Positions 1-41,099 of a stretch of DNA of 41,099 nt are shown here, one piece after another. Source of the stretch: a virus; IMG/VR virus record IMGVR_UViG_3300049188_000037, positions 1-41,099 of that record, one strand, 5' to 3'. The translations under genes were made by a program, and so were the position numbers. Under the pieces are notes generated by a model. It did not search any database, was not told the origin of the DNA, and saw nothing but the letters and a program-made list of their open reading frames with translations. Position 1 is the stretch's first letter, and each line of letters begins with the position of its first letter.

Positions 1-136
1 TAAAATGCGGGGGGGGGGGGGTAAAAAAGTCATCAGCAAAAACGCCCACACCGATCAGGCTCCTCTTTCCGTACGTCCACAAAATGGAAATTCAGTTTAG
101 TCCGTTCAAATAATTATCTTTAGTCATTTACTAAAC
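1..136. other. Non-coding leader, possible cos region
   Basis: No gene is visible before the small terminase. The stretch holds a 13-G run near its start and two copies of TTTAGTC (96-102 and 119-125). In a circular genome it would lie between the HNH gene ending at 41098 and the small terminase at 137, where HK97-like phages usually have their cos site. The cos role is inferred from position only; no cohesive end can be read from the sequence. Confidence 0.4.
9..21. repeat. Homopolymer of 13 G
   Basis: An uninterrupted run of 13 G almost at the left end of the window. It may be genuine DNA near the packaging site or an assembly or sequencing artefact at the contig edge; run length is unreliable in either case. 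Confidence 0.8.
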
Positions 137-523
137 ATGCCACGACCAAGAACACCAACGGAGGCGCTAAAATTGAACGGCGCTTACGACAAAAACCCAA
201 GCAGAGCCGAGGGGCGCAGTCTTGAGATGGACACGGACTCGCTGTGCGCTGCACCGGATGAGCTGACAGACGATGTGCGCACGGCTTGGGAAGAGATCCG
301 TGAGCGCGCTGAGCCTGGCCTACTCAAGGCTCACCACTTCCTCGCGGTCCGGTCAGGTGCGCGACTGCTGGCCAAAGAGAACGGCGGCACGATTACCGCG
401 CCGGAACGTGCGCAGCTCTGGAAGTTCTTCGAGCAGTTCGGCATGACGCCGCGCAGCCGTGCCTACGTCAGCGTCAAAACGGAAACCAAGAACACGAACC
501 CATTCGCAGCACTCAAACGATGA
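137..523 (+). CDS. terS: Terminase small subunit, P27-like
   Basis: This 128-residue protein should recognise the packaging site and hand DNA to the large terminase. The N-terminus (PRPRTPTEALKLNGAYDKNP) has the basic Arg/Pro-rich opening followed by a short 'LKLNGA..KNPSR' motif typical of P27-family small terminases, and the length is normal for the family. It is the first gene of the packaging module and is followed two genes later by the large terminase. There is no good SD before the ATG. Its stop overlaps the next start as ATGA. Family call is from motif and position. Confidence 0.8.
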   Translation: MPRPRTPTEALKLNGAYDKNPSRAEGRSLEMDTDSLCAAPDELTDDVRTAWEEIRERAEPGLLKAHHFLAVRSGARLLAKENGGTITAPERAQLWKFFEQFGMTPRSRAYVSVKTETKNTNPFAALKR

Positions 524-729
524 ACGCGCCTAAATGGACGAGCAAGAAGCCTGCAGCGCCAGGTTACTATTGGTATAGTGGAACTGGCGCAGAGAGGCCC
601 GGGGTTTACGAAGTTTACGAGTGCAGATCTGTGCTCTATATGCAGTTCGGCAATTCATTCTCTCCACCAGTCTCTGAATTATCCGGCCAGTTTGCCGGCC
701 CGATCCCGGAGCCAAAGGAGGATATATGA
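520..729 (+). CDS. Small phage protein with C-terminal FAGPIPEP motif
   Basis: A 69-residue protein of unknown function. It opens with a W-T-S-x-x-P-x-x-PG-x-YW pattern and ends with SGQFAGPIPEP. The same two motifs, similarly spaced, occur in the leftward gene at 23746-24111, so the two are intragenomic relatives. It overlaps the small terminase by 4 nt and the next gene by 4 nt, suggesting coupled translation. Small proteins ending in this motif recur in phage genomes, but I know of no assigned function. Confidence 0.75.
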   Translation: MNAPKWTSKKPAAPGYYWYSGTGAERPGVYEVYECRSVLYMQFGNSFSPPVSELSGQFAGPIPEPKEDI

Positions 730-938
730 GTCAGACCTACTCTATCGCGTGCGTCGATTGTCGTAAACACCTGTGGGTAGCGCAGAGTAGTTGTGGGGGG
801 CCGCTGCGGGTTTATGGCGGACCTGAGTATTTGTCTGCGCTCGGCGCATTCCTACAGGAGCATACAGGCCACGCGCTCAAGTTTGGAAATAACGCCGAGG
901 GCGATATTGCCGAGATGGAAGAGGTTGGAGATTCATGA
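726..938 (+). CDS. Small CxxC protein
   Basis: A 70-residue protein preceded by a strong SD (AAGGAGG, 715-721) just before the ATG at 726, which fixes the start. It has CVDC near the N-terminus (residues 9-12) and an FLQEHTGHALKFG segment in the C-terminal half, so Cys and His may bind a metal. It lies between the small and large terminase and overlaps both neighbouring genes by 4 nt. Function unknown; a packaging accessory role is only positional guesswork. Confidence 0.75.
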   Translation: MSQTYSIACVDCRKHLWVAQSSCGGPLRVYGGPEYLSALGAFLQEHTGHALKFGNNAEGDIAEMEEVGDS

Positions 939-2608
939 CCCACGTCGCCACAGCTCACGCCTACGCGCGCCAGGTTATCGCCGGCGAGATCCCCGCATGC
1001 AAGTGGGTGCGGCTGGCGTGCCAGCGTCACGAGCGCGACATGGAGCGGGCACAAGGTGATTGGCCGTACCGCTTCGATGAGAAGCGCGCGGAGAATGTCT
1101 GTGAGTTCTTTAGCTACCTGCCACATACGAAAGGCAAGTGGTCGCGCCGTGATCCACTCAACCCGATGGCCGACAGGATCAAGCTCGAGCCGTGGCAAGT
1201 ATTCATCCTGTGCTCAATCTTCGGATGGGTTGATAAAGAGACCGGGCACCGTCGGTTTCGTCGCGCGTCCATCTACGTACCACGCAAGAACGGCAAATCC
1301 ATCTTCGCGGCCGGCATTGGCTGGTACATGTTCGCTTATGACAGCGAGCCGGGCGCGGAAGTGTACTGTGGTGCTACCACTGAGAAACAGGCGTATGAGG
1401 TATTCAAGCCCGCGCGACAAATGGCAATCAAAGTGCCAGAGTTGGCGGAAGGCGCTGGCGTCACGGTCAACGTTTCGTCGTTGGTGATCGAAGGCGATGG
1501 AGCAAAGTTTGAGCCCGTAATAGGCAAGCCTGGTGATGGTGCCAGTCCTCATTGTGCTATCTGCGACGAGTACCATGAACATCCCACTAGCGATCTTTAC
1601 GACACGATGCGCACTGGCATGGGAGCGCGTGAGCAGCCATTGCTATTAGTGATCTCGACTGCAGGCGACAACCTCGCCGGACCGTGCCGCGACGATTGGA
1701 AGGCGTGCGAGCAATTGCTTGAAGGCGTGTTTGAGGATGACGCGCTTTTTGCGATCATCTTCACGATCGACGACGAAAGCGAATGGTGCATTGAAGCAGG
1801 GCTTGCGAAGGCCAACCCGAACTGGGGCGTCAGCGTAATCACCAAGAATATTCTGGCCGACATGCAGGAGGCGATTCGCGACGCCAAGAAGCAGGCCGAG
1901 TTCAAGACCAAGCACCTTAACCTTTGGGTCAGTGCGAAGAATGCGTTCTTCAACGTTGAGCAGTGGCAGAGACTTAGAGACGCCGAAATTTCCTTAGATG
2001 CGATGCAAGGTAACCGCTGCGTGATCTCTGCGGACGGCGCCCTGAAGCATGATATTTTCGCAGTTGTGGCCGCCTTTGATCATGCCGGAAAGACGGCACT
2101 TTTTGGCAGGTATTACGTGCCTGAGGAAACGGCTAACCTGCCGCAGAATGCCCACTACAAGAAGTGGGCGGCCGAGGGTAAGCTTGTGATTCATGACGGC
2201 GCGATCGTGAACTTCCGCGACATTGCCGAGGATATTTGGCAGATGTATTCAAAGTTTGGAGCGACTGAATTCGTTTATGACCCGGCGAAGATTCAGCTAA
2301 TGGCGAACGATCTGTGCGGGCGTGGCGTGCTTTGTGTCGATGCCTACACGGGCAACGGTGTGAAAATGCCTGAATGGCTAATGGAGTTCGATGGCGCATA
2401 CCGCGCCGGCAATATCGTGCACAACGGAGACCCTGTGCTCACCTGGGCTATTTCGAATTGCGTTAGTAAGCCCGGCAAGCGCGGCACAATGTTTCTAACC
2501 AAGGATGGCAACAGTAAGAAGATAGACCCGGCGATTGCTGCGCTAATGGCGTTCGGTCGGCTGGGGTCAGCGCCAGCGGCAACAAGCCCGGGGTTTGCGT
2601 TCTTGTAA
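935..2608 (+). CDS. terL: Terminase large subunit
   Basis: The 557-residue ATPase/nuclease motor that cuts concatemers and pumps DNA into the prohead. The Walker A-like motif is VPRKNGKS (115-122), Walker B is CAICDE (207-212, with D211 and E212), and the following STAGD (241-245) fits the coupling motif. The C-terminal nuclease domain starts near VISADGALKHD (363-373), whose Asp residues are candidate metal ligands. This layout matches the Terminase_1 type that pairs with P27-like small subunits. Length is normal and no disruption is seen. Confidence 0.95.
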   Translation: MTHVATAHAYARQVIAGEIPACKWVRLACQRHERDMERAQGDWPYRFDEKRAENVCEFFSYLPHTKGKWSRRDPLNPMADRIKLEPWQVFILCSIFGWVDKETGHRRFRRASIYVPRKNGKSIFAAGIGWYMFAYDSEPGAEVYCGATTEKQAYEVFKPARQMAIKVPELAEGAGVTVNVSSLVIEGDGAKFEPVIGKPGDGASPHCAICDEYHEHPTSDLYDTMRTGMGAREQPLLLVISTAGDNLAGPCRDDWKACEQLLEGVFEDDALFAIIFTIDDESEWCIEAGLAKANPNWGVSVITKNILADMQEAIRDAKKQAEFKTKHLNLWVSAKNAFFNVEQWQRLRDAEISLDAMQGNRCVISADGALKHDIFAVVAAFDHAGKTALFGRYYVPEETANLPQNAHYKKWAAEGKLVIHDGAIVNFRDIAEDIWQMYSKFGATEFVYDPAKIQLMANDLCGRGVLCVDAYTGNGVKMPEWLMEFDGAYRAGNIVHNGDPVLTWAISNCVSKPGKRGTMFLTKDGNSKKIDPAIAALMAFGRLGSAPAATSPGFAFL

Positions 2609-2673
2609 CGCTGCTAGAGCAGCTACCTGCCCTACAACTCACAATTCAAATATCTGAAAACAAAGTCTTTTCA

Positions 2674-2922
2674 ATGAACTCAAACGAACCAGAAAAATAC
2701 AAGCAGCCGAAAGAAATAGCGGCAGAGCTGTGCTCTCGCTTTGGGCTTTGTGTTAAGGAAAACTATATCTGCGCGGTGAAGCGTGAGAGCATCCGCCGCG
2801 GCGATGGGCTTTTTGTTGTTGGGCAGGCGAGGCCCTCGGAAGTGTTCGCATGGCTAAAAGCAAACCCGACTTTTCGACGGCGCAATGGATCGGTCGCACA
2901 AGTTGGTATTTCTCGGCTCTAG
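2674..2922 (+). CDS. Small putative DNA-binding protein
   Basis: An 82-residue protein between the large terminase and the portal. It is basic and ends in a segment 'SEVFAWLKANPTFRRR' that resembles the tail of small winged-helix or excisionase-like proteins, preceded by a possible helix-turn-helix around residues 12-40. No SD precedes the ATG. Function is unknown; the DNA-binding suggestion is weak and rests on composition and pattern. Confidence 0.6.
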   Translation: MNSNEPEKYKQPKEIAAELCSRFGLCVKENYICAVKRESIRRGDGLFVVGQARPSEVFAWLKANPTFRRRNGSVAQVGISRL

Positions 2923-2963
2923 TTGGTACGTTATGGTATCTAAAGGTAGGCTGGTTTTATTGA
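2850..2963 (+). CDS. Possible tiny aromatic membrane protein
   Basis: A 37-codon ATG-initiated frame overlapping the end of the previous gene and filling most of the gap before the portal. The product has a basic start and a C-terminal half rich in Trp, Tyr, Phe and Leu (SWYFSALVGTLWYLKVGWFY), which could be one membrane segment. No clear SD is present. It could equally be a chance frame. Confidence 0.35.
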   Translation: MAKSKPDFSTAQWIGRTSWYFSALVGTLWYLKVGWFY

Positions 2964-2994
2964 GCCGCGTGATACGCCATCGCCGTATTAGTGC

Positions 2995-4251
2995 GTGGCC
3001 AGCAAGACCGCCCTTGACCTACTGTCGGAAGATTCGCGCAGGAGTGCGTCAGTTCGCGCTGCGTATTCTTCGAGCAATAGCGAAAACTGGGCGCAGATGT
3101 TCGGCGGAACCCCTTCCGCGTCTGGTATCAGTGTTACTCCAGAATCAGCGCTAAGGGCGTCGGCAGTTCATGCGTGCGTCGCGGTGATCGCGGGCACGAT
3201 GGCAACGCTTCCGCTGAACGTATATCGTCGGCGTAAGAGCGGCGGAAAGGATAAGGCAACGGAGCATCCGGCTTACTTTATCCTGCATGACGCGCCAAAC
3301 GACATGCTTACGTCGTGTGAATGGCGCGAGATGAAACAGGCGCATCTTTGCCTGCGTGGTAACGGTTTTTCACGAGTGTTGCGCGATGGGGCTGGCAGGC
3401 TGGCAGCGCTGATTCCTGAGCATCCGGATCGTGTTTCTATATTCCGCGACGGACTCAATGTAACGTACTCGATCCAGAAGTCTAACGGTGGCCAGGATGT
3501 TCTAAGGCAAGACGAGGTGCTACACCTGCGCGGCATGGGTCCGGACGGGCTCATTGGATATTCGCCGATCGGTCTTGCCCGAGAATCGATTGGCCTAGCG
3601 CTGGCGACTGAGCGGCATGGGGCGCAGCTCTTTGGTAATGGCGCCCGGCCTAGTGGATACATCGAAACACCGGGTACACTCACGCCGCAGCAGGTAGAAA
3701 AGCTGCGTGATGAGTGGCATAAACGCCACGGAGGCGAAAGCCAGAACGGGACTGCCATCCTGTACGGCGGTATGAAGTGGAGCGGGGTTACGATGAGTAG
3801 CGAAGACGCGCAGTTCCTCGAGACCCGCCAATATCAACTTTCAGACATTGCGCGAATTTTCCGCGTTCCGCCGCACCTCATCGGGGATCTGTCTAAGGCG
3901 ACATTTTCCAATATTGAACACCAGGCTATCGAGTTTGTAACTCACTGTATCCGCCCGTGGGCAGTGCGGTGGGAACAGCGGATGAATCAAGTGCTGCTCA
4001 CCCCGAAAGAGCGCGGTGAGTATTTTATAGAATACAATCTTGAGGGGCTGTTGCGTGGAGACCAGAAAACCCGATTTGAGGCGTATAATATCGGCCTCAA
4101 CGGCGGCATACTTTCGGTAAACGAGGTTCGCGACATTGAGAACCTAAACCCCATCGAGGGCGGGGATACGTACCGTCAGCCTATGAACATGAACAAGCTC
4201 GGTGATTTTTCAGCGAGCAATAACACCGCTGGAGGCGTGCCGAGTACATGA
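2995..4251 (+). CDS. Portal protein, HK97 family
   Basis: The 418-residue portal forms the dodecameric ring through which DNA enters and to which the tail is joined. Family landmarks include SALRASAVHACVAVIAGTMA near residues 45-65, HLRGMGPDGLIGYSPI in the middle, and YQLSDIARIFRVPPHLIGDL toward the C-terminus, all typical of HK97-type portals. The start is GTG; no upstream in-frame ATG is available. It overlaps the prohead protease by 4 nt. Confidence 0.95.
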   Translation: MASKTALDLLSEDSRRSASVRAAYSSSNSENWAQMFGGTPSASGISVTPESALRASAVHACVAVIAGTMATLPLNVYRRRKSGGKDKATEHPAYFILHDAPNDMLTSCEWREMKQAHLCLRGNGFSRVLRDGAGRLAALIPEHPDRVSIFRDGLNVTYSIQKSNGGQDVLRQDEVLHLRGMGPDGLIGYSPIGLARESIGLALATERHGAQLFGNGARPSGYIETPGTLTPQQVEKLRDEWHKRHGGESQNGTAILYGGMKWSGVTMSSEDAQFLETRQYQLSDIARIFRVPPHLIGDLSKATFSNIEHQAIEFVTHCIRPWAVRWEQRMNQVLLTPKERGEYFIEYNLEGLLRGDQKTRFEAYNIGLNGGILSVNEVRDIENLNPIEGGDTYRQPMNMNKLGDFSASNNTAGGVPST

Positions 4252-4841
4252 CGCTGGAGAAACGTGCAGTAGAGGGGTTGGAACTGGAATTTCGCGCAGA
4301 GGGCGGCAAGGCACCAGTGCTTCGCGGATACGCCGCCATGTTTGACAAGCCGAGCTTAGACCTCGGCGGTTTTGTAGAGATCATTCGCAGAGGCGCTTTC
4401 TCGAGATCTCTAAAAGAAGGCGCCGATATTCTCGCACTCGCCCACCACGACAGCAGCAAGGTCCTTGCGCGTCGCTCGGCGGGTACACTCTCTATTGAGG
4501 AAGATGGAGCTGGATTACTGGTAAGTATCGACGTTCCGAATACAACCATCGGTAAGGACACCGCTGAGGATGTGCGCGTGGGGAACCTCAAGGGTATGTC
4601 ATTTGGTTTTGTCACGCGTAAGGACTCGTGGACAGCCGGCGAGGCTGGAAAGCCAGACCTGCGCGAATTGCTCGATGTAGATCTACACGAGGTGTCGGCC
4701 GTGGCGTGGCCAGCCTATCCAGACACGTCACTCGCACTGCGGGCGAAACCGCAAGCGACCCGCTCAATTTCGATACCAACCGCAGAGCAGATGCGGAGGG
4801 TGAATGAACTTCGCTTCCGTCTGATCGCCCTGAAGGCGTAA
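4248..4841 (+). CDS. Prohead protease, HK97 family (U35)
   Basis: A 197-residue serine protease expected to cleave the capsid delta domain and itself during prohead maturation. The likely catalytic His is H67 in LALAHHDSSKVLAR, the Ser is S118 in KGMSFGF, and E148 in LHEVSAVAWPAYP is the probable third residue. The protein sits between portal and capsid genes, as in HK97. The ATG overlaps the portal stop (ATGA). Confidence 0.94.
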   Translation: MTLEKRAVEGLELEFRAEGGKAPVLRGYAAMFDKPSLDLGGFVEIIRRGAFSRSLKEGADILALAHHDSSKVLARRSAGTLSIEEDGAGLLVSIDVPNTTIGKDTAEDVRVGNLKGMSFGFVTRKDSWTAGEAGKPDLRELLDVDLHEVSAVAWPAYPDTSLALRAKPQATRSISIPTAEQMRRVNELRFRLIALKA

Positions 4842-4869
4842 GCGGCGCGTAACCTAAACACTGATACAC

Positions 4870-6072
4870 ATGCATAAAGTAACTGAGCTGAAGCAAAAGC
4901 GCGCCGCTCTCATTGGAGACGTGCGCAAGATCCAGGAAGCCGCTACGGGCGGCGTCCTTTCCGCCGACGATCTGAAGAAGATCGACGACATTGAGAAAGA
5001 CGTTCGCAACCTCGAATCCAATATCGAAGTCGCCGAGCGCCAGGAAAAGCGTGAAGCTGAATTGGCGGCCGTTCCACATAACCGCGTTTCCGGACCCGAA
5101 ACCGGCGGTGAAGAGGCTCGTGCAAAGAAGTACACCGAAGACTTCCGTCGCTACCTCATTACTGGCGAGCGCCGCGACCTGCAGGCCGACGTGGCTGCCG
5201 CGGGCGGCAACATCGTTGCGCCTCAGCAGTTCGTTGCTCAGATCCTGAAGAAGTTGGATGACTTGGTTCTCGTGCGCAGCCGCGCCACGAAGTACACGCT
5301 GGGCTCGTTTGCCAATCTTGGCGTACCGACGATCAGCGCCGACCCGGCTGATGCTGATTGGACGACGGAGGTTCAGGCTGTGTCTGCTGATAGCACCCTC
5401 GCTTTTGGTAAGCGCACGATGGCTCCGAACATGCTTTCGAAGCTCGTTAAGGTTTCGCTGAAGCTGCTCGAGGTCGGTACGCTGCCGGCGGAATCGATCG
5501 TTGCTGATCGCCTGGCTTACAAGTTCGCGATCTCAGAAGAGAAGGCATTCATGACCGGTAACGGCTCCGGTCAGCCGCTCGGACTGTTCACTGCGTCGAG
5601 TTCTGGCATCAGCACCGCGCGCGACATTGCGACGGACAACACGACTACCGCTATCACGTTCGACGGGCTTACCAATGCGGTATTTGCCTGCAAAGCGCAG
5701 TATCGTCGGAACGGCTCTTGGTTGTTCCACCGCGATGCTCTTAAGGCGCTTCGCAAGATCAAGACGGGTATCAGCGGTGACACTACCTACGTCTATCAGC
5801 CGTCTGTTGTGGCGGGTCAGCCTGACACCCTGTTGGGCTATCCGGTTCTGGAATCGGAGTACGTCCCGAATACGTTTACCGCCGGTCTGTATGTCGGTCT
5901 CTTCGGCGACCTCTCGCAGTATTGGATCGTCGATCAGATTCCGTATACTGTCCAGCGCCTCAACGAACTGTACGCGGCCACTAATCAGGTTGGCTTCATT
6001 GGCCGCAAGAGCACCGACGGTGCCCCGGTCGATGAACTGGCCTTCGCCCGCGTCGCTCTCGCTGCGAGCTAA
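4870..6072 (+). CDS. Major capsid protein, HK97 fold
   Basis: The 400-residue capsid protein. The first ~75 residues are charged and heptad-like (starting MHKVTELKQKRAAL), matching a scaffolding delta domain that the upstream protease would remove. From about residue 110 the sequence carries HK97-capsid landmarks: GGNIVAPQQF, a TISADPADADWTTE loop region, and EEKAFMTGNGSGQPLGLF in the A-domain region. The exact cleavage site cannot be read. Length matches HK97-type capsids with delta domain. Confidence 0.95.
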   Translation: MHKVTELKQKRAALIGDVRKIQEAATGGVLSADDLKKIDDIEKDVRNLESNIEVAERQEKREAELAAVPHNRVSGPETGGEEARAKKYTEDFRRYLITGERRDLQADVAAAGGNIVAPQQFVAQILKKLDDLVLVRSRATKYTLGSFANLGVPTISADPADADWTTEVQAVSADSTLAFGKRTMAPNMLSKLVKVSLKLLEVGTLPAESIVADRLAYKFAISEEKAFMTGNGSGQPLGLFTASSSGISTARDIATDNTTTAITFDGLTNAVFACKAQYRRNGSWLFHRDALKALRKIKTGISGDTTYVYQPSVVAGQPDTLLGYPVLESEYVPNTFTAGLYVGLFGDLSQYWIVDQIPYTVQRLNELYAATNQVGFIGRKSTDGAPVDELAFARVALAAS

Positions 6073-6087
6073 CGGAGGTTGCCCACA

Positions 6088-6528
6088 ATGCAACTTATCC
6101 ATAACTCGCGGATTGAGTCGGCAGTAACCCCGACTGCAGGCGCTTCGGGGACTACTGCAATCACAGGCTCGACGCATGACTTGGCTGGTGCTGCTGGTGC
6201 GCTGTTTATCGTGCGCATGGGAGCTATCACCGCTGGCGCGGCGACCTCTATCAAGGTGCAGCATGGGGCGGCATCGGACCTTTCCGACGCTACTGATGTT
6301 GCTGGCACTGCTCAGACGATTGCTGACGACGACGATGGAAAGATTTTCTACGTCGATTTCAGCCGTCCAACCAAGCGCTATGCGCGCTTAGTTGTGTCCC
6401 GGGCGACACAAGCCGCAACGGTAGCCGACGCGGTGGCGGTTGTGTATGGCGTGAATAACGCGCCTACGACTCAGCCTACCGGCGTTTCTGGCGAAACCCA
6501 TGTAGCGAAAGCATCGGGCACGGCCTAA
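6088..6528 (+). CDS. Virion protein, capsid decoration candidate
   Basis: A 146-residue protein directly after the capsid gene. I start it at ATG 6088 because GGAGG at 6074-6078 sits 9 nt upstream; an in-frame TTG at 6079 is less likely. The sequence is Ala/Thr/Gly-rich and predicted all-beta, with KVQHGAASDLSDATD and PTKRYARLVVSRAT segments that resemble small beta-sandwich proteins found after HK97-type capsids. A decoration or stabilising role is inferred from position and composition. Confidence 0.65.
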   Translation: MQLIHNSRIESAVTPTAGASGTTAITGSTHDLAGAAGALFIVRMGAITAGAATSIKVQHGAASDLSDATDVAGTAQTIADDDDGKIFYVDFSRPTKRYARLVVSRATQAATVADAVAVVYGVNNAPTTQPTGVSGETHVAKASGTA

Positions 6529-6540
6529 CCCAACAACGAC

Positions 6541-6571
6541 GAGGGGCGCTGGTGAATAACTAGCGCCCCTC
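6541..6571 (+). terminator. Hairpin between capsid and connector genes
   Basis: A perfect 10-bp inverted repeat (GAGGGGCGCT at 6541-6550 and AGCGCCCCTC at 6562-6571) with an 11-nt loop. No T-run follows on either strand, so it is not a standard intrinsic terminator. It may limit read-through or stabilise the abundant capsid mRNA. Confidence 0.5.
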
Positions 6572-6580
6572 CGAAAACAG

Positions 6581-7192
6581 ATGCGTCCCGTCTACACACT
6601 CACAACCGCGCCAGCCAAAGAGCCGGTGACTATCGCTGAAGCGATGGCGGCCTTGCGGGTTGATGACTCCGGCGAAATTCCGAAGTTACAGCTTTTGCTT
6701 TCGGCTGCGCGTGAGTTTGTGGAGCGTCAGACGGGACGCGCTTTAATTTCGCAGCAGTGGTCAATGTCGTTTGAGGACTGGCCGAGCTGCAAAGATCCGT
6801 ATCCGCGCCGCATATACATCGAGCGCGCACCGCTTATCTCTGTGCAGGCCGTGACGTATTTTGATACGGACGGTGTAGAGCAGACGCTAAGCACGGACGA
6901 TTACCGCGCACAGTCTGGCGGCGCTGACGGCTATGGGTTTATCGAACTAAAGGCCGATTCAATTTGGCCCGACATCGAAGACCGGGCCGACGCGATTACT
7001 ATCGAGTTCACCGCGGGGCATGGCGCTGCCTCAACGAACATCCCGGCGAACATTCGGCAAACGGTTCTGCTGTTGCTCGCACATATGTATGACAACCCAG
7101 CGCCTGTGAACGTAGGTAATATCACTACGGAACTTCCGTTCGGGCTTCGTGCGCTGATTGATTCTAACCGCGTGGGAGGCTTCGTCGCATGA
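6581..7192 (+). CDS. Head-tail connector, gp6-like
   Basis: A 203-residue protein expected to form a ring under the portal. The N-terminal part (TTAPAKEPVTIAEAMAALRV, then KLQLLLSAAREFVERQTGRAL) and the C-terminal helical segment PANIRQTVLLLLAHMYDNPA are typical of the gp6-like/DnaQ-type head-tail connector family. It lies in the expected place after the capsid genes. The next connector gene, however, only appears at 12781, separated by a 5.6-kb insertion. Confidence 0.88.
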   Translation: MRPVYTLTTAPAKEPVTIAEAMAALRVDDSGEIPKLQLLLSAAREFVERQTGRALISQQWSMSFEDWPSCKDPYPRRIYIERAPLISVQAVTYFDTDGVEQTLSTDDYRAQSGGADGYGFIELKADSIWPDIEDRADAITIEFTAGHGAASTNIPANIRQTVLLLLAHMYDNPAPVNVGNITTELPFGLRALIDSNRVGGFVA

Positions 7193-7710
7193 GAATCTAT
7201 GTTGACGTAGTGACCGGGGAAATACGCCGCAGCCTTACTGGCGCCGCTATTCCCATACTTAGCTTTTATCAAAACGACATCTTTGACTTGGAGGTCGTGC
7301 TGTTCAGCGATGACACGGAAGTCACGGCATCGACGCTCTCAACGGATAAGACGCTGGACATCGTTTTGCGCGGCGTGCCGTACACGATTTCCGAGCTTGC
7401 GACTGGCGAAACGCCAACGCGCGAAGGTGAGGTTGTTTCGGCTGCGTTCGATCTTACGACGCAGGCGGTAACGAATTACTTCTCTGATTACATTCCCGCA
7501 GGCCGGCCGAGCGGTGAGGTATTTTTCGAGATCCAGATCAGCAAGCCAGACGGCACGTACCGCGAAACGATTCTGTTCACTCGAGCGCTACTGTTTCGCG
7601 ATCTGAACACCGGCAACACAACGGACTTGCCGGCAAATGAACCGCTTCAAACGCAGGGTGGCGCACCGCTGACCCTGCAAGATGGAAGCACGCCAATTAC
7701 GACACAATGA
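7189..7710 (+). CDS. Putative fibre-associated protein, BppU-like N-domain
   Basis: A 173-residue, mostly beta protein overlapping the connector by 4 nt and the next fibre gene by 4 nt. It starts MRIYVDVVTGEIRRS and continues with 'FYQNDIFDLEVVLF', a pattern reminiscent of the adapter domains at the base of receptor-binding assemblies (BppU/DUF2479-like). The C-terminus is low-complexity (Thr/Gln/Pro). The assignment is tentative; the tight coupling to the fibre gene is the best support. Confidence 0.55.
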   Translation: MRIYVDVVTGEIRRSLTGAAIPILSFYQNDIFDLEVVLFSDDTEVTASTLSTDKTLDIVLRGVPYTISELATGETPTREGEVVSAAFDLTTQAVTNYFSDYIPAGRPSGEVFFEIQISKPDGTYRETILFTRALLFRDLNTGNTTDLPANEPLQTQGGAPLTLQDGSTPITTQ

Positions 7711-9248
7711 AACGGACAATTTCTTTTCTCTGCCTTGTGATCGGCGCCACGTTGGCGTCTGCCGCTACGTTTCCGGACCTTACGAATCAGACATCGCCAG
7801 CTGGAACTGACTACTTGGTCGGCTACCGCAGTACGACTGATTCGCGTTTCTCGCTGGCGAACCTCAACACCTACTTCTCTGCGAACGTCACCGGCCTGAC
7901 GAACTCGCAGATCAGCGCGCTCGCCTGGTCCAAAATCACTGGCACGCCTACGACGCTTGCCGGCTACGGAATCACCGACGCGCAGGCGAAAGACGCGGAC
8001 CTCGATTATTGGGCCAGTCTTACCCCATCGGCGAACGTGCAATCGCTCCTCAGTGCCGCCGACTACGCAGCGTTCAAGGCGCTGCTCTCGCTCGGCAACG
8101 TGAACAACACGAGCGACGCGAATAAACCTGTAAGCACTGCGACGCAGACGGCACTCGACCTCAAAGCGAATCTAGCCTCGCCGACTTTCACCGGCACGGT
8201 TGGCGGCATCACGAAGTCGATGGTTGGCCTCGGCAACGTGGACAACACCGCGGACTCGGCGAAGACGTTTACGGCCTCTCAAATCTCCGATTTCAACAGC
8301 GCGGCTCGTGCTCAAACTGAGGCCGAGCTGATCGCTGGCAGCAACGTCACGATCACGCCGGGCAGCACGGGCGCGACTCGCACGCTCACCATCGCTGCAA
8401 CCGCGGGCTCTGGTGGATACGCCACCGTCCAAGATGAGGGCGTGAACGTCACCACGCGCACGACGCTTAACTTTGTCGGCTCTGGCGTCACTGCGACAGA
8501 CAGCGGCAGCGTAACGACCGTTACAATCCCGGGCGGCGGCAGCAGCACGTGGGGCGGCATCACCGGCACGCTCTCGAGCCAGACCGACCTGCAGACCGCG
8601 CTTAACGCCAAGCTCACGGCTGCGAGCAATCTTTCCGACCTCGCCAGCGCATCGACCGCGCGAACCAATCTTGGCCTCGTCATCGGAACCAACGTCCAAG
8701 CGTGGGACGCAGACTTGGACACGTGGGCAACCAAGACCGCCCCGAGCGGCACGGTGATCGGCACGACCGACACGCAAACGCTGACTAACAAAACGATCAG
8801 CGGCGCGAGCAACACGCTGACCGTGCGGCTCGATCAGAGCGACGTAACAGGCACGCTCACCATTGGCAAAGGCGGCACCGGCTCAACTGCTGGCGTCATC
8901 ATCCCGCGCGGCGCGAAGTTCGACGGCGGCGGCTCTGCAATCACGACCTCGGCCGATCCGGCCTATTTGTACCTTCCGGCTGGATACACAATAACTGGCT
9001 GGTCGATTGCGAACAAGGAAAGCGGTTCGATCTCCTTCGACATCAAAGAGGGAGCGACACCATCGGCGGCAACCTCCATCACGGGCGGAAATTACCCGGC
9101 CACGAGTTCCGCGGCGGTGAACACCGGCAGCACGTTCACCAGCTGGACAGCTACCACATTCAGCTCGGGCCGCTGGCTCGTCATCGTGCCGCAGAGCGTA
9201 AGCGGCGTCACGCAAAGCACCATCACTCTCGTCCTTCGCCAGAACTAA
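7707..9248 (+). CDS. Fibre-like protein with Sec signal peptide
   Basis: A 513-residue Thr/Ser/Asn-rich protein with typical phage fibre shaft repeats: LGNVNNTSDANKPVS and LGNVDNTADSAK, NVTITPGSTGATRTLTIAA, ASTARTNLGL and LTNKTISGASNTLT. Unusually, it begins with a canonical Sec signal (MKRTISFLCLVIGATLASA, likely cut before ATF at residue 20). The start is certain because ATG overlaps the previous stop as ATGA. Being exported through Sec would be odd for a virion protein assembled in the cytoplasm, so it may act at the cell envelope or the leader may serve another purpose. Confidence 0.8.
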   Translation: MKRTISFLCLVIGATLASAATFPDLTNQTSPAGTDYLVGYRSTTDSRFSLANLNTYFSANVTGLTNSQISALAWSKITGTPTTLAGYGITDAQAKDADLDYWASLTPSANVQSLLSAADYAAFKALLSLGNVNNTSDANKPVSTATQTALDLKANLASPTFTGTVGGITKSMVGLGNVDNTADSAKTFTASQISDFNSAARAQTEAELIAGSNVTITPGSTGATRTLTIAATAGSGGYATVQDEGVNVTTRTTLNFVGSGVTATDSGSVTTVTIPGGGSSTWGGITGTLSSQTDLQTALNAKLTAASNLSDLASASTARTNLGLVIGTNVQAWDADLDTWATKTAPSGTVIGTTDTQTLTNKTISGASNTLTVRLDQSDVTGTLTIGKGGTGSTAGVIIPRGAKFDGGGSAITTSADPAYLYLPAGYTITGWSIANKESGSISFDIKEGATPSAATSITGGNYPATSSAAVNTGSTFTSWTATTFSSGRWLVIVPQSVSGVTQSTITLVLRQN

Positions 9249-9249
9249 C

Positions 9250-11688
9250 ATGAAGCGGTTTCTACTCAGCCTTTTCCTCGCGCTCGTTCTGCCGGCTGTC
9301 GCATTCGCCGACTATTTCTCCGACGCGTTTAACGACGCAGCGAGCACGAACATCAACACCCGCAACACCGCCACGGGATCACTGAGTTGGGCGCGGGTGA
9401 CAAATGCGACGTTCCCCGGCACTGGCGATTTTCTGACCAATGGAAGCGGTACCGTCTACTCGACGGCTGCAAATACGGCGTACGGAGTTAGCTCGACTGC
9501 TGCGTCGGCCAATTACGTGATCACTTCGGATGTGAAGTGCTACACGTACGGCGGCAGCGGTACGCAAGCAACTTGGTTGGTCCGCTGGGATAATTCGCGA
9601 ACGCTGTATTATGTTGCGTGGTTCGCTAATGGCTCGACGCAATTCCTTCAGATTTATCGAACAGTCTCTGGCACGTTTACGGAGATCAATGCCGGAGCTA
9701 AAAACGTCCCAGCGCCGCAGCAGATCAGCGCAGGCGGAACCGCAACTGTCGTCATCTCGATCAGCGGGCAGAACACCTCGACGAACATCACCGTATCCAT
9801 CAACGGCACACAGGTTCGAAACGAGACAGATAACAGCGGCTCTGCGATCAATGGCCCAGGGCGGGTTGGTATTGCGCCGGACTCGCTCGGCTCTTCCGCC
9901 GGCTTCCATATCGACAGTATCTCGGTCGCGTATCCGTCGATGGCGGCCGGCACGATCACCGAGAGCAGCACGACCAGCAGCTCGACCACGTTGACCGCGA
10001 CCGCGCCAAGCGGCGGAACAGGCTCTTACACTTACCAGTGGTATCGCTCGACCAGCAGCGGCTTTACTCCTGGCGGTGGGAATATCCTGAGCGGCCAAAC
10101 TTCGCTCACGCTGAACGACAGCGGGCTCAGCGCTTCGACGAACTACTATTACAAGCTGGTCGCGACAGACACCGACTCGCCGGCCAACACGGTAACCTAT
10201 ACCGAGGAGCCGGTCACAACCACGGGAAGCTCGCTCACTTCTGGCTCGATCACCGTCAACAGCTACACGAACACGACGGCGAGCTTGACCGTTGGCACGG
10301 CCAGCGGCGGCACGGCGCCCTACACGTACCAGTGGTACAGGAGCACGAGCACCGGATTCACGCCTGGTGGTGGAAACATCGTTTCCGGTGCCACGAGCAC
10401 GACACTGAACGACACCGGCCTCAGCGAGAACACCACGTACTACTACAAGTGCGTCGTGACCGACAACGTGGCGGCGACCGCAACCAGCGCAGAATCATCG
10501 GCCGTTACGACCTACTACGGCGTAACGAACACGAACCTTTATTTTTCACCGCTCAATTCTGAATCGCTCGGCGGATCTGGCACGCTGCAGAGCAACAATG
10601 TCCTTCCGACCGGAACAACCTCGGTGCAGTGGAATAGCCGCGGAGCGTACCTGAAATTCAAAGCCGTTCTGACTGGCACCGGCAGCGTTTCGCTTCTGCT
10701 CGACACGACCACGCAAAACGGGATCACCACGAATGCGGCGGAGATTGGCTACTACTACACGATGCTGACGAGCGACTACTCGGCGTCCTCCACGTCTCCA
10801 GCGAGCTACAAGTTGGTTTACAGCACCTCGACCGTAACGCAGACGCTCGGCTCTTCACTGCCTGCGGGCACATACGAGTTCTTCGTTTACGTGAAGGGCT
10901 CCGCGCTCGACACGGGCACCTACACGACTGGCGGCGGCGAAGCCGACATTTTCAATCAGGTGAACAACGTGCGCGTGGTGGGCGTTCGCGTGACGGGCGG
11001 ATCTCTAACTACGCCAGCCGTTCGTTCGAACATCGCGCTCGTGCTCACAGACTCAATCGGCGGTGGCTACTACGTCGCTGGCACGTCCAACGCATCGACC
11101 TCACACGATGCGTTCTACGCCTTCGTACCGTCGCTTATGGCCGGGCTGGACTGCGAGTATGGTGCTGTCGCATTCGGTGGTCAGGGCATCCTAAAGGGGC
11201 AGGGGAATGTGACCGCATCGGCGACACACCCAGCGCTGTACTCAGCGACCGCGGCAAACAAATCGTGGGATAAGTACCGGCAGGGTGTGAGTCGCACCAG
11301 TGTCACGGGTCAGGTCACGCCGAACTACGTGTTTATTCACTCAGGCACGAACGATGGCGCGACGGATGTGACCACGGCCACCACCTCGCTGATCGCCGAT
11401 ATTCGTGGCACGTGGTCAACGTCCTACATTTTCATCCTCTGTAATCCGATGCGTACGAAGGCGAGCGAGCTTTCCGCTGGCGTAACGGCCGCGAGCGATA
11501 GCAAAGCCAAGTACATCGACTTTCCGACGGCGCTATACACCCAGGCCAAGCCGAGCGTGTTCTCATCTGATGGCGGCAGCGGAGGCACACACCCGAACGC
11601 GCTGGGTAGTGCGTTCATTTCATCCGTATACGCTGACCGCGTGCTGAGTGCGATCGGCACGGGCGGCGCACGCACCACGAGCTTCTAA
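9250..11688 (+). CDS. Exported multidomain fibre with C-terminal SGNH hydrolase
   Basis: An 812-residue protein. Residues 1-20 form a Sec signal ending AFA. Residues ~21-230 look like a lectin-type beta domain. Two tandem fibronectin/PKD-like repeats follow (231-325 and 327-422), each containing YTYQWYRSTS and a TPGGGNI segment. A beta domain spans ~424-590, and the C-terminal ~592-812 is an SGNH hydrolase: nucleophile S602 in LTDSIGGG, GTND at 699-702 and H781 in GGTHPNALGS. The Asp normally three residues before the His is Gly here. It likely deacetylates or de-esterifies a surface glycan. The signal peptide is unusual for a tail protein. Confidence 0.8.
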   Translation: MKRFLLSLFLALVLPAVAFADYFSDAFNDAASTNINTRNTATGSLSWARVTNATFPGTGDFLTNGSGTVYSTAANTAYGVSSTAASANYVITSDVKCYTYGGSGTQATWLVRWDNSRTLYYVAWFANGSTQFLQIYRTVSGTFTEINAGAKNVPAPQQISAGGTATVVISISGQNTSTNITVSINGTQVRNETDNSGSAINGPGRVGIAPDSLGSSAGFHIDSISVAYPSMAAGTITESSTTSSSTTLTATAPSGGTGSYTYQWYRSTSSGFTPGGGNILSGQTSLTLNDSGLSASTNYYYKLVATDTDSPANTVTYTEEPVTTTGSSLTSGSITVNSYTNTTASLTVGTASGGTAPYTYQWYRSTSTGFTPGGGNIVSGATSTTLNDTGLSENTTYYYKCVVTDNVAATATSAESSAVTTYYGVTNTNLYFSPLNSESLGGSGTLQSNNVLPTGTTSVQWNSRGAYLKFKAVLTGTGSVSLLLDTTTQNGITTNAAEIGYYYTMLTSDYSASSTSPASYKLVYSTSTVTQTLGSSLPAGTYEFFVYVKGSALDTGTYTTGGGEADIFNQVNNVRVVGVRVTGGSLTTPAVRSNIALVLTDSIGGGYYVAGTSNASTSHDAFYAFVPSLMAGLDCEYGAVAFGGQGILKGQGNVTASATHPALYSATAANKSWDKYRQGVSRTSVTGQVTPNYVFIHSGTNDGATDVTTATTSLIADIRGTWSTSYIFILCNPMRTKASELSAGVTAASDSKAKYIDFPTALYTQAKPSVFSSDGGSGGTHPNALGSAFISSVYADRVLSAIGTGGARTTSF

Positions 11689-11691
11689 GCC

Positions 11692-11940
11692 ATGAAACGT
11701 ATCGCAATTTCAATTACCGACTGGCGCGTGTGGCTGCGTGGACTCATCGGCGCAGTCGTTGGCGGCGCTGCTAACGGCGTGCTGGCGATGGGTATCAAGC
11801 CGGAGCAGTTCAACTTCGGCGACGGCCTCTCTGACCTCTGCAAGTTCGCCGTCGGTTCGGCGATCATCTCAGCAGCCCTTTACCTCAAACAATCCCCGGT
11901 TCCGACCGGGCATGAAGAAGATGAAAAGCCTACGGTTTAA
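11692..11940 (+). CDS. Small membrane protein, holin-like candidate
   Basis: An 82-residue protein with a hydrophobic stretch at about 14-34 (WLRGLIGAVVGGAANGVLAM) and another at about 51-65, ending in a charged tail (HEEDEKPTV). Size and topology would suit a holin, but no family is certain. It overlaps the following lipoprotein gene by 29 nt, an arrangement reminiscent of overlapping lysis genes. Confidence 0.6.
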   Translation: MKRIAISITDWRVWLRGLIGAVVGGAANGVLAMGIKPEQFNFGDGLSDLCKFAVGSAIISAALYLKQSPVPTGHEEDEKPTV

Positions 11941-12319
11941 CGCGCTCGTTCTCGCGGCATTTGCCGCACTGCTCTTTGTTGGCTGCCAATCGGTGAAGCT
12001 CGATCCTGCAGGCCCGTACAAGGGCGACGTGGCGCTGTATCAAGCTGATCTCGCGATCAAGCAGACGTACACGCTCACGGATGCCTTCCTGCGCTACGAG
12101 GAAACAAATCGCACGACGGTGAGCGAGGACACGCGCAAGCTGGCGAACAACCTGCGCGACGAAGTGCCTGGCATCATCGCTGATGCTGTAGCGGTGCGCG
12201 ATGCGTACGCCGCGCTCGGTTCCGCCGAGTCCAAAGACCGGCTGATGGTATCCATCGTTACGCTACAGAAAATAATCGAGCGGGTGAGCGCTCACTTACC
12301 GCAGCCGAAAACCAGCTAA
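11912..12319 (+). CDS. Lipoprotein
   Basis: A 135-residue predicted lipoprotein. It starts MKKMKSLRFN, has a hydrophobic h-region and a lipobox LFVGC with Cys25 as the lipidated residue; a second ATG at 11921 is also possible. The mature part is charged and helical with no enzyme motif. It overlaps the preceding membrane gene and is followed by a small helical protein and a second membrane protein. An outer-spanin-like or envelope role is possible but unproven. Confidence 0.7.
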   Translation: MKKMKSLRFNALVLAAFAALLFVGCQSVKLDPAGPYKGDVALYQADLAIKQTYTLTDAFLRYEETNRTTVSEDTRKLANNLRDEVPGIIADAVAVRDAYAALGSAESKDRLMVSIVTLQKIIERVSAHLPQPKTS

Positions 12320-12323
12320 GACC

Positions 12324-12542
12324 ATGGAAATCTCAGACAAGGACCTTCGCACGATCAACGCCGGGCTGCAGATTGCCACGGTCGCGATTACCTACCTGAC
12401 GCCGATGCTCGAGGACGCGCTGCGGCGTGGCGAGATCCCGGCCGCCGCACAAGACGAGCTTCAAAAGCTGATCGGCCGCATTCGCTCGGGTGAAGCCTTC
12501 CGCGAGTCCCACTGGCAGAAGCCAACGGAGGCTAACTCGTGA
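12324..12542 (+). CDS. Small helical protein, unknown
   Basis: A 72-residue acidic/helical protein with no recognised domain. It begins MEISDKDLRTINAGLQIATV and has no clear membrane segment. It sits between a lipoprotein and a membrane protein and ends in a GTGA overlap with the next gene, so it is probably translated with the presumed lysis-like cluster. Confidence 0.6.
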   Translation: MEISDKDLRTINAGLQIATVAITYLTPMLEDALRRGEIPAAAQDELQKLIGRIRSGEAFRESHWQKPTEANS

Positions 12543-12778
12543 TTGCCATGGTCGCGTTTCTCAAAGCTGCTCTCGGATTACTGGCAACCGATCGCACGGT
12601 ACATATCGGCGGCGCCGCGAGCGCATTCGCAGTTATCACCAGTGCAAGCGCCCAATCAATCGACCTGTGGCTGGGAATCGCGACCAAGGGCTTAGGCTTC
12701 TTAGTGGGTCTCGGCACACTGATCCACCTGTGCCTCAAGATCCGCGGCGAACTGAAGAAACCGAAGGCGCTGGACTGA
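12539..12778 (+). CDS. Holin-like two-helix membrane protein
   Basis: A 79-residue protein with two hydrophobic segments (about 20-40 and 45-68, the latter WLGIATKGLGFLVGLGTLIHL) and a basic C-terminus. That size and layout fit a class II-type holin. GTG at 12539 overlaps the previous stop (GTGA); ATG at 12548 is an alternative. No endolysin is adjacent, so the lysis assignment is tentative. Confidence 0.6.
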   Translation: MIAMVAFLKAALGLLATDRTVHIGGAASAFAVITSASAQSIDLWLGIATKGLGFLVGLGTLIHLCLKIRGELKKPKALD

Positions 12779-12780
12779 CT

Positions 12781-13101
12781 ATGAACCCTGGCCGATTAGA
12801 TCGACGGATTACGATTCAAGCACCCGTGCAGGCGCGTGACGCCAGCGGTGGCGTCGTGACTACGTGGCTCGATGCAGCAACGGTGTCGGCTCAGCGGATC
12901 GACCAGGGCGGCCGTGAGTTTCGTTCGGCGGGTTCGCTACTGTCAGAAACGACAGCCATTTTTGAAATTCGTTACTTCCGCGGAATAACGACCGCTCACC
13001 GCGTTAAAGAAAGCGAGACGGTTTACGACGTGCTCGCAGTTGGAGAAATAGGGCGGCGCGAAGGCATGCGCCTGCAGGCGAAAGTGAGGGTTCACCCATG
13101 A
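12781..13101 (+). CDS. Head-tail joining protein
   Basis: A 106-residue protein starting MNPGRLDRRITIQAPVQARD and continuing SGGVVTTWLDAATVSAQRI, the hallmark N-terminus of the phage head-tail joining (head closure) family. The length is typical. A longer open frame exists upstream but it runs through two other genes, so I choose ATG 12781. It overlaps the next gene by 4 nt. Confidence 0.88.
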   Translation: MNPGRLDRRITIQAPVQARDASGGVVTTWLDAATVSAQRIDQGGREFRSAGSLLSETTAIFEIRYFRGITTAHRVKESETVYDVLAVGEIGRREGMRLQAKVRVHP

Positions 13102-13451
13102 GCCTAGCGACGCGCATTAACACTCTTATCGGCAACCTCGCTGGCAAGCGTGTGTTCGCTGTGCGGACTGCTCAGCCGACGCCAGCCCCATTCATTATGT
13201 GGCAGCGGATCGTTACGACTCCACAAACGACGCAAGATACGGGCGCCATTCTAAAAGCGTCACTTGTGCAGGTGAGCTGCTACGCATCGACCTTTACGGC
13301 GGCAGATGAGTTGCGCGCCGAGGCACTTGCGCTTCTCGAAGGCAATCACCCTGAAGGGCCGATCATTCTGCAAGACGAGCGCGATTCGTTCGAGGAAGAG
13401 GCAAACCTGCACCGCGCCGATGCAGACATCCTTGTTTGGGACTCCGACTAA
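13098..13451 (+). CDS. Tail completion protein, DUF3168/gp17-like
   Basis: A 117-residue protein beginning MSLATRINTLIGNLAGKRVF, with APFIMWQRIVTTPQ and a later 'LVQVSCYASTFTAADELRAEAL' pattern that matches tail terminator/completion proteins of the DUF3168 type. It follows the head-tail joining gene and precedes the tail tube, the usual order. Confidence 0.78.
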   Translation: MSLATRINTLIGNLAGKRVFAVRTAQPTPAPFIMWQRIVTTPQTTQDTGAILKASLVQVSCYASTFTAADELRAEALALLEGNHPEGPIILQDERDSFEEEANLHRADADILVWDSD

Positions 13452-13489
13452 CTTTCACCCGTAACCAGAACTTCAATACCTGAAACACC

Positions 13490-13900
13490 ATGGCTAAATA
13501 CGCAGCAAAAGGGACTAAACTCCAGGTGGAGATTTCGTCCGTATTCACCGATATCCCCAACCTTGGCGATATCACACTCAGCGTTGGTCAAACCGACCTG
13601 ATCCCGGCAACGACGCACGACTCCGCTAATTCGTTCAAAGAGTATCTTAACGGGTTTAAGGACTCGGACGAGTTTACGGGCGTCATTAAATACGATCCGG
13701 CGAATGCGGTTCACGAGTATATTCGCGCTGCGCATGGTGGTAGCGCAATCAATATGAAGTTGATTTTGCCTGATGTCGGTAACGCCACCTTCGCGTTTTC
13801 TGCTCTGGTTCGAAATTTCCAGGTCGCGGCTCCGGTTGAAGGATCGCTCGACGCGAATATCACATTCAAGCCTACCGGCGCTATCACGTTCACCGCCTGA
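13490..13900 (+). CDS. Major tail tube protein
   Basis: A 136-residue protein expected to polymerise into the tail tube. It starts MAKYAAKGTKLQVEISSVFT and has the beta-sandwich pattern of siphophage tube proteins, including 'FKDSDEFTGVIKYDP' and a hydrophobic C-terminal strand region. The position directly before the frameshifted tail chaperone genes strongly supports the call. Confidence 0.88.
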   Translation: MAKYAAKGTKLQVEISSVFTDIPNLGDITLSVGQTDLIPATTHDSANSFKEYLNGFKDSDEFTGVIKYDPANAVHEYIRAAHGGSAINMKLILPDVGNATFAFSALVRNFQVAAPVEGSLDANITFKPTGAITFTA

Positions 13901-13903
13901 CGT

Positions 13904-14212
13904 ATGGACGAGGTATTCAAGGTTACGCTGGATGTCCCTCGAGTGATTCGCTGGTCGTTTGGCGCCGAGGCGCGACTTGGGTCGCTTCCTCGGCCGCCTC
14001 AGCTGAGCGATTTCGGCAACAACCGAAAGGCGTTCTTTGCCCTATGCGGATTCATTTGGGCTGCGTTAGACCCGGAGAGCAACCCATACGAGCGGCCTGA
14101 TCAACTCGCAGAGTTTCTTTCAGAGCCGGAAAAGGTACGCGAGGCATCGTCGGCGTTCTTTAAAGCGTGGAAAGCAGCGCAGGCTGAAAAAGGAAACGTA
14201 CCAAAAAACTGA
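13904..14212 (+). CDS. Tail assembly chaperone, G product
   Basis: The 102-residue zero-frame product of the tail chaperone locus. It begins MDEVFKVTLDVPRVIRWSFG and has a helical C-terminus. It ends at a TGA immediately after the slippery heptamer at 14203-14209. Like lambda gpG it should bind the tape-measure protein and recruit tube subunits. A minority of ribosomes would shift to make the longer GT form. Confidence 0.85.
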   Translation: MDEVFKVTLDVPRVIRWSFGAEARLGSLPRPPQLSDFGNNRKAFFALCGFIWAALDPESNPYERPDQLAEFLSEPEKVREASSAFFKAWKAAQAEKGNVPKN

Positions 14213-14547
14213 TACGCCAGGCCAGGGCGTTCGCTCGCGTCCGGCTTGGCATAGATCGCAAGGAATTCAATGGGCTCACGCAGGCAGAATTCTCAGACCT
14301 GCTCGAGCAGTGGCAAGACGAGCAAAGGGTACTTGATAGACGCGCCGCTATAACACCGTGGGTATTAGCTAGCATATTCCGAAAAGAAGGCGCACCCGAC
14401 CCAAAGATAACGGACTTCATGCCGCAATCGAAGATCGAAGAGCCGAAGGAAGAAAATGGACAACGCGCATTAGCCGAAGCCCTAAAATCAATATCAAAGA
14501 ATGGCCAGCAACTCAGCATACCTCCGGCAGACGCTGACGGGAATTGA
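13904..14547 (+). CDS. Tail assembly chaperone, GT frameshift fusion
   Basis: The -1 frameshift product: 102 residues of G plus 112 residues read from 14209 to the stop at 14545-14547, about 214 residues in all. The T part has helical, basic sequence followed by TPWVLASIFRKEGAPDPKIT and a ~FMP motif, typical of T-domain extensions that bind the tail tube. The coding is only open through the frameshift, since no independent start or SD precedes the T part. The last 47 nt overlap the next gene. Confidence 0.88.
14203..14209 (+). promoter_or_regulatory. Programmed -1 frameshift site AAAAAAC
   Basis: In the G frame the codons read CCA AAA AAC TGA, giving the canonical X XXY YYZ heptamer A AAA AAC with the stop right behind it. 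Slipping back one base moves ribosomes into a frame that stays open until 14547. Placement between tail tube and tape measure is exactly where siphophages use this device. Confidence 0.92.
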
Positions 14548-15019
14548 AGGAATTTCCGAGGTGTTGAACGCGCTACCATCAGATCTACGAAAGCAGATAA
14601 TGAGCACGGCTATGGGCGAGGCCGCTAAGCCAATCGTCAGGGCTGCTAAAACGTTTGCGCCTAGGAAAACTGGAGCGCTACGGACCAGCATTAATCATGT
14701 CGTTCGCAAGTACCGTGACGGTGAATCCGTTGTAGCTATCATCGGTCCTGACAAAGATTACTATGGAAGCGGGAAGAGGCTGAAGAAAACCGCGGATCGG
14801 CGCGGCGCAGATCGTCCGTCTAAGTACGCACATCTAGTAGAGTTTGGGCACGCAGTTAAAGGCGGTGTTGGGGCGAAGCTTGTGCAGCCAAAGCCATTTA
14901 TGCGTCCCGCCGTCATGTCGGCTGCGAGCAGCACGGGCGAGACGCTTGCCGAAGGGGTTCGAAAGGGGATCGAGCGCACGCGAGCACGACTCGTTAAAAA
15001 GGGGCTACACGTAGCCTAA
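14501..15019 (+). CDS. HK97 gp10-like tail/connector protein
   Basis: A 172-residue protein with the family pattern 'RAAKTFAPRKTGALRTSINH' and a C-terminal PFMRPAVMSAA motif, both typical of HK97 gp10-like proteins (head-tail connector or tail terminator component). It normally lies before the tail tube; here it sits after the chaperones and directly before the tape measure. Its ATG lies inside the end of the T frame. Confidence 0.85.
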   Translation: MASNSAYLRQTLTGIEGISEVLNALPSDLRKQIMSTAMGEAAKPIVRAAKTFAPRKTGALRTSINHVVRKYRDGESVVAIIGPDKDYYGSGKRLKKTADRRGADRPSKYAHLVEFGHAVKGGVGAKLVQPKPFMRPAVMSAASSTGETLAEGVRKGIERTRARLVKKGLHVA

Positions 15020-15031
15020 CCAGAAATAAAA

Positions 15032-16537
15032 ATGGCAAAGAAATCCATTGGCGACCTTCACGCGACTGTTACAGCCGACGCGGTTCAATTCGTTAACGAA
15101 TTTAAGCGTGCGGATAATGAGGCGCGTCGATCTGCCGCGAACATAAAGAAGACACTTTCCCAGCAATTCGGTGATGAGATTGGCAAGACGGGGAAAAAGT
15201 TTGCGTTAGGCTTTTTGGGTGGTGCAGCGCTTACGCGCATTATTTCGGAGATCTCGGAAGTTGCCCGAAACATTGACAACATACCGGGCGTTCCTGCTTC
15301 GACAATTGAGTCGATTAGGACAATGAACTACGAGTTTGCACAGACTCGCTTGCAACTACAACAGGGGGTTGCGCGTGCTGCAGGATGGGTGGCGAATATT
15401 GGAACGGGGCTTGGCTTTGGACTGGCTTCGATGGTTTATGGAACGGACGCCGCCGCTGAAAGCTTCAACGATTTTAATAAGGAGGCCGCTGCGTTTGCGC
15501 GGATGGATGTTGATCGCCAGCTAGGTGACTTAGCATCAGAGTTTGAGCGGCTGAAGGTGTCGCCAAGGGAAAGCCTGCGAAATAAGGACCTGGAGAAAGA
15601 GACAGAGCAGCTGACTAAATTCGCCGCAACGGGCGTTGTTGCGCTAAACGAATATAAGAACGCAAAGCTAGAGGCGCTTGCTGCTAAGGTTAAGGTTCAA
15701 GGCGGGGCATCACAGGCCGATATAGATCAGGCATCTATAGAAGTCTTAAAGAATCAAATCACGTTACAGCGCAATGCTAACGAGCTTGGGCAGAAATACG
15801 AAGATACACTAAAGCATGTAGCGGCAACGCGTCAGGCGGACTACGTTTCTACCCTGAGCACATCTCAGGCTATGGAGTATTTAAATACGCAATTGCGTGT
15901 TTACTCCCAGCGACTTGGTGAAGCGTACTCTAAGGGAGATAAAGAAAAGGTTGTAGAGCTAACCAAGGACATAGGCGAGGTTGAGCATAAGATATTCACC
16001 CTGAAGCACAGCGTGCGAACCGCATCACAAGAAATGCGGGATACTTTCGTTTCGAATTTCCAAGACATCAGCAGTGAACTGACGAAGTTTATTACTGGTG
16101 GCGGTGCTGATTTTAAGGGGTTCATAAAGCGACTTGCTGACGAAATAATTGGCATGGCTATAAAGCTAGCCATAATAAACCCGTTGCTGAACGGAATTTT
16201 TGGCGGAGCTTCAGGTTGGAGCGCTCTTCCGGCTATGTTTAACTTTGGTGGCGGCAAGGCTTCAGGTGGAACACTAGATCCGGGTAAATGGCATGTCGTG
16301 GGCGAAAACGGCCCTGAGATTTTAGCCAAGGGGACGTCGGGCACAGTTATACCAGCGGGGGCTACGGCAAACCTCATGCGTGGCCAGAGCGGAGACACTT
16401 ATGTTATCGACGCTCGCGGAGCCGATCAAACATCTGTCGCCCGTCTTGAAAGACTTATCATGCAGCTAAACGGTTCCATAGAAAAGCGCGCTGTTGCTGC
16501 TGTAAACAACGACACATCTAGAAGGGGGAGGGCGTAG
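15032..16537 (+). CDS. Tape measure protein
   Basis: A 501-residue protein that sets tail length; by the usual ~0.15 nm per residue this predicts a tail of roughly 75 nm. The N-terminal half is helical with hydrophobic segments (about 57-77 and 118-140), and the rest has long charged helices. The C-terminal region carries the tape-measure signature: GGTLDPGKWHVVGENGPEIL then GTSGTVIPAG near residues 410-445. It is short for a tape measure but intact. Confidence 0.92.
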   Translation: MAKKSIGDLHATVTADAVQFVNEFKRADNEARRSAANIKKTLSQQFGDEIGKTGKKFALGFLGGAALTRIISEISEVARNIDNIPGVPASTIESIRTMNYEFAQTRLQLQQGVARAAGWVANIGTGLGFGLASMVYGTDAAAESFNDFNKEAAAFARMDVDRQLGDLASEFERLKVSPRESLRNKDLEKETEQLTKFAATGVVALNEYKNAKLEALAAKVKVQGGASQADIDQASIEVLKNQITLQRNANELGQKYEDTLKHVAATRQADYVSTLSTSQAMEYLNTQLRVYSQRLGEAYSKGDKEKVVELTKDIGEVEHKIFTLKHSVRTASQEMRDTFVSNFQDISSELTKFITGGGADFKGFIKRLADEIIGMAIKLAIINPLLNGIFGGASGWSALPAMFNFGGGKASGGTLDPGKWHVVGENGPEILAKGTSGTVIPAGATANLMRGQSGDTYVIDARGADQTSVARLERLIMQLNGSIEKRAVAAVNNDTSRRGRA

Positions 16538-16540
16538 TCC

Positions 16541-17122
16541 ATGGCTATAACGTATCCACTCACTCTGCCGTCTAGCCCCGGCGTTCAACGAATCACATGG
16601 AGACAGAAAAGCATCGTTGCGCAGGGGCGGTCTCCATTCACGGGGCAAATGCAGACATTCCGCCACTCTGGCCAGTGGTGGGAGGTGGATGTGGTTTATC
16701 CGCCAGTAAATGACCCCGACATCGCCGAGGGGTTGCTTGCAAAGCTGAGGTCGCTTAATGGTCCGGAAGGCACTTTCTACTTTGGCGACTCGGTCCGAAA
16801 ACTTCCCCGCGGTACAATAGCAGGTAGCGTTACCGTAGGTTCTGGCGCAACTATCGGCACCTCTACGTTGCCGCTTTCTGGCGGTTCAGGCGCGTTTGCT
16901 GTTGGTGATTGGCTACAGATTTCGACGCACCTATATAAGGTTGACCAAGTCAATAGTGGGTCTGTCGATGTCTGGCCGAGGCTTCGTCAGTCCTATGCGA
17001 ATGGAACGGCCGTTACATACAATTACCCTAAGGGCTTATTTAGACTTTCATCGGCACAGGGCTGGGATGTGGATGAACTACGTATATATGGAATATCATT
17101 TAGCGCAGTGGAGGCAATATGA
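16541..17122 (+). CDS. Distal/minor tail protein
   Basis: A 193-residue protein following the tape measure. It starts MAITYPLTLPSSPGVQRITW and continues RSPFTGQMQTFRHSGQWWEV, which resembles the minor tail proteins that precede DUF2163 proteins in RcGTA-like tail-tip operons. A beta-rich middle (residues ~85-150) may be an inserted domain. A role as distal tail (baseplate hub) protein is inferred from the conserved order. Confidence 0.75.
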   Translation: MAITYPLTLPSSPGVQRITWRQKSIVAQGRSPFTGQMQTFRHSGQWWEVDVVYPPVNDPDIAEGLLAKLRSLNGPEGTFYFGDSVRKLPRGTIAGSVTVGSGATIGTSTLPLSGGSGAFAVGDWLQISTHLYKVDQVNSGSVDVWPRLRQSYANGTAVTYNYPKGLFRLSSAQGWDVDELRIYGISFSAVEAI

Positions 17123-17754
17123 GCAGAAGCCTAACAACTGCATTATCAAACGAAATTAGTGCACAGAAGCTAAATCCAATTTTCTTAGCGGAAATGGATT
17201 TTAGTGAAGGCGTTGTTCGCGCCTGGTCGGGATACGGTACGCTTAACTGGAACGGGCAAGAGTGGAGTGGGCTTGGGAAGTTTGCGGGCGTTGACATTGT
17301 TCCTGAAGTTGCAGGCACCCAGGCGCAAGGAGTCGCCTTTAAGTTGCAGGGAATCCCGTCAGACCTGGTATCACTTTCGTTTTCGAACACGTACCAGGGG
17401 CGATCTTGCAAGCTGTACTTTGGTGCACTGTCGGATGCGGCGGAGGTAGTTGTAGACCCAACACAGCTATTCGCGGGCCGTATGGATGTAGCAGCAATCG
17501 ACGATGATGGAGCTACGGCGTCGATAACTATCACAGGTGAAAATAGATTGATCGATCTGCAGCGCCCCCGTGAGCGCAGGTATACCGACGAAGACCAGCG
17601 ACACTATTTTACAGACGACAGGGGGCTAGAGTTTGTAGCCGTAATACAAGACAAAGATTTCACATGGGGGCCGCGCACTTCTACGGCGTCGACCACCGAT
17701 GCAGGTGGCGGAGGAATGATCTACTCTAGCAGATTTGGAGGAATACCAGAATGA
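17119..17754 (+). CDS. Minor tail protein, DUF2163-like
   Basis: A 211-residue tail-tip protein. The N-terminus SRSLTTALSNEISAQKLNPIFLAEMDF and the C-terminal RYTDEDQRHYFTDDRGLEFV plus 'QDKDFTWG' are landmarks of the DUF2163 hub family. It overlaps the previous gene by 4 nt and the next by 4 nt, as usual in this operon. Confidence 0.82.
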   Translation: MSRSLTTALSNEISAQKLNPIFLAEMDFSEGVVRAWSGYGTLNWNGQEWSGLGKFAGVDIVPEVAGTQAQGVAFKLQGIPSDLVSLSFSNTYQGRSCKLYFGALSDAAEVVVDPTQLFAGRMDVAAIDDDGATASITITGENRLIDLQRPRERRYTDEDQRHYFTDDRGLEFVAVIQDKDFTWGPRTSTASTTDAGGGGMIYSSRFGGIPE

Positions 17755-18155
17755 ACCGAGTAAGCAACTGGCCAAGTTATTTTGATGCTGCTGTCGAGAA
17801 TCTTCGGGCGCCATTTACGTGGGGCAAAAACGATTGCTGTATAGGTGCGTGTAATGTTCTTTGTGCAATAACCGGCGATGACCCTGGAGCTGATCTACGT
17901 GACACATACGACAGTGCGCTTTCTGCGGCCCGTATATTAAAAAAGATGGGAGGCGTAGAGGCAATAACAGAGAGTCGTTGTTTAGCGCGTGGCTGGATAG
18001 GTATCGATCCACTAAGCGCAAGGCGTGGAGATTTAGTGCTGATTGATACAGAGCAAGGTGCGGCCGTCGGTATTTGTATTGGATCCAGAGTTCTTTTTGC
18101 TGGCGGTGAAGAGCGGCCACTAAAAACAGCCCGTCGCGCTTGGAGGGTAAACTAA
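17751..18155 (+). CDS. Tail peptidase-like protein, DUF6950 / NlpC-P60 type
   Basis: A 134-residue protein of the DUF6950 type, distantly related to NlpC/P60 cysteine peptidases that cut peptidoglycan during entry. The motif FTWGKNDCCIGACNVL holds the candidate catalytic Cys, followed by ITGDDPGADLRDTYDSA, the small ARRGDLVLI strand and a terminal 'ARRAWRVN'. A clear catalytic His is not obvious, so activity is uncertain. Order DUF2163, DUF6950, J-like is conserved in RcGTA-like tails. Confidence 0.78.
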   Translation: MNRVSNWPSYFDAAVENLRAPFTWGKNDCCIGACNVLCAITGDDPGADLRDTYDSALSAARILKKMGGVEAITESRCLARGWIGIDPLSARRGDLVLIDTEQGAAVGICIGSRVLFAGGEERPLKTARRAWRVN

Positions 18156-21100
18156 TGCCACAAGTAATTCCTATTATCGTCGCATGGTGGGGGGCTGCGG
18201 CTGTTACGATAGCGGGCGTAGCAATCACATGGGGTACGATTGTGCAGGTCGCGCTGTTGGCGGCATCTATAGCCTACAGCTCTGCTCAAAATCGAAAGAT
18301 GAAGAGGGCAATGGCCTCGATGCTTTCGAATCAAGCGCAAGAGCGAAAGTTTATGGTGCGTGAGCCCGTCGCGCCGCGGCGGCTCATATACGGTATTTCT
18401 AAGGTGTCCGGGCCCATCATGTTTCTCCACTCAAATGGATCGCCGAACGAAAACCTACACGTAGTTATAGCGCTCGCCGGACATGAGTGCGATTCAATCG
18501 TTACCTATCACCTGAATGACGAGACTATCACTCTAGATGGATCGGGAAACGAAACGTCTAAGTATTCTGGATACATCCGAGTAAAGGCGCATCTAGGTGC
18601 ATCGGATCAATCCGCCGACTCCGACCTTGTTTCCGAAGTGCCAGGGTTATGGACGACGGACCACCGCCTTCGCGGAATCTGTTATCTGTACGCTAAAGCC
18701 GTGTACAACCAAGAGCTTTTCCCGAATGGCATGCCTAACTTTTCGGCGGTAGTGAAGGGACGAAAGGTGTACGATCCACGTGACGGCGCGCAAGATCCCG
18801 ACGACGAATCGACCTGGGTTTGGAGCGACAATTCCGCCCTTTGTGTTGCGGACTATCTGACGCACGAACTTGGAATGGGAATTCCTTACAGCGAGATAGA
18901 CGAGGACGCCCTAATCGAAGCGGCGAATATCTGCGACGAGACCATCACGAAGCAGGATAGCACGACCGAAAAACGTTATACATGTAACGGCACAATCACG
19001 ACGAATGAGCGCCCTGTTGATGTTATCGACAACCTGCTTTCGTCGATGGCGGGCACGCTCGTCTATTCGGGCGGCAAGTGGATCATCTTGGCCGGCGCAC
19101 ATCGCGCGTCGTCGCTCAGTCTTGCAGAAGGCGATATTCACGGCCCAGTGCAAGTTCAGACGCGCGTTAGTCGCCGTGAAAACTACAACGGCGTCAAGGG
19201 TATCATGGTCAGTCCCGAGGCAAACTGGTCACTGATTGATTTTCCGCCTGTAAAGAACGATACCTACACAGGATGGGACGGCGGCGAGCGACAGTGGAAG
19301 GAGGTCGAGTACCCGTTCACGATTTCGACCGCCACGGCACAGCGCCTCGCCAAGATTGAACTCGAACGAGGCCGCCAGCAGATCACGTTCACGGCGGTTT
19401 TTTCCCTGAAAGGGATGAAGGTTCGTGCTGGCGATACAGTCGCGCTGTCCTTCACGCGCTACGGATGGACGAATAAACTGTTCGAGGTGGCGGAATGGAA
19501 TTTCCAGCAGTACGCCGATCAGAATGGCAACCCAGCGCTTGGTGTTCAGCTTTCATTGCGCGAAACCGCCTCTGGTGTATGGGATTGGGCAGACGGAGAG
19601 GAAACGCCTTACGACCTAGCGGCAAACACGACACTGCCGAATCCATTCGTCGTGGCCGCACCGACATCGTTTGCACTGCAGTCCGGTTCGCCGACTGTCA
19701 TTGTGCAGCCTGATGGAACTGTCGTGCCGAGATTGCGGGCGTATTGGACCGCGCCGGCTGACATTTTCGTTACGCAGGGCGGTCGCATTGAAATTCAGTA
19801 TAAGCAAAGCCTTGATTCCGATTGGCTGCACTGGAATTTCGTTAGTGGCGACCAGACGCAGGACTTTATTACCGACGTGAAGGTCGGTATCGGGTACGAC
19901 GTTCGCATCAGATCGGAGTCGATTCATGGTGTCCATTCGGCGTGGCAGACCGTCACCAATCACACCGTTGCCGGCGACTCGACTGCTCCGGGTGTGCCGA
20001 CTGGATTAACCGCGATTGCCGGAACGGGCAAGGCAGTGCAGCTGAAATGGACCGCCGTTACCGACGTAGATATTTCGGAATACGGTATTTGGCGCAACAC
20101 TACAAACACGCCAGGAACCGCTACGAAGATCGCCGAGGTTGATAGCACTTCGTACACCGATGTAGATGTAGCGCTATCGACCACGTATTACTACTGGGTC
20201 ACGGCGATCGACAATTCGGAAAACGAAAGCGCCAAGAGTTCGGGCGCAAGCACAGCCACAGGTGGGAGCCCTGGGAGCAACACTACCCCGCCCGCTACGC
20301 CAAGCGCTCCGACGTTAAGCTCATCGGGCAACTACCAATCATCCGATGGGAACACGTGGGCCTACGTAGTACTCAATGTGCCATCAAACACGGGCGCATT
20401 CTTGCGCAACCTGTACTACAAGCTATCGTCATCTGCCGACTATCAGATTGCCGGACAGCGCGACTATTCCTCTACGGGCGGCGTTATCTCTTCGGGCACT
20501 TGGCGCATAGACGACTTACTGCCCGGCGCGTCGTACGATTTTCGAATCATCGACTTCAACGAAGACGCATATGCGTCCGGGCCCGGCACGCTCACAGGCG
20601 TAACAACGCCAAGCGACTCATCGGCGCCAGCTGCGCCCACCGGACTAACGGCTCAGGCTGGAACCGGAAAGCTCATCACACTAGACTGGAGCGACAACAC
20701 GGAAGCGGACTTCCAAGAGTATGCGATCTATCGCAACACGACGAACAGCTCAGGCTCTGCAACAAAGATCGCCGAAGCACGCGCAAGCCGGTTTGACGAT
20801 GCCGACGTTTCTCTAGGGACTACGTACTACTACTGGATCAAGGCTAGCGATCGGTCCGAGAACTGGAGTGGTTTTAGTTCCGTAGCATCGGCAACGACAG
20901 TCGCTGTTCAGGATTCCTCTGTAGATCAGACAGCGCCGTCAGCGCCGTCTGCTGCGACGATGACAGGGTCCGGCGTATACAATGCTGGCGACGGCACGGT
21001 TTACGCCTACATCACGCTTTCGGTTCCTGCACGACCAACAGGCGCAAAGTATCAGAACATTCTCTGGCGCCGACTTGGCGCGTCCGGATGGACGATTGCT

Positions 21101-21967
21101 GCGCAGCCAGACAATACATCTACGCAAACGGTACAGATCGACGACCTGTCACCAGGAAGCCAATACGAGGTTGCGACACAGGCGTTTTCGTTCTCGGGTG
21201 TTGGCAGCTCGGTAGTCGCCGCGAGCGGCTCACCGTTTACGGCTCCGACTAAAAGCGCAGGGCCGAGTGCGCCGCAGAACGCCGCAATATTTGGCCCGGC
21301 ATCGTACAACGTACCCGCCGTTCTAGTTGGCGGCGTTGTGCCGTTTGCCTACGTGGCAAAGTGGGACCCGCCTGCTGATAACGACGTAGACTACTACGAG
21401 GTTAAATCAACGCTGACAAACAGCGATGGTGCGACGGATTATAGCTGGTGGAATTCGGGCACGCCTGGCTCGTACAAAACATCCGAGCGGGTGTTTGTCC
21501 TCTACAATCTTAGTCCAAGCGCTGGGTACACTCGAGTCAGGGCAATCAATCGATCAGGGGTTGCTGGGTCGTGGGCGTACTGCGGCAACGGCAACAGCGT
21601 TTGCTCACTCCCTATCGGCAATATCGCCACTGAGAGTAAGAGCGACACGACACTGACCGGGTTCAAACTCGGTGGCGGTGGATCGACTGTTCAGCAAAAG
21701 GCTGAGTATGTAGATACGGTTGTACCGACGCTCTCGGGTGGTTCGCCCTCTGAAAACTTCAATGTCGATCTAACTGGCCGCGGATTCAGCACGAAGCCAG
21801 ACGCAGGCGCGGTGAGCTGCGCAAATGATCCTCTGATAAAGGCGGATTACGACTGGGATAATGGGAGCAACAGCAGCACCAATGCCGTAGTGCGAGCATA
21901 CCGCGTAGATGGCTCAAACATTGGCGGCGGCCCGTATCGCTTCAGCGTAGACTTCAAAGAAATCTAA
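18155..21967 (+). CDS. Tail tip / host specificity protein, J-like
   Basis: A 1270-residue central tail-tip protein. I start it at ATG 18155 because GGAGGG lies 8 nt upstream and the previous stop overlaps it as TAATG; TTG 18140 is unlikely. The N-terminal 40 residues are hydrophobic, then J-family domains follow (YGISKVSGPIMFLHSNG around residue 80). From ~608 onward there is a duplicated pair of fibronectin-like domains (608-700 and 711-815; then 822-920 and 927-1030), and a further domain from ~1035. The C-terminus probably contacts the receptor. Confidence 0.92.
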   Translation: MPQVIPIIVAWWGAAAVTIAGVAITWGTIVQVALLAASIAYSSAQNRKMKRAMASMLSNQAQERKFMVREPVAPRRLIYGISKVSGPIMFLHSNGSPNENLHVVIALAGHECDSIVTYHLNDETITLDGSGNETSKYSGYIRVKAHLGASDQSADSDLVSEVPGLWTTDHRLRGICYLYAKAVYNQELFPNGMPNFSAVVKGRKVYDPRDGAQDPDDESTWVWSDNSALCVADYLTHELGMGIPYSEIDEDALIEAANICDETITKQDSTTEKRYTCNGTITTNERPVDVIDNLLSSMAGTLVYSGGKWIILAGAHRASSLSLAEGDIHGPVQVQTRVSRRENYNGVKGIMVSPEANWSLIDFPPVKNDTYTGWDGGERQWKEVEYPFTISTATAQRLAKIELERGRQQITFTAVFSLKGMKVRAGDTVALSFTRYGWTNKLFEVAEWNFQQYADQNGNPALGVQLSLRETASGVWDWADGEETPYDLAANTTLPNPFVVAAPTSFALQSGSPTVIVQPDGTVVPRLRAYWTAPADIFVTQGGRIEIQYKQSLDSDWLHWNFVSGDQTQDFITDVKVGIGYDVRIRSESIHGVHSAWQTVTNHTVAGDSTAPGVPTGLTAIAGTGKAVQLKWTAVTDVDISEYGIWRNTTNTPGTATKIAEVDSTSYTDVDVALSTTYYYWVTAIDNSENESAKSSGASTATGGSPGSNTTPPATPSAPTLSSSGNYQSSDGNTWAYVVLNVPSNTGAFLRNLYYKLSSSADYQIAGQRDYSSTGGVISSGTWRIDDLLPGASYDFRIIDFNEDAYASGPGTLTGVTTPSDSSAPAAPTGLTAQAGTGKLITLDWSDNTEADFQEYAIYRNTTNSSGSATKIAEARASRFDDADVSLGTTYYYWIKASDRSENWSGFSSVASATTVAVQDSSVDQTAPSAPSAATMTGSGVYNAGDGTVYAYITLSVPARPTGAKYQNILWRRLGASGWTIAAQPDNTSTQTVQIDDLSPGSQYEVATQAFSFSGVGSSVVAASGSPFTAPTKSAGPSAPQNAAIFGPASYNVPAVLVGGVVPFAYVAKWDPPADNDVDYYEVKSTLTNSDGATDYSWWNSGTPGSYKTSERVFVLYNLSPSAGYTRVRAINRSGVAGSWAYCGNGNSVCSLPIGNIATESKSDTTLTGFKLGGGGSTVQQKAEYVDTVVPTLSGGSPSENFNVDLTGRGFSTKPDAGAVSCANDPLIKADYDWDNGSNSSTNAVVRAYRVDGSNIGGGPYRFSVDFKEI

Positions 21968-21969
21968 CC

Positions 21970-22314
21970 ATGGCTCTTCAAAAAACAGTTAGCACCAAGT
22001 ACAGCGTCGATGCCGGCTACTGGTCGCTCACTAAGATCAATAAACTCGACTGGATCGCGCTCGAGGCGGAACTCTATTTCTCGCTTTTCGCGAGCAAGGA
22101 AGCCGCTAAGTCTCGTTCAGAGCCGATGTCCGTAATTAAGGTGCGGTTCAAAGGTCAGCGATTCACCGACCTTTTCGGCAAGGATGTGCCAGACGTTTCA
22201 AAGTTCGTCGCGCTGGGATACACCGCTTTCAAGGCGGAGCTGGCGCAGAAAACCCTATTCTCTGAAATCATCGGCGACCACGCGGCCGAGATCAATGGGG
22301 CAGAGGACGTGTGA
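21970..22314 (+). CDS. Hypothetical protein after tail tip gene
   Basis: A 114-residue protein with no recognised domain, three nt downstream of the J-like gene, suggesting a small virion or assembly protein. It is mixed helix/strand with KVRFKGQRFTDLFGKD in the middle. It ends in a GTGA overlap with the next gene. Confidence 0.7.
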   Translation: MALQKTVSTKYSVDAGYWSLTKINKLDWIALEAELYFSLFASKEAAKSRSEPMSVIKVRFKGQRFTDLFGKDVPDVSKFVALGYTAFKAELAQKTLFSEIIGDHAAEINGAEDV

Positions 22315-22502
22315 GCATAAGGCCGTCATTCAATGTCCATTGTCAGCACTGCCGCGAATGGGCGCACGCGTTCGCGATGATTTGCGACGAACTCGACAAG
22401 CAAAAGGCGCTGACCGAAGTCGCGCGCGGAGCGCTGCGCGACGCCGAGGGCCGATATAGCCATCTCGTGAAGACGATGGCGCAACCTAAACAAGAAAACT
22501 AA
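22311..22502 (+). CDS. Small CxxC protein
   Basis: A 63-residue protein starting at GTG overlapping the previous stop. HCQHCREWAH near the N-terminus is a Cys/His-rich patch that could bind a metal; the C-terminal half is helical and charged. Function unknown. Confidence 0.6.
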   Translation: MSIRPSFNVHCQHCREWAHAFAMICDELDKQKALTEVARGALRDAEGRYSHLVKTMAQPKQEN

Positions 22503-22510
22503 TCCCCACC

Positions 22511-23527
22511 GTGGCATCGACCAACCAAGCGGCAACCGAGATCCTGAATCATTACACCGCGAAATTTCCTGAGATGCCCACGCGAGCACTGGCCCGGCTC
22601 ATATTCAAAAAGCATGGCATGGCGTTTGCCTCAATAGACTCGGTTTCCCAGGGAGTTCGCGCGCGGCGCGGCGCACACGGGAAACAGCGGCGAAAGTATC
22701 AGACCGCGCCGGCCGCGCCAGCGAGTCGATTTAATGCGCAAAACCCTCTCGCGCTCCCGCAGTCCGAAGAGCGCATTTGGGAACCCTTCGTAATGGATGG
22801 CTGCACGCGCCCTCTGGTTATCAGCGACATTCACAGTCCATATTTCAATACGCCAGCGCTGACATGTGCGCTGCAAGACGGTCTGCGCAGTAAGTGCGAT
22901 GCGGTGCTGATTAACGGGGACCTCATCGACTTCCACACGCTTTCTAGGTTCGTGAAAGACCCTTCGAAGCGCCGCTTCAAGGGCGAGATGGAGACTGCTC
23001 GCGCTCTGCTTTTGCGCATACGTGAGCTTTTCCCAAAGGCGAGAATCGTGTTGAAGGCCGGAAACCACGACGACCGATTCTGGATCTTCATGGCCGAGCG
23101 CGTGCCGGAACTGCTCGAGGATGAAGAAGTGCAGAAGAATATGAGCCTAGCTAAGCTCCTGCACCTGGATAAGCTCGGGATCGAGTACGTTGGCGAAAAG
23201 CGCGAGGTGATGCTTGGGCGATTGCCAGTTTTGCATGGTCACGAGTTCCGTGCCGGATTTGCGCCGCCGGTAAACCCGGCGCGTGGCGCCTACCTGAAGG
23301 CGAAAGATTGCGTGCTCGTCAGTCACCACCATGTGACCAGCGAGAACACCGTGACGACCATCGGGCGAAAGATCATAACGACTTGGTCAATCGGGTGCCT
23401 CTGCGAACTGCGACCAGCGTACGATCCGTTCAACGGGTGGAATCATGGCCACGCGATTGTTGAGCTTTCGCGCGGTGGGGATTTTCACGTGCAGAATAAG
23501 CGACAGCTCGACGGCCGAATTTTGTGA
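22511..23527 (+). CDS. Metallophosphoesterase with N-terminal HTH-like domain
   Basis: A 338-residue calcineurin-type phosphoesterase. All five motifs are present: SDIHS (D106, H108), GDLID (D137), GNHD (184-187), HGHE (H242-H244) and SHHH (271-274). The first ~60 residues look like a small helical DNA-binding segment rich in Arg. It could act on DNA, RNA or nucleotides; substrate cannot be read from sequence. It starts with GTG and overlaps the next gene by 4 nt. Phage enzymes of this type are usually found near replication genes; here it is at the end of the tail operon. Confidence 0.85.
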   Translation: MASTNQAATEILNHYTAKFPEMPTRALARLIFKKHGMAFASIDSVSQGVRARRGAHGKQRRKYQTAPAAPASRFNAQNPLALPQSEERIWEPFVMDGCTRPLVISDIHSPYFNTPALTCALQDGLRSKCDAVLINGDLIDFHTLSRFVKDPSKRRFKGEMETARALLLRIRELFPKARIVLKAGNHDDRFWIFMAERVPELLEDEEVQKNMSLAKLLHLDKLGIEYVGEKREVMLGRLPVLHGHEFRAGFAPPVNPARGAYLKAKDCVLVSHHHVTSENTVTTIGRKIITTWSIGCLCELRPAYDPFNGWNHGHAIVELSRGGDFHVQNKRQLDGRIL

Positions 23528-23721
23528 GCACGCCGATCGACTGGGATGCGCAGAAGCTCCGCGCCTACTGCACGACCTGGACGCGCCACGGCACATGTCC
23601 GATTTGCGGCGCTGACACGATGGTCGGCACGCTCGACCGAAAGCCGATCCAGTACGTCTGCAGCTATTCGCCGAAGCATGATGAAGCGGTGGCGATGGCG
23701 GTAAAAAAGCCCGCCGGTTAG
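23524..23721 (+). CDS. Small zinc-ribbon-like protein
   Basis: A 65-residue protein from a GTG overlapping the phosphoesterase stop. It has CPICGA and another Cys later (VCSYSPKHDE), suggesting a small metal site. Its last codons overlap the leftward terminator at 23703-23728. Function unknown. Confidence 0.65.
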   Translation: MSTPIDWDAQKLRAYCTTWTRHGTCPICGADTMVGTLDRKPIQYVCSYSPKHDEAVAMAVKKPAG

Positions 23722-23728
23722 GGCGGGC
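23703..23728 (-). terminator. Intrinsic terminator for leftward transcripts
   Basis: GCCCGCC (23709-23715) pairs with GGCGGGC (23722-23728) around a 6-nt loop. On the plus strand six A precede it (23703-23708), so on the minus strand the hairpin is followed by six T: a standard intrinsic terminator for the genes at 23746-24480. It lies inside the 3' end of the rightward gene 23524-23721. Confidence 0.85.
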
Positions 23729-23745
23729 GTGGGTGCGGTGGGTGA

Positions 23746-24111
23746 TTACTTTCGTCCGAGTGCTTTAAGGACTCGTTCCATCCATTCCTCGCCACTCAGG
23801 CCGCGGTAAGTATCAATCTCGATTGCGGAGTGGTACGCGGTGGCCTTTTCGGGGTCGGCGATTTCCTCGAGCAACGTGCGGAATGTGTCTGTGTTACTGT
23901 GCTGTGCCTCACTCACCGGCTCCGGGATAGGGCCAGCGAACTGACCAGACTCGTCTTCAATCCACGATTCACTGCCGTCTGGCCAGCGTGTCTTTAAGCG
24001 TCCGCACTCCATCCAAATATCATGTATTGTCGGTTCAGCTCCGACCACGTCGCGCATCCAATAGGCGCCCGGCACCGTCGGCCTCTCGCTCGTCCAAATA
24101 AGTTGATTCAT
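23746..24111 (-). CDS. Leftward protein with FAGPIPEP motif
   Basis: A 121-residue protein in opposite orientation to the tail genes. The first ~60 residues share the layout of the 520-729 protein: WTSERPTVPGAYW at the start and SGQFAGPIPEP. A further ~55 charged, helical residues follow. It lies beside attP in a two-gene leftward unit with its own terminator, so it is a candidate lysogenic-conversion gene, perhaps acting on the same target as its relative. Confidence 0.75.
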   Translation of the reverse strand: MNQLIWTSERPTVPGAYWMRDVVGAEPTIHDIWMECGRLKTRWPDGSESWIEDESGQFAGPIPEPVSEAQHSNTDTFRTLLEEIADPEKATAYHSAIEIDTYRGLSGEEWMERVLKALGRK

Positions 24112-24114
24112 GGG

Positions 24115-24480
24115 TTAGATCTTATCCGGCATCACCGCAGGATCGCCAAGCGTTCCGTCATACGGCAATCCGCGAAGTTCTGGGAAAACGAAAATGAAGT
24201 TGTGCTCAATACTGGCACGATACTCAAACGTCTCGGCCTTCGTGGTGAGTCCAAGCGCACGAGCAGCGCTGGCAAGCTCGAGATACTGGCTCTGCCGAAT
24301 GCGCAGGAACTGTTCGAAGGTTAGAGTGTAGGTCTTCGCAGCCGGCGTGACCGGCGGTGGCACTACAACGGCGGGAGGCACAAAGCGAATCACCGCAGCG
24401 CGGCCAACAGATTGATTTCCGGCGAAGAGGGACGAAGCGGCGACGGCCGCGAGGAGAAGCGTGAAAACGATGCGTTTCAT
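24115..24480 (-). CDS. Secreted protein, putative conversion gene
   Basis: A protein of about 121 residues if started at the ATG 24480-24478; a longer frame starts at 24513 but adds residues before the signal peptide. The start MKRIVFTLLLAAVAASSLFA is a Sec signal, followed by a Val/Pro-rich linker and a helical region 'TFEQFLRIRQSQYLELASAA'. No enzyme motif is visible. It is the gene nearest attP on this side, so in the prophage it is at one end, typical of moron genes. Confidence 0.72.
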   Translation of the reverse strand: MKRIVFTLLLAAVAASSLFAGNQSVGRAAVIRFVPPAVVVPPPVTPAAKTYTLTFEQFLRIRQSQYLELASAARALGLTTKAETFEYRASIEHNFIFVFPELRGLPYDGTLGDPAVMPDKI

Positions 24481-24533
24481 AACGAGACGTACCATATCCG
24501 AAAAATAAACCATTGCCTATCAACAATGAGAAG

Positions 24534-24595
24534 CTGACTCGAAATCAGGTAAACGGGAAACCGTTTCGTGGGTTCAAATCCCACCCTCTCCGCCA
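24534..24595 (+). other. attP core: 3' half of tRNA-Ser(CGA)
   Basis: The sequence matches the 3' half of a tRNA-Ser: anticodon loop CTCGAAA with anticodon CGA (24540-24542), a long variable arm (AACGG/CCGTT), T arm (GTGGG, TTCAAAT, CCCAC), the acceptor 3' strand CCTCTCC, discriminator G and CCA ending at 24595. The anticodon stem pairs only four positions; at the fifth, G33-G49 mismatch shows identity to the host begins at about 24534. No 5' half is present, so it is not a tRNA gene but an attachment core next to the integrase. Confidence 0.88.
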
Positions 24596-24601
24596 CTTAT
24601 G

Positions 24602-24628
24602 AAGCTCCGGTAATCCCGGAGCTTTTTT
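24602..24628 (+). terminator. Intrinsic terminator after tRNA half
   Basis: AAGCTCCGG (24602-24610) pairs with CCGGAGCTT (24616-24624) over a 5-nt loop, then T at 24625-24628 (part of a run of six T). It would end a tRNA transcript rebuilt by integration. Confidence 0.85.
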
Positions 24629-24685
24629 GTAACTGCCAAAACCTGACCGGAACCTGCCCGGTAGTTTTCTCTTGTCTAATCACAC

Positions 24686-24708
24686 ACACCTGACGAGAGG
24701 TCAGGTGT
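24686..24708 (+). promoter_or_regulatory. Inverted repeat abutting integrase start, RBS in loop
   Basis: ACACCTGAC (24686-24694) and GTCAGGTGT (24700-24708) are perfect 9-bp arms around a 5-nt loop GAGAG. The SD-like GAGAGG sits at the loop and the ATG begins immediately after the right arm. It could be a protein operator or an RNA hairpin that masks the ribosome binding site. Confidence 0.7.
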
Positions 24709-25698
24709 ATGCCACGAGTAGATTACGCGCTTTCGCCAGAGCAACGCATCGACGCCCGCGAGGCGTTTCGGCTGATCGAGGGCACGGGGCTCTCGCTGGT
24801 CGACGTGGTGAAGCGGGGGCTTGGTGAAAAACGCGCAAGTCATCGCGCCCTGACGAATGAAGTTGTTCGTCTGTTTCTGATCTCGAGACGAGAGGAGGGG
24901 TGCCGGCCCAAGACGATCGCCTTCTATGCGGACTTTTTGCGGCCGATCGCCGAGCAATTCGGGGATCGCGTGTTTGACACCATCACGCGCGCAGAGCTTG
25001 CGAAATGTATTCAGGGCGCGACGGACGGAGCCACCGCCAGGACATCGATTGCGCGTGCAAGCCGTGCCCTTTGGCGCTGGGCAATGGCTCGCCCTGAGCC
25101 AATGGCTGCCGTTGACGCATCGATGGGGCTTCGGTTCATCGTGGCGAAGAAGGAGGGGAGGAAGCCCGCCGTGTTGACCGTGGAGCAGTGCGGCGCGATC
25201 CTCGCCGGAGCTGGCCATTTTCGCGGCGCCCTTGCGCTAATGCTTGGAGCTGGCGTGCGGCCCGAAGAAATCCGGGGCCCTGGAAAAGAGCCGATGCGCT
25301 GGCGAGACATCGACATAACGCACAGCGCGATCACGGTGCGCGCCGAATGCTCCAAAACACGCAAAGAGCGAATCATTGAGAACCCGCCGCCGATGTTGTG
25401 GCAGTGGATCACGCCAGGAAATTCCGACGAACCGATCAGCCCAGCGCTCGCGCGGTCGATCATCGATGTGGCGAAAACTGCGGCGGGGCTGAAGAAGTGG
25501 ACGCAGGATGCCACCCGGCACACGTTCGCATCCTATGCGCTGGCGCTCACTCAGGATCCCGGGAAAGTGGCGCTCTGGCTCGGACACGAGGAGTCGCCAA
25601 AGATGCTTTTCAACCATTACCACCGTCCAGGGCTTCGTGCGCCAGCAGTTGCGTTTTTTAGCCTATGCAACGAGGGCGCAGTGTGCCCGTTCCGCTAG
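24709..25698 (+). CDS. int: Tyrosine integrase
   Basis: A 329-residue site-specific recombinase. The N-terminal SAM-like domain spans ~45-125. Catalytic residues are R184 (AGVRPEE), a Lys near 216 (CSKTRKER), R270 with H271 (DATRHTF; the usual His three residues before Arg is Asp here), H293 (LGHEE) and Y304 (FNHYHRPG). The nucleophile Tyr follows a His in a pattern I associate with verrucomicrobial integrases. It lies next to the tRNA-derived attP, and its 3' end overlaps the convergent lipoprotein gene by 4 nt. Confidence 0.95.
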   Translation: MPRVDYALSPEQRIDAREAFRLIEGTGLSLVDVVKRGLGEKRASHRALTNEVVRLFLISRREEGCRPKTIAFYADFLRPIAEQFGDRVFDTITRAELAKCIQGATDGATARTSIARASRALWRWAMARPEPMAAVDASMGLRFIVAKKEGRKPAVLTVEQCGAILAGAGHFRGALALMLGAGVRPEEIRGPGKEPMRWRDIDITHSAITVRAECSKTRKERIIENPPPMLWQWITPGNSDEPISPALARSIIDVAKTAAGLKKWTQDATRHTFASYALALTQDPGKVALWLGHEESPKMLFNHYHRPGLRAPAVAFFSLCNEGAVCPFR

Positions 25699-26069
25699 GG
25701 CGAAAAACCAGCCATCTGCCCCCATAAATTTGTCACATCGTGGTACAGTTGATCCTCCGGCGTGAACAAGAAAAAATAGGACTGAAAACCAGTATAGCCG
25801 CCGAAACTGTTTTTGGCGTTAACGCGAACTGGAATAATCCATCCGAAGTGAGATTTACCGCCGTAGATTAGACCATCTTTACACCAGCCCTTTTGTGGGT
25901 GGCCGAACTGGTAGCGCGCAGATTCGGGGTCTTTCAGTCGCTGTTGCATGAAGCCCGTAATGCGGGCCTCATAGTCGGAAGGCGGTGTGCCGTAGTTAGC
26001 TTTCTGCATTTGCTCGTGGGTCACGCAGCTGCAGAGCAGTAGGAATAGGATAGGGAAGAAAGCTTTCAC
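25695..26069 (-). CDS. Lipoprotein, putative lysogenic-conversion gene
   Basis: A 124-residue lipoprotein starting at GTG with MKAFFPILFLLLCSC, where the lipobox ends at Cys15. The mature part has YEARITGFMQQRLKDPESARYQF and VRVNAKNSFGGYTGFQSY patterns that resemble a family of bacterial envelope lipoproteins. A good sigma70-type promoter lies upstream. It converges on the integrase. Host-surface modification or superinfection exclusion is a reasonable guess. Confidence 0.8.
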   Translation of the reverse strand: MKAFFPILFLLLCSCVTHEQMQKANYGTPPSDYEARITGFMQQRLKDPESARYQFGHPQKGWCKDGLIYGGKSHFGWIIPVRVNAKNSFGGYTGFQSYFFLFTPEDQLYHDVTNLWGQMAGFSP

Positions 26070-26084
26070 GTCCGTACGCTGGCT

Positions 26085-26114
26085 ATTTTAGGAGCGCGGT
26101 GCAAGTCGTGACAA
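26085..26114 (-). promoter_or_regulatory. Promoter of the leftward lipoprotein
   Basis: On the minus strand TTGTCA (26114-26109) and TAAAAT (26090-26085) lie 18 nt apart, near-consensus -35 and -10 boxes. The -35 overlaps the palindrome ACAAATTTGT (26111-26120), a possible regulator site. Confidence 0.65.
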
Positions 26115-26204
26115 ATTTGTGACATATGGGATCCGGCCGTCTGCTATCGTGCTGCATGACGGCGCAGGAGTGTACGCCGCCAAAACGCCAAGATTCGGTA
26201 GGCT

Positions 26205-26221
26205 GGGACAGCGCATGTCCC
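26205..26221. repeat. Palindrome GGGACA-n5-TGTCCC
   Basis: A 6-bp-arm inverted repeat just upstream of the possible ORF at 26245. It could be an operator; nothing else supports it. Confidence 0.4.
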
Positions 26222-26244
26222 ACCCTATCGGATAAACTCCGACC

Positions 26245-26460
26245 ATGAAGACAAAGCGAATCCCGAACGCAGAACTGCGAGTTATCTCGCTTGCGCAGCA
26301 TCCGATTTCCGCCAATGCGAAAATCGTTCACCTCGGCCGACCACGAAAACCTTGCGCCTGGACCTCACCAGACTCTGCAAAGCGCGACCACGAGCACGCT
26401 GAGATTATTCGGCTCAGTGCTTTTTTGAGGGCGGGGGAGCCAGGCGGATCGGCTGCGTAA
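26245..26460 (+). CDS. Doubtful small ORF
   Basis: A 71-codon frame, basic, with no recognised domain. An apparent rightward terminator (26393-26426) lies inside it, and its 3' end runs 47 nt into the convergent RHH gene. It may be a chance frame in a transcribed non-coding region. Confidence 0.3.
   Translation: MKTKRIPNAELRVISLAQHPISANAKIVHLGRPRKPCAWTSPDSAKRDHEHAEIIRLSAFLRAGEPGGSAA
26393..26426 (+). terminator. Intrinsic terminator, rightward
   Basis: AGCAC-GC-TGAG (26393-26403) pairs with CTCA-GTGCT (26413-26421) with a 2-nt bulge and a 9-nt loop, then a T run (26422-26426). It would end a rightward RNA starting somewhere after 26120. Confidence 0.6.
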
Positions 26461-26632
26461 CTTCACCATGCTCGCTTACGTGCCGCGCAAGCGCTGCTGC
26501 TAGTTGGCGCAGCGTTTCTGACGGCTGAATCTTCACCTTTTCACACGCGTCATAGAACTCCATCTTTTCATCGGGAGTTACGTACGAGCTTAGCTTTTCG
26601 GAGCGAGTGACCTGTAGGCGTGGCCGGGCCAT
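26414..26632 (-). CDS. Ribbon-helix-helix protein
   Basis: A 72-residue protein with the RHH outline: short N-terminal strand (KLSSYVTPDEKM), helix (EFYDACEKVKIQP) and second helix (SETLRQLAAALARHV). The basic start MARPRLQVTRSEK suits DNA binding. It lies downstream of another leftward RHH gene, so the region holds several Arc/CopG-like regulators. A promoter could not be identified with confidence. Confidence 0.78.
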   Translation of the reverse strand: MARPRLQVTRSEKLSSYVTPDEKMEFYDACEKVKIQPSETLRQLAAALARHVSEHGEVTQPIRLAPPPSKKH

Positions 26633-26753
26633 TAGCCGCAGTCAACAGCTTGCCAATCAACCAGTGCAACACCGGACGGCGGAGTTAATTAGAGTTATTC
26701 GGTCCTATAAACTCCTGCAAATGTGCCGAAACTAATTTCAGCATGAGTAGATC

Positions 26754-26796
26754 AAAAAAACAAAAACCGCAGTCGCCGGAATTCCGGCAGCTGCGG
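26754..26796 (-). terminator. Intrinsic terminator of leftward RHH gene
   Basis: Nested hairpin: CCGCAG (26767-26772) pairs with CTGCGG (26791-26796) and encloses the palindrome CCGGAATTCCGG. The plus-strand A-rich tract at 26754-26766 gives T-rich sequence after the hairpin on the minus strand. It follows the gene at 26846-27070. Confidence 0.8.
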
Positions 26797-26845
26797 CAGG
26801 CGATAGTGAGGGCTAACTCTGTTTTTGAACTCCGGGTAGCGGCGT

Positions 26846-27070
26846 TCAAAGCGCTTTATTGGGCGGCTGCGCCAGCTTCTCGGCGACGTAAAGTTGTAGC
26901 GCTTTCCGAATCAGGGCAGAGAGTCGGCCCTTCGGCGCGACCGTGCTAAACTCAGCCTCAGCTCGGGCACGGATAGCCTCATCCTCGATATCAGACACCT
27001 GGAAGGTTATCCGTTTACCCGTGCGGATCGGCTCGTTCTTTCTAGCGCTCTTTTTCATGTCGTGTGTCAT
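26846..27070 (-). CDS. Ribbon-helix-helix regulator, leftward arm of switch
   Basis: A 74-residue RHH protein: strand RITFQVSDIEDEA, helix RARAEAEFSTVAP, helix GRLSALIRKALQLYVAEKLA, and a basic N-terminus (KKSARKNEPIRTGKR) suited to DNA contact. Its start codon (27070) lies within GTGT-CAT-ACAC and beside TGTCTGACA, so it probably regulates its own synthesis. It is divergent from the RHH gene at 27191. No CI-type repressor is seen, so it is the best repressor candidate. Confidence 0.8.
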   Translation of the reverse strand: MTHDMKKSARKNEPIRTGKRITFQVSDIEDEAIRARAEAEFSTVAPKGRLSALIRKALQLYVAEKLAQPPNKAL

Positions 27071-27074
27071 ACAC
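27064..27074. promoter_or_regulatory. Operator-like palindrome at RHH start
   Basis: GTGT-CAT-ACAC; the CAT is the reverse complement of the leftward gene's start codon. Together with TGTCTGACA (27075-27083) it forms one end of the divergent control region. Confidence 0.6.
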
Positions 27075-27190
27075 TGTCTGACACATTGCTTGCAAGTTCA
27101 TAGGTAAGTCGAAAGTTCCCTAAACAAAACTAGGGGAATCCCCGCTTTTTTGCTTGCGTGTGTCTGACACACGACACTAGGGTCCGACAC
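27071..27190. promoter_or_regulatory. Divergent control region of RHH switch
   Basis: The 120-bp gap between the two divergent RHH genes holds repeated sites with GTC-n-GAC cores: TGTCTGACA (27075-27083), an exact 17-bp palindrome (27157-27173) and GTCCGAC (27182-27188). The palindrome GGGGAATCCCC (27133-27143) and CTTGCAAG (27089-27096) are also present. For the rightward gene TTGCTT (27150-27155) and GACACT (27173-27178) could be weak promoter boxes flanking the long palindrome. No definite leftward promoter was assigned. Confidence 0.7.
27157..27173. promoter_or_regulatory. Perfect 17-bp operator palindrome
   Basis: CGTGTGTC-T-GACACACG has two perfect 8-bp arms and a one-base centre. It lies about 20 nt before the rightward RHH gene, between the candidate promoter boxes, where a bound repressor would block transcription. 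Confidence 0.75.
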
Positions 27191-27388
27191 ATGCCACGAA
27201 TTACTTTCCGTCCAGATGCGGAGTGTGAGGCGATTATCGAAAAGGCGAAAGTGGTCACCGGTTTAAACGACAGCGAACTGTGCCGCGTAGCCATCGTCGA
27301 GTACGTAGCCAAGCAGTCCCCTGATAAAATCCAACGCGCGCACAATGCGCACCGTGTTCGGCTCATGAAGCGAAAGGCCGCAGCGTGA
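27191..27388 (+). CDS. Ribbon-helix-helix regulator, rightward arm of switch
   Basis: A 65-residue RHH protein: strand PRITFRPDAE, helix CEAIIEKAKVVTG, helix NDSELCRVAIVEYVAKQ, then a basic tail. I start it at ATG 27191, right after the operator half-site; a GTG at 27158 would translate the palindrome. It is the first gene of the rightward early operon and overlaps the next gene as GTGA. By position it may play the Cro-like part. Confidence 0.8.
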   Translation: MPRITFRPDAECEAIIEKAKVVTGLNDSELCRVAIVEYVAKQSPDKIQRAHNAHRVRLMKRKAAA

Positions 27389-27528
27389 GCCCCGAAGTTA
27401 AGCACCCGCTGATCTGCATCTGCTTTTGGGCCGTGGTAGCGCTGATCGCGGGCACCTGGGCGCTCGCCACCGAGCACCGCCTGAAGCGGAAGCTCGGTAA
27501 AGACTACGAGGGGCCTCTCAATGACTGA
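27385..27528 (+). CDS. Tiny single-pass membrane protein
   Basis: A 47-residue protein starting at a GTG that overlaps the preceding stop, and ending in an overlap with the next start. A hydrophobic segment (about residues 8-26, LICICFWAVVALIAGTWAL) is followed by a basic, then acidic, tail. Function unknown. Confidence 0.65.
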   Translation: MSPEVKHPLICICFWAVVALIAGTWALATEHRLKRKLGKDYEGPLND

Positions 27529-27706
27529 GCAAGACACCATCCTCACGAAGGCCGAGGGCATGGCTCTTGCGAAAAAATCTACGCCCCTAGCTTTCGACAA
27601 GTGGCGGCGTAAATGGGGTGTTCGCGGACGCGGACGCTACTCCAAGCATGCGATAGAGCACGCGATGCACCGCGAGGCCACCGCACTTCGGCGCAAGATC
27701 ATCTAA
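27521..27706 (+). CDS. Small DNA-binding protein, excisionase candidate
   Basis: A 61-residue basic protein with TKAEGMALAKKSTPLAFDKW followed by RKWGVRGRGRYSKHAIEHAM, a MerR/excisionase-like helix-turn-helix outline. Small size and position early in the rightward operon suit a Xis-type directionality factor, although it is 2 kb from int. The identification is tentative. Confidence 0.6.
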   Translation: MTEQDTILTKAEGMALAKKSTPLAFDKWRRKWGVRGRGRYSKHAIEHAMHREATALRRKII

Positions 27707-27823
27707 CTTTCCCCCGCGGCCGCTGCGCTTGGTATGCGCTTCACCGGTTCCGCCTGCCTACGGGCTCCACGGCAATTCACGACGGGCGCGGGAACAAAAC
27801 TTTAACCGAGACAAGGAAACAAA

Positions 27824-28099
27824 ATGTACGCTGAACTTATTATCGACTCTCTTCCTGGCTTTCGCGGCCATGCGTCACTGTATAAACTCACGCCGCCAAT
27901 TACGTACGACGGCAGGTCAATTGAGCACGTAGTGGTTTCATCGGTTGGCGACGACTGGGTGTGTGAAACCTATATTTTCGAAGCCGACTCAGCGGGTGAG
28001 GTTAAAAACTGGGGCGAGCTTCCTGGAAGCTACAAAGGCGGCGTTGGCCACGAATGCGCACTTTTCGGGGCTGGCTATCAGATCAAGGCGACCGCCTAA
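27824..28099 (+). CDS. Hypothetical early protein
   Basis: A 91-residue protein with an AAGGA SD shortly before its ATG. It is acidic, strand-rich, and has a CETYIFEADSAGEVKNWGEL middle. No family recognised. The preceding 117 nt (27707-27823) hold no gene I can support. Confidence 0.65.
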   Translation: MYAELIIDSLPGFRGHASLYKLTPPITYDGRSIEHVVVSSVGDDWVCETYIFEADSAGEVKNWGELPGSYKGGVGHECALFGAGYQIKATA

Positions 28100-28100
28100 C

Positions 28101-28394
28101 ATGACCGCCACGGACGCCACCTTCCTTGCGCTCGGCATCCTTGCGATCGTCGCGGTGTGCCTCTGGTCGGTTGACCGCGAGTTGACCGAGCGTGCGAGAC
28201 GGCAGCGTTTGCAGCGGCAAATTGCGCTGCTGGACGACGCGGTGAGCGAGGCGGGCGTGATTCGGATATTTCCCTGCCACCACAGGGCGTCTACACGCGG
28301 TGACTCGATTAGCGCGTTTGGAGCGATCGTGGAGTCAACGCCCCACTGCGAAAGCATGGGTCATCTGAGGGAATGTGTTAGCCGAGCATCCTAA
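28101..28394 (+). CDS. Small membrane protein with coil-like region
   Basis: A 97-residue protein starting at ATG 28101, one base past the previous stop. Residues ~7-24 (FLALGILAIVAVCLWSVD) form a membrane segment followed by an Arg-rich helix, resembling small phage Rz-like or exclusion proteins in layout only. Function unknown. Confidence 0.55.
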   Translation: MTATDATFLALGILAIVAVCLWSVDRELTERARRQRLQRQIALLDDAVSEAGVIRIFPCHHRASTRGDSISAFGAIVESTPHCESMGHLRECVSRAS

Positions 28395-28502
28395 ATCAAT
28401 CGCTCCATCGGCCAACTTTGCCGGGGAATGGCGGGGCTGACCTCGCGATAGGCCCCAACGTAGTACCCGGCTCAATTTCGGGCGTAGTGCCCTGAACAAG
28501 AC

Positions 28503-28537
28503 AAAAACAAAAAAGGCCTCCGGTGCGAACGGAGGCC
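28503..28537 (-). terminator. Strong leftward terminator without a leftward gene
   Basis: GGCCTCCG (28515-28522) pairs with CGGAGGCC (28530-28537) over a 7-nt loop; the plus-strand A-rich tract 28503-28514 becomes a T tract on the minus strand. The nearby right side has only rightward genes. It may stop antisense transcripts. The rest of 28395-28561 holds nothing recognisable. Confidence 0.75.
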
Positions 28538-28561
28538 CAACTAACAAAGGAAACTAGGACC

Positions 28562-28846
28562 ATGTCTATGACAGAAAACAACGCCGTCAAGGCGGTTCAG
28601 AAAAAGGCGGTGCGTAACGCGCACCTTGCCAACCCGAAAAAGAATCCCGCGCGCCGTCGCGTCGTGGTTGATGAACCGCTGTCCATCTACATCGCCCCGG
28701 ATGCGATGAAGCCGAAGCGCAACGCGCTGGGTAATCCCATCCCCGGCAAGTTTGTCCCGTACTGGCCCGGCGCTCGTAAGGTCTCCAAGTACGCGCCCCA
28801 CGTCGGCAACAAGCAACTCGCGCGAAAGGAGGCCGCCCGTGGCTAA
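28562..28846 (+). CDS. Small basic protein
   Basis: A 94-residue, very basic protein (N-terminal half rich in Lys/Arg, 'NPKKNPARRRVVVD'). No domain recognised. Basic charge suggests nucleic acid binding. It overlaps the next gene by 8 nt. Confidence 0.65.
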   Translation: MSMTENNAVKAVQKKAVRNAHLANPKKNPARRRVVVDEPLSIYIAPDAMKPKRNALGNPIPGKFVPYWPGARKVSKYAPHVGNKQLARKEAARG

Positions 28847-29312
28847 GATCGACATCAACAAAGTCGCGGAGGTCGTCAAAAAGAACCAGGTCGAGCCGCC
28901 CAAACTGCGGCAGATCATCGAGGACCTGAACGCTCTTCTCGCGGCTGAGGCCGAAGAGGAGACGCCTCCCGCGATCAAAAAGCAGTTCTGCATTCTGATC
29001 AGCGACCCGAATGGCGAACTCCCGAAGACGGACTTCACCGGCTGGGCGCTGCAGATGGCTGAAGGCGAAAGCCCGGCGACGCTCACCGATCGCATCTACC
29101 GCGCGGCATACGACTACAACGCCACCAAGAAGGGCCGACTCTATCCAGCGAAGACGGTTGCAGAGGCGATCGAGAACGTGCCCGCGCGCTTCTTCAAGGA
29201 GGTCGAGACCTGGGTGAAGACCAAGACCCCGGTGATCATGCTCCGCACGGACAACACCATCCCGCGGGATGAGAACGCAGTGAATCGCCGCCGGCAGGCG
29301 GAGGCGGAATAG
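28839..29312 (+). CDS. Hypothetical early protein, coiled start
   Basis: A 157-residue protein from GTG 28839, chosen because AAAGGAGG ends 5 nt before it. The first ~45 residues are helical and charged; the centre has 'FCILISDPNGELPKTDFTGW' and 'RIYRAAYDYNATKKGRLYP'. Function unknown, possibly DNA-associated given its place before the recombination genes. Confidence 0.7.
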   Translation: MAKIDINKVAEVVKKNQVEPPKLRQIIEDLNALLAAEAEEETPPAIKKQFCILISDPNGELPKTDFTGWALQMAEGESPATLTDRIYRAAYDYNATKKGRLYPAKTVAEAIENVPARFFKEVETWVKTKTPVIMLRTDNTIPRDENAVNRRRQAEAE

Positions 29313-29314
29313 CC

Positions 29315-29632
29315 ATGCTCTACCAATATAAAACGAGCGGAGGCATCGAGGCTTCTGTCGAAGCCAAGAGCGCCGGTGAGGCAATCAATAGCGCCCTTAT
29401 GCGCCACCAGGGTGAGAAAATTGTGCGCTGCTGGCGCGGCACGACGACTGGCTTATATGCAGGCATCGTTGAGTACGAGATTCCTAACCGCGATCCATTC
29501 ATCGCAAAGACCGAGGCACCAGAGCCTTCAAGGCAAATAGTACAGCCTTTCGACTTTCTCGCCGAAGTTCCTGTTAAGGAAAAGCAGCGGAAATCCAGGG
29601 GTCCTAAAATAAAAGAGGAGAAGGTGCGATGA
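29315..29632 (+). CDS. Hypothetical early protein
   Basis: A 105-residue protein starting MLYQYKTSGGIEASVEAKSA with a Lys-rich C-terminus. It resembles small phage proteins with a ~60-residue compact fold and a basic tail; no function recognised. Confidence 0.65.
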   Translation: MLYQYKTSGGIEASVEAKSAGEAINSALMRHQGEKIVRCWRGTTTGLYAGIVEYEIPNRDPFIAKTEAPEPSRQIVQPFDFLAEVPVKEKQRKSRGPKIKEEKVR

Positions 29633-29742
29633 CCGCCCTCGACCGCCTAATCATCGCCGCGAACGCCGCACAGCTCGCGGGCTTCAACGAAACCGCCGCC
29701 GCTCTGGTAGCGCTGGCGAATGGAATGAAAGGAAATTTGTGA
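29629..29742 (+). CDS. Tiny Ala-rich helical protein
   Basis: A 37-residue protein with a good SD (AGAGGAG) before its ATG. It overlaps both neighbours by 4 nt, as ATGA and GTGA. The product is an Ala-rich amphipathic helix. The coupled layout suggests it is really translated. Confidence 0.6.
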   Translation: MTALDRLIIAANAAQLAGFNETAAALVALANGMKGNL

Positions 29743-30458
29743 GTAGAGAACTTTCAACTACACAATCAAGCGCCCCGGCGTTGGTTCAGCTCATGGCTCA
29801 GGCTATGGGCGACGGCAAGGGGCCTGAGTATCTGCGGGAGCTGCTGGCAGTTCGCCGCGAGTGGGAGGCCGACGAAGCACGTAAGGCTTTCAATCTGGCG
29901 GTTGCTGATTTCCAGCGCCGCGCCCCCATCGTCGAGAAGGGAGACAAAGCGTACGATAAAGACTACGCGCGCCTTGACCGCATCTGGCGCACGATCCGCC
30001 CGCTGGTGACAGAGCTTGGCCTGTCAATCACGTGGCAAACGTGCGAACTCCGCGACGGCCTGTGCCATGTCGAGGGACAGCTGCGCCACCGCGACGGGCA
30101 CGGCGAACGCATCGTGCAGGACATTCCGGTGCCTGAGCTGCTCAAGGGCCAGAACAAGGCGCAGCAGATGGGCAGCGCGACTACCTACGCTAAACGGTAC
30201 GCGCTCTGCGGCGCGCTCGGCATCGTGACTGGCGACGATGACGACGGCCATAAAGCCGGTTCCGAGTTTGTCACGTACGAGCAGGCGCAGGAGCTGACTG
30301 CGATGATCGACGCTTGCCGCGGTATCAACGGTTTCAACGAAACCGCGTTCTGGGGCTGGGTCGGCGTTGCGAGTAAGGTTGCGGCTGAGATCCCGGCGAC
30401 GCGCTACGCGGAAGTGCGGGCGATGCTGCAGAAGAAACTGAAGGGAGTTGTATCATGA
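29739..30458 (+). CDS. erf: ERF-family single-strand annealing protein
   Basis: A 239-residue recombination protein that should anneal complementary DNA strands. The ERF signature GSATTYAKRYALCGALGIVT (145-164) followed by GDDDDG (165-170) is unmistakable. It pairs with the exonuclease at 30649 in a Red-like module that supports replication, concatemer formation and circularisation. GTG start overlaps the preceding stop. Confidence 0.93.
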   Translation: MSRELSTTQSSAPALVQLMAQAMGDGKGPEYLRELLAVRREWEADEARKAFNLAVADFQRRAPIVEKGDKAYDKDYARLDRIWRTIRPLVTELGLSITWQTCELRDGLCHVEGQLRHRDGHGERIVQDIPVPELLKGQNKAQQMGSATTYAKRYALCGALGIVTGDDDDGHKAGSEFVTYEQAQELTAMIDACRGINGFNETAFWGWVGVASKVAAEIPATRYAEVRAMLQKKLKGVVS

Positions 30459-30652
30459 AGGGCGTAGCTTTGGGTATATTTGTTACATGCTGCTGCTTTT
30501 GGGTTTTTTGGCTGGCGGTTTATCCAAGAGGCGTCTGGGAGCTTCTCACGTGGCGCGATTTCCGGGATTGGAATAGAGAGCAGGCTGCCGCGTCTGCGAT
30601 GCTGTGGCTTTATGCCGTTATTACGGTTGCCACAGGAGGTATGCTTCTATGA
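30455..30652 (+). CDS. Two-helix membrane protein
   Basis: A 65-residue protein with hydrophobic segments at about 4-24 and 47-65, overlapping the ERF and exonuclease genes by 4 nt each. It is oddly inserted between recombination partners. Function unknown. Confidence 0.65.
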   Translation: MKGVALGIFVTCCCFWVFWLAVYPRGVWELLTWRDFRDWNREQAAASAMLWLYAVITVATGGMLL

Positions 30653-31296
30653 ACGCGTTAAAGTGCCAGCAGCGCTCGGAGGCGTGGTATGAGGCGCGTC
30701 GCGGACTGCCGACCTGTAGTCGATTCGACAAGATCCTCACGGCAGCCAAGGGCGAGCCAAGCAAGTCGCAGGAAACGCTCATCAATGAGCTTATCGCGGA
30801 ATCCATCCTGCCGCCTGAGCAAGGTCTAGTCCGCCCGCAGCTCACCAGCGCCGACATTGAGCACGGCATGATCCTCGAGGCCGAGGCACGCTGCTGCTAC
30901 GAGCTGGAGTTCGCCAGCGAGCCGGTGCGTGAAGTCGGCTTTGTGCTGGCAGAGTGCGGGCTGTACGGCGGCTCACCTGACGCGCTTGTCGGTGAGGCTG
31001 GCGGCGTGGAAATCAAATGCCCGCGAGCTGATACACACATCGGTTACGTGCGCGCGAACGTATTGCCGGTTGAATACAAGTGCCAGGTGCACGGCTACAT
31101 GGTCGTCACTGGTCGCGACTGGTGGGACTTCTTCAGTTACTATCGCGGCTTTCCGTTGCTTCGCCTGCGCGTGGAGCGGGACGCGTTCACCGCAAAGCTC
31201 GCCGCTGAGCTGCTCAACTTCTGCGCCAAGTATGACAAAGCGCGCAAGGCTTTCGGCCTGCCGACGCTCGCCGAAAAAGCAAAGGGGGCCGCATGA
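30649..31296 (+). CDS. YqaJ-type (lambda exonuclease-like) recombinase nuclease
   Basis: A 215-residue 5'-3' exonuclease candidate. I start it at ATG 30649 overlapping the previous stop. Motifs: E71 (DIEHG), D111 (GSPDALVG), E121-I-K123 (VEIKCP) and Q146 (CQVHGY), the PD-(D/E)XK set of YqaJ nucleases. It works with the ERF protein. Confidence 0.9.
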   Translation: MNALKCQQRSEAWYEARRGLPTCSRFDKILTAAKGEPSKSQETLINELIAESILPPEQGLVRPQLTSADIEHGMILEAEARCCYELEFASEPVREVGFVLAECGLYGGSPDALVGEAGGVEIKCPRADTHIGYVRANVLPVEYKCQVHGYMVVTGRDWWDFFSYYRGFPLLRLRVERDAFTAKLAAELLNFCAKYDKARKAFGLPTLAEKAKGAA

Positions 31297-31703
31297 GCTA
31301 CCTGCAGGAAACCGCGAAGGCGTGCGACTACCTGATTGACCGCGAGCTGGCACGCGAGGAAGCGCGGTCAGTTGCGCGCGCCGAGACGGTTCGCCAGATC
31401 CGCGCCACGAGGGAATCCGCTTGCCCGTACTACGTGATTATCGAGCCGGGCACATCTACGATTCTCGGCGGCCAGTATTTCGGCAATCACAGCGTCGCCA
31501 GCCAATATGCCGCGCAGCTCAGCGGTCGCGTGGTGCCAGTCTCGTGGTTTCGCTCGCACTTCAAGGCCGATCCGCTGCATGGGTTAACGGCGAATCTCGA
31601 AGGCTACAAACCGAAGGCTCCGGGAAAGTTCGTCACGGACCAAGCCGCAGTGAAGAAATACCAGCGGGCATGGCGTCAGGCCAGATTGGAGGCTCAGTCA
31701 TGA
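31293..31703 (+). CDS. Hypothetical early protein
   Basis: A 136-residue protein with a helical N-terminus (ELAREEARSVARAETVRQIR) and then a compact mixed domain containing YYVIIEPGTSTILGG. No family recognised. Overlaps both neighbours by 4 nt. Confidence 0.65.
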   Translation: MSYLQETAKACDYLIDRELAREEARSVARAETVRQIRATRESACPYYVIIEPGTSTILGGQYFGNHSVASQYAAQLSGRVVPVSWFRSHFKADPLHGLTANLEGYKPKAPGKFVTDQAAVKKYQRAWRQARLEAQS

Positions 31704-31954
31704 TCTCCGACTCTCGCCGAATCGCACACCTGGCGTTTTCGCACATCGAAGACGTAGCCGGTACGCAACTACGCCGCCTTTGCTTCGAAGGCCGCTCACC
31801 CTGCGGAAACATGGTCAAGCACGCGATCGACCTGACGCCGGCCGAGTCGGTCGATCTGGTGGAGCTGCTATTTAAGGACGCGCAGAAGGTCGCCGAGAAA
31901 GAGAGGCAGGCGACTGCGTACCTGGTGCCAGTGGATGAAAGGAAGGCGTCATGA
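31700..31954 (+). CDS. Hypothetical early protein
   Basis: An 84-residue helical protein with 'AFSHIEDVAGTQLRRL' and 'DLTPAESVDLVELLFKDAQK'. The ATG overlaps the previous stop (ATGA). Function unknown. Confidence 0.62.
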   Translation: MISDSRRIAHLAFSHIEDVAGTQLRRLCFEGRSPCGNMVKHAIDLTPAESVDLVELLFKDAQKVAEKERQATAYLVPVDERKAS

Positions 31955-32121
31955 GGCCAGGAGTTATAGCATTCCTATTCGTCGCCGGAATCTGCGTTGC
32001 TCGTATTGGCTGGGCTGTTGTCAGCAACGAAATACACCACCGCCGCCGGATGCGGATGATCGGCGCACTGAAGGCCGAGAACCGCATGGCCGAATGGGCA
32101 CCCGAGGAGGTGGAGAAATGA
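31951..32121 (+). CDS. Tiny single-pass membrane protein
   Basis: A 56-residue protein with one N-terminal hydrophobic segment (about residues 4-22, GVIAFLFVAGICVARIGWAV) and a basic helix (HHRRRMRM) followed by an acidic end. ATGA overlaps at both ends support it. Confidence 0.65.
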   Translation: MRPGVIAFLFVAGICVARIGWAVVSNEIHHRRRMRMIGALKAENRMAEWAPEEVEK

Positions 32122-32600
32122 GCCGCGCCGTCTCCATCGACCAACTGCCGATGTCCGCGAGCACGCGCCGACTAAACGCTCAGCTTCTCGGCGACACGTC
32201 ATGCGCTCAAACGCCGGTCGGTCTAGGCATGGCTAAGGCGAAGGCCGATGCCGCGAAGGATCTGCCCGAAGGTAAACGCATCCGCCAATCGAAGAAGCCG
32301 CTGATGAACGGCCTAGAGCGCGAGTTCTACGAGACGTATTTGCTGCAGTATTACACCGCGCCGCAGATTCACGCGCAACGGTTCTCGGTGCGCCTCTCTA
32401 ACGGCGAAAACTACCGCCCTGATTTCGTCTGCATCACCGGCAACGAAACCACCGTTTGGGAGTGCAAGGGCCCATTCGCCTACCGCGGCGGCCTCGAAAA
32501 GCTGAAGCGCTGCGCAACCGTCATCCCGACTGCTCGCCATGTCCTCGTCTGGAAGGAAGACGGCGAATGGAAGCAGCAGATCGTTTTACCCGAACAGTAA
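32118..32600 (+). CDS. DUF1064-like PD-(D/E)XK nuclease
   Basis: A 160-residue nuclease. Catalytic candidates are E68 (EREFYE), D102 (YRPDFVC), E115 and K117 (VWECKG). This arrangement is that of DUF1064 phage endonucleases, often proposed to resolve branched DNA. It lies just after the recombination genes, consistent with processing of recombination intermediates. Confidence 0.82.
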   Translation: MSRAVSIDQLPMSASTRRLNAQLLGDTSCAQTPVGLGMAKAKADAAKDLPEGKRIRQSKKPLMNGLEREFYETYLLQYYTAPQIHAQRFSVRLSNGENYRPDFVCITGNETTVWECKGPFAYRGGLEKLKRCATVIPTARHVLVWKEDGEWKQQIVLPEQ

Positions 32601-32713
32601 CCCACCTTCCCCGACTCCTCACGCCGCCGTGCGAGCGCGCATCTCAACATGATACAACCAGCCCGAGTGTTGGGGGCAGAAGAGCGCTACGAGGGGCGGG
32701 GCCAAATTTAACA

Positions 32714-33055
32714 ATGAATACATGGACCAAACTCCCGCCGTTACCGCGGGATAAAATCAACTTCGGCTGTATGTGCTGCTCAAGCGTGGCCGAAGTCGCG
32801 CACATGGATATGGGCATCGCGGTTGGCTTCGGGATGGCGACTGTCACCCGAGACGGCGAGCTCGTGCATGACGGCGAGCGTGAATACAGCCAAGGGCGCG
32901 AGCCGTGGACTGTGGCCGATGCCGAGAAGGCTGCCGCGGCTGATCCTGATCACGACTGGCAGATTGAACTATACGGACCGCTTCACGGCGAAACCTATCA
33001 GCGCCACGAAGCGGGTCGATGGGTCCTCGTGCGCTCCAATCAAGGCTTTGCCTGA
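32714..33055 (+). CDS. Hypothetical early protein
   Basis: A 113-residue protein with 'FGCMCCSSVAEVAHMDMG' (Cys cluster near residues 17-22) and an acidic C-terminal half ending in 'HEAGRWVLVRSNQGFA'. Structurally unrecognised. The stretch before it (32601-32713) has no visible gene. Confidence 0.6.
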   Translation: MNTWTKLPPLPRDKINFGCMCCSSVAEVAHMDMGIAVGFGMATVTRDGELVHDGEREYSQGREPWTVADAEKAAAADPDHDWQIELYGPLHGETYQRHEAGRWVLVRSNQGFA

Positions 33056-33080
33056 CCCATCCCGGGCGGGCCGTAACCCA

Positions 33081-33360
33081 AAATGCACTACAGAAACGGA
33101 AGAGAAGCGAAGAACGGCGACAAGATCGTGCGCCTGAACGGTGGTAAGGTCGAAGCCTTTGGCGTGCTGCACAGCGCGACCCCGGGCAACGATTACTGCA
33201 ACGGCAATATCGCCGTGGTTCAGTCCGCGCAGGAATACGCCTGCATGTGCGACTGCATCCACGTCGATGACCTGGCCGCGATCCTCGCGGAAAAGGGCCT
33301 CGATAAGCGCCCGGTGGGGAAGTGACCCGCCTGACAGCCGGGAAAGACCGGCACCAATTT
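33081..33360. repeat. Long direct repeat, copy 1
   Basis: About 280 bp nearly identical to 35614-35893. It covers the whole gene at 33083 plus its downstream non-coding sequence with the hairpin GCCGG-n6-CCGGC (33337-33352). Most gene differences are silent. Confidence 0.85.
33083..33325 (+). CDS. Duplicated small phage protein, copy 1
   Basis: An 80-residue protein with 'NGDKIVRLNGGKVEAFGVLH' and 'GNDYCNGNIAVVQ', a small beta-barrel-like layout, and 'ACMCDCIHVDDLAAI' toward the C-terminus. It is one of two copies differing at only four residues. Such proteins recur in phage genomes but I know no function. A Cys/His-rich patch may bind a metal. Confidence 0.75.
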   Translation: MHYRNGREAKNGDKIVRLNGGKVEAFGVLHSATPGNDYCNGNIAVVQSAQEYACMCDCIHVDDLAAILAEKGLDKRPVGK

Positions 33361-33377
33361 AAGAACGTAAGGAAACA

Positions 33378-33524
33378 ATGAATACAACGAAGCACGTAGT
33401 TTACCGCTCTCAGCAAGAGCAGATGTACGACGAGTTCATGATGGAACACCCGGAAATCGTCCTTGTGGCGCTTGGCGTCGCATTGGCGATGTGCGTGGCA
33501 ATTCTTTGGAGGGCTCGCAAATGA
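33378..33524 (+). CDS. Tiny membrane protein
   Basis: A 48-residue protein with AAGGA SD upstream and a C-terminal hydrophobic segment (about 27-44, IVLVALGVALAMCVAILW). It ends in an ATGA overlap with the next gene. Confidence 0.65.
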   Translation: MNTTKHVVYRSQQEQMYDEFMMEHPEIVLVALGVALAMCVAILWRARK

Positions 33525-34711
33525 GCGACACACCCACCCAACCCCAGCCCGACCAGCCTACCGCGGAAGCGGTGAAGGCGGCGCTAGCACTTGCCGATAA
33601 AAAAGGTAAATGGGACACCGTTTATTGCGCCCTTGAGCCATTTCGCCAAAGCGGTGATACCGACGCAGTAGATACAGCTCTGCGCGTACTCACCGCCGAA
33701 CTGCGCCGCCTGGAAGCATCCGAACGCATTGCCATCGCAGAGCGTGGAGACGCATTGCAGTCGCTTGGGTTTGCGAAGGAGGAGATTGAGCAGCTGACCG
33801 CCGAGCTGGCCGCTTGCAACGACCTTTGCTCCATTGAAGACGGTGGCGGCAAAGTGTCCGAGGTGCTAGCCCGCAAGATCACCGCCCTCCTCGCCGAGAA
33901 CGAGAAGCTGAAGGCGGAGACCGAGGTCTATCTGATGCGGCTCGCTGCCTGCTCAACCGTTGCGAACGCGAACACCTCGGAGTCCGCAGTCGTTGCTCGC
34001 AACATGCACCCGGACTATCGGTGCGCCGCTGTCGACGACGTGGCAAGGACTGTTGATAGAGAGATGGCCCTCCTCGCCCGTCTTGAGCAAGCCGAGGGGC
34101 TCACTGAGTATCTTAAAATCCAAGCAAACTCGTGGAGTAAAGTGTGGGAGGAGTTGTGCACCTGTGAGGACAGCTACAAAGCAACAGAGAGCGGTGATCC
34201 GTGCGGACGCGAGCACGCCATTTTGATCGTTCGCCACTTGAAGGCCCGTCTTGAGCAAGCCGAGGGGGTCGAGTTGCCCGCCGCGGACAAGGATCGGGCG
34301 CACTGGAAGGCCCGCGCCGACGCAGCCGAGGCCCGCATTAAGCAGCTGGAATCCGACCTCGCTGTAGTTGTCGGCTACCCATCAATCGAAGCGCGGTTAG
34401 CGGAATCAGAGCAGCGCAACGCGTGGCTGGTGGAGGCGCTGCTATCGGCCCGCGGAGGTCTGTGTGCCGCGGCAATTAAAGACGGTACAGCGGACATGAT
34501 TGCCGCCGCCATCACCGCGCAGCCCGCGACGGAGCAGGGCGCGGAGGTCCGCGAGCTGGTCAGCGGATTGCGTCACCTCCACGACGTTCAAAACGGCCCG
34601 CCCCTGGTGCAATATTGGAACGAGTGGCAGGCCGCGATGGATAACGCTGCCGCACTACTCGCCAAGTACGAGCCGCGCACCACCGAGGGCGCGGAGAAAG
34701 GCGGACGATGA
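33521..34711 (+). CDS. Coiled-coil early protein, Ead/Ea22-like layout
   Basis: A 396-residue protein with long charged helices and 'LARLEQAEG' repeated, encoded by an exact 24-nt direct repeat (34076-34099 and 34244-34267). The C-terminal 'NGPPLVQYWNEWQAAMDNAA' resembles the end of phage Ead/Ea22-type proteins. It begins at ATG 33521 overlapping the previous stop. Function unknown; probably a host-interaction accessory protein. Confidence 0.7.
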   Translation: MSDTPTQPQPDQPTAEAVKAALALADKKGKWDTVYCALEPFRQSGDTDAVDTALRVLTAELRRLEASERIAIAERGDALQSLGFAKEEIEQLTAELAACNDLCSIEDGGGKVSEVLARKITALLAENEKLKAETEVYLMRLAACSTVANANTSESAVVARNMHPDYRCAAVDDVARTVDREMALLARLEQAEGLTEYLKIQANSWSKVWEELCTCEDSYKATESGDPCGREHAILIVRHLKARLEQAEGVELPAADKDRAHWKARADAAEARIKQLESDLAVVVGYPSIEARLAESEQRNAWLVEALLSARGGLCAAAIKDGTADMIAAAITAQPATEQGAEVRELVSGLRHLHDVQNGPPLVQYWNEWQAAMDNAAALLAKYEPRTTEGAEKGGR

Positions 34712-34854
34712 AATCCGCCCAGATTAAAAAATACCGCTGTCGCCTCAGTGGCCGGAAATACACGTCCGCGCAGTGGCTCAAATTAACACCGAAGGAACGA
34801 GAGTTGTGTGTCCGCATTCCTGCAGCCACCGCGGAGAAAGGGCAGAGCGAATGA
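34708..34854 (+). CDS. Tiny basic protein
   Basis: A 48-residue basic protein (KSAQIKKYRCRLSGRKYTSA). It overlaps both neighbours by 4 nt. No domain recognised. Confidence 0.55.
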   Translation: MKSAQIKKYRCRLSGRKYTSAQWLKLTPKERELCVRIPAATAEKGQSE

Positions 34855-35087
34855 GCACGCTGCTACCTTGGCTCATGTCCGCCATCACCATAGCTGTGAT
34901 GTGGCTCGCTGGAAACCAGTGGCGCTATACGTGGCACCTGTCGTTTGTGAACCAGGCGCTGTGGATCACGTGGATTATCGGCACACAGTCGTGGGGCTTC
35001 ATTCCGATGAACGTGTGCATGTGGATCGTTAGTGCCCGCAACCTGCGCAAGTGGTCCGCCCGCGCCGCACGAAAGGCTCAGCCGTGA
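34851..35087 (+). CDS. Two-helix membrane protein
   Basis: A 78-residue protein with hydrophobic segments at about 3-20 and 36-62 and a basic C-terminus. ATGA overlap with the preceding gene and GTGA with the next. Holin-like in shape but embedded in the early operon. Confidence 0.65.
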   Translation: MSTLLPWLMSAITIAVMWLAGNQWRYTWHLSFVNQALWITWIIGTQSWGFIPMNVCMWIVSARNLRKWSARAARKAQP

Positions 35088-35389
35088 GCACGGAGCACAA
35101 TCCGGATAACGTGCCAGCCGACAAACTGCCAAAGGGGTGCCGGTTCGCGACAACCGAGGAGGTTGCAAAGCGCCGCCTTCGTCGCGCGTGGCTTTGGTCG
35201 CCACCAATGGGGTGTTTCGCGGGGCCGATCCATTGCCGCGTAGTTATCCCAAGGTGGACCTACTGCGTTCCCATCAAAGCAGTGCCGCCCCGCACCGCCA
35301 CACCCCTCACCCAAATCAAACGTATCTACGCCGCCGCTACGCCGCGCCAACAGGCCGCCGTCAGACGGTGGGGAAAAGGACTGAAATGA
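35084..35389 (+). CDS. Hypothetical early protein
   Basis: A 101-residue basic protein from GTG overlapping the previous stop. It carries several Cys and Arg/Trp residues (RRAWLWSPPMGCFAGPIHCR) and a basic C-terminal tail. Unknown. Confidence 0.6.
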   Translation: MSTEHNPDNVPADKLPKGCRFATTEEVAKRRLRRAWLWSPPMGCFAGPIHCRVVIPRWTYCVPIKAVPPRTATPLTQIKRIYAAATPRQQAAVRRWGKGLK

Positions 35390-35604
35390 CCTGGAGACCT
35401 AAAGCAGCCGGTAAGCCAGCGAGTATCTACAAAACTACCTCGCGCGAATCTTCATGTGCCGAGTGCGCTTACCGCGACGCGAATTACTGCGCCATGCGGA
35501 AGGTTAAACTCGACGTATTCACTCTGCCAGTACGCCGATGCCGCGACCAGATGCACGAGGAACGCGGCGTCCCATTTAACCAATTCCCTGATTGTCAGGG
35601 TTAA
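35386..35604 (+). CDS. Small four-Cys protein
   Basis: A 72-residue protein with Cys at 24, 27, 35 and 52 (CAEC, YC, RRC), a plausible metal-binding set. Start ATG 35386 overlaps the previous stop. Function unknown. Confidence 0.6.
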   Translation: MTWRPKAAGKPASIYKTTSRESSCAECAYRDANYCAMRKVKLDVFTLPVRRCRDQMHEERGVPFNQFPDCQG

Positions 35605-35613
35605 CACCAAATA

Positions 35614-35893
35614 AAATGCACTACAGAAACGGAAGAGAAGCGAAGAACGGCGACAAGATCGTGCGCCTGAACGGCGGTAAGGTCGAGGCCTTTGGCGTGC
35701 TGCACAGCGCGACTCCAGGCAACGACTACTGCAACGGCAATATCGCGACTATTCAGTCGGCGAATGAGTACGCCTGCATGTGCGACTGTATCCACGTCGA
35801 TGACCTGGCCGCGATCCTCGCGGAAAAGGGCCTCGATAAGCGCCCGGCGGGTAAGTGACCAGCCTGACAGCCGGGAAAGACCGGCACCAATTT
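35614..35893. repeat. Long direct repeat, copy 2
   Basis: Second copy of the 280-bp repeat of 33081-33360, including the downstream hairpin (35870-35885). The two copies enclose about 2.3 kb with the genes 33378-35604. Confidence 0.85.
35616..35858 (+). CDS. Duplicated small phage protein, copy 2
   Basis: An 80-residue near copy of the protein at 33083, differing by four residues (in the IAVVQSAQ and RPVGK regions). I start it at ATG 35616 by comparison with copy 1. A longer frame from 35592 is less likely. Confidence 0.75.
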   Translation: MHYRNGREAKNGDKIVRLNGGKVEAFGVLHSATPGNDYCNGNIATIQSANEYACMCDCIHVDDLAAILAEKGLDKRPAGK

Positions 35894-35895
35894 TT

Positions 35896-36483
35896 ATGAA
35901 TTATCACATGACCCCCGACCCGAACAACGACGCGCTGCGGGCGCTGCTGGAAACGCTGACCGGGTTCGCCGATCAGCTTCGGTATGAACTACAGCGCGGC
36001 GATTCTCCACGCAGCTATGCGGATATATTACACATTGAGTCCGTCATAGCCACGGCTCGCGAAACCACTGCAGCCCTCGCCGCCAGTCCCAAAAACGACT
36101 CGGCGCAGTGGGCAGTGGGGGCAGCGAAGGAGATCGTGGCCGAGTGGATCACTGGGATTAAGGAACAGTACGGCGTGGGCGATCCGCCCGAGCCACTTCG
36201 CCAAGTGGCCATACGTGGTAACGCCGCCATCATCCAGAAGCACGCGCCGATAGGCTCATCGCCGTCTGCGCAGGGGGAGGACTCGGCGCGGCTGGATTGG
36301 CTGGAGAAGTACTTAATGAGCCTGAGCCGCATCACCTCACCCGACATGAGCGGGCTGCGCTATGTTGGCCAGTGCTCTAACCCAGCCAAGGAACGCGGAG
36401 AAGGCGGGCCAAGCTACCTACGTATCCAAGGCGCAACCATCCGCGCCGCGATCGACGCAGCCCGAAAGGAAACCGCCAAATGA
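35896..36483 (+). CDS. Hypothetical early protein with DSARLDWLE motif
   Basis: A 195-residue protein beginning MNYHMTPDPNNDALRALLET. The C-terminal half has 'GEDSARLDWLEKYLMSL' and ends 'IRAAIDAARKETAK', a pattern common to accessory phage proteins. Function unknown. Confidence 0.65.
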   Translation: MNYHMTPDPNNDALRALLETLTGFADQLRYELQRGDSPRSYADILHIESVIATARETTAALAASPKNDSAQWAVGAAKEIVAEWITGIKEQYGVGDPPEPLRQVAIRGNAAIIQKHAPIGSSPSAQGEDSARLDWLEKYLMSLSRITSPDMSGLRYVGQCSNPAKERGEGGPSYLRIQGATIRAAIDAARKETAK

Positions 36484-36674
36484 ACGACACCGAATGCCTA
36501 GATTTTATCACCCAGCACGCCTCAAGCGTTCGCTTCTTTTATCCAGCCGATCCGCGCTATCCGCAGGGGCGCTCCTTCATTGTTCCCGCGTGCCGCGATG
36601 GCATCGAAGCCGCGGCTAAAGAAATGGCAGCGGCTGCGCAGGAGATTGCGACTCTCAAGGAGGCCAGCACATGA
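36480..36674 (+). CDS. Hypothetical early protein
   Basis: A 64-residue protein with a short aromatic N-terminus and a long Ala-rich helix (EAAAKEMAAAAQEIATLKEA). ATGA overlaps on both sides. Confidence 0.6.
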   Translation: MNDTECLDFITQHASSVRFFYPADPRYPQGRSFIVPACRDGIEAAAKEMAAAAQEIATLKEAST

Positions 36675-36991
36675 AACGCCCGAAGTCTAACAAATCGGCG
36701 AAGGCGCTGAAGGTGCTGATCCTCACAAAGCTTGATAGGCCGCAGCATATAGCGACCGATAACAGGGAAAATCGAGAGCACGCCAAGAGGCTCAAATACG
36801 ACTTCTCCACCGCCTACCTCATCCGCGCCGACCAACTGCCGGCGATCGTGGAGGCCATGGCGAAGGGACTGCATAAGGTTCAATGGCGTCACTCGTGGCG
36901 CTCGGTTTCGCCCGTAGCCAAAGAAGCACTACGCCGTTACACACGCGCTCAGTTCAAGACCATCGGCATCGACGCGAAGGAGGGGGTATGA
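36671..36991 (+). CDS. Hypothetical early protein
   Basis: A 106-residue very basic protein ('KSNKSAKALKVLILTKLDRP', later 'RRYTRAQFKTIGIDAKEGV'). Nucleic acid binding is possible. No family recognised. Confidence 0.6.
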   Translation: MKRPKSNKSAKALKVLILTKLDRPQHIATDNRENREHAKRLKYDFSTAYLIRADQLPAIVEAMAKGLHKVQWRHSWRSVSPVAKEALRRYTRAQFKTIGIDAKEGV

Positions 36992-37155
36992 GCGACGATA
37001 AAATCAAAGAGTTCTTGATGATCTACGGCGCACTGCAGCTCATCATGCTTATTCCAACGTTCATCGGCTCATGGATGGGCCGACGTGAAGCTAAGCGCCG
37101 ACTTAAGCAGTCCAGCGCCCAGCCTGCCAGCGCGGGCGGTGAGGAGGGGATGTGA
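36988..37155 (+). CDS. Tiny membrane protein
   Basis: A 55-residue protein with a hydrophobic segment (about 8-27, FLMIYGALQLIMLIPTFIGS) and a basic tail. It overlaps both neighbours by 4 nt. Confidence 0.62.
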   Translation: MSDDKIKEFLMIYGALQLIMLIPTFIGSWMGRREAKRRLKQSSAQPASAGGEEGM

Positions 37156-37583
37156 GCACGATTCATCAGCGCATTCTCAAAAAGATAGAGCTAACCAAAT
37201 CGGGATGCTGGGCGTGGAATGCGTCCAAATATAAAAACGGTTACGGCCAAGTGTGGAACGGCTTTAGGACAGAACAGGCCCACAGGGTTACGTATAAACT
37301 ATACATCGGCCCGATACCCGAAGGCCATGAAATCGACCACATCTGCCGAAATAGAGGGTGCGTAAATCCGGCCCACCTTCGATGTGTAACACACAAGGAG
37401 AACATCCGATGCAGTGGCGCTATCATGGGCGACAACGCAAGGAAAACGCATTGTAAGCGCGGGCATCCGCTATCCGGGGATAACCTAAAGGTATGCCAGG
37501 ACGGCGCTCGCCAATGCAGAACATGCCTCCGGATGCATGCGCGAAACGCAAAAGCAAGGAGGAGAGATGTCGGCATACTATAA
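37152..37583 (+). CDS. HNH homing-type endonuclease
   Basis: A 143-residue free-standing HNH nuclease. The motif is clear: IDHICRN (H63), CVNPAHL (N73, H76) and THKENIR, with a C-terminal zinc ribbon (CKRGH 101-105, C115, C122, C125). Such genes spread as selfish elements in phages. The GTG start overlaps the previous stop. Confidence 0.85.
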   Translation: MSTIHQRILKKIELTKSGCWAWNASKYKNGYGQVWNGFRTEQAHRVTYKLYIGPIPEGHEIDHICRNRGCVNPAHLRCVTHKENIRCSGAIMGDNARKTHCKRGHPLSGDNLKVCQDGARQCRTCLRMHARNAKARRRDVGIL

Positions 37584-38712
37584 TGATTCAGACCCGAAGG
37601 CAGCAGCGTGGCTGCGCGAAAACATAAAGGCCGGTCTGATCCCGCCCGGCTACGTGGACGAGCGATCAATAGTCGATGTTAATCCGTATGAACTTACCAA
37701 CTACACACAGCACCATTTCTTCGCTGGTATCGGCGGATGGGCCTACGCCCTTCGCCTTGCAGGATGGCCCGATAACCGACGTGTCGTTACTGCCTCACTC
37801 CCATGTCAGCCGTTCAGCGCGGCGGGCAAGCAGCTCGGCACGAAAGACGAGCGCCACCTCTGGCCAGTCTTCTACGGCATATTCACATTCCTCGGCACTG
37901 CAGATGCGTTTGGAGAGCAGGTTGCGAGCGCGGCTGGGCGTGATTGGCTCGCTGGAGTACGAACTGACCTGGAAGCATTGGGCTATGAGGTCGGGGCCGC
38001 CGATTTGTGCGCTTCGGGCGTCGGGGCGCCGCACATCCGTCAGCGAATTTTCTGGATGGCTCACGCCGAAAACGTCGGACGTAAACGGAGCAACGGAGCG
38101 TCGCGCCTTCGACACACATCGCAGCAATTTAAACGACAGGGCATTGCTCGCGGGCTGGCCGACTCCAATGGCGGGCAACTCCGGGACGGAGGACTACAAT
38201 CCGGCCGGCAACACGGACAGCAGCCGGAAGACGGTGGCGCTGGTCGGCTGGCCGACTTGCGCGGCACGCGATTGGAAAAGCGGGGAATCGCAACAGATAC
38301 TCGAGAACGCGAGGCCGCTGTCGGAAGTGGCGATACTGTCGGGTTGGGCAACGCCGACAGTCGCGGACTCTTCCAGCACGTGCAACGCAACGGCCACGAG
38401 GCATTCGTCGCCGGGCCATTCGGGGCAGACGCTTACGGATCAGGCGCGGATCAGCGGGTGGAACACACCCAGGGCGACGGACGGCTCGAACGGCGGCCCG
38501 AATCAGGCCGGGGGCTCTCTGTCGGCGGATTCTGGGACAGCTTCGATCTCGTCCTCTGCACCGACAACAAAGCGCGGCGCATTGAACCCGGATCATTCCC
38601 GCTGGCTCATGGGGTACCCGGCCGAGTGGGGCTCTTGCGGGGCTACGGCAATGCAATCGTGCCGGAACTCGCGGCGCAGTTCATCCAAGCCTCAGCCGAA
38701 GCAATAGCATGA
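37567..38712 (+). CDS. dcm: DNA cytosine-5 methyltransferase
   Basis: A 381-residue C5-cytosine methyltransferase. Motif I is FFAGIGGW (51-58), motif IV PCQPFS (79-84, catalytic Cys80), motif VI GEQV (116-119), motif VIII RQRIF (158-162), and motif X RGYGNAIVP (358-366). Between ~170 and 350 is a low-complexity, Gly/Asp/Arg-rich recognition region with repeated ADSNGG-like elements. It would protect phage DNA from host restriction. I start it at ATG 37567. The whole +1 frame across it is also open (see 37676). Confidence 0.88.
   Translation: MSAYYNDSDPKAAAWLRENIKAGLIPPGYVDERSIVDVNPYELTNYTQHHFFAGIGGWAYALRLAGWPDNRRVVTASLPCQPFSAAGKQLGTKDERHLWPVFYGIFTFLGTADAFGEQVASAAGRDWLAGVRTDLEALGYEVGAADLCASGVGAPHIRQRIFWMAHAENVGRKRSNGASRLRHTSQQFKRQGIARGLADSNGGQLRDGGLQSGRQHGQQPEDGGAGRLADLRGTRLEKRGIATDTREREAAVGSGDTVGLGNADSRGLFQHVQRNGHEAFVAGPFGADAYGSGADQRVEHTQGDGRLERRPESGRGLSVGGFWDSFDLVLCTDNKARRIEPGSFPLAHGVPGRVGLLRGYGNAIVPELAAQFIQASAEAIA
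37676..38707 (+). CDS. Open +1 frame inside dcm with GWxTP repeats
   Basis: A 343-codon frame read entirely over the dcm gene in the +1 frame, with no stop until 38707. It contains five GW-x-T-P elements (codons starting 38054, 38153, 38246, 38342 and 38456, roughly 33 residues apart), the phrase PAGNTDSSRKTVALVGWPT, and a C-terminal WLMGYPAEW. I recall phage proteins with these features in databases, starting with MNLPTTHST-like sequence as here. No SD precedes it. It may be a real overlapping gene, or a by-product of conserved dcm DNA. Confidence 0.45.
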   Translation: MLIRMNLPTTHSTISSLVSADGPTPFALQDGPITDVSLLPHSHVSRSARRASSSARKTSATSGQSSTAYSHSSALQMRLESRLRARLGVIGSLEYELTWKHWAMRSGPPICALRASGRRTSVSEFSGWLTPKTSDVNGATERRAFDTHRSNLNDRALLAGWPTPMAGNSGTEDYNPAGNTDSSRKTVALVGWPTCAARDWKSGESQQILENARPLSEVAILSGWATPTVADSSSTCNATATRHSSPGHSGQTLTDQARISGWNTPRATDGSNGGPNQAGGSLSADSGTASISSSAPTTKRGALNPDHSRWLMGYPAEWGSCGATAMQSCRNSRRSSSKPQPKQ

Positions 38713-38814
38713 CCGCCCCGCTCACTGACAAGCGGGCGCGGGGGCGTAGCGATGGGGGGAATACGCAATCACAGCTTTAGCCCTAAATAACCGCCACGAG
38801 TTATAGTCATCACT

Positions 38815-38820
38815 TATAAT
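38815..38820 (+). promoter_or_regulatory. Possible -10 box TATAAT
   Basis: A perfect TATAAT 12 nt before the ATG of the next gene, without a good -35. It may be a weak or activator-dependent promoter for the replication genes. The gap 38713-38831 otherwise holds a small hairpin (CCCGCT/AGCGGG, 38717-38736) with no T run. Confidence 0.4.
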
Positions 38821-38831
38821 GCGCTGAGGTT

Positions 38832-39014
38832 ATGAAGCCGCCAGAATCAATAAATCCCGACTTTTGCAAGGAATGCGGACGGCGGGGCATCATCGCCACG
38901 CGCAACGGACCGACCTGCAAATGCGCAAAATTTCAATGGCCCGACAACTTCGCCGCGATGACTGAACAGCAGCGCGTCGATTGGTTGTGGGCGAATAGGA
39001 CGAAGGAAAAATGA
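38832..39014 (+). CDS. Small zinc-ribbon-like protein
   Basis: A 60-residue protein with CKECG near residue 12 and CKC later, enough for a small zinc site. It overlaps the replication gene by 4 nt. It might act as a replication accessory; function unknown. Confidence 0.65.
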   Translation: MKPPESINPDFCKECGRRGIIATRNGPTCKCAKFQWPDNFAAMTEQQRVDWLWANRTKEK

Positions 39015-39868
39015 AACGATTCACCGAAACAGAAAAATGGCGCGATAGCTGGTTTCAAAACCTGAGTCCAGAGGCTAAGCTCGTGTTTACATATATCGCC
39101 GACACGTGCGACGCAGCGGGAGTATGGGACCCGAACGAACGCATGGCCGAGTTCTCGATCGGTAAGAAATTGAATTGGGCAAAGGTTTACGGAGAGCTTC
39201 GGCCCAAGATCGCGCGCCTCGCATCCGGAAAAATCATGTTAATCAGGTTTATCGATTTCCAATATGGGAAGCTCACGGAGTCGTGTAAGCCGCACGTGAA
39301 GGTGTTGTCTGTTCTGCAATCTCACGGCATTACATACCCTATAGATACCCTAAGCCTAGGGTACCATGGTACCCCTAAGGAAGAGGATAGGATAGGAAGA
39401 GGAAAGGAAGAGGAAACGGAAAGCGGCGCGCTCAACCTCGATCTACCAAACAAGCCCGACGTACCTGATTCACTCAATACGCCTGAGTTCTTGGAGGCAT
39501 GGGAACTTTGGAAGAGGCACCGCAGCGAAATCCGTCACCCACTGAAGCCAACGCAGGAAAAGGCCGCAATCTCCGAACTCGAGATCATGGGCGCTGATCG
39601 CGCTGTGCGGGCCATCCGCTACACGATTTTCAAAGGCTGGCGCGGTTTGCGCGAGCCCGAGGGCCAAGACGCCAAGCAGTTCCAGCAGCCTCAGCAGCAA
39701 CGAAAGAAAGGCCCCAGCGAGCCAATTGGATGGAAGGCGTGGCTCAATCATGAGCGCCCCGACAGTGTTTACAGCGCAGGCGGTGATCGTGAGGCGCACG
39801 AATGGGGTCAGCTCGATACCGAAACGCAGTGGCTGATCGTGAACGAAATGAAGAAGGGCGGTAGCTGA
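39011..39868 (+). CDS. Replication initiator-like protein
   Basis: A 285-residue protein. Residues 1-115 resemble a winged-helix replication domain (WFQNLSPEAKLVFTYIADTC, then FSIGKKLNWAKVYGEL). A charged linker (KEEDRIGRGKEEETESG) is encoded by DNA repeats, and the C-terminal part has a helical domain (EAWELWKRHRSEIRHPLK) like phage initiators. By analogy with lambda O the origin lies inside the gene. It is likely to bind the iteron-like cluster at 39335-39414. Confidence 0.75.
   Translation: MKRFTETEKWRDSWFQNLSPEAKLVFTYIADTCDAAGVWDPNERMAEFSIGKKLNWAKVYGELRPKIARLASGKIMLIRFIDFQYGKLTESCKPHVKVLSVLQSHGITYPIDTLSLGYHGTPKEEDRIGRGKEEETESGALNLDLPNKPDVPDSLNTPEFLEAWELWKRHRSEIRHPLKPTQEKAAISELEIMGADRAVRAIRYTIFKGWRGLREPEGQDAKQFQQPQQQRKKGPSEPIGWKAWLNHERPDSVYSAGGDREAHEWGQLDTETQWLIVNEMKKGGS
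39335..39414. other. Candidate intragenic replication origin
   Basis: Four TACCC(C)TA-type motifs (39335-39341, 39346-39352, inverted at 39357-39363, 39370-39377) start about 11-13 bp apart, forming perfect palindromes TACCCTA-AGCC-TAGGGTA and GGGTACCATGGTACCC. They are followed by three GGAAGAGGA repeats (39379, 39395, 39406) in a purine-rich tract. Located inside the initiator gene linker, as lambda ori is inside O. Confidence 0.65.
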
Positions 39869-39871
39869 GCC

Positions 39872-40108
39872 ATGCCACGTGTAGCCATCACCGCAGAACT
39901 GTTGGTCTGTATTCGAGAGCTGAAGAAGGTTGGGCTGACCAACTATGCAATCGCCCAGCTCCTACACATCGATGACCACACGATTGCGCGCAATCTGCGA
40001 GGTGAACGAAAGACGTTAGTGCCTGCATCACCGGAAGCTGTTGTGAAAGAGCTTCGAAGAGTAGCTGCGCAAATTGAGCAGACCAACGTCTTGCCAAACC
40101 AGCCGTAG
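39872..40108 (+). CDS. Small HTH protein
   Basis: A 78-residue protein with a helix-turn-helix segment (GLTNYAIAQLLHIDDHTIAR, about residues 20-39) and basic flanks. It could regulate late genes or assist replication. It follows the initiator by 3 nt. Confidence 0.7.
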   Translation: MPRVAITAELLVCIRELKKVGLTNYAIAQLLHIDDHTIARNLRGERKTLVPASPEAVVKELRRVAAQIEQTNVLPNQP

Positions 40109-40115
40109 GCAAAAC

Positions 40116-40295
40116 ATGGGTACAATACAAAACCAGGGAAGCACAGGGGCTGCACTGCCCTTGCTCACCATAGATGTGATAGGGCGAAGGCTGAAAGCGG
40201 CGCGTATTCGCAGGGCAAAGAAGAATGAACGAATTTCCCTACCATGCAAAACAACGAAGATAGCATCCAACTCAGAAACGAAAACATCGAACTGA
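40116..40295 (+). CDS. Doubtful small basic ORF
   Basis: A 59-codon frame with GRRLKAARIRRAKKNERI basic segment, overlapping the next gene by 52 nt. It has no SD, and may be spurious. Confidence 0.4.
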   Translation: MGTIQNQGSTGAALPLLTIDVIGRRLKAARIRRAKKNERISLPCKTTKIASNSETKTSN

Positions 40296-40456
40296 AGCGT
40301 CAGCTCGATCGAGCCATCAAGGAGCTTGAGGAGTCGCGACGTGCACACCGCGGTACACAAGAGGAGCATGCTGCTACGATGAAGGAGAGAGATAATCTCA
40401 AGCTAAAGGTGGATCAACTTGAGCAACAGAAGTCTGCAACAGAGGATGGCAAATGA
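40244..40456 (+). CDS. Small coiled-coil protein
   Basis: A 70-residue charged coiled coil (heptads such as IELKRQLDRAIKELEESRRA). It ends in ATGA overlap with the next gene. Unknown function. Confidence 0.62.
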   Translation: MQNNEDSIQLRNENIELKRQLDRAIKELEESRRAHRGTQEEHAATMKERDNLKLKVDQLEQQKSATEDGK

Positions 40457-40680
40457 AATCAGGGCACGTTGCGTGTAATCCTAGGGGAATTGGGTATGAG
40501 ATCCTTAAGGCACTTGGTGGTCCCACTCATTGCAGGAAATTCACCATGACATTTGAGGTAGGTAAGATTGTTACCGTTGATTGCGAATACTTTCCGGATG
40601 TAGATGGCGTGAAAGAGGCATCTGCAATTCTAAAGAGGTATTACCTGGCTGAAAGGGTGGATGATCGTAATGCCAAGTAG
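40453..40680 (+). CDS. Hypothetical protein
   Basis: A 75-residue protein with mixed helix/strand and 'FTMTFEVGKIVTVDCEYFPD'. It resembles small accessory phage proteins with a conserved 'GKIVTVDCEYF' strand. Function unknown. Confidence 0.65.
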   Translation: MKSGHVACNPRGIGYEILKALGGPTHCRKFTMTFEVGKIVTVDCEYFPDVDGVKEASAILKRYYLAERVDDRNAK

Positions 40681-41098
40681 GCCGCAACGCCCCTGCCTGC
40701 ATCCTGGCTGCCCTACCCTAGTGCAGTCAGGATACTGCGAGAAACATAAGCCAGTAGCCAACGCAGGCGCGGCCTATGATGCGACACGACGTAAGCTAGA
40801 TCCTGCGTTGGCATTGGCAGCACGCATACGCAACAGTGCGCAGTGGCAAAAGGTGCGAGCGCAACACCGTGCGATTGAGCCGCTATGCCGTGACCCATTT
40901 GGTAGGCATACCCTGCTGCCAGCCTTCAACGATTGCAGCCACCACATCAAGCCTTTGGCTACATATCCAGAGCTTGCGTTTGATCTTAGCAACCTGGCTG
41001 GCCTCTGCACTGCGTGCCACGCTCGAGTTGGGGGCATGGAGCGGCGGGGTGAAGACGCAGAGGCGCTCTTCTTGCAACGATCAGGCGATAGTGTGTAA
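40661..41098 (+). CDS. HNH endonuclease near packaging site
   Basis: A 145-residue HNH nuclease. The N-terminal Cys-rich part (C12, C17, C26, H29) resembles a zinc knuckle; the core has CSHHIKPL (H94-H95), LSNLAGLC (N111) and C116-x2-C119H. HK97-like phages often carry such a gene (gp74-like) just before the terminase, where it helps cleave cos DNA. It is the last gene, and in a circle would lie next to the small terminase. ATG 40661 or 40670 could be the start. Confidence 0.85.
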   Translation: MIVMPSRPQRPCLHPGCPTLVQSGYCEKHKPVANAGAAYDATRRKLDPALALAARIRNSAQWQKVRAQHRAIEPLCRDPFGRHTLLPAFNDCSHHIKPLATYPELAFDLSNLAGLCTACHARVGGMERRGEDAEALFLQRSGDSV

Positions 41099-41099
41099 A

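Follow-up and report, generated by a model that had tools for sequence, protein, structure and literature searches.

A divergent pair of probable ribbon-helix-helix genes as candidate switch between lysis and lysogeny in a temperate phage integrating at tRNA-Ser

The control region beside the integrase gene of the phage analysed here raises the question of how the decision between lysis and lysogeny might be taken where no repressor of the CI type is detectable. In phage lambda, the divergent regulators CI and Cro, with operator clusters at both promoters, lie beside int and ahead of the early recombination and replication genes, and the repressor combines an HTH fold with S24 self-cleavage. 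To our knowledge, nearly all well-studied tailed-phage switches use HTH repressors. For the present locus, an initial annotation had postulated an Arc/Mnt-like circuit of three ribbon-helix-helix (RHH) genes in place of CI/Cro, and had suggested structure predictions of their products and a search for the same cassette near int in relatives. Based on the data presented below, the primary switch of this phage is probably a divergent pair of RHH regulators of a CI/Cro-like (Mnt/Arc-like) kind.

The sequence under study, a virus record from IMG/VR that comprises 41,099 bp and is referred to as the window, reads from its gene order as a nearly complete tailed phage. Genes for terminase, portal, protease, capsid, tape measure and tail fibre are located in the part up to 21967. 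The tail genes are followed by the integrase gene at 24709, the switch region and the ERF and YqaJ recombination genes, and further to the right by an HNH gene, a C5 methylase gene, an O-like replication gene, the gene of a small HTH protein and the HNH gene of the right end. No end repeats were found in the 41,099 bp. The record opens with a run of 13 G (within positions 1–30), which is probably a terminal artefact of assembly or sequencing. The features relevant for the argument are the following:

24530–24595, plus strand: attP core, identified from the sequence as the 3′ part of a tRNA-Ser(CGA) from the anticodon stem to CCGCCA
24709–25698, plus strand: tyrosine integrase
26414–26632, minus strand: gene A, probable RHH (RelB/DinJ-like) protein, accessory
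26846–27070, minus strand: gene B, candidate repressor of the prophage, its product being a probable RHH protein whose loop is long and MetJ-like
27064–27084, no strand: predicted left operator pair consisting of GTGTCATACAC and CTGTCTGACAC, with a distance of 10 bp between centres and an overlap with the start (ATG) of B
27157–27190, no strand: predicted right operator pair, CGTGTGTCTGACACACG (27157–27173) and GGGTCCGACAC (27180–27190), with a distance of 20 bp between centres, extending up to the ATG of C
27191–27388, plus strand: gene C, candidate antagonist of B in the manner of Cro/Arc, its product being a probable RHH protein
27385–27528, plus strand: small ORF whose coordinates overlap C at its end and the following gene at its start (coupled operon)
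27521–27706, plus strand: small basic protein, perhaps excisionase- or MerR-like
29739–31296, plus strand: recombination genes ERF (PF04404) and YqaJ (PF09588), both over cut-off, which belong to the rightward early operon and follow C downstream

The integrase (PF00589 over cut-off; phrog_1 with E 4e-19) is directly preceded by the 66-bp attP core with its terminal CCGCCA, behind which a terminator-like hairpin with a T run is found at about 24602–24628. The core matches the tRNA-Ser 3′ ends of verrucomicrobial genomes by up to 89%, and ARAGORN assigns the top-matching genomic tRNAs as tRNA-Ser(CGA). An intact tRNA-Ser(CGA) directly adjoins an integrase of the same family in the bacterial genome L072. 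As the 3′ end of this tRNA lies ahead of int, the phage is, judged from its sequence, temperate and tRNA-Ser-integrating. Its integrase has relatives in Verrucomicrobia/Verrucomicrobiota and Akkermansia phages, so that the host probably belongs to the phylum Verrucomicrobiota. The integrase gene is flanked by leftward small genes (23746–24513 and 25695–26069, both on the minus strand), two of them with signal-peptide or lipoprotein-like N-termini; these are possible lysogenic conversion genes.

Within the switch region, the leftward gene B and the rightward gene C diverge from each other, with the operator sites between them and the integrase gene nearby. The three ORFs of the initial annotation, 26414–26632 and 26846–27070 on the minus and 27191–27388 on the plus strand, are present in the arrangement it described, and so are the palindromes of the GTGTC/GACAC type that it had placed at the start of the leftward gene and ahead of that of the rightward one. 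Gene B starts at 27070 or, alternatively, at an inner ATG at 27058. Gene C heads the rightward early operon and has an extra upstream GTG at 27158.

Between the two genes lies the perfect 17-bp palindrome at 27157–27173, from which the consensus GTGTCnGACAC was taken for scoring all 11-mers of the window. A score of at least 9/10 is reached at just five places in the 41,099 bp, four of which are located at 27064, 27074, 27160 and 27180. Dinucleotide shuffles contain on average 1.08 such sites, and four sites within 130 bp occurred in none of 300 shuffles; as the consensus derives from one of the sites, the independent evidence consists of the other three. The fifth site, at 24970 inside int, is within the chance expectation given by the shuffles and was discarded. 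The candidate operators thus are four 11-bp near-palindromes in helical spacing, one pair for each divergent start. An exact copy of the 17-bp operator was detected once among the viral contigs, within a coding gene of L018, a contig of 452 kb, and is taken as a chance match. A sigma-70 promoter scan of the switch region yielded nothing above chance, so that the promoters are placed by inference only, perhaps at the promoter-like hexamers TTGCTT and TTGCAA just outside the two operator pairs. Midway between the pairs, a palindrome GGGGAATCCCC followed by a T run (27130–27152) was noticed, possibly a short terminator or another binding site.

The assignment of the three proteins to the RHH type, as claimed initially, is in keeping with several weak matches, although none of them reached the cut-off of a curated RHH family in the Pfam and PHROG searches. 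Since RHH families are short and diverse, missed cut-offs argue only weakly against this fold. Protein A matches RelB with 17.1 bits compared to a cut-off of 22.4 (E 0.005), and its top match in the PDB is DinJ (E 0.06). Protein B contains the only RHH_1 matches of the whole window, two sub-threshold half-matches (7.1 and 5.1 bits) that are colinear and separated by a longer loop; its top PDB match is NikA (E 0.59). Protein C has no RHH match in Pfam, matches a CopG-like PHROG with E 0.023 and finds its best counterpart among 388 verrucomicrobial genomes in L031, a weak match in view of the number of genomes searched. The L031 protein itself matches RHH_1 at E 9e-4, just under the family cut-off, and aligns with C in register over the whole domain (z 13.3, for a match picked from a large search). 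A small RHH profile built from eight protein sequences of cellular and plasmid origin ranks C, B and A at positions 1, 6 and 8 among the 591 ORFs of the window; these ranks, like those from a second profile that was used in a scan of integrase loci and includes proteins of the viral relatives described below, count as supporting evidence only. Structure prediction gave a divided answer. The AlphaFold (AF2) monomer model of C (pLDDT 73) has helices at residues 8–19 and 27–42 after an extended N-terminus, positioned as in an RHH monomer; however, Foldseek and VIA searches with it returned no RHH structure among the matches listed, and B and A, modelled as one chain with stops read as Gly, reached a pLDDT of 38. 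B and C are weakly related to each other (z 3.4) and share the motif RITF in their N-terminal strands (KRITFQV and PRITFRP). In RHH proteins, the N-terminal strands touch the DNA bases. Taken together, these matches suggest that B and C likely adopt the RHH fold.

The support that weighs most comes from comparison with two viral contigs. L038, found by a scan with the integrase alignment, encodes an integrase 38% identical to that of the window and carries before int a remnant (1300–1364) of the same attP tRNA-Ser. It contains a leftward RHH gene at 2663–2923 (counted from an inner ATG) and a divergent rightward one at 2993–3175, which are paralogs (BLASTP E 2e-9). The next gene (3304–3576) is the syntenic homolog of 27521–27706 in the window with z 9 against shuffles, a homology missed by BLASTP alone, and is followed by genes for RecT and a PDDEXK nuclease. 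L071, found by a scan with the left protein of L038, has orthologs of both RHH proteins in the same divergent layout (z 11.8 and 27). The proteins of both contigs give weak RHH-type matches (CcdA, RHH_1, DUF6364), and gene B corresponds in position to their leftward RHH gene. A search of the PDB with their family profile produced nothing useful, and hhalign indicated no relation between this profile and A, B or C of the window. The candidate operators of L038 and L071 are copies of ATGCGCAT, mostly 12 bp apart and near both starts. In an alignment of the two intergenic regions, the invariant positions are mainly those of the ATGCGCAT sites, and the cluster of L071 was matched by none of 500 shuffles. 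The N-terminal strands differ as well, KRITFQV/PRITFRP being associated with GTGTC sites in the window and TNLTL/TNLYL/TNIYL with ATGCGCAT in L038/L071. That recognition strand and operator differ together between the phage types is suggestive, with two operator types compared. As L038 has no counterpart of gene A between int and the RHH pair, the conserved core consists of the divergent genes B and C, and gene A, outside it, is best seen as accessory. The cassette suggested initially was hence found near int in its divergent part, in L038 without gene A, but not at the more distant loci scanned: around 20 more distant verrucomicrobial integrases no RHH gene was present near int, and the cassette is therefore not general to this integrase family.

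Since this layout recurs in L038 and L071, there combined with operators of another sequence, the locus has the appearance of a lambda-style switch in a different fold. In the prophage, B would be expressed leftward and its dimers would lie side by side on the tandem 11-bp sites. Bound to the right pair, B would shut the rightward early promoter ahead of C and thereby the recombination, methylase and replication genes, while binding to the left pair would limit expression of its own gene. C, as the first early product, would bind the same sites via a similar β-strand and shut B off, leading to lysis. DNA binding by both regulators at the same operators is proposed from the shared RITF strand and the shared site consensus, and each protein may have its own site preference. 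With no S24 domain present, induction would need a route other than self-cleavage. The Arc/Mnt-like circuit of the initial annotation is thus supported in its central idea by the layout in L038/L071, the helically spaced sites and the joint difference of strand and operator, whereas its third component, gene A, lies outside the core and the RHH fold of B and C is no more than likely.

Closest in its logic among known systems is the immI region of Salmonella phage P22 with its two related RHH repressors, where Mnt and Arc act in the lysogenic and the lytic state, respectively, and each affects the expression of the other (PMC7549136, PMC11016777). The immI region lies within the late operon (PMC8022706) and controls the antirepressor gene ant, ranking below the HTH switch c2/cro. 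Two probable RHH genes with candidate operators at both starts are present in the window as well as in L038 and L071; the two are paralogous in L038, the relationship of B and C in the window being weak. It could be argued that the pair forms a secondary immunity module that tunes another regulator, the true repressor being an unrecognised protein elsewhere or encoded by a gene missing from the record. Such a reading, to which we concede a minor but real chance, is encouraged by the precedent of Mnt and Arc, secondary to immC (PMC11016777), by the small HTH protein at 39872–40108 (HTH_38 with E 1e-4) as a candidate within the window and by the XRE gene beside int in L071. However, the pair of the window is located beside int and heads the early operon, in contrast to the late-operon position in P22 (PMC8022706), and no antirepressor family was recognised among the tested genes adjoining or downstream of C. 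Moreover, six-frame searches of the window with HTH_3 (PF01381) and Peptidase_S24 (PF00717) gave no match, in line with the initial statement that no CI/HTH-S24-type repressor is visible. This also marks the difference from lambda, with which the window otherwise shares the divergent pair, the site clusters at both starts, the adjacent int and the early genes thereafter. The protein at 39872–40108 is encoded on the lytic (plus) strand after the O-like replication gene, an unexpected place for a prophage repressor; this position rather suggests a late-gene regulator or a packaging-related protein. A switch of "only RHH" proteins would therefore hold for the window within the scope of the six-frame HTH_3/S24 searches, while the relative L071 has, besides its divergent RHH pair, a borderline XRE-type HTH gene directly downstream of int (3092–3712, minus strand), which could be a second regulator.

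The antitoxin likeness of the proteins has also to be considered. For A as well as for the RHH proteins of L038/L071, the nearest weak matches are RHH antitoxins (CcdA, RelB/DinJ and VapB-like), and members of the L038/L071 family occur in bacterial chromosomes, one beside a gene read as a PIN-type toxin. If A, B and C were antitoxins or a centromere-binding pair, autoregulation would explain the palindromes without any role in lysogeny. We regard this as rather improbable, since no toxin or partition ATPase family was matched beside A, B and C, no toxin gene was recognised beside the pairs of the other phages, the operators cover both divergent starts including that of the early operon, and an integrating phage has no need of partition. 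Very improbable, finally, is an error at the level of the fold, with A, B and C being other small DNA-binding or unrelated proteins. The missed cut-offs and the structure comparison of C would fit such an error, yet it is difficult to reconcile with the in-register alignment of C with the RHH_1-type protein of L031, the ranks of the three genes in the profile scan and the RHH-type matches of the syntenic proteins in L038 and L071. The divergent RHH pair as primary switch accordingly remains the reading we prefer; counting against it are the missed cut-offs, the divided outcome of structure prediction, the hhalign result, the XRE-type gene of L071, the RHH-free loci around more distant integrases, the promoter scan and the RHH pairs of bacterial chromosomes described below.

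An RHH protein as main lysogeny regulator is not without precedent. F55 of the archaeal fusellovirus (spindle virus) SSV1 binds multiple 11-nt sites in early promoters and in its own promoter, and is proposed to be released from the DNA through RadA (PMC9608457). It differs from the proposed switch as a single RHH protein outside any divergent pair, with a non-palindromic repeat as its site. A further Arc-type prophage protein is YosL of SP-beta (PMC10516654). No tailed phage whose primary switch is a divergent RHH pair was described in the literature searched, from which most subscription papers are absent, so that novelty does not follow from this result. If correct, a switch of RHH proteins only would mean that a fold other than HTH can serve the logic of CI and Cro. 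Such a switch would also prompt the question by what means the prophage detects damage when its repressor is not self-cleaving, and would provide a searchable signature (divergent tiny RHH genes, tandem operators, adjoining int) for temperate phages of a phylum whose phages are poorly known. In a more general form, which we rate as evenly balanced, some tailed phages of Verrucomicrobiota would possess a primary switch whose repressor and opponent are both RHH proteins, probably recruited from antitoxin-like genes, with operator and strand changing together into separate immunity groups and no self-cleaving CI.

Single-sequence patterns of A, B, C, integrase and terminase detected no close relatives in viral contigs, tblastn of B, C and three of the four RHH proteins of L038/L071 found none in 50,697 phage records, and matches of B in the 388 verrucomicrobial genomes were spurious only. 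A search with the L038/L071 family led to chromosomal loci of bacteria at which RHH genes form divergent pairs distant from int, so that the module also exists outside phages, and antitoxin-like genes may be the ancestors of the phage pair. Such chromosomal relatives of the phage module, with tiny divergent genes, were recorded in Verrucomicrobiota at 6257–7083 of L104, 5754–6218 of L109 and 5865–6478 of L105, each with no int nearby. Two of these three pairs adjoin a queD-like gene, and a single RHH gene in another place adjoins the PIN-type toxin gene mentioned above, both names being read from sequence. In L004 (1226–1963, minus strand), an in-frame fusion joins the C-terminal half of a phage RHH gene to sequence resembling a terminase, which is either an assembly error or a prophage remnant.
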